A stretch of 37,733 bases of DNA from Bryobacteraceae bacterium (GTDB lineage Bacteria > Acidobacteriota > Terriglobia > Bryobacterales > Bryobacteraceae): contig JASIAM010000193.1 in the NCBI GenBank assembly GCA_030041985.1, forward strand, positions 1 through 37,733, written 5' to 3'. Position 1 is the first letter of the stretch; every line of letters begins with the position of its first letter. Shown one piece after another: positions 1 through 37,733 of this stretch. A program made the position numbers and the translations under genes. Below the pieces are notes generated by a model that was not told the DNA's origin, did not search any database, and saw only the letters and a list, made by a program, of their open reading frames with translations.

Positions 1-2
1 AA

Positions 3-461
3 AGTTATATCGAAAAAGGTGTGGCGGAAGGCGCCGAAGCGCTCTGCGACGGGCGCGCATGGCGGACATCGAAGCGCCTCCCGGACGCCGGCGGGTTCTT
101 GCTGGGGCCTACCATCTTCGACCACGTGACGCCGGAGATGGCGATCGCGCGGGACGAAATTTTCGGTCCGGTGCTTTCGGTGCTTCGGGTGAATACGCTC
201 GAAGAAGCCATCGAACTGGTGAACCGCTCGCCCTTTGGCAATGCTACGTCCATCTTCACGAGCAGCGGCAAGGCGGCCCGCGAATACTCCTCGCGTATTG
301 AGGTGGGCATGGTAGGAGTAAACGTGGGGGTAGCGGCTCCTATGGCGTTTTTTCCATTCGCCGGCTGGAAGAACTCCTTTTTCGGCGACCTACATGCGCA
401 TGGCAAAGACGCCATCGCGTTTTACACGGAGCAGAAGGTGATCATTAGCCGCTGGTTTTGA
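3..461 (+). CDS. mmsA: Methylmalonate-semialdehyde dehydrogenase (CoA-acylating), C-terminal part
   Basis: This is the 3' end of an aldehyde dehydrogenase gene whose start and catalytic cysteine lie before the window. The reading frame is open from base 3 to the TGA at 459-461. MmsA/IolA enzymes oxidise methylmalonate or malonate semialdehyde to propionyl-CoA or acetyl-CoA with NAD and CoA, in valine, thymine or inositol breakdown. The visible part has the family's late signatures: GPTIFDHVTPEM, then DEIFGPVLSVLRV, then VGMVGVNVG followed by PMAFFPFAGWKNSFFGD, and the RFYT-like FYTEQK near the end. The segment before GPTIF (about residues 14-30) resembles other MmsA proteins less well. It ends 63 bp from the end of the convergent M24-like gene, so it is not co-transcribed with the minus-strand cluster. 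The family is confident; the physiological substrate is inferred. Confidence 0.88.
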   Translation, partial: SYIEKGVAEGAEALCDGRAWRTSKRLPDAGGFLLGPTIFDHVTPEMAIARDEIFGPVLSVLRVNTLEEAIELVNRSPFGNATSIFTSSGKAAREYSSRIEVGMVGVNVGVAAPMAFFPFAGWKNSFFGDLHAHGKDAIAFYTEQKVIISRWF

Positions 462-524
462 AAGGCCCAGCTTGCGCGAGTTTCAGACTGATCATCGCGC
501 TTCAGCGCCTTGCCTGTCTGCCCC

Positions 525-1508
525 TCATAACAATTCCGCTCCCCGCTCACCCTGCACACACGTATCGCCGTAAAACAGCCGGTGGCCATTCCGTAGTATT
601 TCGACATGAATGGCAAAAAGAGACCCTAGAGTAAGGTCCGCTTCGACGCACGGCTCGTATGGGTATGCGCCCGACAGGTTCTCGACATACACGCGCGAGC
701 TCGGATCGGTCTTGGCGTCCGCCGCCAGCCGGGCTTCAAAATGGCTGCCGAGGAAAGCGATAGTATCCGGAGCAGCCAGCGCTCTCGAAAGCTTGATCCA
801 GTGCCCGCGGTACTCCATCGCGAGGGTTACTGAGAACTCACTCCCCAGAGTCGCCCCCGCAGCGGGAACCGGGGCCGTCTGTCCGCGACTGAGGAGAACC
901 ACCAAATCTTCGGCGCCGGCCCGCCGGAGCTTCCGTTCCACGCGCGCGGCAAACTCGAAATCGGGCAGCCCAACTCCGCCGGGAAGCTCCTCAGCCAAGA
1001 TTTTGCGAGCCAGCTTCGCGGCGCGCCGGTACAGGGACAGTTCGGTCTCGTCCGGAGCAGGGTGGAGCGTCCTCCAGGGCACGTCGCTGATTTCCACATC
1101 CCCGGCGCCGATTGCCGCGTAAAGATCCCACGGAAGCAAGGCCAGATCCGCTATGCCGATCTTTCTCCAGCCTTCGTCGTGGCACATCTGCAGCAATTGT
1201 TGCGCGAGATTCCCGCCCGGGCGAATGTCTTCGATAACCGTGTAGGAACGTATCCACGGGTAAACCCGCGGTGACAACGCACAGAGCAAGGTCAGGGACC
1301 CGTCCCGCCCTGCGACCAGTAACGCCCTGTTCCAATAGGGCATGAAATTCGAGAAATAACGGGCCTGGTTCGATCTCCAGATATCCGAGTAGACTACCAG
1401 CGCGGGCAACTCCTGTTCCGCCAGAGTCTTCCTTGCCCAGTCAATGCGCGACTGGAATGTGGCTTGCGGAATCTCTGTCTTATCCCATGCAATCAGACCC
1501 CGCTTCAT
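525..1508 (-). CDS. Creatinase/M24-fold protein lacking the metal site (pseudoenzyme-like)
   Basis: A 327-residue protein with a creatinase-type N-terminal domain (about residues 1-130) and a shortened pita-bread C-terminal domain (about 150-327). M24 enzymes (aminopeptidase P, prolidase) bind two metals through D, D, H, E and E. Here the usual DxG...gYxxDxxRT stretch reads MEYRGHWIKLSRAL, with both aspartates gone. The GHxxGL histidine motif is absent, the 'EP' glutamate site reads FAIHVE, and the last glutamate site reads FYGDT. It is also about 40-70 residues shorter than a typical M24 protein. It therefore should not be a classical metallopeptidase. Creatinase and ectoine hydrolase are relatives that cleave small amide or amidine substrates without this metal site, so a related role or a structural partner role for the next gene is possible. 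The start ATG overlaps the stop of the upstream M24-like gene by 4 bp (ATGA), which implies translational coupling. Confidence 0.75.
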   Translation of the reverse strand: MKRGLIAWDKTEIPQATFQSRIDWARKTLAEQELPALVVYSDIWRSNQARYFSNFMPYWNRALLVAGRDGSLTLLCALSPRVYPWIRSYTVIEDIRPGGNLAQQLLQMCHDEGWRKIGIADLALLPWDLYAAIGAGDVEISDVPWRTLHPAPDETELSLYRRAAKLARKILAEELPGGVGLPDFEFAARVERKLRRAGAEDLVVLLSRGQTAPVPAAGATLGSEFSVTLAMEYRGHWIKLSRALAAPDTIAFLGSHFEARLAADAKTDPSSRVYVENLSGAYPYEPCVEADLTLGSLFAIHVEILRNGHRLFYGDTCVQGERGAELL

Positions 1509-2605
1509 TTCTGAAATAGCTTTCTCTCAGTCGTGTTGAGGCACTTACAACCACTGGCTGTCACCAGCAGAGAATCTCCGAAAACCATGTATCCTGACAG
1601 CGGAAGATAAGTGTTCGGATGCGCGATCACCACCATCCCCTCCTTCAGTTCGCAGTGCACATCTTCGAGAATGTAAGGATTCTCATCCGGGTGAAGGCCC
1701 AAGTTGTGTCCGCGCACGCGCGTGTATCTCGGCCCGGTATACTCGCCGAATCCATAGTGGCGGAAAACATCGTTCTGCGCCCGCGCCACATCGGCGATAT
1801 CGACTCCGGGCGCGATCCTGTCCTCCGCGGCTTGCCGGGCTTCCGAGAAAATCGCAAACGATTCTTGCTGCTTCGCATCCGGTTCGCCGAGCACCAGGGT
1901 CCGGCAGATCTGCGCGAAATACCCGCCGACTTGCGGAGTCAGTTCGGTAATTACGGAATCACCCGGCTGAAACCTGCGGCCGGTCGGAGGCTTCATGCCG
2001 GTAACCTCTACTCCACCCGAGCCGATCAGCATAAAGTTATCCTCGGCTCCATTCGACTTCAAAAACGCTTCTACTTCTGCAGCGAGTTCGTACTCCGCCA
2101 TTCCGGTCTCTACTATCTCCGCGAAATACTGATAACCCCGGTCGGACAGTGCGGCGGCCCGCATCAGAGTTTCGATCTCATCGGGGTCCTTGATCCGCCG
2201 AAATTCCTCCACCACGACCGTTGCGGAAACGGGACTCTTTCCGGTGGTTGCGCAGATGGAATGAACATACCGGGCCTGCATCAGTTCCATGCCGGCAATA
2301 GCTACCGCGCCGCGCTTCGCGTCGCGTGTCAGATCCTTCAGGCCCTCCATGAAATCCCGCGCACATGTCGCCGTGCTTTTTAGCGACTCCGGGAGGACTT
2401 CCAAGTCCCATGGATCGGATACGAGAATCCGAATCTCTCCCGAACGCGTTAGCACCGCCATCATGTGAGGGCCGGATAAGTTTACGTTGACCAGATAGCG
2501 GAAGAAATCCTTCCGCCAGGTGTGGCCGTACAGGAGCAACAGATCCCAATCGCGGTCCACCATGAGGTTGGTCAGTCGTGAAATACGGAGGTTATTTGGG
2601 GTCAT
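1505..2605 (-). CDS. Creatinase/M24-family hydrolase with altered metal-ligand positions
   Basis: A 366-residue Xaa-Pro-dipeptidase-like protein: creatinase N-terminal domain (about 1-130), then an M24 catalytic fold. The ATG at 2605 is preferred over the in-frame ATG at 2680 because the protein then begins MTPNNLRISRL, as relatives do, and the hairpin at 2642-2660 stays outside the gene. No strong Shine-Dalgarno is visible. Only one canonical ligand survives clearly, the histidine of GHNLGL. The first aspartate reads E (VITELTP), the second reads Q (GYFAQICRTL), the 'EP' glutamate reads H (VVIAHPN) and the last reads G (MVFGDSLLV). The same H and GD changes occur in the next gene, so the two are related and probably act together. 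Creatinase-like or DoeA-like metal-free hydrolysis of a small C-N compound is a reasonable guess; the substrate is unknown. Confidence 0.78.
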   Translation of the reverse strand: MTPNNLRISRLTNLMVDRDWDLLLLYGHTWRKDFFRYLVNVNLSGPHMMAVLTRSGEIRILVSDPWDLEVLPESLKSTATCARDFMEGLKDLTRDAKRGAVAIAGMELMQARYVHSICATTGKSPVSATVVVEEFRRIKDPDEIETLMRAAALSDRGYQYFAEIVETGMAEYELAAEVEAFLKSNGAEDNFMLIGSGGVEVTGMKPPTGRRFQPGDSVITELTPQVGGYFAQICRTLVLGEPDAKQQESFAIFSEARQAAEDRIAPGVDIADVARAQNDVFRHYGFGEYTGPRYTRVRGHNLGLHPDENPYILEDVHCELKEGMVVIAHPNTYLPLSGYMVFGDSLLVTASGCKCLNTTERKLFQK

Positions 2606-2641
2606 GGATTCGTTGTGGAGCAGTTTGTTCAGAACAAGGGC

Positions 2642-2660
2642 GCCAAGCGTTACGCTTGGC
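2642..2660. repeat. Perfect inverted repeat between receptor and M24 genes
   Basis: An 8-bp perfect inverted repeat (GCCAAGCG, TTA, CGCTTGGC) lies in the 121-bp gap between the receptor stop and the M24-like start. GGG (2638-2640) could extend the stem with one bulge. It could be an operator, an RNA processing or attenuation hairpin within a polycistronic message, or a dispersed short repeat. There is no T-run that would mark it as a terminator on its own. Confidence 0.6.
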
Positions 2661-2693
2661 CCTGTTGCCGAGTCTTTCAAGAAACAAGATGGC

Positions 2694-2720
2694 GGCGGCC
2701 CGAGCCTCCGCTGGGCCGCC
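2694..2720 (-). terminator. Terminator-like hairpin after the first Oar-like receptor
   Basis: An 8-bp GC-only perfect stem (GGCGGCCC/GGGCCGCC, 11-nt loop) begins 7 bp after the receptor's stop at 2727. On the minus strand it is followed by the T-rich stretch ATCTTGTTTCTTG. This could end transcription or attenuate it before the two M24-like genes. The T-run is interrupted, so strength is uncertain. Confidence 0.5.
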
Positions 2721-2726
2721 GGAAGA

Positions 2727-5700
2727 TTAGAAAGTTATTTTTGCGACAATTTGGCCTTGCCGCGGGACCGACGCCGTTGTCGACGTGTTGATATACCCGA
2801 AGCCGGAGACCACCGTCTCGCCCGCAGAGCAGGGACCCGTGGCACCGGAGGCGGTGATGCAGGTGGGCGCGGTCTCCGGGTTGGTGGTGCTCGGGGTGTT
2901 TACTTCGGTGCGGTTGAAGATGTTGACGAACTCCACCCGGACATTGAGGCTGGCTCTTTCCTTGATGGGGAACGTTCGCCCCACTCCGAAGTTTTCCACG
3001 GGCCGGCGCTGCTGGCGGAAGCCCTCATAGTACGCTGCACCCCCATACTGGCCAGGAGCGGGATTAGTCCACGCCGCCGGATTCAACGCAATCGTTTTCG
3101 TCGGGTCGAAGCAGTGGCAGTTGATGTTCACGTTGTAGAACGGCTGACCTGTGGGGATCTGATACTGAGTGTTTCCGAAGGTGAGGTTGGACAGAGTGGC
3201 GGTGGCGAGGGTGCTGGGGTAGCCGGTGGCATTCGTTGTCGGCACCAACAGGGGCAGCCCACTCGCCCAGGTGCCAAATGCGTCGAGAGTCCAGTCGCGA
3301 ACGATGTACGATATTACCTTGTTGCGCCCCCATTTCGGCAGAGTGTAGAGGATGCTCACCCGGGTCTGAAAAGGTTGGTTAAACTCCGAAATGCCCTTCG
3401 CCAAGGCGTAGTTTTCGGGGTTGGGGGTCCCACCCATGGTGTTTAAATTTTTGGACCAGGCGAACGCAGCCGTGGCCGAGAGGCCGTGAGAAATCCGCTT
3501 GTTGGCCGTCGCCTGCAGCGAGTTGTACCAGGTATCGCCGAGGGGCGCGGCGACTGAATTGACACCAGCGTTGAACTGCGGGTACGGCCGCAAAGACTGG
3601 GCTACGGTAGCGGTCAGCGGGAAGCCGGTGAAAGGAACCTTGTCCATAAAGGGTCCGGCAGCAGGCGAATTGAGGGGCGCCAGCAGAATTGACAAATCAG
3701 CCGGATTGCTCAGGCTCAGTCCATAGTTGCTCAGTAGCTGCGGGCTCAGGTAATTGTAGTTCACCATGGCCCCGCCCTCGTCTACGTAGCTCGGCCACCA
3801 GATCCCGCGATTGCCGACATAAGCCACGTCCACCACCAGATTGGTGGAGATCTCGCGCTGCACGGTGAAACTGTATTGATACTGCCGGGCCGGTCTTCCG
3901 GCATTCGGATCGAGGTATTGCGGCCCGGTTCCGGGAAGAACGCCACCGATCGGATAATAGCTGGGGCTGTAATTCGGCCATGCAATCTGAGCGGCTGTTA
4001 ACGGCTCGCCACGAACCGTCACGTTTGGCCAAGTCATGACCGGCTGGCCGGGAACGGTGGGGCCAAAGGGATTGCTGGATTGGGCGTTACCGGAGGCGTT
4101 TGATTGTATCTGGGCCGCGCCCGTACCGGAATAGAGGATGCCGAAGCCGCCGCGTAGCACGGTTTTCGGTGCGGCCTGATAGGCAAAGCCGAGCCGCGGT
4201 CCGAAGCCATAAGGGTAGTTATGCGCGAACTGGCAATGACAGGTGGCCTGGTAAATCGCATCGCCGGGCATATTTCCGGCGGTAGGGTCGACCAGCGTCG
4301 GGTCGAATTGCGGAGAACGGCCGTATTGCTCCGTATAATACGTCGAGTAGTCGTAGCGGAGGCCGTAGTCCAGCGTGAACTTTCGCGTTATCTTCCAGCT
4401 ATCCTGCGCATACAGCCCCAATTCATGTTTTCCATAGCGCGAGAGGGAGTTAACATCGACGGTGGCATTATCCACCGTGCCCAGCAGAAAGCTGGCATAG
4501 GGGAATCCCAGGCTGTAGGCGCCGACCGCAGAGGCGCCCACCCCACCCGTAATGGTCGACAAGTAGGGCTCGGCCGTTTCCGCGGAGGAGAAGCCGTACA
4601 AGCCTTGGAGGTCGTCCCTGTCCAACTCGTAATATCCTATGAAGTTCAGACTTCCCCCGAACTTGAAGGTGTGATTGTTCTTGACCCAGGTCAAGTTGGC
4701 GATGTTATTGAATTCCGAGTAAAGGTCGTCTACGCGTCCGCCAGGACCCAGTTCGCCCGCGGGCGGTGTGGCCCCTGCCCCCGTCATACCGCCGGCTTGG
4801 GCATTGTAGAGGCCAGTGACTTCAGGGAACGTGGTGGGGGTTGTAAAGGCAGCACTGCAGAGGCCCAGATTGGTGCAGGAATTGTAATTGGGTGTCACCG
4901 ACGGGCGACCCTCATCATCGGCGTTGTAGCCAACGCCCAAATGCAATAGAAGCGTCGGCGTGAGTGTGTGGTCGTAGTTCAGACGCTCGGTTTGCCCGTA
5001 AATGCTCGCGCCGAAGGTGCCGGAAACGGGTTGCGGCAGTCCGTCCGTGCCGTAGCAGGTCAGGCAGTAGCTGCCCGTTCGGCTCCAGTAGAAGGAAAGC
5101 TTGTCTTTGGGGCCAATGATCTGGTCGAGTTTGAGCGAGGGAATATAGGTCGTCCGGTTTTCAACTTCTGTGTTCTGAAAATTATTGATCGCGCTGTTGA
5201 CATTGCATGTGCCGCCAGCCAGGCAGAAGGGCGCGGGGAGTAGGGCCTGCATCGCCTGAGAAACCGACGAAAACCGCGATTGCGGAATGGTGTTGTTCGG
5301 AAATGGACTAGTGACCACTTGTCCATTCACCGTTCGCGCGGTAGTGGGATCGAAGATCTCATTGGCGTAGATGGTGGCGCCGGTCGGATCGGTTCCGAGA
5401 ACGTGATTCCCCGCGGAGGTGATGGCGGAACTGAAATTGCCGGCCCGGTACGCCGCCGTGGGAACCGTTTCCGCACTTTGCAAGCTGTTCGTGTCCTGAA
5501 TGAACTGCTCCCAGCCAAAGAAGAAAAACGTCTTGTCCTTGCCGTTGTAGACTTTGGGAATCCGTATCGGACCACCGAGAGTCAAGCCGTAATCGTTGCG
5601 CCGCAACTCCGGACGCAACAACCCGCTGCTGCCGTTATTCGTGAACGGGTTCCCCGCATTCAAAGCTTCGTTCTGACCATAATAGTAGAGGCTGCCATGG

Positions 5701-6485
5701 TATTGGTTCGTGCCCGACCTCATGACCATGTTCACCACCGCGCCGCCGGTTTGCCCGTATTCCGCTGAGTAGTTGCTGGTCTGTACGGTGAACTCCGCGA
5801 TTGCGTCCTGCCCAGGCGCGTTTTGCTCGTTGGCTCTTTGCACCATGACGTTGGTGTTATCCATGCCATCGAGCAGCCCCGTCTCCGACGCCGCCGGGTT
5901 GCCGTTGATATGAATCCCTGCGCCGTTGTTGAGTCCCGGCTCGTTAAAATTCGGGCCCACAACCAGCGCTCCGGGCAGCATGAACGTGCCGGCGTAGGGA
6001 TTGCGAATGCCGGAACTATCCGCGCCGACCACAAGCAGCGGCAACGCGTCCATGGCCTCCGTGGAGACAGTCTGGCTTAACTCTCCGCTTTCCGTTTTGA
6101 GCAAGGGAGCGGCTTCCTGGACAGTGACCGACTCGGTAGTGGTGCCAACGTCTAGCGTAGCGTCCACGCGAATGGTTTGCGCCGCCTGCACCTGGAGGCC
6201 TGTCCGGACAAATATCTTGAAGCCGGACGCAGTAATCGTCAATTGATAGATTCCCGGGGGTAACTCCGTCATTGTGTAATTCCCGGTATTCGAAGTCGCT
6301 ACCGGATACTTCGCGTTGGTTGCGGTGTTATTGGCTTCCACCGAGGCATTGGCGACTACCGCCCCGGCTGGATCTACGACCGTGCCCGTGATCGTGCCCC
6401 CGGCCTGCGCGAATGCGGCCGCCGCAATCAGGAAAAAACTCAGAGAAAGCCGAGAAAAATCTTTAAGAACAACGCGTTTCACCAT
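2727..6485 (-). CDS. Oar-like TonB-dependent outer-membrane receptor
   Basis: A 1252-residue outer-membrane receptor. The ATG at 6485 is chosen because GAGGGG sits 6-8 bp upstream and it gives a clean signal peptide (MVKRVVLKDF..., cleavage near AFAQA). Next is a carboxypeptidase-regulatory-like beta-sandwich (about 30-110: GTITGTVVDPAGAVV, later TLDVGTTTESVTV). A plug domain follows (about 120-260, with AIAEFTVQTSNYSAEYGQ and the SGTNQYHGS motif), then a long 22-strand-type barrel with DYGLRYDY and TVQREISTNLVVDVAYVGNRG. The last residue is phenylalanine (IVAKITF), as expected for BAM-assembled barrels. Such proteins are abundant in Acidobacteriota and are thought to import or bind oligomers. 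A conserved TCHCQFA motif near residue 765 recurs in the second receptor of this window. It is preceded by a secreted protein and a solute-binding protein on the same strand, and followed by the M24-like pair. Confidence 0.9.
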   Translation of the reverse strand: MVKRVVLKDFSRLSLSFFLIAAAAFAQAGGTITGTVVDPAGAVVANASVEANNTATNAKYPVATSNTGNYTMTELPPGIYQLTITASGFKIFVRTGLQVQAAQTIRVDATLDVGTTTESVTVQEAAPLLKTESGELSQTVSTEAMDALPLLVVGADSSGIRNPYAGTFMLPGALVVGPNFNEPGLNNGAGIHINGNPAASETGLLDGMDNTNVMVQRANEQNAPGQDAIAEFTVQTSNYSAEYGQTGGAVVNMVMRSGTNQYHGSLYYYGQNEALNAGNPFTNNGSSGLLRPELRRNDYGLTLGGPIRIPKVYNGKDKTFFFFGWEQFIQDTNSLQSAETVPTAAYRAGNFSSAITSAGNHVLGTDPTGATIYANEIFDPTTARTVNGQVVTSPFPNNTIPQSRFSSVSQAMQALLPAPFCLAGGTCNVNSAINNFQNTEVENRTTYIPSLKLDQIIGPKDKLSFYWSRTGSYCLTCYGTDGLPQPVSGTFGASIYGQTERLNYDHTLTPTLLLHLGVGYNADDEGRPSVTPNYNSCTNLGLCSAAFTTPTTFPEVTGLYNAQAGGMTGAGATPPAGELGPGGRVDDLYSEFNNIANLTWVKNNHTFKFGGSLNFIGYYELDRDDLQGLYGFSSAETAEPYLSTITGGVGASAVGAYSLGFPYASFLLGTVDNATVDVNSLSRYGKHELGLYAQDSWKITRKFTLDYGLRYDYSTYYTEQYGRSPQFDPTLVDPTAGNMPGDAIYQATCHCQFAHNYPYGFGPRLGFAYQAAPKTVLRGGFGILYSGTGAAQIQSNASGNAQSSNPFGPTVPGQPVMTWPNVTVRGEPLTAAQIAWPNYSPSYYPIGGVLPGTGPQYLDPNAGRPARQYQYSFTVQREISTNLVVDVAYVGNRGIWWPSYVDEGGAMVNYNYLSPQLLSNYGLSLSNPADLSILLAPLNSPAAGPFMDKVPFTGFPLTATVAQSLRPYPQFNAGVNSVAAPLGDTWYNSLQATANKRISHGLSATAAFAWSKNLNTMGGTPNPENYALAKGISEFNQPFQTRVSILYTLPKWGRNKVISYIVRDWTLDAFGTWASGLPLLVPTTNATGYPSTLATATLSNLTFGNTQYQIPTGQPFYNVNINCHCFDPTKTIALNPAAWTNPAPGQYGGAAYYEGFRQQRRPVENFGVGRTFPIKERASLNVRVEFVNIFNRTEVNTPSTTNPETAPTCITASGATGPCSAGETVVSGFGYINTSTTASVPRQGQIVAKITF

Positions 6486-6605
6486 GGTCCCCCTCACCGA
6501 TATATCCAACATCGCAAGCTAGACACACTAAACCTCCGGCCTTGCGGCTCTGCACCAATTAGTTAAACTGCTCGGTACTCAACCTCTACGCAAAATCCGT
6601 GGAGC

Positions 6606-6630
6606 GCCGGGAATGTCGCTGTTTCCCGGC
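6606..6630 (-). terminator. Stem-loop at the end of the secreted-protein gene
   Basis: A perfect 8-bp stem (GCCGGGAA/TTCCCGGC, 9-nt loop) starts at the stop codon of the minus-strand gene ending at 6630. Only a short ATTTT lies about 10 nt further on, so it may be a weak terminator or an mRNA 3'-end-stabilising hairpin between this gene and the receptor rather than a strong stop. Confidence 0.45.
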
Positions 6631-7472
6631 TACTGCGGGTCGTTGCCTCGTCCCCGTCCGTCGTCGAGCGTTGGCGGATTAAAGCCGGTCAAATGTCCTA
6701 CGTCTCGATTGTCCTCGTTACAGATGTATTCCATGAGATCCCCTGTCTGCAAGGGAAAGTGTGCTGTCAGCGTGAAGGGTTTGGTATAAGCGCCCGGATC
6801 GTCGATCGTGACTTTGTATTCGATATGGCCGAAGTCCGTACGGCGGAAGCGTTCAATCGTGTGCAGTTGCTCGGTATGCGGATGTCCGGCAAAGTCGAAC
6901 CATGTCCTGTCGTTGAAACCAACCGTGTCCACGACCAGCGTGTCTCCGTCCCAGTTCCCGATGGAATCCCCATACCAAGTGGGATTCAGTTCTTTCGGAT
7001 GCTCCGTCCGGTTCAGAAAGATCTGGCGGTAACTGTGGATATTTCCTTCAAATAGAATCACAAAGAGGTTTGGCATCTGGATGTACTTCATGGGATAGGG
7101 CGCTAGCCTCGGCACGCCGGTAGGCAAACAATTTGCCTCGGGGTCGTCCTTCGATTGCCTTTCCCTGGTCAATTTGGCGGCCCACGGCTGCATCGGGAGC
7201 GATTCGCCTTTAGGAAGCGCGCCTCCTATGTCGACGACCAGCGGGCGGTCCGACCCCCATACGCCCGAAAGGTCCGGCTTGCCGTCGGCGGTCCGCGGGA
7301 CTGGTCCGGCCGGGACAGTGCGTCTTCTCGCAGTGCCTCTCGCGGGCGTGCCCTGCTTATCGGAAGCCGGAGGAGTCTGGCCTGCGGCTGGCGAATAAAT
7401 GCCCAAAATGCACAGTAGAGTGGCGGAGATCGCGATCACTCCAAGACCTGATACGACAAAGCGCTGTTTCAC
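6630..7472 (-). CDS. Secreted protein of unknown function ('DGKPDLSGVW' family)
   Basis: A 280-residue predicted secreted protein. A GTG start at 7472 is preferred: AAGGCGG lies about 7 bp upstream, it directly precedes a signal peptide (hydrophobic VVSGLGVIAISATLLCIL, cleavage near SPAAGQ), and it removes the 59-bp overlap with the upstream gene that the longer frame would need. The mature part has a basic, proline-rich linker, then PRTADGKPDLSGVWGS, a Cys in ANCLPTGVP, a WDGDTLVVDTVGFNDRTW stretch and a second Cys in MEYICNED. Proteins with this layout are numerous in Acidobacteriota, often near Oar-like receptors, but I know of no assigned function. The two cysteines could form a disulfide. 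It lies 46 bp after the solute-binding protein gene and is probably in the same transcript. Confidence 0.75.
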   Translation of the reverse strand: MKQRFVVSGLGVIAISATLLCILGIYSPAAGQTPPASDKQGTPARGTARRRTVPAGPVPRTADGKPDLSGVWGSDRPLVVDIGGALPKGESLPMQPWAAKLTRERQSKDDPEANCLPTGVPRLAPYPMKYIQMPNLFVILFEGNIHSYRQIFLNRTEHPKELNPTWYGDSIGNWDGDTLVVDTVGFNDRTWFDFAGHPHTEQLHTIERFRRTDFGHIEYKVTIDDPGAYTKPFTLTAHFPLQTGDLMEYICNEDNRDVGHLTGFNPPTLDDGRGRGNDPQ

Positions 7473-7518
7473 ATTAATCCGCCTTTCTGGGCCTGTGGTT
7501 CTGCACTTGGGCCCATGT

Positions 7519-8646
7519 TTAAAGTCCGAATGCAATTCGGGCTTTCGTTTCCTCTTCCGCCTTGATGCCCGGACCAAACAGTTTCTCGAAAAAACCTTCC
7601 TGCACCAGACGCCGGACGATGCTGTTATCGATGACCCGGCGAAAATCGAACGACTTCAGTTGGGCGGCCACTCGCGCATCTGGAGCGTGATCGATCTGGT
7701 ACTGGACCGCTGGAGCCAACACGTAGGGAACCCGTTCAAAAGTGTTTGACTTTGCATAGCTGTCGTAAACTCTTTCCACGTCGGCGGGCGTTTCACCGGA
7801 ACCGGCACTGTATTTCATGTAAGCCGCAAGAGCGAAAGCTTTGTCGTCATAGAAACGTTTAATGGCCTCGGCTTGGGCTTCGATGATCAGTTCCGCCAAC
7901 CTGGGGTTCGACGTCACGGTAGTCTTCTTAAATAGATAAACGGTGGGAGCGTAAATGTCGGGGTAATCGCTGATGTTGGCGAGACTCTTGAAGCCCTTCG
8001 TCTCAAGCCTGAAATAAACCGGCGCAGTCAGCATAGCGGCGTCGACGCGCCCACTGACAAGAGCCGCGGCGCGCCCGTTGACGTCGGTGCCGATCGGGAT
8101 CCACTCCACGTCTCTAGCCGTCAGCCCGAACCTGCTCAGAAGACCTAGCGCGTAGTTGTACGGAGCGTCGCCGATCTGGCTTACCGCGATGCGTTTCCCC
8201 CTCAGATCCCGCGCGCTGGCGATGCTTTCTTTGGCCATCAGGGAGAAAAGGCTCTTCTTGAACGAACTCGCGACCATAACCAGCGAGCCATCCTTGGAAG
8301 CGGCCTGCATGGCCTGCTCCAACGTGTAATTGGTCATGACCGCTTCGCCGCTTTCGACCATCGCAATGCCGGCGGGATGAACGCCGAAAATCAGAGTGAC
8401 GTCGAGCCCGTACTTGTGGTAGTACCCGCCTTCTTTGGCTATGTAAAACGGCCACGTAGTGCCGGTGCGCGCCGCGTAATTGATGGTTATCTTCTCATCG
8501 CTCCGGCTCTGTTGCGCCCATGCCCGCGGCAGAAACGCGAGAGCGGCAAGCACGAGCGCGAACCCTGCCATCCCAGGCAGGAAAGCGCCGCCTCGCCGCG
8601 CCACTAAGTTCCCTCGTAACGTGGTTCTCAGAAACCTGTTAGTCAT
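7519..8646 (-). CDS. ABC-type solute-binding protein, NMT1/THI5/SsuA-like
   Basis: A 375-residue periplasmic binding protein. The ATG at 8646 has a strong GGAGG about 6 bp upstream and is preferred over the frame start at 8679. A signal peptide (about residues 1-44, hydrophobic GFALVLAALAFLPRAWA) precedes the mature domain. The fold shows ITINYAARTGTTWPFYIAKE (the 'gyfkeeGLdV' entry), KYGLDVTLIFG, then VESGEAVMTNYTLEQAM, LRGKRIAVSQIGDAPYNYA and the hinge region GRVDAAMLTAPVYF. Such proteins deliver sulfonates, pyrimidine precursors, nitriles or aromatic acids to an SsuBC-like transporter. No permease or ATPase gene is present anywhere in the window, so it is either an orphan that shares a distant transporter or a sensor. 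The substrate cannot be read from the sequence. It is first in the minus-strand array after the regulator. Confidence 0.83.
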   Translation of the reverse strand: MTNRFLRTTLRGNLVARRGGAFLPGMAGFALVLAALAFLPRAWAQQSRSDEKITINYAARTGTTWPFYIAKEGGYYHKYGLDVTLIFGVHPAGIAMVESGEAVMTNYTLEQAMQAASKDGSLVMVASSFKKSLFSLMAKESIASARDLRGKRIAVSQIGDAPYNYALGLLSRFGLTARDVEWIPIGTDVNGRAAALVSGRVDAAMLTAPVYFRLETKGFKSLANISDYPDIYAPTVYLFKKTTVTSNPRLAELIIEAQAEAIKRFYDDKAFALAAYMKYSAGSGETPADVERVYDSYAKSNTFERVPYVLAPAVQYQIDHAPDARVAAQLKSFDFRRVIDNSIVRRLVQEGFFEKLFGPGIKAEEETKARIAFGL

Positions 8647-8831
8647 TCCTTCCTCCACGTGTCGCCCTCCAGCCGGCAAGCCGCCGGACTGAGAACCATG
8701 CGGACAGCAGTGAAGCGGCGCAGCGGGAATTGAAAGATATGTCGGCGTTCCAGCAACGCGATGTCTTTCTGCACGGAGTCATTCAGCCCCCGGGCCATCA
8801 AACGGCGCGATCAATATCTGTGATGTGTGGA

Positions 8832-8881
8832 AGACTATCACAGGAGTACAGACATGTCAAATATAAAATTCAGACATGTCA
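8832..8881 (-). promoter_or_regulatory. Promoter with two overlapping palindromic operators upstream of the solute-binding protein gene
   Basis: The 387-bp gap 8647-9033 holds no convincing gene. On the minus strand it has a perfect -35 TTGACA (8860-8855), a 17-bp spacer and TAGTCT (8837-8832). The perfect palindrome GACATGTC occurs at 8851-8858, overlapping the -35, and again at 8873-8880, exactly 22 bp away (two helical turns). This is a typical layout for repression by a dimeric regulator bound side by side, and the GntR gene is next door. The predicted leader is about 180 nt. Promoter and operator are inferred from sequence only. Confidence 0.6.
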
Positions 8882-9033
8882 CAGCTCGTGTTGGGTAAAT
8901 AAGGCGTTTTAAAATCAGTAGTTAACCAGGTAGGGCGCCAGGCACTTCGTCAAACTTGAGATTTGTCCAGCCATTTCGTGGACACTACACTCGTAGGTAA
9001 CTGCCCCTGCAAAGGGAAGCTAGCGGAATCAGA

Positions 9034-9825
9034 TCAGAGAGGACGCGATTCGTAAGTCGCAGCCGATTCTGCCAGTAAGAACGACTCGAGTGAGAGCGAT
9101 TTTTTCGCGATGCGCGTATATTTCTGCGGATATTCCTTTTGCAGCCGGAAATACAATTCGAGCCGCCGCAGCGCATTTTCCCTGCTGAACCGGATGTGCG
9201 ACCGCATTGCTTCGGCCGCGATTGCCGGGCTTTCCGTGACCAGTATCTTCATCAGATCCTGATGAAGAGTCGGCGGATTTGCGCGCGACGATCCCCGTGT
9301 GGCGCAGAGCCAGGTAGCGGCAACCGCGGAAATCCGGCTGATTACTTCGGCTAATGCGGGGCAGCGCGCGCATTCGGCGATGCGCTGATGCAGTTTCTGG
9401 TGCAGTCGCGAATAAAGAAACCGGTCGCCCTGAGACTGGACAGATAACTCATCCACGCGAACCGCCAGTTCCATAAGTTCCGCCCGCTCTTCTGGTGTAG
9501 CCTCCGTTGCGAAAAGCATGGCTGCCTGCGATTCGAGCGCCTCGCGAACAACGTAATGGCCGTGCACATCCGGACGGGTAGGCACCCGCACGCGCGTGCC
9601 CACGCGCGGCTGACTTTCGAGCAGACCTTCATGCTGGAGACGGATCAGCGCCTCGGACACAGGCAGCAGGCTCATTCCCAGTTCAGCGGCAAGTTTACGG
9701 CGCGAAATGATCTGGCCGATTGGAAGTTTTCCTTGGAGTATCCGCTCGCGTACGGTCGTATAGGCTTCCGCCGCCATACAATCGCCGTCCGGCAATTTGC
9801 GCTTGCGACCAGTTTTGACAGCCAT
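9034..9825 (-). CDS. GntR-family transcriptional regulator, FCD subfamily
   Basis: A 263-residue regulator. The ATG at 9825 has GAGGAGAAAT directly upstream and is preferred to the frame start at 9864. The N-terminal winged helix-turn-helix (about 20-90) shows AYTTVRERILQGKLPIGQ, SRRKLAAELGMSLLPVSEAL, then the wing LQHEGLLESQPRVGTRV. The C-terminal all-helical FCD ligand domain (about 100-245) keeps histidines at the expected metal or ligand positions: SRLHQKLHQ, the HQDLMKI helix and MRSHI. FCD regulators sense small organic acids and usually repress the catabolic genes beside them. It lies between the solute-binding protein gene and the divergent dehydratase/UbiD genes, and repeated TGTCA sites occur on both sides, so it likely controls both and itself. 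Confidence 0.88.
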   Translation of the reverse strand: MAVKTGRKRKLPDGDCMAAEAYTTVRERILQGKLPIGQIISRRKLAAELGMSLLPVSEALIRLQHEGLLESQPRVGTRVRVPTRPDVHGHYVVREALESQAAMLFATEATPEERAELMELAVRVDELSVQSQGDRFLYSRLHQKLHQRIAECARCPALAEVISRISAVAATWLCATRGSSRANPPTLHQDLMKILVTESPAIAAEAMRSHIRFSRENALRRLELYFRLQKEYPQKYTRIAKKSLSLESFLLAESAATYESRPL

Positions 9826-9914
9826 ATTTCTCCTCATTCTAGCCGAAACGCCGAAAACGCACAAAATGCCGGCCGGGAAATCGCGCAGGCATTAGCATAC
9901 GCGAAATGCCGCGC

Positions 9915-9956
9915 GGTGTCATATCAGTTTTTGAAAAGTGTCATGTTACGATATCT
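9915..9956 (+). promoter_or_regulatory. Candidate promoter/operator for the dehydratase-UbiD genes
   Basis: GTGTCAT occurs at 9915-9921 and 9937-9943, a spacing of 22 bp that equals the spacing of the GACATGTC sites upstream of the solute-binding protein gene; both pairs share the TGTCA core. The second copy lies between a weak -35 (TTTTGA 9928-9933 with a 17-bp spacer, or TTGAAA 9930-9935 with 15) and TATCTT at 9951-9956. A repressor bound here would block plus-strand transcription, and could also affect the divergent regulator gene. Confidence 0.45.
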
Positions 9957-9973
9957 TAGTAAGCAGGAAAATG

Positions 9974-10009
9974 ACTGGTAAAGCATGTTCTACTGGCAAA
10001 GCATGTTCT
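9974..10009 (+). repeat. Tandem 18-bp direct repeat in the leader of the dehydratase gene
   Basis: Two abutting copies of ACTGGYAAAGCATGTTCT (9974-9991 and 9992-10009) differ at one base only. They end one base before the GGAGG ribosome binding site (10010-10014). Possible roles are a protein or antisense-RNA binding site controlling translation, or a recent slip duplication. Confidence 0.85.
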
Positions 10010-10019
10010 GGAGGCAGAA

Positions 10020-11279
10020 TTGGGGATGACAATCGCCGAGAAGATTCTCTCGGCAAAATCCGGGAGCGGTTCGAAGGCCGGCGAGATTGTGGAAGCCTGT
10101 CCCGATCTGGTGATGAGCCATACGGCCACGTGGCGCTCGGTCAGCGTAATGCAGCGAATCGGCGCCACCAAACTTTACGATCCCGGCCGCCTGGCGATCG
10201 TTCTGGACCACATTTCTCCCGCCAAGACGGAAAAATACGCTGCCGATCAGCAGACATCGCGGAACTTCGCGCGTAATCACGGAGTGACGAAATTCTACGA
10301 CGTCGACGCGGGCATCGCGCATCTTGTTTTGATGGAAGCGGGGCACGTCCTCCCTGGCGATCTGATCGTAGGCACGGATTCGCATTGCACTATTTACGGT
10401 AGCCTCGGAGCGCTGGGAACCGGGATCGGCTATACCGAGGTAGCATCCGTGTGGATCACCGGAAAGCTGTGGTTAAAGGTGCCGGAAAGCATTCGCATCG
10501 TCCTCGAAGGCCGGTTTCCGGCAGGCGTCTATTCCAAGGATCTGATGCTTTACCTGATCGGTAAGCTGGGCGCCGACGGATGCAATTACAAATCGGTCGA
10601 GTTCTACGGCGGCACGGCTCGGGACCTCAGCATTTCTGAAAGGATGACGGTGACCAACCTGTCGATGGAGATGGGCGTGAAATGCGCTTTCTTCCCGCCG
10701 GACGACAAGACCGTCGAATATCTGCAAGGCAGGCTCCAGGACCAGAGCCGCTACCACCCGGTACTAGCCGATCCGGACGCCGAATATGAACAGGAACTCC
10801 CCGTCAATGTCGCGCAACTGGAGCCAATGGTCGCCTGTCCGCACGAGGTCGAAAATACGAAGCCTGTCGGCGAAGTGGCCGGGACGCATATCGATCAGTT
10901 GTTCCTCGGGTCCTGCGCCAACGCCAAGTACGAAGATCTGGTAGTGGCCGCGCAAATTCTCAAAGGACACCGCATTCACCCGGGCGTTCGCATGATTATT
11001 ACTCCGGGGTCAAAGAAGATCATGCTGGAAGCCATGAATTCCGGAGTCCTGCAGACTTTGATGGAAAGCGGCGGCCTCGTAACGAACCCGGGTTGTGGGG
11101 CTTGTGCCGGCGACGGTGGAATGCTGGCCGATGGCGAAGTCTGTCTCTCCACCGCAAACCGCAACTTCATCGGACGCATGGGAAGTAGCAAATCGCAGAT
11201 CTATCTGTCGAGTCCGGCGACGCTGGCGGCCTCGGCAATCAAAGGGGTCATAGCGGACCCGCGGGAGTTCCTGAACTAA
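10020..11279 (+). CDS. 3-isopropylmalate dehydratase-like large subunit (aconitase superfamily)
   Basis: A 419-residue LeuC/HacA-type large subunit. With LeuD it would dehydrate and rehydrate a hydroxy-acid using a [4Fe-4S] cluster. The cluster cysteines are visible: C299 (FLGSCANAKYED), C359 and C362 (NPGCGACAGDGG). Also seen are LVMSHTATW, GTDSHCTIYGSLGALGTGIG and the C-terminal RNFIGRMGSSKSQIYLSSP. Start: GGAGG at 10010-10014 suits TTG at 10020 (5 bp), giving MGMTIAEKIL as in many relatives; ATG at 10026 (11 bp) is the alternative. Its length matches the short archaeal-type LeuC, not the about 470-residue E. coli form. With a GntR regulator and UbiD beside it and no other leu genes, a catabolic role is more likely than leucine synthesis. 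Candidates include dimethylmalate- or isopropylmalate-like substrates. Confidence 0.87.
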   Translation: MGMTIAEKILSAKSGSGSKAGEIVEACPDLVMSHTATWRSVSVMQRIGATKLYDPGRLAIVLDHISPAKTEKYAADQQTSRNFARNHGVTKFYDVDAGIAHLVLMEAGHVLPGDLIVGTDSHCTIYGSLGALGTGIGYTEVASVWITGKLWLKVPESIRIVLEGRFPAGVYSKDLMLYLIGKLGADGCNYKSVEFYGGTARDLSISERMTVTNLSMEMGVKCAFFPPDDKTVEYLQGRLQDQSRYHPVLADPDAEYEQELPVNVAQLEPMVACPHEVENTKPVGEVAGTHIDQLFLGSCANAKYEDLVVAAQILKGHRIHPGVRMIITPGSKKIMLEAMNSGVLQTLMESGGLVTNPGCGACAGDGGMLADGEVCLSTANRNFIGRMGSSKSQIYLSSPATLAASAIKGVIADPREFLN

Positions 11280-11779
11280 TGGAATCCATCATCCAGGGCC
11301 GTGTTTACAAGTTCGGGGATAACATCAATTCCGACATCATTATTCCCGGCCGGTATCTGATCTACATCGATCGCGAACGGCTGGGACAACACGCATTCGA
11401 AATGCTGGGCGACGGCTTTCCGGACAAACTGCGGAGCTTTGAGATCCTGGTTGCGGGCCGGAACTTCGGCTGCGGTAGCGCGCGCGAACAGGCTGCGACC
11501 GCGATCCAGGGCCTCGGAATCAAGGCTGTGGTGGCTGCTTCGTTCGCCCGCACTTTCTATCGCAACGCCATTAACGACGGCCTTCCGATCGTGGAATCGC
11601 CGGCACTCTACGCCGCGGTGCAGGAGGGCTCCGAGATCCGCATCGACCTCGAAGCCGGCAAGATTCACCACGATGGCAAAGAATATTCATTCCCCAAGAT
11701 GCCGGAGTCGGTCCGCAAAATTCTTGAATTGGGAGGATTGGCTAATTACCTGAAGACTCAACTGCCCACAGGTCTGTGA
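11279..11779 (+). CDS. 3-isopropylmalate dehydratase-like small subunit
   Basis: A 166-residue LeuD-type swivel domain that completes the active site of the large subunit. The ATG overlaps the large-subunit stop by one base (TAATG), so the two are translated together in equal amounts. Motifs: KFGDNINSDIIIPGRYL near the N-terminus, GRNFGCGSAREQA at about 60-72, then ASFARTFYRNAINDGLP. In studied relatives the residues after the IIPxRYL motif sit near the substrate's side group; homoaconitase has an arginine there. Here the loop reads YLIY, without arginine, which favours a hydrophobic side group (isopropyl- or dimethylmalate-like) over homocitrate. That assignment is an inference from a short loop. 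Confidence 0.87.
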   Translation: MESIIQGRVYKFGDNINSDIIIPGRYLIYIDRERLGQHAFEMLGDGFPDKLRSFEILVAGRNFGCGSAREQAATAIQGLGIKAVVAASFARTFYRNAINDGLPIVESPALYAAVQEGSEIRIDLEAGKIHHDGKEYSFPKMPESVRKILELGGLANYLKTQLPTGL

Positions 11780-11832
11780 TCCGGCCTGTAAAAGCCCAGT
11801 TCGTCCCACGCGTTTGGTAACCTACCATTTCC

Positions 11833-13290
11833 ATGGCCTATCGCGACCTGCGGGAATTCATTCGCGCTCTGGACAAGCAGCGCGAACTCAAACGCATTCC
11901 GTTTGAAGTTGACCCCATCCTCGAAATCACCGAATTCGCCGATCGTGCCGTCAAAGGTGGAGGCCCCGCGCTGCTATTCGAAAAGCCCAAGGGCTCCTCC
12001 ATGCCAGTGCTTATCAATGCATTCGCTTCCCCACGCAGAATGGAACTGGCACTTGAAGTCAGCTCCATCGATACAATTGCCGCCCGTATTGTGGAATTCC
12101 TTGAACTGCGCATGCCCGAAGGCCTCATCGGCAAGCTCAAAATGCTCCCTAAACTGGCCGAAGTCGGTGCATTCTTTCCGCGCACCATCGGCAAGGGACC
12201 CTGCCAGGAAGTCGTCCGCACCGAGGGCTTTTCCTTATTTGAGTATCCGGTTCTCCAATGCTGGCCGGAGGACGCCGGGCGCTTCATCACTCTGCCGCTG
12301 GTATTTTCACGCAACCCCGATACCGGCAAACGCAACTGCGGCATGTACCGCATGCAGATCTTCGATGAGCGCACCGCCGGGATGCACTGGCAGACTCACA
12401 AGCAAGGCGCAGAACACTACCGCCGGGCCCTCAAAACTATGCCGCAGCAAGGCCAGGCGCGCATGCCCGTCGCCGTGGCCATCGGCGCCGACCCCGCTAC
12501 CATGTACTCCGCCATTCTGCCCCTGCCGCCGGAGCTGGATGAAATGATGATTGCCGGCTTCCTCCGCTCCAGTCCCGTGGAGATGGTAAAGTGCCAGACC
12601 AGCGATCTTGAGGTCCCCGCTCAGGCCGAAATCGTTCTCGAAGGCTACGTCGAGTTGGGGGAACTCCGCACCGAAGGCCCTTTCGGCGATCACACCGGCT
12701 TCTATTCGCTTGCCGACGACTACCCGGTCTTCCACGTGACCTGCATCACTCAACGCAAGGACGCCATCTACGCCACCACCATCGTCGGCCCGCCGCCCAT
12801 GGAGGATTACTACATGGGCAAGGCGGTCGAGCGCATCTTCCTCCCGCTCATGCGCCTGCAGCTTCCCGAAGTGCGCGATATCGCCATGCCCGCCGAAGGC
12901 ATTTTTCACAACCTGATTCTGGTGTCCATGCGCAAATCGTATCCGGGCCACGCGCGCAAAGTGATGCACGCTATCTGGGGACTGGGCCAGGCGATGTTTT
13001 CTAAATGCATCGTGGTCGTTGATGAAGACGTGGATGTGCAGAACGTGCGCGAAGTGGCCTGGAAAGCGCTCAATAACATTGATCCCGAGCGGGATATCCA
13101 GTTCGTTCTCGGTCCAGTCGATTCTCTCGATCACTCGAGCCGCCTGCCTAATTACGGCTCCAAGATGGGCGTTGACGCCACGCGCAAATGGCCCGGTGAA
13201 GGTTTCACCCGCCCGTGGCCCGGTGTAATCGAAATGACCGCCGGCGTCAAACGCCGTGTGGACGACCTCTGGAAAAAGGCAGGTTTGTAA
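11833..13290 (+). CDS. UbiD-family prenyl-FMN-dependent decarboxylase
   Basis: A 485-residue UbiD-family protein. These enzymes use prenylated FMN to (de)carboxylate alpha,beta-unsaturated or aromatic acids. Family marks: MYRMQIFDERTAGMHWQTHK, the E/D acid pair in EGPFGDHTGFYSLADDYPVF at about 279-298, VGPPPMEDYYMGKA, KSYPGHARKVMHAIWGLGQ, and the C-terminal SKMGVDATRKWPGEGF. The start at 11833 gives the usual MAYRDLREFI beginning but no clear Shine-Dalgarno is seen. It begins 53 bp after the dehydratase small subunit on the same strand and is likely in the same operon. No ubiX (prenyl-FMN synthase) gene is in the window, so cofactor must come from elsewhere. A ubiquinone role is possible, but the neighbours point to a catabolic substrate, perhaps the unsaturated acid made by the dehydratase. 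Confidence 0.88.
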   Translation: MAYRDLREFIRALDKQRELKRIPFEVDPILEITEFADRAVKGGGPALLFEKPKGSSMPVLINAFASPRRMELALEVSSIDTIAARIVEFLELRMPEGLIGKLKMLPKLAEVGAFFPRTIGKGPCQEVVRTEGFSLFEYPVLQCWPEDAGRFITLPLVFSRNPDTGKRNCGMYRMQIFDERTAGMHWQTHKQGAEHYRRALKTMPQQGQARMPVAVAIGADPATMYSAILPLPPELDEMMIAGFLRSSPVEMVKCQTSDLEVPAQAEIVLEGYVELGELRTEGPFGDHTGFYSLADDYPVFHVTCITQRKDAIYATTIVGPPPMEDYYMGKAVERIFLPLMRLQLPEVRDIAMPAEGIFHNLILVSMRKSYPGHARKVMHAIWGLGQAMFSKCIVVVDEDVDVQNVREVAWKALNNIDPERDIQFVLGPVDSLDHSSRLPNYGSKMGVDATRKWPGEGFTRPWPGVIEMTAGVKRRVDDLWKKAGL

Positions 13291-13293
13291 CCC

Positions 13294-13314
13294 TGCATGC
13301 GCGCATGCGCGCGC
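13294..13314. repeat. Alternating purine-pyrimidine tract containing a 14-bp palindrome
   Basis: Twenty-one bases of strict purine-pyrimidine alternation follow the ubiD stop, containing the perfect palindrome GCATGCGCGCATGC (13295-13308). Such tracts can adopt Z-form or cruciform structure under supercoiling. There is no T-run downstream, so it is a poor intrinsic terminator. Confidence 0.7.
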
Positions 13315-13347
13315 CGAATTTGTTTGGCAGGTAACAAATAGGAGATA

Positions 13348-13953
13348 ATGGTACTAATGCGCTTCGCTGCCGCTTCGGTCGGGGTTTTGCTGGCTCTGAG
13401 CAGCCTGCCCGTTCACGCGCAGATGCCATTGAACATAATCGTTGTCGAAGGCGATGGGGCCATCAACAACATTCGCCAGCGCACGGCCCGCGAAACCATT
13501 GTTCAAGTAGAGGATGAAAATCACAGGCCGGTCGCCGGGGCAGTGGTTACGTTTACCTTGCCCACCCAGGGGGCGGGCGGCGCATTTGCCAATGGCGCGC
13601 AGACACTTACCGTGATGACCAACGCGGAAGGCCGCGCTGCTGCGACGGGCCTGCGGGTCAACAAAATCGCTGGCAATTGGTCCATTCGCGTGAACGCCTC
13701 CTTCGGCGACCGTACCGGGGTCGTTTCGATCTCGCAAACCAATGCCGCTGCGGGCGCGGCAGGCGCTGGCGCCGCTGCGGGCGCGGCCATTTCTACCAAA
13801 TTGATTATCATCGTGGCTGCGGTTGCGGGGGCGGCCGCGGCAGGCGGCGCAATTGCCGCTACTCGCGGCGGTGGATCGGGTAATAACAATAATTCTTCTT
13901 CGGCGCCCACCACGATCACTCTGGGCGGCAGCACTGTCGGATCACCACATTAA
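13348..13953 (+). CDS. Secreted protein with Ig-like domain and C-terminal membrane segment, function unknown
   Basis: A 201-residue protein. Signal peptide at about 1-25 (FAAASVGVLLALSSLPVHAQ). Residues about 27-130 look like a bacterial Ig-like or carboxypeptidase-regulatory beta-sandwich: IVQVEDENHRPVAGAVVTFT, then NAEGRAAATGLRVNKIAG. An Ala/Gly-rich stretch leads into a hydrophobic segment (about 150-175, KLIIIVAAVAGAAAAGGAIA) and then a glycine, asparagine and serine-rich tail. The layout suggests a protein exported and held by one C-terminal helix. AGGAG lies only 3 bp before the ATG at 13348, so the in-frame ATG at 13357 (12 bp) is an alternative start. The next gene follows 6 bp after the stop. 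No function is assigned. Confidence 0.7.
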   Translation: MVLMRFAAASVGVLLALSSLPVHAQMPLNIIVVEGDGAINNIRQRTARETIVQVEDENHRPVAGAVVTFTLPTQGAGGAFANGAQTLTVMTNAEGRAAATGLRVNKIAGNWSIRVNASFGDRTGVVSISQTNAAAGAAGAGAAAGAAISTKLIIIVAAVAGAAAAGGAIAATRGGGSGNNNNSSSAPTTITLGGSTVGSPH

Positions 13954-13959
13954 CTTGTC

Positions 13960-14955
13960 ATGATTCTCAGAATCGTAAGAACATTTGCCTTTGTCTCTCT
14001 GGCGGTTGTGCTGGAAGCGCAAACCCAAAGCAGCATCAACGGCCCTGTTGCGGGCTATGTATTCGATAAAGCCTCCCAGGCTTTGCGCCCCATTCTGGGT
14101 CTCGCCGGTTCGTCGTTGCTGGGCGCCCCTGTAAGCTTTGGCTATAAGGTCACGGCGGCATTCGTCTCCCCGCATCTGGATAGCGTATTCGCCGTTGCCT
14201 CCGATGGCAGCTCCCACTTTTTCCAATTCGGGAGCGGCACTCTGCAAGAGGTCTCGATTAGCAGCCTGGCCAATGCCGGCCCGTCGTATCGAGTCGCATT
14301 CAGCCCTTCCGGTACGGCCCTCGCGCTTTATACGGCCAACTCCGCACAGATCCTCACGGGTTTGCCGGGTACGCCCAAAGTGGCCGGGAGTGTGGATCTG
14401 ACCAGCATTGGTAACCCCAACACGCTGGCGCTGAGCGATGATGGCGTTGCCTTGCTGGTATCGGCTAACAGCGCGCTTCGTTTATTCGGATCCTTCGCGG
14501 ATATGGGAACGCTCATGAACACCGCAGGGACTCCAGCGATGGCATTCGCGGTGGGCAACCACGATGCAGCCGTGTCGGACAGCGCTGCCGGCCTCCTTCT
14601 CTTTCAGAATCTGATGGGATCCGGAGCCTCCCAGGTCATATCGCCTCCTGCGCAGAATGCCGCTGCTTCTTCCGCTTTGGCATTCTCTTCCGATGAGAAA
14701 GCCATTTACGTGGCGGCATCTTCTTCTCAAACGATTACGCGGTTCGATCTCACCGCCAACACCAGCAGCAGCCTTCCGTGCAGTTGCTCGCCCACGTTGC
14801 TCGCGCGCATGGGAAATGTGTTCCGGTTGACGGATCTTGGTACCGATCCCCTTTGGCTGCTCGATCAGCCGGAAAGCAACGCGCGCGTCGTTTTTGTGCC
14901 GGCGCTCGCCCAAGCCGAACCCGCCAAGACTCCCAAACCGCTCGGGCTTCGCTGA
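13960..14955 (+). CDS. Secreted beta-propeller-like protein, function unknown
   Basis: A 331-residue protein with a signal peptide (MILRIVRTFAFVSLAVVLEA, cleavage near EAQ). The mature part holds repeated blade-like units such as RVAFSPSGTALALYTANS, TLALSDDGVALLVSANS and ALAFSSDEKAIYVAASSS, which fit a WD/YVTN-type beta-propeller. A Cys pair (PCSCSP) occurs near residue 273. It starts 6 bp after the Ig-like protein gene and is very likely co-transcribed, so the two may work together at the cell surface. It converges with the recA-paralogue gene with a 4-bp gap. I do not recognise a named family. Confidence 0.68.
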   Translation: MILRIVRTFAFVSLAVVLEAQTQSSINGPVAGYVFDKASQALRPILGLAGSSLLGAPVSFGYKVTAAFVSPHLDSVFAVASDGSSHFFQFGSGTLQEVSISSLANAGPSYRVAFSPSGTALALYTANSAQILTGLPGTPKVAGSVDLTSIGNPNTLALSDDGVALLVSANSALRLFGSFADMGTLMNTAGTPAMAFAVGNHDAAVSDSAAGLLLFQNLMGSGASQVISPPAQNAAASSALAFSSDEKAIYVAASSSQTITRFDLTANTSSSLPCSCSPTLLARMGNVFRLTDLGTDPLWLLDQPESNARVVFVPALAQAEPAKTPKPLGLR

Positions 14956-14959
14956 GACG

Positions 14960-15646
14960 TTATTGCCGCTCCGCAAATCCAGGTCTGCGCCACTCCAGTT
15001 CGCAAGTCCCGAACGGAGTGGCCAGGCTGTTCTTGACAACGCGGAACCGCACTGTTCGTCCATTCGCCGATAGCGCAATGCGAACGGCGGCGTAAAGTTT
15101 CAAGGAAGGTCCGCCGGAGCTGGTTTCCGGTTGCGCCACACCGGGGTCCGGCCGGATGCGAGTCTGGTTGAGGAACACTACGGCCGCGCCGCTTCTCACC
15201 GCAGCCGGCGCCAGCCTCCGCAGAGCAGAACTTAGCGCGCGGCTGTGCAGCCCGTCGCCGCCCATTCCGATACCGGTCTCCAGTTCGAGTTGCGGAATCA
15301 ACGCAGCCGCGGAATCAATCACCACTAAATCGAGGACTCCCGAAGCCGCCAGGCAGCACGCCATGGCGCACGCCTGCTCAGTGGTTTTCGGCGCGGCCAC
15401 CGGAAGGCGCGTCACGTCTACGCCCAGAGCCGCGGCAAACATGCCGTCGAATGCATGTTCGGCGTCAATCCAAGCCGCGGCACCGCCATTGTGTTGCAGA
15501 CACGCAACCATCTGCAAGGCGAGAGCGGTTTTGCCGCAGCTTGCCGGACCGAAGATTTCCACGATTCTGCCGCGCGGAAGCCCGCCGGTACCCAGAGCAG
15601 CATCCAGCGAGACAAAGCCCGTGGAGAGCGGCACAGCCTGAAGCAA
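14960..15646 (-). CDS. RecA-core paralogue (RecA-like ATPase lacking end domains)
   Basis: A 228-residue RecA-fold ATPase encoded 3 bp after the recA stop, beginning with TTG at 15646 (GTG at 15634 is an alternative). Walker A reads GPASCGKTAL, the catalytic glutamate is kept in WIDAEHAFD, Walker B is LVVIDSAAALIP, and the RecA glutamine switch is in FLNQTRIRP. The region corresponding to DNA-binding loop 2 (PETSSGGPSLKLYAAVRI) parallels RecA's. It lacks RecA's N-terminal polymerisation helix and strand and the whole C-terminal domain, so it probably cannot form a normal filament alone. It may be a RecA accessory protein, comparable in spirit to ImuA/SulA-like or RadA-type paralogues, or a decaying tandem duplicate. 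The intact motifs argue for function. Confidence 0.78.
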   Translation of the reverse strand: MLQAVPLSTGFVSLDAALGTGGLPRGRIVEIFGPASCGKTALALQMVACLQHNGGAAAWIDAEHAFDGMFAAALGVDVTRLPVAAPKTTEQACAMACCLAASGVLDLVVIDSAAALIPQLELETGIGMGGDGLHSRALSSALRRLAPAAVRSGAAVVFLNQTRIRPDPGVAQPETSSGGPSLKLYAAVRIALSANGRTVRFRVVKNSLATPFGTCELEWRRPGFAERQ

Positions 15647-15649
15647 GAA

Positions 15650-16726
15650 TTACCGCCGCGCAGGAGCCGGACGTGGTGACGCATTCACCGGCGGCGGCAC
15701 GGCGTCAGCAACCGGGGTCTGTTCGGGAGCTTTCACCAATCCCAGCGCCTGGCGCAATTCCTGGTCGATCGATTGGCGAATATCCGCGTTTTCTCTGAGG
15801 AACTGGCGCGCATTTTCGCGGCCTTGCCCGATGCGCTCGCCTTTGTAGCTGAACCACGAGCCGCTCTTCTCGATCACGCTCTGCGCCGATCCCAGGTCGA
15901 TCAGATCACCTTCCCGGGAAATGCCTTCTCCATAAATGATGTCGAACTCCGCTTCCCGGAATGGCGCGGCGACTTTGTTTTTGACCACCTTTACTTTCGT
16001 GCGGCTCCCAATCACGGTTTCCCCATCCTTGATGGCCGCGATCCGCCGGATATCCAGCCGCACCGAAGCGTAGAATTTCAGCGCGCGCCCACCGGTTGTG
16101 GTCTCGGGACTGCCGAACATTACCCCGATCTTTTCGCGGATCTGGTTAATGAAAATGAGGCAGGTTCGGGATTTCGAAACCACGCCGGTCAATTTCCGCA
16201 AGGCTTGCGACATCAGCCTCGCCTGAACACCCATGTGGCTGTCGCCCATCTCTCCATCCAATTCGGCTTTGGGGACCAGCGCCGCCACCGAATCCACCAC
16301 CAGAACGTCAATCTGTCCCGATGCGATCAGCGCTCCCGTGATTTCGAGCGCCTGCTCACCGTAATCCGGCTGCGAAACCAGCAGGTTGTCCACATCCACG
16401 CCGAGCTTCTTCGCATACACCGGATCGAGCGCATGCTCCACATCAATGAAGGCAGCCATACCGCCTTTCTTCTGCGCTTCGCCAATTACCTGCAGGGCGA
16501 TGGTGGTTTTGCCGGAAGACTCGGGGCCGAAGATCTCATTGATCCGGCCGCGCGGAAAACCTCCCACACCCAGGGCGGCATCCAGGGAAATCGATCCCGT
16601 GGAAATCACGGAAACCGGTACGATCGCATCTTTCGATCCCAGGCGGAGTATCGAGCCCTTGCCAAACTGCTTCTCAATCTGGCTGAGCGTATTATCTAAG
16701 ACGCGCGCGCGCTCTTTTTCATCCAT
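15650..16726 (-). CDS. recA: Recombinase RecA
   Basis: A 358-residue RecA, the strand-exchange ATPase of homologous recombination and co-protease for LexA-type repressors. It has the N-terminal helix ([19 protein letters not shown]), Walker [23 protein letters not shown] with the catalytic glutamate, Walker [27 protein letters not shown], the loop-2 region [18 protein letters not shown] and the C-terminal domain ending in a proline-rich tail instead of the usual acidic one. The ATG at 16726 begins [10 protein letters not shown]; its Shine-Dalgarno is weak. I see no obvious SOS box in the 71 bp upstream. A truncated RecA paralogue follows 3 bp downstream on the same transcript. Confidence 0.97.
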
Positions 16727-16871
16727 TCGAGGCGTAGCTCCTGTTCCTTCCAGTTGCTTTCCCGGGCGGTAGAAAGCCCCGCAATCAGAGGAATATTTTG
16801 GATCCGCGGACCTGCCCCGCGGCTAGCGGTTTGAAGGTCCATTGTAGCGCGAGTAGTGCCCCGCCCGAGCG

Positions 16872-16877
16872 TATAAT
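16872..16877 (+). promoter_or_regulatory. Consensus -10 box before a TTG-started gene
   Basis: A perfect TATAAT sits 20 bp before the TTG at 16897. There is no good -35 at 17 bp. If used, transcription would start near 16884 and give a leader of about 13 nt containing GAGGG. Confidence 0.35.
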
Positions 16878-16896
16878 CGGAGAAGAGGGTCCTCGA

Positions 16897-17541
16897 TTGG
16901 CAACACCCATCAGCACTGCGGGCCTCTTCATCGGAGTGGGGCTGGGATTAATCGGCATTCTGGCGGCCGCCGACAAAAAGACACCGTCCGCAACCAGAGG
17001 AGAAAACGAGGATGTCGTTCTGGAAGTCACCCTCTATGACGACCCCATGTTGGTCAAAGACCTCCTCGGAACCGACCTGGGCGGCCACTACATGGTGGCC
17101 GACGTCAAAATCGACCCGAAATTCGGCAAGCAAATCGTAATTGACCGCGACGATTTCGTGCTGCGCACCGAGAAGGACGGCGAACACACCACTCCGTTCG
17201 CCCCCAGCCAGATCCTAGCCCAGGATGCCGTGCTGGTTTCCCACGGCAAAGGCCCCAATGCCGCTTCCCCCGGCATGGTGCTCGAGGGACCGCTGATTGT
17301 AAGGGGTGGCGGACCTCCGGCCGACCCTGGCGTTACCGCAAAAGCGCCGCAGGCCGGGGAGAATTCCCCCAAGCAGGAAGACCCGCTCAAGAAACTGCTC
17401 GAGGACAAAATCCTGCCCGAAAAGAAAACCGCCGACGCCGTTACCGGCTTGCTCTACTTCCCGATGGAGAAGCAGAAACGCAAGGACCTGGAGTTGGATT
17501 ACGGCCCCCGCGAGACTCGCATCAGGTTGCGATTCAAATAA
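16897..17541 (+). CDS. Membrane-anchored or exported protein, function unknown
   Basis: A 214-residue protein if the TTG at 16897 is used. GAAGAGGG lies about 7 bp upstream of it, and the protein then opens with a hydrophobic segment (LFIGVGLGLIGILAAA), either a signal peptide or a membrane anchor. A longer frame from 16798 would run back into the recA upstream region and put an unlikely tail before the helix. The rest is hydrophilic: a beta-rich part with LEVTLYDDPMLVKDLLG and KQIVIDRDDFVLRTEKDGEH (about 45-100), a Gly/Pro-rich linker, a lysine- and glutamate-rich stretch (DPLKKLLEDKILPEKK) and a C-terminal LELDYGPRETRIRLRF. I do not recognise the family. It lies 50 bp before the response regulator on the same strand. 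Confidence 0.6.
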   Translation: MATPISTAGLFIGVGLGLIGILAAADKKTPSATRGENEDVVLEVTLYDDPMLVKDLLGTDLGGHYMVADVKIDPKFGKQIVIDRDDFVLRTEKDGEHTTPFAPSQILAQDAVLVSHGKGPNAASPGMVLEGPLIVRGGGPPADPGVTAKAPQAGENSPKQEDPLKKLLEDKILPEKKTADAVTGLLYFPMEKQKRKDLELDYGPRETRIRLRFK

Positions 17542-17591
17542 AAATCGAGGTTGAGGAACCCGGCGCCACCTCCTGCGTTAAGCTGAATACA

Positions 17592-18308
17592 ATGAGAATC
17601 CTGGTCGTCGAAGACGAGAAACGGATCGCCGACTTTCTGTCCCGCGGTTTGCAAGGCGCTGGCTACGCGGTGGATACTGCCCCTTCCGGCGGCGCCGCGC
17701 TCGACTGTGTGCACTCGGCCGATTACGACCTGGTGGTTCTCGATCTGATGCTTCCCGATATGGACGGGCTGCAGGTGATGGAGAAAATTCGCAACCGCAA
17801 GCTCGGCCCGCCGGTACTCATCCTCAGCGCCCGCGGCGCGCTCGACGACCGTGTCAAGGGTCTGGAGTTGGGCGCGGACGACTATCTGGTCAAGCCTTTC
17901 GCATTCGTGGAATTGCTGGCCCGCGTGCGAGCCTTGTTGCGCCGTGGCCAGCCCGCTCCGGAACGGCTGCAGGTCGCCGATCTGGCGCTCGACTGCATTC
18001 GCCGGAAAGTCACACGCAACGGCGAAGCCATTGACCTCGCGCCCAAAGAATTTGGCATCCTCGAATATATGATGCGGAACAAAGGCCGCCCTTTGAGCCG
18101 CACCATGATTGTGGAGCATGTCTGGGATATGGATTACGATGGCCTCACCAACATCGTGGATGTCTATATCCGCCATTTGCGCAGCAAGATCGACGACCGG
18201 TTCCCGCAAAAGCTCATTCAAACCGTGCGCGGCATCGGTTATATGATCGAAGCGCCCGACAAGCCGGCCGAGCGGTCCGCCGAGCCGGTTGCCGAACGGC
18301 AGGCCTGA
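17592..18308 (+). CDS. OmpR/PhoB-family DNA-binding response regulator
   Basis: A 238-residue two-component response regulator. The receiver domain (1-120) has the acidic pocket in VVEDEKRIADFL, the phosphoacceptor D51 in LVVLDLMLPDMDGL, the switch serine in LILSARG and K101 in YLVKPF. The C-terminal winged helix (about 130-225) shows LALDCIRRKVTRNGEAIDL, KEFGILEYMMRNKGRPLSRT, HVWDMDYDGLTNIVDVYIRH and QTVRGIGYMI, close to the CusR/CopR/MprA branch. The sensor kinase gene follows directly and translation is probably coupled. The stimulus is not evident; this branch often answers to metal or envelope stress, and an MFS exporter lies downstream. Confidence 0.95.
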   Translation: MRILVVEDEKRIADFLSRGLQGAGYAVDTAPSGGAALDCVHSADYDLVVLDLMLPDMDGLQVMEKIRNRKLGPPVLILSARGALDDRVKGLELGADDYLVKPFAFVELLARVRALLRRGQPAPERLQVADLALDCIRRKVTRNGEAIDLAPKEFGILEYMMRNKGRPLSRTMIVEHVWDMDYDGLTNIVDVYIRHLRSKIDDRFPQKLIQTVRGIGYMIEAPDKPAERSAEPVAERQA

Positions 18309-18309
18309 T

Positions 18310-19860
18310 GTGTGGCGCAAACGCAATCTCCGCCGGATCCTGCGCGGCTTGCGCTTCCGCCTGACGGCCGGTTATTTCCTGTTTTTTATCGTTCTACTGG
18401 GTGGGGTTGCGGCTCTGTTCCAGGCCCGGCTCACTAAGATCCTCGACGATCAGGCAGACAATTCCGTGAACCAGCAATGGGCCGCCATGAAAGGCTACCT
18501 GCGCATCGAGAAAAATCCGCAGACCCAGAATACCGAGGCATTTTGGTATTACGACGACGAAGATCCTGACGAGAGCCGCATCGTCCTGAACATTCAGAGA
18601 ATCTATTTCGTCGCCGGCAGCAACGGAAAATTGATTCACGAAGGCAAAACAGGTGACGATGCCATCTCCACGGAATACGAAGACCTCGGGGTTGACCCTC
18701 CGGCCCTGATTCGCAAAGAGGTGCAAACGGCGATGGCCACCAGCCCGCCGCAGCCTCTTTATACGATCCGGCGGAACAAGCAGGGCGCGCAGTTCCTGAT
18801 TCGGTCGGGCATTGTCTTCGACGAGCAACATCACAACCCCTATTACGTCGCGGTGGGCACGCCGCTGTCGCAGTACGAGAATATCTCGCGCGAGTTTGCT
18901 CTGATTTACGCCGGCGTGGTTCCCTTGGCTTTGCTGCTGGGAGGATTACTCGGCTGGTTTATGGCCGGGCGCGCGCTCGAGCCCGTGCTCGAAGTGGCTC
19001 AGGCGGCGCAGCGCATCTCGGGTTCTAATCTGAGCCTGCGTATCCCCACGCGGCAGGCTGGAGATGAACTCGATTACCTCATCCTTACGTTTAACCGCAT
19101 GATCGAGCGCCTGGAAGCCTCCTTCCAGCAGATGAAGCAGTTTTCCGCGGATGTCTCTCATGAGTTGCGAACGCCCATCACCGCCATTCGCGGCCAGCTC
19201 GAAGTGGCTCTGTTCACCGCTAAAAGCGACGAGCAATATCGCGATGCCATAGTGGATGCGCTGCAGGATATTGACCGCCTCTCCCAGATTGTGCGGGCGC
19301 TGCTGCTGTTGTCGCAAGCCGAATCCGGCCAATTGACTCTGCAAAAGAGCCGGCTGGATTTAGGAGACGTGGTTCGCGACCTGGTCGAGCAATTCCAGAT
19401 TCCAGCCGAAGCGGAAAAGGTGCGGCTGAAGGCCGTTGTCAATGGCGAATGTCCCGCCGATGTGGACCGCGTGCAGATCGAGCGCATGATCACCAACCTG
19501 CTTTCGAACGCAATCAAATTCACGCCCGAGGGCGGCGAAGTGCGGGTGATCTTGCGGTCCTACCCGGACCTTGCCGAAATCATCGTGGAAGATACAGGGA
19601 GCGGCATCGCCAAGGAGTATCTGCCGCACATCTTCGATCGATTCTATCGGGTGCCGGGGCAGGGAAGTGCGCCCGGTCCCGATCAAGGCCTCGGGCTAGG
19701 ACTAAGCTTTGTGGCCTGGATCGTAAAGGCCCACCATGGCACCATCGAGGTGGACAGCACTCTCGGACGGGGAACCCGATTTACGGTGCGCATTCCGGTG
19801 GAGGTGGGCCAACCCGCTACTGGTGAACTGACTGCCGAGCCGATACTGAAGGAGATGTAA
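18310..19860 (+). CDS. Sensor histidine kinase, HAMP-HisKA-HATPase type
   Basis: A 516-residue membrane kinase partnered with the response regulator. GTG at 18310 starts one base after the regulator's stop and is preferred over TTG at 18289, which overlaps by 20 bp. Layout: TM1 at about 18-37, a periplasmic sensor of about 160 residues rich in acidic residues (YDDEDPDESR), TM2 at about 198-220, HAMP to about 272, and HisKA with phospho-acceptor H284 in SADVSHELRTPITAIRGQ. The ATPase domain has the N box MITNLLSNAIKFTPEGG, the G1 box VEDTGSGIAKEYLPHIFDRF and the G2 box GLGLGLSFVAWIVKAHHG. All catalytic motifs are intact. The sensor region is not similar to one I can name, so the signal is unknown. 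Confidence 0.94.
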   Translation: MWRKRNLRRILRGLRFRLTAGYFLFFIVLLGGVAALFQARLTKILDDQADNSVNQQWAAMKGYLRIEKNPQTQNTEAFWYYDDEDPDESRIVLNIQRIYFVAGSNGKLIHEGKTGDDAISTEYEDLGVDPPALIRKEVQTAMATSPPQPLYTIRRNKQGAQFLIRSGIVFDEQHHNPYYVAVGTPLSQYENISREFALIYAGVVPLALLLGGLLGWFMAGRALEPVLEVAQAAQRISGSNLSLRIPTRQAGDELDYLILTFNRMIERLEASFQQMKQFSADVSHELRTPITAIRGQLEVALFTAKSDEQYRDAIVDALQDIDRLSQIVRALLLLSQAESGQLTLQKSRLDLGDVVRDLVEQFQIPAEAEKVRLKAVVNGECPADVDRVQIERMITNLLSNAIKFTPEGGEVRVILRSYPDLAEIIVEDTGSGIAKEYLPHIFDRFYRVPGQGSAPGPDQGLGLGLSFVAWIVKAHHGTIEVDSTLGRGTRFTVRIPVEVGQPATGELTAEPILKEM

Positions 19861-19910
19861 GCCGACGCAACTTGCTACAATCCTGTTAGTTGCTTTCAGG
19901 CCGGCAATCA

Positions 19911-21146
19911 ATGTCGCCATCCACCACGGTTGCACCCACCTTTTTTGAGCGGGTATTTAAAGCTTTTCATTATCGCGATTTCCGGCTGATGTTCGTAGGC
20001 GCATGCATTTCCAGCATCGGCACCTGGATGCAGAATCTGGCGCAGGCGTGGATTGTCTTCGATATTTCAAAATCAGCGTTTTACCTGGGCCTCGATGCTT
20101 TTCTCGCCGGGATTCCGGTGTTTTTGTTTTCCATCATTGGCGGTGTCGTCGCCGACCGTGTGGAGCGGCGGCGGGTGCTATTGGTTTCGCAATATATACA
20201 GATGGCATCGGCCTTCATCCTGACCGGGCTCATCTTCTTCCACGTGGTCCGCATCTGGGAGATTCTCAGCCTTTCTTTCCTTTGCGGAACGGCGCAGTCA
20301 TTCGGCGGGCCGGCATATTCGGCGCTCATTCCGACCCTGGTTAAGAAAGAGGATATGCCCAACGCCATTGCGTTGAACTCCATCCAGTTCAACCTGGCGC
20401 GCGTGCTGGGACCAGCTTTCGGCGGTGTGGCGCTGGACCGTCTTGGCGCGGTGTGGTGTTTCGGATTGAACGGGCTTTCGTTTCTAGCGCCGGTAATCTC
20501 CCTAACTATCCTCACTACCCGCTATCTGCCCCAGAAAACTGGAGAGTCCGTAATCCAGAGCATGAAGCAGGGCTTCCGGTTCATCCGCGATCAAGGCGCA
20601 ATGGAAGCTTTAATTTTCCTGGCCTTCGTGATGACTGCTTTGGGGTTCCCGATGATGACGTTCCTCCCCGTATTCGCTAAGGACATATTTCGGGGAGGGC
20701 CGTGGACATTCACTTTGTTCCTGTGTTCCTCAGGCATCGGCGCAGTAGTGGGATCGCTGCTCGTGGCGTGGATGGGCAACGTGCAGCACAAGGGGCGGAT
20801 CGCCTTGGCGTCCCTCGTCTGGCTGGGTGTAGGTATTGTGATATTCTCGTTCTCGACTAATCTGGGCTTGAGTTGCATCGTCTTGTTTCTTACCGGGATC
20901 GGTTTGATGACAGTGTTCGCCAATGTCAATTCGCTGGTGCAGTTGATTACACCGAACGAGATGCGCGGGCGCGTGATGAGTGTTTACAATTCGGCATTTC
21001 GTGGAGGGATGCCTCTGGGAAACCTGGCGACGGGCTGGCTCGTCCCAATGTTCACAGCGCCGTTTGTGCTAGCGGCGAACGGATTCCTGCTGGTATTGCT
21101 GGCGTTATATTTCCTGTTGGTGCAGCGTAAAGTCGCAACACTGTGA
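19911..21146 (+). CDS. MFS transporter, EntS/enterobactin-exporter-like
   Basis: A 411-residue major facilitator with about 12 membrane segments. The ATG at 19911 is chosen over the frame start at 19890 because relatives begin shortly before YRDFRLMFVGACISSIGTWMQ. The loop-2/3 MFS signature reads GGVVADRVERRRVLL, and TM5 has NLARVLGPAFGGVAL. The pattern matches the DUF894/EntS branch of exporters for siderophores, macrolides or other small molecules. The substrate is not determinable. It starts 50 bp after the histidine kinase, so it could be a target of that two-component system. A TACAAT at 19876-19881 might be a -10 for a separate promoter. Confidence 0.88.
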   Translation: MSPSTTVAPTFFERVFKAFHYRDFRLMFVGACISSIGTWMQNLAQAWIVFDISKSAFYLGLDAFLAGIPVFLFSIIGGVVADRVERRRVLLVSQYIQMASAFILTGLIFFHVVRIWEILSLSFLCGTAQSFGGPAYSALIPTLVKKEDMPNAIALNSIQFNLARVLGPAFGGVALDRLGAVWCFGLNGLSFLAPVISLTILTTRYLPQKTGESVIQSMKQGFRFIRDQGAMEALIFLAFVMTALGFPMMTFLPVFAKDIFRGGPWTFTLFLCSSGIGAVVGSLLVAWMGNVQHKGRIALASLVWLGVGIVIFSFSTNLGLSCIVLFLTGIGLMTVFANVNSLVQLITPNEMRGRVMSVYNSAFRGGMPLGNLATGWLVPMFTAPFVLAANGFLLVLLALYFLLVQRKVATL

Positions 21147-21155
21147 GGATTTGCA

Positions 21156-21827
21156 ATGTGGTCCTGGCTTCTGGTGGCGTTTTTGGCAACGCCGCCGCTT
21201 TTCCAAACGGCGCGGGATAAACAAGATCGCGCAGGCTTAGAGAGAATCGTCGAACAGTCCGCTGCCGCGGCCGCCAAGGCTCCGAACGATGCGGAGGCCC
21301 AATACAACCTCGCGTTGGCTTCCTCCTACCTGGCCGAAGTGGCGCTGGAGCAGGGCGATAAGAAGACCGCGCAGGCGGCGGCCGAGCGAGGCGTCAAGGC
21401 CGCGCAACAGGCGGTCACTCTGAAGCCTCAGAATGCGGAGTATTACCGCATCCTGGGAACGCTCTGCGGACAAGTAGTCCCGGCCAACGTTCTGGCAGGT
21501 CTCGGTTACGCCAAGCAGGCCCGCGATGCTATCGAGAAGGCTATTGCGCTCGACCCGAAATCCTCGGAAGCGTATGTTGCCCGCGGCGTCGGCAATTATT
21601 ATGTGCCGTCGGGGCTGGGCGGAGGCTTTGAACTGGCCATCGCCGATTTCCGCAAGGCAATCGATCTCGATTCCAAAAATGCCGATGCGTGGCTATGGTT
21701 GGGAATGGCTTTGCGAAAGGAAAACAAAATCGCAGACGCCCGGCAAGCTTTCACCAAGTCTCTGGAACTCGACCCCCAACGTACCTGGACCAAGCAGCAA
21801 CTTGACAAAACACCGCCTTCGCCGTAG
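21156..21827 (+). CDS. Secreted tetratricopeptide-repeat protein
   Basis: A 223-residue protein with an N-terminal signal peptide (MWSWLLVAFLATPPLFQ) and a right-handed solenoid of TPR-like helices. Recognisable repeats are APNDAEAQYNLALASSYLAE, QAVTLKPQNAEYYRILGTLC, IALDPKSSEAYVARGVGNYY and AIDLDSKNADAWLWLGMALR, ending LELDPQRTWTKQQL. TPR proteins serve as protein-protein scaffolds. GAGG lies 8-9 bp before the ATG, and the gene starts 9 bp after the MFS stop, so it is probably in the same operon; a periplasmic role linked to the exporter is a guess. Confidence 0.82.
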   Translation: MWSWLLVAFLATPPLFQTARDKQDRAGLERIVEQSAAAAAKAPNDAEAQYNLALASSYLAEVALEQGDKKTAQAAAERGVKAAQQAVTLKPQNAEYYRILGTLCGQVVPANVLAGLGYAKQARDAIEKAIALDPKSSEAYVARGVGNYYVPSGLGGGFELAIADFRKAIDLDSKNADAWLWLGMALRKENKIADARQAFTKSLELDPQRTWTKQQLDKTPPSP

Positions 21828-21843
21828 CTAGTGAGAATCCGGT

Positions 21844-22368
21844 ATGAGCGTTCTGAGCGAAAAACTCACACGGGAACAGTTCCGCGACTTATATGCCGGC
21901 GAGAAGCCTAACTTCGAATTGATCGATGGACGTCCGGAGCAGAAAGCCTTGGGAAGCAAACGTCATGCGCGCCTGCAGGTGATTCTCGGCCGGATGTTGG
22001 ATGACCTGGGATTCCGGGCTGCTACCGAACTGACGCTGGCTATCAGTGAAACCTGGGAGCCGGTCCCGGACGTAGCCGGTCTTCTTGGCCCGGAAAGTGA
22101 CGAGGTCTATCAGAGCGAGCCGCCTGCCGCCGTGATCGAAATCTTGTCCCCCACCGATCGCTTCACGCAGCTCGATGAGAAGTGCCGCCGCTATGCAAAG
22201 TGGGGCGTCAAAGATATTCTGGCGTTCGACCCGATCGCTCTCCGGGCGTGGCATTGGGACGCAGGCACGGACGGCCTGGTTCACTTTTCGCAGACGTACC
22301 AATTTCTGAGCAAACCGGACGCGGAGCTTTCCTTGGCGGAAGTGTTCCGCCGCCTTCGAGCGAATTGA
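21844..22368 (+). CDS. Uma2 family (DUF820) PD-(D/E)XK nuclease-like protein
   Basis: A 174-residue protein of the Uma2/DUF820 family, which has a restriction-endonuclease-like fold. The core motif is present: an aspartate in WEPVPDVAGLL, then AAVIEILSPTDRF (E of the ExK) and the following LDEKCRRYAKWGVKDILAFDP lysine/arginine helix. Family members occur in many copies in Cyanobacteria, Acidobacteriota and Chloroflexota; their biological role is not established. It starts 16 bp after the TPR gene. Its 3' two-thirds lie opposite the open frame of the minus-strand TPR gene, which suggests that Uma2 arrived and displaced that gene's end, or that the latter frame is open by chance here. Confidence 0.85.
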   Translation: MSVLSEKLTREQFRDLYAGEKPNFELIDGRPEQKALGSKRHARLQVILGRMLDDLGFRAATELTLAISETWEPVPDVAGLLGPESDEVYQSEPPAAVIEILSPTDRFTQLDEKCRRYAKWGVKDILAFDPIALRAWHWDAGTDGLVHFSQTYQFLSKPDAELSLAEVFRRLRAN

Positions 22369-23250
22369 CCACCGTAACGGTCTCGGCCCTGCGGTACGGA
22401 GTGAGCTCGAAGTTCGTGCTCGTACAATCGCAAGGCCGGAAACTGGCCTCTCCTCTTTATCAGATGGCGCCCTCGACCCGGATGAGTCCACCGCGGACGC
22501 ATAGCGCCCCTCCGCTTCGTAAGCCAAAGCAAGCGAATGACTGATCAGTGCGGAATTTGGGTCATTGGCGCTGCGGAGACCTTCCCAGCGGACCAGAGAA
22601 CGTGAAAGATAACGGATGGCGTCGCTGTAGCGGCCGGAGTCGAAACATACCAATCCCAGGTTATTGAGGATCACTGCGCTTTCGACCAAGTCATTGCGCT
22701 GAGCGGTGACATCCAGATCGTGCGCAAGGACCTTTTCGGCTTCCGCAAAGTGGCCTCGTAATGCGTCCAAGGCCGCAACATTTTCCAGCAATTTCTCCAG
22801 CTCGGAGCTGGGCGGTTGGGCTTCCGCGCGGCGGACCCAACTCTCAAGCCGTAAAGACTGTGCCTTCGCCAGTTGCCCGGTTTCGAGATACACAGACGCC
22901 AGTTGAGAGATCACGCGCGCCAAGGCAAAATGATCCGGGCCCAGAATCCGCTGCCAGATGGCCAGCGACTGCAGGAAACATCGCTCCGCTTCCCGAAAGT
23001 TACCGATCTGCTCATAGTAAGTGCCGATGGCGCCGAGTACATACGCGACTGATTTGCCATCCGGCGCGACTTGCTTTGCTGCTTGGAGTGCCGCTTGAAA
23101 CTCGCGCTCGGCGCGAGTCACATTGCCGGCGAGTTGGAGTTGCTGTGCCGCTTTGAGGTGAGTCTGCCAGTCAGCCGTCTTACCAGAGTCCTCTACCGCC
23201 AGACATGGGATGTCGAGGAGGAGTAGCCACATCAGGAATCGCGGAGTCAT
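21889..23250 (-). pseudogene. TPR protein with disrupted or lost 3' part
   Basis: The frame from the ATG at 23250 encodes a signal peptide (MTPRFLMWLLLLDIPCLA) and then about 250 residues of good TPR solenoid: TRAEREFQAALQAAKQVAPD, SVAYVLGAIGTYYEQIGNF, DHFALARVISQLASVYLETG, ESAVILNNLGLVCFDSGRYS and ALISHSLALAYEAEGRYASA. After about 22485 the TPR pattern stops abruptly and the frame becomes arginine- and serine-rich, crossing the Uma2 gene antisense to a stop at 21889. That tail does not look like real protein. In related FxxTPR proteins more repeats would follow. The simplest reading is a TPR gene that lost its 3' part through rearrangement or frameshift near 22470-22490. It may still give a shorter product. 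Confidence 0.6.
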
Positions 23251-23308
23251 CGCCACCATGCAACGGCTAAGACGCTCGCGCGAGTTTCCGGTTAGGTGGC
23301 TGCTTTTC

Positions 23309-23339
23309 AAAAACGGGGCAGGCCGTTACAACCTGCCCC
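23309..23339 (-). terminator. Intrinsic terminator of the second Oar-like receptor
   Basis: Just past the receptor stop, the minus strand has a perfect 8-bp stem GGGGCAGG/CCTGCCCC with a 9-nt loop, followed after one base by TTTTT. This is the clearest intrinsic terminator in the window. Confidence 0.85.
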
Positions 23340-23345
23340 AGCCGA

Positions 23346-26300
23346 TCAGAATATGAAGCGGGCCACGATCTGGCCGCTGCGTGGCAGTGCTCCGGCGCCG
23401 CCTACCCAGTTAACATACCCATAACCAGAAGACAAAAGGCTGCCGACGCCGTTCAAGCTGTTGCCGTGGACGGTAGGCGAACTGACAAACGTCTCAGCTA
23501 CCCCAAACCCGCCGCCATCGGCTGGGGTGGAGTAAAAGAGGCGGTTGAAGATGTTCTGGAATTCCGCTCGGACCATGATGGACATTCTCTCCTTGATGCG
23601 GAAGGTTCGCCCGAAAGACATGGATTCGGCGGGTTGGCGCTGCCAACGGAAATCGTTGTAGTACGCAGCGGAAGTCCCGAATGTGCCAAAAGGTGGTTCC
23701 ACCCACGCATTGGGATTGAGCACCAGTTTAGTGGTGGGATCAAAATGCGAGTTGGGATTCACGATGAACAGAGGCTGGCCGGGTACCCGGTCCATGAAGG
23801 TATAGCCGCCGCCCCAGATGGCCGGGTTATTGGTCGGTCCCCGTTGTAGGTTCAGGAGCAGATTGTTGGCCGAGGGCGGCGATTGCATGATGGCACCGCT
23901 CTGATAGCGCAGAACACCTCCGAAATTCCAATCTCGCAGCACATACGACAGGAACTTGTTCGCGGTTGCCACGCGAGGCGTCGAATACAGATACGAAATC
24001 ACCAGCTCCTGGGGAATGCTGAAGCCGGAAATCTGCTTATTCTGCGGTATGTTGAACACGTCGTTAATGAGCGGTGGGGACGGGGTGACGTAGGACGTAT
24101 TGGCGTTAGTGCCGTTAGTCAACTCCTTCTCCCAAGTGTAGGCCACTTGTGTGCTAAGTCCGTGGGAAAGCCGCTTGTTCAATTTCACCTGGAGCGAGTC
24201 GTACCAGGTGTCCCCATCCGGAGGCCCGAGGAAGGGCGGGATGCCGTCCCATTGCGGATATGGCCGCAAGGCCTGACCCAGGGTTTGGGTGTTGGGAAAT
24301 CCCGGGTAGACGTTATTCGGATTAGCCAGATACGGGAAGCGGGCGATAACCGCCGGGTTGTTAATCTGGTCGTTAATCAGTTGCATGTCCGCCTGACTCT
24401 GCGTGTTGAGCCCGTACTGCGATAGCAAGCCTTGCGGAGTAAGTGCATTGTAATTCAGCCCAGCCAGCAGGGGCCCCGCAAACCAAGCGCCGCGGTTCCC
24501 CACATAGGCGGCATCCACTACCAGGTTGGGCGCAAGCTCGCGCTGGAAGCCGATGCTCCATTGAAAAATGCGAGGGAGCCGGCCGGTATCGGGCGCAATC
24601 GAAACAAATGGCGAGGAGGGTGGAATCACGCCGGGCGCGGCCGGAGTCGGAAATTCCGGATTAAAGTTCGGCCAGTGGACCACCGGGTTGCCAAACTTGT
24701 TACCGGGCCCATAGGGGTCCCCGTAGGACAATTGCCCCGCCGAGGCGCCATAAGCCGCGGCGGGAATCGAATAGAAGTCCCCGGCACTGCTGTTCAGGCC
24801 AGCTTGATCGACCGCACCCGCGTAAGATATGGCGCCTCCGGCGCGGAATACGGTCTTTGGTGTGATCTGGTAGGCCACTCCAAGGTGTGGACCGATGGAA
24901 AAGGGGTAGGCATTGGCGAAATTGCAATGGCAGGTAGCCCCATATTCGACGGTGCCAATTCGCCCGCCGATTAAGGAGTTGGGAGCATCGAAGTCGGCAT
25001 TCTGCATGCGGCCGTACTGCTCGGTCCAAAGGTTCGCGTAATCCCACCGCAGACCATATTCGAGAGTCAATTTACGAGTAACCTTCCAATTGTCCTGGAC
25101 GTAGAGGCCATAGGAATGCATACCTAGGCGAACATCGGCGGGCGCCGCCGTCGCCACGCTGCTCGTCACACCGAGAAAGAAGCTGGCATACCCGAATCCG
25201 CTGCTCGCGGTATTCGCAAAAGGTTGACCGTTTTGCCAGGGGTCGCTGGTCTGCTGGGCGGAAAACTCAAATTGTCCATCGGCGCGACTTTCATTCAAGC
25301 TTTGGATACCCTCGAACAGCGCGGTTGCCCCTACCTTATACGTGTGGTTGCCCTTGACCCAGGTCATGGCGGTGTTAAACGTCGGCTTATAATCATGCTG
25401 CTCCGGTGTAAGAGTAAAGGCCACTCCAGTATTCGCCGCAGCGGGGAATCCACCGCCGCCGGTCCATCCGCCCCCAATCAGGCTGTACATGCCCGCCATA
25501 TAGGGGAAGTAGTTACTGACTGCGAAAGGAATCCCATCGGGAAATAGTTGGCTCTGGTTGTAGGCAGGGGCGCTCTGAGGATTGGCAGTTTCCAGATAAC
25601 CCGCGCCGATGTGCAAGAGGAGAGTGGGAGTGAGCGTGACGTCGTAATTGACGCGCGCGGTATTCGCCAGGGAAGCCTGTGGCTGCAGGGCGGTGTATGG
25701 CTCCGGGAAGCCGTTGTTCTCAGGCGAGTTCGTCTCGTTGGCGGAATAGTATATTGCCAGCTTCATCTTCGCGCTGAGGTTTTGATCGATCTTGAGGGAT
25801 GGGATGGTGGTGTGACGGAAATTCGAATAGGCCGGCGCAGTATAGTTGAACAGCCCGGTCGTGTTGGGCGCCGGAATCATATTCTGGATGATCGCCGCCG
25901 TGGGATCCATCCGGCTCATGGGAATTGTGTTATTGGGAAATGGCTGCCGCACCTGTGCGCCGTTCACGGTCGCTTGCGTGCCGGGATCGAATATCTCATT
26001 CTGACAAACCTGCTGGCCAAGGGGATCGGGGCCGTTACAGGTGCCAGTCAGCGCGGCGCTGAAATTCCCCTGCCGCTGCGCCGCCGTGGGGACGATGCCA
26101 TAAGTGTTACTGGTGACCGCACTTTGCCGAAACTGCTCAAAGCTGAAGAAGAAGAAAGTCTTGTCGTGGCCGTTGTAGACCTTGGGAATATCGATCGGCC
26201 CTCCTAGCGTGAACCCATAGTCATTCTGCCGGAGCGGGTTGCGGAGGAGTTGATCGTTCTTCGGAGAGCCGATCGGGCCTGCGGTTGTAAATGGCAAGCC

Positions 26301-27107
26301 GGCATTCAGGGCTTCGTTCACGAAATAGTCGTACGCGCTTCCGTGAATCTGGTTGGTGCCGGATTTCATGGTGTAGTTGAAATACCCACCCGCCGCCTGA
26401 CCATACTCAGCGGCGAAATTACTAGTTTGGACGGTCACTTCCTGGATGGCTTCCACACCTGCCTGGTTGATTTGGTTCTGTTGCTTGAAAAAGCCGTTGG
26501 TGGAGTCCTGGCCCTCGATGTTGATGGATTGGGAGCTAGAAGGCATTCCGTTAATACGAAGGACGGTGTCCGTTGTAATCCGCGCGCCGGGCAATAGCTC
26601 TACCGATGCCAGAGGGTTCCGGATATTACCCAAGGCATTGGCACTACCTATGCCGGCCGCGGCGCCGACCAAAGTGAGGATAGGAAGGTCGTCCAACGTC
26701 TGGGTGGCTACGTTGCTGGCCACTGCCGCCGTTTCACTCTCCAGCAAAGGAGCGGCGGCTTCCACCGTAACCGATTCGGTGGCCGCGCCGACCTCCAGAG
26801 TCGCGTCAATGCGCACGATGGCTGCGACTTCTACGGTGACGCCTGGCCGCAAGAATTTCTTGAATCCCGGTGAAGTGACCGATAAATCGTAACTGCCGGC
26901 AGGCAATTGAGCGAGCGTGTAATTGCCGGTATCGGATGATCCCGCCTGATAAACAGCGCTGGTAGCGGTATTGGTAGCCTCCACGGCGGCGTTCGCAATG
27001 ACAGCGCCAGCCGGGTCAATGACAGTTCCTGTAATGGTGCCTCGGTCGGATTGGGCAAACATCGCCGAAACGACCAGAAAGGACAGAAAGATCGTGCGTA
27101 GTCTCAT
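23346..27107 (-). CDS. Oar-like TonB-dependent outer-membrane receptor
   Basis: A 1253-residue receptor, paralogous to the one at 2727-6485. The ATG at 27107 has GGGGAG 6 bp upstream and a standard signal peptide (MRLRTIFLSFLVVSAMFAQS). A regulatory-like beta-sandwich follows (about 22-105: GTITGTVIDPAGAVIANAAV), then the plug (AIQEVTVQTSNFAAEYGQAA, SGTNQIHGSAYDY) and a long beta-barrel ending in phenylalanine (IVARFIF). TCHCNFANAYP in the barrel region matches the TCHC motif of the first receptor. It is monocistronic, with a strong promoter at 27171-27199 and a terminator at 23309-23339, unlike the first receptor, which lies inside a longer array. No uptake or degradation genes adjoin it, so its ligand cannot be guessed. 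Confidence 0.9.
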   Translation of the reverse strand: MRLRTIFLSFLVVSAMFAQSDRGTITGTVIDPAGAVIANAAVEATNTATSAVYQAGSSDTGNYTLAQLPAGSYDLSVTSPGFKKFLRPGVTVEVAAIVRIDATLEVGAATESVTVEAAAPLLESETAAVASNVATQTLDDLPILTLVGAAAGIGSANALGNIRNPLASVELLPGARITTDTVLRINGMPSSSQSINIEGQDSTNGFFKQQNQINQAGVEAIQEVTVQTSNFAAEYGQAAGGYFNYTMKSGTNQIHGSAYDYFVNEALNAGLPFTTAGPIGSPKNDQLLRNPLRQNDYGFTLGGPIDIPKVYNGHDKTFFFFSFEQFRQSAVTSNTYGIVPTAAQRQGNFSAALTGTCNGPDPLGQQVCQNEIFDPGTQATVNGAQVRQPFPNNTIPMSRMDPTAAIIQNMIPAPNTTGLFNYTAPAYSNFRHTTIPSLKIDQNLSAKMKLAIYYSANETNSPENNGFPEPYTALQPQASLANTARVNYDVTLTPTLLLHIGAGYLETANPQSAPAYNQSQLFPDGIPFAVSNYFPYMAGMYSLIGGGWTGGGGFPAAANTGVAFTLTPEQHDYKPTFNTAMTWVKGNHTYKVGATALFEGIQSLNESRADGQFEFSAQQTSDPWQNGQPFANTASSGFGYASFFLGVTSSVATAAPADVRLGMHSYGLYVQDNWKVTRKLTLEYGLRWDYANLWTEQYGRMQNADFDAPNSLIGGRIGTVEYGATCHCNFANAYPFSIGPHLGVAYQITPKTVFRAGGAISYAGAVDQAGLNSSAGDFYSIPAAAYGASAGQLSYGDPYGPGNKFGNPVVHWPNFNPEFPTPAAPGVIPPSSPFVSIAPDTGRLPRIFQWSIGFQRELAPNLVVDAAYVGNRGAWFAGPLLAGLNYNALTPQGLLSQYGLNTQSQADMQLINDQINNPAVIARFPYLANPNNVYPGFPNTQTLGQALRPYPQWDGIPPFLGPPDGDTWYDSLQVKLNKRLSHGLSTQVAYTWEKELTNGTNANTSYVTPSPPLINDVFNIPQNKQISGFSIPQELVISYLYSTPRVATANKFLSYVLRDWNFGGVLRYQSGAIMQSPPSANNLLLNLQRGPTNNPAIWGGGYTFMDRVPGQPLFIVNPNSHFDPTTKLVLNPNAWVEPPFGTFGTSAAYYNDFRWQRQPAESMSFGRTFRIKERMSIMVRAEFQNIFNRLFYSTPADGGGFGVAETFVSSPTVHGNSLNGVGSLLSSGYGYVNWVGGAGALPRSGQIVARFIF

Positions 27108-27170
27108 GCAGTCTCCCCGTTCGACAGCTTGAGTGTATCCCCGCCTGGTAATTTCCCAGGTTTGGGGCGC

Positions 27171-27199
27171 AGTATATATAACTCACACGTGAAGGTCAA
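27171..27199 (-). promoter_or_regulatory. Sigma70-type promoter of the second receptor
   Basis: On the minus strand, TTGACC (27199-27194), a 17-bp spacer and TATACT (27176-27171) match a strong housekeeping promoter, giving a leader of about 57 nt. The spacer contains CACGTG (27186-27191). CAGTATA (27170-27176) and TATACTG (27204-27210) form a perfect inverted repeat around the promoter, possibly an operator. Confidence 0.7.
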
Positions 27200-27254
27200 G
27201 CGGTATACTGCAGTTTTTTTCAGAGTGAAATTGCATGCATCCGCCAGCGAGCAA

Positions 27255-27437
27255 GCTGTCAGCGATCAGCAGTCAGCTATCAGCTCTTAGCGGGCAGCTT
27301 TGGAGCTGGAAGAGATTTCCAGGTGGGGGCAGCTTCCAGATCATACAGAACTGTCGGGCCCACTGAGTTGGAGGGCATGCTGAAGGCGCTCCTGAAACTT
27401 AAGAAGCTGAACGCTGATCGCTGAAAGCTGACGGCTT
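27255..27437. repeat. REP/MITE-like element, copy A
   Basis: This fills most of the 373-bp gene-free stretch 27108-27480. Its ends are inverted copies: TCAGCGATCAGC at 27259-27270 and its exact reverse complement at 27413-27424, each embedded in runs of TCAGC/GCTGA units. The left arm also has GTCAGCTATCAGC (27272-27284). The 20 bases at 27410-27429 recur with two mismatches at 30234-30253. No reading frame is credible inside. It resembles non-autonomous palindromic repeats moved by REP-type transposases. Confidence 0.6.
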
Positions 27438-27480
27438 CCGTCTCAAGTATCCTTTGTTGTTCTCAGTGAGGTTGGTTGGA

Positions 27481-28122
27481 TTAGTAGCCCTGCTCGCGCA
27501 ACCGATCCACTGTCAGTCCCGGTTTCAGGTCCAGTTTGCGCAGCAGCTTTTCTACATGCTTCGCGAGGATATCGCATTCCAGATTGACGCGGGCGCCGGG
27601 GCGGTACTCTCCCAGAGTGGTGTTCCGGTAGGTATGCGGAATGATCGCTACGGAGAGCACGCAGGCTTCGAGTGAGGCAATAGTAAGGCTGATGCCGTCG
27701 ATAGCGATGGAACCTTTATAAACTAGATACGGGTCTAATTCTGCTGGAATTCGTATCTGCAGCCACCAGTTCTCTTCACTCAGGCGATTGAGTGAGAGGA
27801 ACTCACCAGTGCCATCCACATGCCCCTGCACGATGTGACCGCTCAAGCGGCTGGACGGAGAGAGCGGGCGCTCGAGATTGACATGCGATCCCGGGCGCAA
27901 GCCGCCGAGGTTCGAGCGGCGCAGCGTTTCTGGGGCTAAATCCGCGGAAAAGGAATCGGGACGCAGGTCCGTTGCGGTGAGACAGACACCATTGACCGCG
28001 ATGCTGGCGCCCTCTTGCAAATCCTCGCGTACCTTGTCGCAACGAATGGTTACGCGGGCGGCGGCGGCGCGGCTTTCGAGCGCGCCCACAGTGCCCAGTT
28101 CCTCAACAATCCCCGTAAACAT
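27481..28122 (-). CDS. ribE: Riboflavin synthase, alpha subunit
   Basis: A 213-residue riboflavin synthase, which dismutates two 6,7-dimethyl-8-ribityllumazine molecules to riboflavin. It starts with the invariant MFTGIVEELG and has two lumazine-binding half-domains: first GASIAVNGVCLTAT with FSADLAPETLRRSNLG and LERPL, then GHIVQGHVDGTG, KGSIAIDGISLTIA and VAIIPHTYRNTTLG. Length is normal (about 200-215). Its start overlaps ribD's end by 20 bp, so the genes are translationally coupled. No FMN riboswitch was recognised upstream in this operon. Confidence 0.95.
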   Translation of the reverse strand: MFTGIVEELGTVGALESRAAAARVTIRCDKVREDLQEGASIAVNGVCLTATDLRPDSFSADLAPETLRRSNLGGLRPGSHVNLERPLSPSSRLSGHIVQGHVDGTGEFLSLNRLSEENWWLQIRIPAELDPYLVYKGSIAIDGISLTIASLEACVLSVAIIPHTYRNTTLGEYRPGARVNLECDILAKHVEKLLRKLDLKPGLTVDRLREQGY

Positions 28123-29227
28123 TTACGAAGCCTTCCACGGCGAATTCATCGGGGGGAATGGGGTGCACGGTAATGTTGTGCACGGGAATAGCATCCGCGC
28201 GGCGGCGCCGCCCGATGCCGCCCGCGAGAGGCAGCGCCTCCAGCCCGCCCAAGATTTTGGGGCCGTAGTAGAAAAAGATGCGATCCACTGAGCCCGATTC
28301 GAGCGCCGTCCAATTTACTTTGCTTCCCGCTTCAATCATCAACGAGAGATAGCGCTCTTGAGCGAGCCATGCGACGAGGCCGCGCAAATCGGTGCGGCCG
28401 CCCGGCCCATCCAGCACCAGAACGCGAACACCGCGGCTTTCGAGCGTTTTGCGCCGCTCCGGAGAGGATGCCGATGTGGTTACCGCCATCACGTCGCCTT
28501 GCGTCCGTGTGACCATTTGCGAATCGAGCGGCAGGCGTAGTTGCGAATCGAGCACGATGCGCAGAAGCGGCCGGCAGCGCGCCAGACCGGTGCGGTCAGT
28601 GAGCAGGCAATCATCGGCTAGAACCGTGCCGATGCCGGTGAGTATGGCATCGTGGTCATGGCGGAGTTGCTGCACGTGGGCGCGGGCGCGTTCGCTGGTG
28701 ATCCAGCCGCGATTGTCGTCCGGGGCGGAGATTTTGCCGTCAAGGGTGATGGCGGTTTTGAGAGTGACCAGGGGCCGGCCGGTGCCCATGAAATGGAAAA
28801 ACGGCAGATTGAGTTTTCTGGCCTCGCCTGCATACTCGGAGGGCAGTTCCACGCTAACACCGGCCTGGCGCAATTTTGCAAACCCCTCGCCTGCCACTAA
28901 CGGATTGGGATCGGCAATGGGCGCGACCACGCGTGCGATGCCTGCCTGGATGATGGCGTCTGTGCAGGGCGGCGTGCGGCCGTAGTGAGAGCACGGTTCG
29001 AGACTGACATATAGGGTGGCCCCGCGAGCGGAGTCGCCGGCTTGAGCGAGTGCTGCGATTTCAGCGTGCTCCACACCGGCATAAGTGTGATAGCCGCGGC
29101 CCACCACCTCGCCTTGGCGCACCACGACCGCGCCCACCATGGGATTCGGGCTTGTCAGGCCGCGCCCCTGGCGCGCCAGATCGAGCGCCTCGCGCATGAA
29201 ATCCTGTGCCTGTGTCGGGGCCGTCAT
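28103..29227 (-). CDS. ribD: Bifunctional diaminohydroxyphosphoribosylaminopyrimidine deaminase / reductase
   Basis: A 374-residue RibD that carries out the second and third steps of riboflavin synthesis. The N-terminal deaminase (1-145) has the zinc site H54, E56 (VEHAEIAAL) and C79...C88 (EPCSHYGRTPPC). The C-terminal reductase (about 155-365) has KTAITLDGKISAPDDN, then RWITSE-like GWITSERARAHVQQLRHDHDAILTG split over two motifs, and the NADPH-related LMIEAGSKVNWT. It begins 5 bp after the ftsY stop and overlaps ribE by 20 bp. Confidence 0.95.
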   Translation of the reverse strand: MTAPTQAQDFMREALDLARQGRGLTSPNPMVGAVVVRQGEVVGRGYHTYAGVEHAEIAALAQAGDSARGATLYVSLEPCSHYGRTPPCTDAIIQAGIARVVAPIADPNPLVAGEGFAKLRQAGVSVELPSEYAGEARKLNLPFFHFMGTGRPLVTLKTAITLDGKISAPDDNRGWITSERARAHVQQLRHDHDAILTGIGTVLADDCLLTDRTGLARCRPLLRIVLDSQLRLPLDSQMVTRTQGDVMAVTTSASSPERRKTLESRGVRVLVLDGPGGRTDLRGLVAWLAQERYLSLMIEAGSKVNWTALESGSVDRIFFYYGPKILGGLEALPLAGGIGRRRRADAIPVHNITVHPIPPDEFAVEGFVNVYGDC

Positions 29228-29232
29228 GAGAA

Positions 29233-30183
29233 CTACTTCTCGAAAATCGAGCTTATGAAGGCATCGGGATCGAAGGGCAGCAGATCGTCTGCCTTTTCGC
29301 CCACGCCTATGTAGCGGATCGGCAAATTGAGCTCGCGCGCGATAGCGATGACGATGCCACCCTTGGCTGTGCCATCGAGCTTGGTCAGCACGACTCCGGT
29401 TACCCCGGAAGTCTCGGTAAACCTACGCGCCTGTTCGAGGCCGTTCTGTCCGGTAGTTGCGTCGAGCACCAGGAGCACTTCGTGGGGCGCGCCGGGAATG
29501 ATCTTTTTGGCGGTGCGTCCCATTTTCTGCAACTCCGTCATCAGATTTTCCTTGGTTTGCAGACGGCCGGCGGTATCGACAATTACGTAGTCGTACTTGC
29601 GGGCGCGCGCCGATTGCAGGGCATCGAATAACACCGCGCTGGGGTCGCTGCCCGCGCTTTGGCGGCTCACAGGGGCGCCCGTGCGCTGGCCCCAGATTTC
29701 CAGTTGTTCAATGGCGGCGGCGCGAAATGTATCGGAGGCGCACAATAACACCGAGTGATCTTCCTTCTTGAAACGGTTGGCCAGCTTGCCGATGGTAGTA
29801 GTTTTGCCGGAGCCGTTGACGCCCACGACGAGAATGACAGCGGGCGGCTCGGCGACCCGGGCGGGCGCGTGTTCGCTGGACTGGAGGATTTCGAGCAACT
29901 GCTCGCGAATTAAACCCTGTAACTGGCCTGCATCATTCAACTGGTGGCGCTCCACGCGGCCCCTTATGGTTTCGAGAATTTCGTTGGTAGTGCGCACGCC
30001 CATATCCGACGAGATGAGCGTGTACTCCAGCTCATCCAGCAGATCGGCATCAATCTGTTTCTTACCCTGCAGCGCATCTTCGAGCGCGGAAACGAGGCCG
30101 GCGCGGGTCTTCTGGACACCGCTCTTCAGTTTCTCCAGCAGGGACGGCTCTTGCTCGACAGAGCCGAAAAGGGTCTGTATCAT
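29233..30183 (-). CDS. ftsY: Signal recognition particle receptor FtsY
   Basis: A 316-residue SRP-GTPase that docks ribosome-SRP complexes at the inner membrane. The N domain (about 15-95) precedes the G domain: G1 [30 protein letters not shown]3 [17 protein letters not shown]4 [10 protein letters not shown] and the C-terminal [22 protein letters not shown]. It lacks the long acidic A domain of E. coli FtsY, as in many bacteria, and starts [11 protein letters not shown]. It is the first gene of a compact ftsY-ribD-ribE operon. A repeat element starts at the ATG end (30184) and separates it from the hydrolase gene upstream. Confidence 0.95.
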
Positions 30184-30253
30184 AAGCGGTCAGCTATCAG
30201 CGGTCAGCTTTCAGCTTAGCAAGCTTGCGGTTAAACGCTGAGCGCTGAAGGCT
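30184..30253. repeat. REP/MITE-like element, copy B
   Basis: Shorter relative of copy A. Left arm: AGCGGTCAGCT twice (30185-30195 and 30199-30209, period 14) and GTCAGCTATCAGC (30189-30201, identical to 27272-27284). Right arm: 30234-30253, 18 of 20 bases identical to 27410-27429. The arms are partly inverted copies of each other. It reaches the stop codon of the hydrolase gene at 30252. Confidence 0.6.
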
Positions 30254-31187
30254 ACTTCGCGGGTTTCAGTTCGGCGTACAACTGGGTGACGAATCGCTGC
30301 GTGGTTTCGGCCGAATTGGGCACTTTGGCGTCATAGTCTGCAGTCGGCTTGGCGGCCAGCACTTCCTCCTGGGTCTTGCCCTCCTCGATCAGTTTCGCTA
30401 CGCGGCCGCGGATGGCGAGGATCATGTCGCGATGGGCCATCACCTCGTTGCGATTGACCATCGGGCCATGGCCCGGGACGATCCTGGTGTTAGGACCGGA
30501 CCGCGCGAGGATTTGTCCCAGTCCATCGAGCATGCCATTGAGGCTGCCACCATTTGCGCGGTCGATATTCGGATATTGAATGGAGCGGTAAAAGTCTCCG
30601 CTCATGATGATGTCGTCGTTGACGAAGCGAACCATGGTGTCGCCATCGGTATGAGCCCTGGGAATGGGAATCAACTGAACTTCTTCGCCATTCATGTGGA
30701 AGGTGATGGGGCTATCGTAAGTGATGACCGGTAGGGCCAAGCTCGGGGCGGGCACGCCTGGCTGTCCGTTGGCCCCGGCGTTGGGATGGATGAGCCGGTA
30801 TCGCAGGTTTTCGCGTGCAACGATCGTGACACCCATTTTGCCCAGGTTTTCGTTGCCGCCGGTGTGGTCGCCATGGACGTGGGTATTGACAACAAATTTG
30901 ATGGGCTCATTCGAGATCTGCTTAATGGCAGCGACAATCTTGCCGGTAAGCGGCGCGAATTCGTCGTCGACCATGAACACTCCATCCGCTCCGGCTAGAA
31001 CGCCGATGGTGCCGCCCTGGCCTTCGAGCGTATAAAAGTTGTTTGCCAGCTTAGTGGTTTTGATTTCCACCTTACTGAAATCCTGCTGCCCCTGAGCATG
31101 TGCGGCGGTTGCTCCCAGAAGGCTTACGGCCAGCGCCGCAGCACCCGCGAGAATCACCGGCGAACGTTGAATTGGCGTCCTGTTCAT
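30252..31187 (-). CDS. Secreted metallo-beta-lactamase-fold hydrolase
   Basis: A 311-residue MBL-superfamily protein exported by a signal peptide (PVILAGAAALAVSLLGATAAHAQ, the run being about residues 10-31). The ATG at 31187 has GGAG 8 bp upstream and is preferred to the GTG at 31196. The zinc motif HxHxDH is H103-H105-D107-H108 (NTHVHGDHTGG). Later ligands are in PRAHTDGDTMV, DDIIMSGDFY and IVPGHGPMV. The arrangement fits the B3/quinoprotein-relay-like group rather than classic B1 lactamases. The substrate is unknown; lactonase, sulfatase-like or lactamase activity are all possible. It is divergent from the ADOP permease gene. Confidence 0.88.
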   Translation of the reverse strand: MNRTPIQRSPVILAGAAALAVSLLGATAAHAQGQQDFSKVEIKTTKLANNFYTLEGQGGTIGVLAGADGVFMVDDEFAPLTGKIVAAIKQISNEPIKFVVNTHVHGDHTGGNENLGKMGVTIVARENLRYRLIHPNAGANGQPGVPAPSLALPVITYDSPITFHMNGEEVQLIPIPRAHTDGDTMVRFVNDDIIMSGDFYRSIQYPNIDRANGGSLNGMLDGLGQILARSGPNTRIVPGHGPMVNRNEVMAHRDMILAIRGRVAKLIEEGKTQEEVLAAKPTADYDAKVPNSAETTQRFVTQLYAELKPAK

Positions 31188-31321
31188 CGGAAACACTCCT
31201 CTCTCCGGCTTGATAGGATCAGCCGTTTTCGAATCATAACAGGTCCGGGACAGTGCGGCGGAGCGGGTTTCACTCCAGCTTTATGCTAACCGCCGTTCTG
31301 CGGCCGCGTCCAATGGACACT

Positions 31322-33706
31322 ATGCGGACATGGTTACAGGCGTTGCGCGCGCTCTTTCGGCGTCCCTACTTCAGCCTGGCCGTTGCCGGACTGCTCACTT
31401 TGGGAATCGGAGCAAACACGGCTCTATTTTCGGTGGTCGACACGGTGCTATGGAAGCCGCTTCCGTATCCGGACTCCGCGCACCTGGTGACGATTCTGGA
31501 AGCCAGTCCGGCGAGGACTCAGAAAGAAAGCCTGATTGCGCCCGCTGTGCTGGAGGATTGGAACCGCCTGAACCGCACCTTCATCGCTATTTCCGGCTCG
31601 TACAGCGACACCGTCACCGATACCAGCGGCCGTGAACCGGAGCGCCTGGCTGCGCGCCGCGTGGCCCCACGCTTTTTTCAGGTCTACGGCACGCGTCCGC
31701 TGGTAGGGCGCACGTTCACGGCGGATGAGGAGCGCTCCGGCGGGCCACAGGTAGCGGTGATCAGCTATGGGCTGTGGGAGCGGCGATACGGCCTGGATCC
31801 GGTTGTCACTGGCCGCCGCCTCGTGCTGGCTGGGCAAGGCTACACGGTTGTCGGCGTAATGCCGCAAGATTTCGCGGCCGCATCCATTGATATATGGCTT
31901 CCGGCACAGATATCCCCGTTTCTGTTGCAGCAGCGTGGCGTCCGGGCGCAGTTCCTTTCCGGGGTGGGCCGGACCAGGCAGGGAGTGACTTTGGAGCAGG
32001 CGCGCGCGGACCTCGCCAGCATGCAGAACGCGCTGGGGGAGCAGTTTCCGGCAACGGACAAAGGATGGTCGGCCATTGTTCGCGACATGAAAGTGGCGCG
32101 CGTGGGAGACGCGGCGCAGCCCTTGACTCTACTCTTCGGCGCAGTAGGCATGCTGCTGCTGATTACTGTGATCAACGTGGCGGGCCTGGTGGTGGCGCAA
32201 CTGGACCAGCGCGAACGGGAACTGGCGATCCGCGCCTCGATTGGCGCTACTCGCCGGCAGGTGATCGCGTCGGTGATGCGGGAAATCGGCCTGCTCGCCG
32301 CGGCAGGAGCGGTGGGCGGCTGGGCGGTGGCTGCCGGGTGCTTACGCCTTGTGGCTGCGCTGTTTGCCGATTTGCCCCGCATCAACGAACTGGCCATTGA
32401 CTGGCGCGCGCTGGGATTTGCCATTGCCGCCGGTTTCGCCGGCTCGATCGCGTTCGGGCTCGCGCCAGCCTGGCGGGCCACCAATGCTCAGTGCGCCGCC
32501 ACATTTCTGCGCGCGGGCCGCGGCGTTGCCGGCAGACGGCACCGCCTCGAGCGCTCGCTGGTCGCCGGGCAGATCGCGGTAACCATGGCGCTGGTGGTTG
32601 GGGCGGGATTACTGGTGCGGAGTTTCTACAATCTCAGCCGTGTGGATCTCGGCTTTAACCCTGCGAACGCTTTCCTGTTTCACGTAGGCGCGGGGTGGGA
32701 TGAGGACCGCGCGCGCATCGGCCGCATGCAAGAGCGGCTGCTTGCGGAAATACAGCGGCTGCCGGGCGTGGAAGCCGCGGGCATCACCAACTTTCTGCCG
32801 GCTTCGGGCGCTACTCTGCGCTACCAGGCGAAGCTTGAAGGCGCGGCTGTTACGGAAGATCAAGGCAATTCGCCGGTGGGTGGGCGCACGGTCAGTCCTG
32901 GTTATCTTAAAGCGCTGCAGGTGCCGCTGCTCGCGGGCGCGTGGTGCCCGGAATTACGTCTGGATAATCAAGCGGCACCCAAAGCCATGGTGAATCGCCG
33001 CTTTGTAGAAGTGTACGGGCGGGGAGCGAACGTAGTGGGCCGCCAAGTCTCGGTCACCGGTTTGTTCTCCTCGGAAATTGTGGGCGTGCTTGGCGATGTG
33101 AAGGAAGATGCCGTAAGCGCGCCCGCTAATCCTTACGTTTATAATTGCGCGATGGGCGGGTGGTGGCCCGACCCCGAATACGTGGTGCGGGCCGGGGCCG
33201 ATCTGCGGGGCGTCATGGCGGCCGTGCGTCAGCTTGTCCGTCAGATCGCGCCCGGCCGCGCGATTTTCGGGGTCCGCACCATGGAAGATGCGCTCGCCGA
33301 GGACCTCAACCAGCCGCGCTCCGATACCCGCCTCCTGGGGCTGTTCGCGCTGGCGGCTATGCTGCTGGCAGCGGTGGGCCTGTACGGTCTGGTGACCCAA
33401 ATGGTCACGGCGCGCCGCCAGGAGATCGGCATTCGCATGGCAATCGGCGCGGACCCGGCGCGCATTGTTCGCTCGCTGGTGATTGGTGCGGGTGGCTTGA
33501 TCGCTGGCGGAATTGCGGTGGGCACGGTTCTTGTGTTCGCCGCGCGGGGAGTGCTGCGCTCTCTGTTGTTCGGAGTAAGCGCCGCGGATGGCATGAGCAT
33601 GGTTACGGCTGCACTGTTGCTGGGGGGTGTTTCGTTATTTGCCGCGTTTCTGCCCGCGCGGCAGGCATCCCGCATCGACCCTATCGAGATCCTGCGGGCA
33701 GAATAG
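31322..33706 (+). CDS. ADOP-type ABC permease (MacB/FtsX duplicated permease)
   Basis: A 794-residue permease with two MacB-like periplasmic domains and two FtsX-type membrane domains: TM1 (SLAVAGLLTLGIGANTALFS), a periplasmic part to about 260, three TMs, a second unit with TM (LVAGQIAVTMALVVGAGLLV), a periplasmic part, and three TMs at the end. Typical phrases are DTVLWKPLPYP, RQEIGIRMAIGADPARIVRS and PARQASRIDPIEILRAE. This matches the Acidobacterial duplicated orphan permease class, which lacks an adjacent ATPase gene, as here. The ATG at 31322 (MRTWLQALRALFRRP) or 31313 is likely; the frame opens at 31253 but the extra residues are atypical and no Shine-Dalgarno is clear. It has no PadR-like regulator gene beside it. 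Confidence 0.85.
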   Translation: MRTWLQALRALFRRPYFSLAVAGLLTLGIGANTALFSVVDTVLWKPLPYPDSAHLVTILEASPARTQKESLIAPAVLEDWNRLNRTFIAISGSYSDTVTDTSGREPERLAARRVAPRFFQVYGTRPLVGRTFTADEERSGGPQVAVISYGLWERRYGLDPVVTGRRLVLAGQGYTVVGVMPQDFAAASIDIWLPAQISPFLLQQRGVRAQFLSGVGRTRQGVTLEQARADLASMQNALGEQFPATDKGWSAIVRDMKVARVGDAAQPLTLLFGAVGMLLLITVINVAGLVVAQLDQRERELAIRASIGATRRQVIASVMREIGLLAAAGAVGGWAVAAGCLRLVAALFADLPRINELAIDWRALGFAIAAGFAGSIAFGLAPAWRATNAQCAATFLRAGRGVAGRRHRLERSLVAGQIAVTMALVVGAGLLVRSFYNLSRVDLGFNPANAFLFHVGAGWDEDRARIGRMQERLLAEIQRLPGVEAAGITNFLPASGATLRYQAKLEGAAVTEDQGNSPVGGRTVSPGYLKALQVPLLAGAWCPELRLDNQAAPKAMVNRRFVEVYGRGANVVGRQVSVTGLFSSEIVGVLGDVKEDAVSAPANPYVYNCAMGGWWPDPEYVVRAGADLRGVMAAVRQLVRQIAPGRAIFGVRTMEDALAEDLNQPRSDTRLLGLFALAAMLLAAVGLYGLVTQMVTARRQEIGIRMAIGADPARIVRSLVIGAGGLIAGGIAVGTVLVFAARGVLRSLLFGVSAADGMSMVTAALLLGGVSLFAAFLPARQASRIDPIEILRAE

Positions 33707-33809
33707 GGCGATCGCGACCGCGCTTCCCGTGCCGCCCCTCGAGGCGCTATGCTGTCGAAGGACGGGATGAAGGTACCAGGATGGATATTCGCATCGCGGA
33801 GTCGCTCGA

Positions 33810-34355
33810 TTGCTGGCTTGGCGTAGCGTGCTCTCCCGTCTCTTCCTTGCCGTAATCCCCTCTCTAATGTTGGGCGGCTGCGGACGCGAAACGGGTTGGT
33901 ATCCTGTCCCCGCTCAGCAGTCGCTCGATCTGGGCGGCGATCCGGACGGCGTCGGCCCTGCTGTAAAGATGAGCGATGCGGATGCCGATGATTACATCGT
34001 TCGCGATATTGGCTACTCCCCAGGAACGTGGCGATGGGCGTTCCGGCATCCCGAATTACGGTTTCGCGTGCCGCGCGGGGATGGCTGGCGCCTGGTCGCG
34101 GACATCGCGATACCCGAGGTGACGTTTCGCGTCACGGGCGCGGCTGGCATCAGCTACTTCGTCGATGGGCGGCGATTGGGGATGATCCGGTGCGATCATG
34201 CCGGGCAGTACGCGATCGACAAGCCGGTGCCAAACGGCTGGCTTATTGCCGGACCGTATATCCACGTCAGCTTTGATGCCGACCGGCGTTGGATTTCGCC
34301 GGATGATGGAGCGGAGCTTTCTTTTCTGGTTTCGCGCGTGGGATTCGAGCCGTAA
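33810..34355 (+). CDS. Small predicted lipoprotein, function unknown
   Basis: A 181-residue protein with a lipoprotein signal: hydrophobic VLSRLFLAVIPSLML followed by the lipobox LGGC (cysteine at about residue 24). TTG at 33810 has GGAG about 9 bp upstream; GTG at 33828 is an alternative. The mature part is beta-rich and aromatic (GYSPGTWRWAFRHPELRFRV, AGISYFVDGRRLG) and ends SFLVSRVGFEP. Its stop overlaps the next gene's ATG by one base (TAATG), so the two proteins are probably made together. The sequence resembles no family I can name; a role in envelope glycan or surface modification is suggested only by its neighbour. Confidence 0.68.
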   Translation: MLAWRSVLSRLFLAVIPSLMLGGCGRETGWYPVPAQQSLDLGGDPDGVGPAVKMSDADADDYIVRDIGYSPGTWRWAFRHPELRFRVPRGDGWRLVADIAIPEVTFRVTGAAGISYFVDGRRLGMIRCDHAGQYAIDKPVPNGWLIAGPYIHVSFDADRRWISPDDGAELSFLVSRVGFEP

Positions 34356-36556
34356 TGCGACAGGTGCTCTCGATCCTGTTCGGCGCGGTTTTCACTATTA
34401 GTATGTCGGCAGCTCTCGGTAGCCTGCTGTTGCGCCGTTTGCGTGTCTCGCTTCTGCAGGGAGAAGCCGCATTGTTCGGATTCCTGGCCGGCGCTGCCTG
34501 CACCAGCTTGCTGACTTTTTTGTTGTGCTTGATCGGGCAGGCGCGCTGGAGCATTTTTCTGTTTGCCGGGGCGGTGGCGATCGGGGCAGCCTTGTGGCGT
34601 GGGTGGCCTCGACCGGGAAATCCAATAGCGGGTCTCAAACATAAATATGCGCTTTATTATCTGATATTTACTGTATATTTTGTAATCTATTTCATCAACG
34701 CTTTGGCTCCCGAAGCTAGCCCGGATGGTAGTAGCTATCATCTGGGCAACGTGGCGCACATGTGGCACAGCCATGGGTTCGCGTGGAATTACCACAGCAT
34801 GTACGCGTATCTCACCCAGGGACTGGAGATGCTATTTCTAGTGGCATTCGCGTTTGGCCGGCATTCGAGTGCTACTTTAATACACTTCACCTTCGAGATT
34901 ACATTGGCGTTGTTAATCATTTGCTACGGAAGGCGATTTGGATGTTCGCGCGGGGCTCTTTTTGCGGCTGTTCTGGTTTTCGCATCGCCTGTAGCAGGGA
35001 AGGCGGGAAGTTCGGCATATAATGATTTGGCTGAAGCTGCGCTCATTTTCGCAGTTTTCTACTTGCTTCAGGCTTGGAATGAGAACAGAGAACGTAACTT
35101 ACTATATTTAATTGGGTTACTAAGTGGATTTGCATATAGCGTGAAGTATACAGCAGCGCTGGCCTTGTTGTATGCAGCAGGATTCTTGTGGGTTCACTCG
35201 CCGGTCCATAACCGTCGGCGCAATCTAACGATCTTTATTTCGGCGGCGGCGGTAGCGATTCTCCCTTGGGTATTGCGTAACTGGATTTGGCTCGGAAACC
35301 CTTTGGCTCCGTTCGCCAACCGCTGGTTTCCAAACCCTTACTTCCACCCGGGCATGGAAGCCATGTATCTCTCAGATCTAAGCCAATATCCAGGCGTTCG
35401 GCACTGGTGGGAGATCCCGTGGCAATTGCTGGTTCGCGGTCGCGTTACTTCCGGCCTGCTCGGGCCGCTCTTCGTGCTGGCACCGGTCGCGTTGTTGGCT
35501 CTCAGACATCGCCAAGGGAGGCAATTGCTGGTAGCGGCAGCATTGTTTGCCATTCCAGCGTGGTTCAACACGGGTGCCCGGTTTCTGATTCCGGCACTTC
35601 CCTTCGTGTCACTGGCCCTGGGACTGGCACTGGAAACTGCCGGTTCGGCCCTAGTGGTGATCGCGCTGGTTCACGCCATTGCCGGCTTACCCCCGGTGAG
35701 CGCGCTCTATGCGGATCGCAATGCCTGGCGTGTTGCCTCTTTCCCGATTGCCGCGGCGCTGCGATTCGAGCCGGAATCGAAATATCTCACCGAGCACCTC
35801 AAGGATTACTCGATGAAGGCAGCCATAGAAACCCTAACGCCGCCGAATGCGAAGATCTTTTCCTTGGATTCAGTTCCGCAGGCATATATCAACCGGACGT
35901 TCCTGATCGGGTATGAGTCGGCCCTCGGAAACTTCGGTATGGATCTACTGGCGACGCCTCTCGACCGCAACCTTCGCCCCAGCGAGCGCCAGAGATTCCG
36001 CTTTTTGCCGGTAGCGACACGCGGAGTGCGGGTTGTAGAGACTGCGGACGAACCTGCGTTTTGGGCCGTCAACGAGATACGCGTCTATCGTCAGGGTAGG
36101 GAATTGCCACGGTCGGGTTCGTGGCGGGTGAGCGCATGGCCTAACGGCTGGGATGCCCAGCTCGCCTTTGATAACTCCTATGCCACCCGCTGGTCGAGCT
36201 GGCAAAGCATGTGTTTTGGTATGTCTCTGTCCATTGATTTCGGGCAAACTCAAGTAATTGACGAGGTAATACTGGATCATGCGCCGGTAGCCAGTGCTAA
36301 AGTTCAAGTGGAAGTTATGGACGACCGCTCCCGCTGGGTGCCGCTAACCGATAGTAACGATACGTCGCCGCTCGATACGCCTGCGGGGCTGCGGCGGGCC
36401 GCCAGCTTGGCGTTGCGAACACGAGGGATCGGCTATCTGCTGGTACACGATTCGGACTTCTTCGCCGCTGACCTGCGCCGTTATGAGTCCTATTGGGGTG
36501 TTACGGAACTGCACCGCGGCGAGCACGCCTCTTTGTATTTGATCAATTTAAATTAA
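34355..36556 (+). CDS. Polytopic GT-C-like glycosyltransferase with discoidin-like C-terminal domain
   Basis: A 733-residue protein. The N-terminal two-thirds have about 10-12 membrane helices, with an acidic loop after an early helix (ALAPEASPDGSSYHLGN), as in GT-C enzymes that use lipid-linked sugars (PMT/ArnT/DUF-type), though no diagnostic DxD or DE motif is certain. A soluble part follows (about 460-590, KIFSLDSVPQAYINRTF). The last part (about 595-680) looks like an F5/8 type C/discoidin beta-sandwich, with AFDNSYATRWSSWQS and LSIDFGQTQVIDEVILDH, a carbohydrate-binding fold. It is coupled to the lipoprotein gene. Bases about 34640-35160 are clearly more AT-rich than the rest of the window. 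Membrane glycosyltransferase is the best guess, not proven. Confidence 0.68.
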   Translation: MRQVLSILFGAVFTISMSAALGSLLLRRLRVSLLQGEAALFGFLAGAACTSLLTFLLCLIGQARWSIFLFAGAVAIGAALWRGWPRPGNPIAGLKHKYALYYLIFTVYFVIYFINALAPEASPDGSSYHLGNVAHMWHSHGFAWNYHSMYAYLTQGLEMLFLVAFAFGRHSSATLIHFTFEITLALLIICYGRRFGCSRGALFAAVLVFASPVAGKAGSSAYNDLAEAALIFAVFYLLQAWNENRERNLLYLIGLLSGFAYSVKYTAALALLYAAGFLWVHSPVHNRRRNLTIFISAAAVAILPWVLRNWIWLGNPLAPFANRWFPNPYFHPGMEAMYLSDLSQYPGVRHWWEIPWQLLVRGRVTSGLLGPLFVLAPVALLALRHRQGRQLLVAAALFAIPAWFNTGARFLIPALPFVSLALGLALETAGSALVVIALVHAIAGLPPVSALYADRNAWRVASFPIAAALRFEPESKYLTEHLKDYSMKAAIETLTPPNAKIFSLDSVPQAYINRTFLIGYESALGNFGMDLLATPLDRNLRPSERQRFRFLPVATRGVRVVETADEPAFWAVNEIRVYRQGRELPRSGSWRVSAWPNGWDAQLAFDNSYATRWSSWQSMCFGMSLSIDFGQTQVIDEVILDHAPVASAKVQVEVMDDRSRWVPLTDSNDTSPLDTPAGLRRAASLALRTRGIGYLLVHDSDFFAADLRRYESYWGVTELHRGEHASLYLINLN

Positions 36557-36686
36557 GGCTTGCTCGAAGGCAGCCAGACTGGTGGTTTTCAGCCAATCCG
36601 CTTCTGGCCGTCTGAGCGCATCTCATTAATAAATCAGGAGTTGTATTCTGGCATCAGCCGTGCTTATGGCGGGTGGGATCTTAGTA

Positions 36687-37733
36687 ATGAGGCTGCATCC
36701 CTGGATAGTCACGATGGTTGCTGCGGCATTGGCCGCTCGCGCCGTGCTTGCCCAGGGTCCGCCGAATGGCCCCGATGATCTTAGACGCGGCATCGCGCGG
36801 ATCAGTTATCTGAACGGCGATGTTTCCATTCAACGCGGCGACTCCGGCGAGTGGGTAGCCGGAATTGTGAATGCTCCGCTTGAGACAAACGACCGTATCT
36901 CCACGGGAATGAACGCCCGTACGGAAATCCAATTTGATTCCGGGGACATTCTACGAATTGGGGGCGGCGCAGACATCACCTTAACTGACATTGAGGTCAA
37001 TCGGTACCTAATCGCGGTAGGCCGGGGAATGGTGACCTTTCGCCTCTTGCGGGCTTCCAATGCCGATATTGAAGTGGATACTCCAGTTGCATCCATACGT
37101 CCTTCTAAAATGGGGAGTTATAGGATTTCGGTGAGTGATGCGGGAGAGGCCCAGATCACCGCCCGCTTTGGCGATGTCGAGGTGTTCACGCCCAAAGGTT
37201 CGCAGTGGCTCAATGCCGGGCAAACGATGGTAACGCGAGGAACGCCGTCCGACCCGGAGTTTCAAATTGTGCAAGCCAGTGGACCGGACGATTGGGACCG
37301 GTGGAATGACAGCCGTGATCGCCCGATTGCCAACTCGCCCAGCCAGCGGTATGTCCCTCCGGGCGTTTATGGGGCGGAGGACTTGGATCCATACGGGAAC
37401 TGGGTGAATGTGCCGCCTTATGGCACGGTTTGGCAGCCCACAGTGCCTGTCGGTTGGGCACCGTACCAATCGGGGCGATGGGTGTGGCTCGATTGGTATG
37501 GCTGGACGTGGGTGAGCTATGATCCGTGGGGTTGGGCGCCTTACCACTACGGCCGCTGGTTCTTTTCGCCAGCCTTTGGATGGTGCTGGTATCCGGGGGC
37601 GATTGGTGTTCCACACTATTGGTCTCCGGCGCTAGTGGCCTTTTTCGGGTTTGGCGGCGCGGGAGTTGGATTCGGATTCGGCAATATCGGCTGGGTGCCA
37701 TTGGCTCCTTATGAAGTGCTGTACCCGTGGTGG
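36687..37733 (+). CDS. FecR-like/DUF6600-type secreted protein, 3' end outside window
   Basis: An open frame from the ATG at 36687 to the last base (349 codons, no stop), so the gene continues beyond the window. GGTGGG lies about 9 bp upstream; in-frame ATG at 36666 and GTG at 36660 are alternatives. A signal peptide (MRLHPWIVTMVAAALAARAVLA) precedes a FecR-like beta-domain (about 35-175: GDVSIQRGDSGEWVAG, STGMNARTEIQFDSGDILRI, ITARFGDVEVFTPKG, WLNAGQTMV). Then comes a W/Y/P-rich repeat region typical of DUF6600: VGWAPYQSGRWVWLDWYGW, YDPWGWAPYHYGRWFF, FGWCWYPG. Such proteins are common in Acidobacteriota and probably bind at the cell surface. The 130 bp before it hold no other gene. Confidence 0.82.
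   Translation, partial: MRLHPWIVTMVAAALAARAVLAQGPPNGPDDLRRGIARISYLNGDVSIQRGDSGEWVAGIVNAPLETNDRISTGMNARTEIQFDSGDILRIGGGADITLTDIEVNRYLIAVGRGMVTFRLLRASNADIEVDTPVASIRPSKMGSYRISVSDAGEAQITARFGDVEVFTPKGSQWLNAGQTMVTRGTPSDPEFQIVQASGPDDWDRWNDSRDRPIANSPSQRYVPPGVYGAEDLDPYGNWVNVPPYGTVWQPTVPVGWAPYQSGRWVWLDWYGWTWVSYDPWGWAPYHYGRWFFSPAFGWCWYPGAIGVPHYWSPALVAFFGFGGAGVGFGFGNIGWVPLAPYEVLYPWW

Follow-up and report, generated by a model that had tools for sequence, protein, structure and literature searches.

Two overlapping genes, A and B, in a 37,733-nucleotide stretch of a Bryobacteraceae genome (contig JASIAM010000193.1; the whole stretch is referred to as the window) encode proteins that are best explained as the two subunits of one heteromeric enzyme of the M24B fold, with A as the catalytic subunit acting on C-N bonds in small-molecule catabolism, an explanation that we hold to be slightly better than even. 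The conservation of the pair, whose ancestors were metal-dependent peptidases, suggests an undescribed two-part enzyme in a breakdown pathway, and we infer the A:B complex, the reaction chemistry and the type of substrate from folds, conservation and gene neighbours. Both open reading frames were found at 525-2605, as the original prediction had described them, and gene B overlaps gene A by 4 bases (ATGA). The relevant features of the window are as follows.

1505..2605, minus strand: gene A, a 366-aa M24/creatinase-fold protein and proposed catalytic subunit, with orthologues at 20 distinct loci
1943..1945, minus strand: codon of Glu221 of A, at the first Asp ligand position
1910..1912, minus strand: codon of Gln232 of A, at the second Asp ligand position
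1706..1708, minus strand: codon of His300 of A, the ligand His, which is kept
1619..1621, minus strand: codon of His329 of A, at the position of the 'EP' motif Glu
1577..1579, minus strand: codon of Gly343 of A, at the last Glu ligand position
525..1508, minus strand: gene B, a 327-aa diverged homologue of A and proposed non-catalytic partner
7519..8679, minus strand: NMT1/THI5-like substrate-binding protein; similar proteins lie near A/B in L020, L027 and L062 (an association only)
10020..11279, plus strand: acn2 large subunit, of the isopropylmalate-dehydratase/homoaconitase family, with intact Fe-S cysteines
11279..11779, plus strand: acn2 small subunit (LeuD/DmdB family)

The main operon to which the pair belongs has the order MFS transporter, small aconitase subunit, ornithine cyclodeaminase family protein, A, B and large aconitase subunit, and a large-subunit homologue of the aconitase/isopropylmalate-isomerase type follows B in 15 of the 18 pairs with flanking sequence. 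The copy in the window is the odd one, being a pair without the remaining operon genes; these are found at another place in the genome, beside a second A/B pair, so that the genome carries two intact copies. Orthologues of acn2 adjoin the A/B operon in several relatives.

A belongs clearly to the M24 proteins by sequence (Pfam Peptidase_M24, 114.5 bits, cut-off 23) and by the fold of its model (2zsg_A: Z 34.6, rmsd 3.5, 352 residues aligned). It shares the two-domain fold of the M24B prolidases and X-Pro aminopeptidases (PepQ, P. furiosus 1pv9, T. maritima 2zsg) over its full length and is alignable with prolidases across the whole catalytic domain. However, where the P. furiosus prolidase has the M24 metal ligands D,D,H,E,E, A has E,Q,H,H,G, so that only the His is retained. 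This signature is present at 19 of the 20 distinct A loci, and the twentieth (L064, one metagenome contig) has an in-frame stop codon at the first site followed by Q,H,H,G. Homologues with D,D,H,E,E unchanged had been named as evidence against a distinct subfamily, and none of the 20 is of this kind. Seven other M24 proteins served as controls, leaving out L006 of the window's own genome and a match on contig C265. The full D,D,H,E,E set occurs in five of these, three from the window's own genome (L003, L004 and L005) and two from a Bacillus plasmid. In L008, which is methionine-aminopeptidase-like, the residues are D,D,H,E,K, with the last column loosely aligned, and in the solo divergent protein of L043 they are A,T,H,D,E. 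The loop that carries the His (residues 299-311) is a segment of low pLDDT in the A model and is conserved to an unexceptional degree (107 of 354 windows are as high).

Several M24-fold enzymes act on small molecules. For instance, creatinase, the product of one gene, hydrolyses a C-N bond of a small molecule, turning creatine into sarcosine and urea, and works without a metal; its two-domain fold is matched by the A model (1chm_A: Z 34.1, rmsd 3.9, 352 residues aligned; others are 1kp0 and 7yto) at 19-20% identity in the fold alignments. Similarly, ectoine hydrolase (DoeA/EutD; 6twj, 6twk and 6yo9) opens a C-N bond of a small cyclic compound, and an ornithine-cyclodeaminase-like gene, EutC, goes with ectoine use. 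Neither the window A (ectoine_DoeA_2, 52.1 bits, cut-off 575; ectoine_eutD, 36.9 bits, cut-off 613) nor its rhizobial orthologue (52.5 and 63.3 bits) reaches the NCBIfam cut-offs for these enzymes and, unlike ectoine hydrolase, A is paired with B and with aconitase-like genes. A third case is the DMSP lyase DddP, in which the M24 fold has been recruited to a lyase reaction; it is encoded by a single gene and has a metal-binding site. DddP matches the folds of both A (4b28: Z 29.7, rmsd 4.2, 346 residues aligned) and B (Z 22.6), and identity in the fold alignments (4b28, 4s00 and 4rzy) is 12-19%.

B is far more diverged from the M24 families. It matches only Creatinase_N in Pfam, with 18.1 bits and thus under the cut-off of 22, and has no Pfam M24 match. 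The prediction that both proteins have the M24 fold is nevertheless upheld, since B as modelled by AlphaFold2 aligns with M24 structures over almost its entire length (9kwa_A: VIA-align Z 25.7, rmsd 4.4, 308 residues aligned). At the five ligand positions the window B reads T,K,gap,H,G and keeps none. The ligand His is retained in A and lost in the shorter window B, as had been predicted of the GHxxGL His. In most full-length B copies, the second Asp position is occupied by K or R, and a Gly-Asp lies close to the C-terminus. The changes of Glu to His and Glu to Gly, which were proposed to be shared, are invariant in A. Of the 11 operon-type B proteins of full length, ten have G and one has C at the Gly position, but only six have H at the His position (R in three, D in one and Q in one), and the rhizobial B keeps neither residue. 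Additionally, the final ~85 residues of B are absent in L013, L017, L020 and L046 (240-242 aa) and mostly absent in L066 (257 aa). The idea that the two changes form a single derived character of A and B, and thereby speak for shared catalysis, was rejected on these counts.

The two proteins are conserved in a reciprocal manner. Over 13 rows, with gaps counted as non-conserved, conservation is 0.556 in the N-domain and 0.795 in the C-domain of A, and it is 0.651 in the N-domain, 0.472 in the C-domain and 0.326 in the final 83 residues of B, where the low C-terminal values are partly due to rows with that part deleted or cut. Conservation is thus highest in the C-domain of A and in the N-domain of B, as would suit a catalytic subunit with a capping or structural partner. 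In M24B dimers, the N-domain reaches over the active site of the neighbour. We prefer the predicted division of labour, with one subunit catalytic and the other structural, on account of this pattern and of the ability of B to lose a quarter of its length; the shared specific changes originally given as the reason hold in part, the Gly being mostly shared and the His not. When B is modelled alone, pLDDT is below 50 in residues 1-7 and in residues 80-88 except residue 83. These segments are among the most conserved of the protein (21 of 321 and 9 of 319 windows are as high), as would be expected if they were ordered by a partner.

Loss of the ligands could instead mean that A and B are non-enzymatic M24 relatives with binding or regulatory roles, like Spt16 and Ebp1 of eukaryotes. 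Non-peptidase M24 proteins are documented (PMC3888471), and Spt16 structures are among the fold matches of A (Z 28.8 to 30.1). B, without any ligand and with a dispensable C-terminal quarter, and A, with four of five ligands lost, would both suit such a role. However, the C-domain with the replaced ligand set is the most conserved part of A, and the rest of the operon is metabolic, comprising transporter, dehydrogenase-like and lyase-like genes. We therefore regard a non-enzymatic role as unlikely, if still a serious alternative.

Constant adjacency of the pair had been proposed as a check, and B lies directly behind A at 19 of the 20 distinct loci. Homologues of one gene alone, with the paired positions varying at random, had also been named as contrary evidence; the only locus with A alone in sight is L067 (genome G684), where no B was found; its contig stops 120 bases past A and the genome is 85% complete. 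The pair is also present in Neorhizobium galegae, of a different phylum from the window, with 39-45% identity between the rhizobial A and 12 acidobacterial A proteins; the A of L062, from an acidobacterium of the window's own family, is ~31% identical to the window A. Searches at class level covered 399 genomes and those at phylum level 396. Outside the Acidobacteriota, A/B is known from plasmids only, the scan of genome contigs having been made with A alone, and plasmid relatives of B were found on three N. galegae plasmids only. Viral contigs gave 16 pattern matches and no relatives of A/B. A weak match to B in G562 (6.7e-13) was rejected as a B relative: the protein is a divergent member of M24, and no further M24-like gene was recognised next to it.

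Alternatively, A could be a homodimeric enzyme on its own, with B, a mere neighbour, acting separately as a binding protein or catalysing another step of the pathway. A is a full-length, well-folded M24 protein, it occurs at L067 with no detected B, and B has conserved features of its own in the K/R and Gly-Asp positions. On the other hand, the order A-B, adjacent or overlapping, recurs across two phyla and in two gene clusters that otherwise differ, and the domain conservation of the two proteins is reciprocal; we thus consider independent action of A rather improbable. Distances among A and among B proteins are correlated (r = 0.87, 91 pairs), as expected from co-inheritance alone. In a tree of 28 rows, built without L008 and the shortened B rows, A and B each form one group and the B branch is long. 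The two genes probably arose by gene duplication; that they are sister groups cannot be shown, as the tree is unrooted with three groups.

One might take A for an ordinary M24 metallopeptidase whose ligands happen to be unusual, since prolidases, dipeptidases and X-Pro aminopeptidases are its best matches by sequence in the PDB. In contrast, four of five ligands are invariantly replaced, the best NCBIfam peptidase equivalog (PepQ_Arch, 111.4 bits) is far under its cut-off of 630, and A/B is a two-gene unit whose identified operon neighbours are not peptide-related. An ordinary peptidase is accordingly very improbable.

Both genes appear to be maintained. Values of dN/dS are 0.06-0.14 for A (12 closest pairs) and 0.10-0.19 for B, the latter from 9 of its 12 closest pairs, as synonymous sites were saturated in the other 3; B genes lacking the C-terminal part are included. 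B is under purifying selection, though its C-terminal quarter is missing in several orthologues. Together with the invariant signature of A and the adjacency of B, these low values support the predicted distinct subfamily over random decay. Decay of the pair, for which one could cite the separation of the window copy from its operon, the stop codon in L064 and the fragmentation of A and B in N. galegae VafX2, is hardly credible and, judged by conservation, largely refuted, given open frames, low dN/dS, an invariant signature and two intact copies in the window's genome.

A second gene context is found in N. galegae, where the order is HyuA-HyuB-A-B-MmgE/PrpD, with subunits of the hydantoinase/lactamase type. 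L062 likewise has blastp relatives of HyuA, HyuB, NMT1, A, B and PrpD; no PF05378 (HyuA) protein was found in the window's genome. The only overlap seen between the two contexts, apart from A/B, consists of NMT1-type transport parts and an Amidohydro_2 protein present in some loci. The ornithine-cyclodeaminase-family protein of the operon scores 90 bits against NCBIfam EutC (cut-off 471.65). With neighbours of this family, or with hydantoinase/caprolactamase-like subunits, the suggested unusual nitrogen compound is plausible as a substrate.

As two subunits of one enzyme, A and B could divide the work as follows. A would be the catalytic subunit, its five-ligand dinuclear metal site replaced by the invariant Glu-Gln-His-His-Gly; with that site replaced, A would either be metal-free like creatinase or bind one metal through Glu and two His. 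B would supply mainly its N-domain and would no longer need an active site of its own. The enzyme would most likely hydrolyse or eliminate a C-N bond in a small nitrogen-containing carboxylic acid. Its pathway partners may be, in the first context, a dehydrogenase of the ornithine-cyclodeaminase type and a lyase of the aconitase family that lacks cysteine ligands for a cluster, and an ATP-dependent hydantoinase/lactamase and an MmgE/PrpD protein in the second. More tentatively, A/B may represent an undescribed heteromeric M24 class with a rebuilt active site (metal-free or with one metal on Glu and two His), working beside an Fe-S-less aconitase-family lyase in an undescribed catabolic pathway. 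If so, a single operon holds two classical metal-dependent scaffolds, each with an altered catalytic centre. The pair is also a clean test case for the conversion of a metal scaffold into a different catalytic centre, with the structural role passing to a second copy.

Full-text searches, judged by title or abstract start, gave no paper describing the A/B pair among the matches listed. Public records list relatives of A under the names aminopeptidase P, M24 metallopeptidase or Xaa-Pro peptidase. These labels miss the catabolic route and the enzyme chemistry suggested by a conserved pair in which the ligand set is fixed but not that of a peptidase, the partner subunit is proposed to be non-catalytic and the neighbour is a cysteine-less aconitase homologue.

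The large aconitase subunit of the operon has S,A,N in place of the three Fe-S ligand cysteines in all 14 aligned copies, and the acn2 copies have C,C,C in 8 of 8. The replacement is consistent with the alignment to the isopropylmalate/citramalate isomerase 4nqy, the closest solved structure. Despite the loss, the L012 large subunit scores 415.7 bits against TIGR01343 (HacA/LeuC family; cut-off 385.7). Fe-S ligation varies within the aconitase superfamily, as a study of aconitase X describes (PMC8184944); the aconitase X proteins described there keep Fe-S clusters via three cysteines, whereas the operon large subunit has all three replaced. The exact cysteine-less motif pattern was found, among 396 Acidobacteriota genomes, in the window's own genome only. 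Plasmid relatives of the large subunit comprise 515 records, all below 60% identity, and among the matches listed 10 of 12 are annotated as 3-isopropylmalate dehydratase.

The genes A (the proposed catalytic subunit) and B (its proposed non-catalytic partner) are arranged as follows:

1505-2605, minus strand: A, 366 aa
525-1508, minus strand: B, 327 aa, with an ATGA overlap with A

The start codon of A is likely the ATG at 2605, since the open frame of its orthologue in L012, an operon copy in a relative, starts at the equivalent Met. A matches Pfam Peptidase_M24 (114.5 bits), and B matches only Creatinase_N, under the cut-off. AlphaFold2 models built from 11-sequence alignments (pLDDT 83.9 for A and 85.9 for B; pTM 0.83 for both) align to M24 structures across almost the entire chain. 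The top fold match is 2zsg_A for A (Z 34.6, rmsd 3.5, 352 aligned), with which creatinase 1chm_A ties (Z 34.1), and 9kwa_A for B (Z 25.7, rmsd 4.4, 308 aligned).

By alignment to P. furiosus prolidase 1pv9, the five ligand positions of A are E221, Q232, H300, H329, and G343; the corresponding 1pv9 residues, which we take to be its ligands, read D,D,H,E,E in this alignment. The same set was found in five of seven comparison M24 proteins, namely L003, L004, and L005 of the window's genome and two encoded by a Bacillus plasmid; two more M24 matches in the window's genome are outside this table. A short protein like methionine aminopeptidase, also from the window's genome, reads D,D,H,E plus K, the K column being loosely aligned, and the solo divergent M24 protein of genome G562 reads A,T,H,D,E. 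Twenty distinct A loci were compared: the window, L009 (a second copy within the window's genome), L012-L021, L027 (N. galegae), L045, L046, L062, L063, L064, L066, and L067. Left out of this count were L065 and L068, which repeat L015 and L016, and two more N. galegae plasmids that are 97-98% identical. E,Q,H,H,G is present in 19 of the 20 loci; in L064 the first position is an in-frame TAG and the remaining four read Q,H,H,G. All 20 have Asn331 and Arg298, and Gly343 is followed by Asp in every locus but L062, which has Glu. Identity between rhizobial A and 12 acidobacterial A proteins is 39-45%. The interrupted A (L064:362-2152) is on a short metagenome contig, with B in place and the ornithine-cyclodeaminase family (OCD) and large aconitase-type subunit (acnL) genes both cut by the contig ends.

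B lies immediately behind A in 19 of the 20 loci. The sole exception is L067, where only 120 bases separate A from the end of a 3.7-kb contig; no B start is visible in those 120 bases, and no B was found in its genome (85% complete) at E 1e-4. Two B genes without A (L044 and L047) are both truncated by contig ends. The original prediction held that A and B carry the same Glu-to-His and Glu-to-Gly changes; the Gly-Asp part stands wherever the segment exists in operon-type copies, but the His is shared by only 6 of the 11 full-length operon-type B proteins. At the position of A's His329 these have H (6), R (3), D (1), or Q (1), and at that of Gly343, G (10) or C (1). Their second Asp position is invariably basic (K in 7, R in 4), and the first is T, A, C, S, V, or G. 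Of these features rhizobial B retains one, a basic residue in place of the second Asp. L013, L017, L020, and L046 lack the C-terminal quarter of B, and L066 lacks most of it. Given this variation and these losses, B does not conserve the His. In N. galegae VafX2 (L026:7989-10155), A and B are both annotated as split genes, reflecting either sequencing error or decay; the frames are open in HAMBI 1141.

By the Nei-Gojobori method, dN/dS across the 12 closest A pairs was 0.06-0.14. Of the 12 closest B pairs, C-terminally shortened B genes included, 9 gave a defined value, and these span 0.10-0.19. Mean column conservation (13 rows each) in A is 0.556 for the N-domain versus 0.795 for the C-domain, and in B 0.651 versus 0.472. 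The last 83 residues of B score 0.326, with deletions and one cut row counted as non-conserved. In the model of B alone, pLDDT falls below 50 at residues 1-7, 80-82, and 84-88, which rank among the most conserved B segments; the low-pLDDT segment of A (299-311) contains the retained His and is conserved, though not unusually so. Because of this reciprocal domain conservation and the conserved low-pLDDT segments, we read A as retaining the active site and B as retaining an N-domain that caps a neighbour's site, and we infer an A:B complex.

The B profile (E 1e-12) matched 1 of 396 sampled genomes of the phylum, the window's own, and 13 of 237 of the family, among them G562 with a weak match to its solo protein. 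The A profile (E 1e-50) matched 12 of the 237, including the divergent G467. G562 and G467 aside, the two family lists differ by G002 alone, whose B hits a contig end. In the class, A occurs in 15 of 399 sampled genomes, spread over three families. A and B each form one group (100/98 and 99/99, respectively) in a 28-row tree, from which, as it is unrooted, their sister relation is not decidable. The solo M24 protein of the acidobacterium G562 (L043:8144-9352, minus strand; A,T,H,D,E) is partly degenerate, and its N-domain motif is by eye like those of A and B; it may lie close to a single-gene ancestral form.

In Acidobacteriota the genes usually run in the order MFS transporter, aconitase-type small subunit, ornithine-cyclodeaminase family gene, A, B, and aconitase-type large subunit. 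Of the 18 A/B pairs whose flank is long enough, 15 have the large subunit behind B, and three do not (the window, N. galegae, and L062); in L066, the genes upstream of A went unrecognised. An Amidohydro_2 gene comes next in L017, L020, L045, and L046 (assigned through clustering with L017 for L020 and through blastp for L046). The Fe-S cysteines of the operon large subunit are replaced by S, A, and N in 14 of 14 aligned copies, for example:

L012:6080-7381: operon large subunit, with 13 other operon copies alike

These replacements also appear in an alignment with isopropylmalate/citramalate isomerase 4nqy, and the DSH motif is retained. In contrast, acn2, a separate aconitase-family heterodimer, retains C,C,C in 8 of 8 copies, and its small-subunit motif is GCGSAR, versus GCSSGR in the operon. 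The aconitase X enzymes of PMC8184944 still hold clusters through three cysteines. Within the aconitase/isopropylmalate-isomerase family, the operon large subunit is a possible cluster-free member.

In N. galegae, A and B are flanked by hydantoinase/lactamase-type subunits and an MmgE/PrpD-like gene (34.5 bits, cut-off 32.1), downstream of which are an NMT1-type ABC transporter and Amidohydro_2. The nearest NCBIfam model to the larger subunit is caprolactamase alpha; the score of 496 bits falls short of the cut-off, 1000, so this subunit is not an equivalog. In G467 (L062), an acidobacterium of the window's family, relatives of HyuA, HyuB, NMT1, A, B, and PrpD are clustered (blastp), the similarity of B being weak (profile E 4.3e-9).

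A/B is best read as a heteromeric enzyme, a C-N hydrolase or lyase that would act on a small nitrogen-containing acid. Both contexts would supply chemistry around the C-N step: a hydantoinase/lactamase-type enzyme for ring opening or, alternatively, an ornithine-cyclodeaminase-type enzyme to handle imino or amino acids, together with an aconitase- or PrpD-type hydro-lyase. The A site would hold a single metal on Glu221, His300, and His329, or no metal.

Besides the window pair, the window's genome contains a single complete operon (L009). It lies on contig C226, which also carries the genome's sole ornithine-cyclodeaminase match (E 1e-5) and sole close copy of the operon large subunit (74% identity). 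Lesser matches to that subunit are the window acn2 (35%) and LeuC-like pieces on contig C194 (29% and 45%). The window pair therefore resembles a second copy that was orphaned or rearranged. Two kinds of gene that occur near A/B elsewhere are also in the window, acn2 orthologues adjoining the operon in several relatives:

10020-11779: acn2, aconitase-family heterodimer with intact cysteines, distinct from the C226 operon copy and the C194 LeuC-like pieces
7519-8679: NMT1-like binding protein

The window also contains two very long ORFs:

2727-6512, minus strand: 1261 aa, directly upstream of A
23346-27107, minus strand: 1253 aa

Judged by eye, the first resembles a carboxypeptidase-regulatory/TonB-dependent outer-membrane protein.
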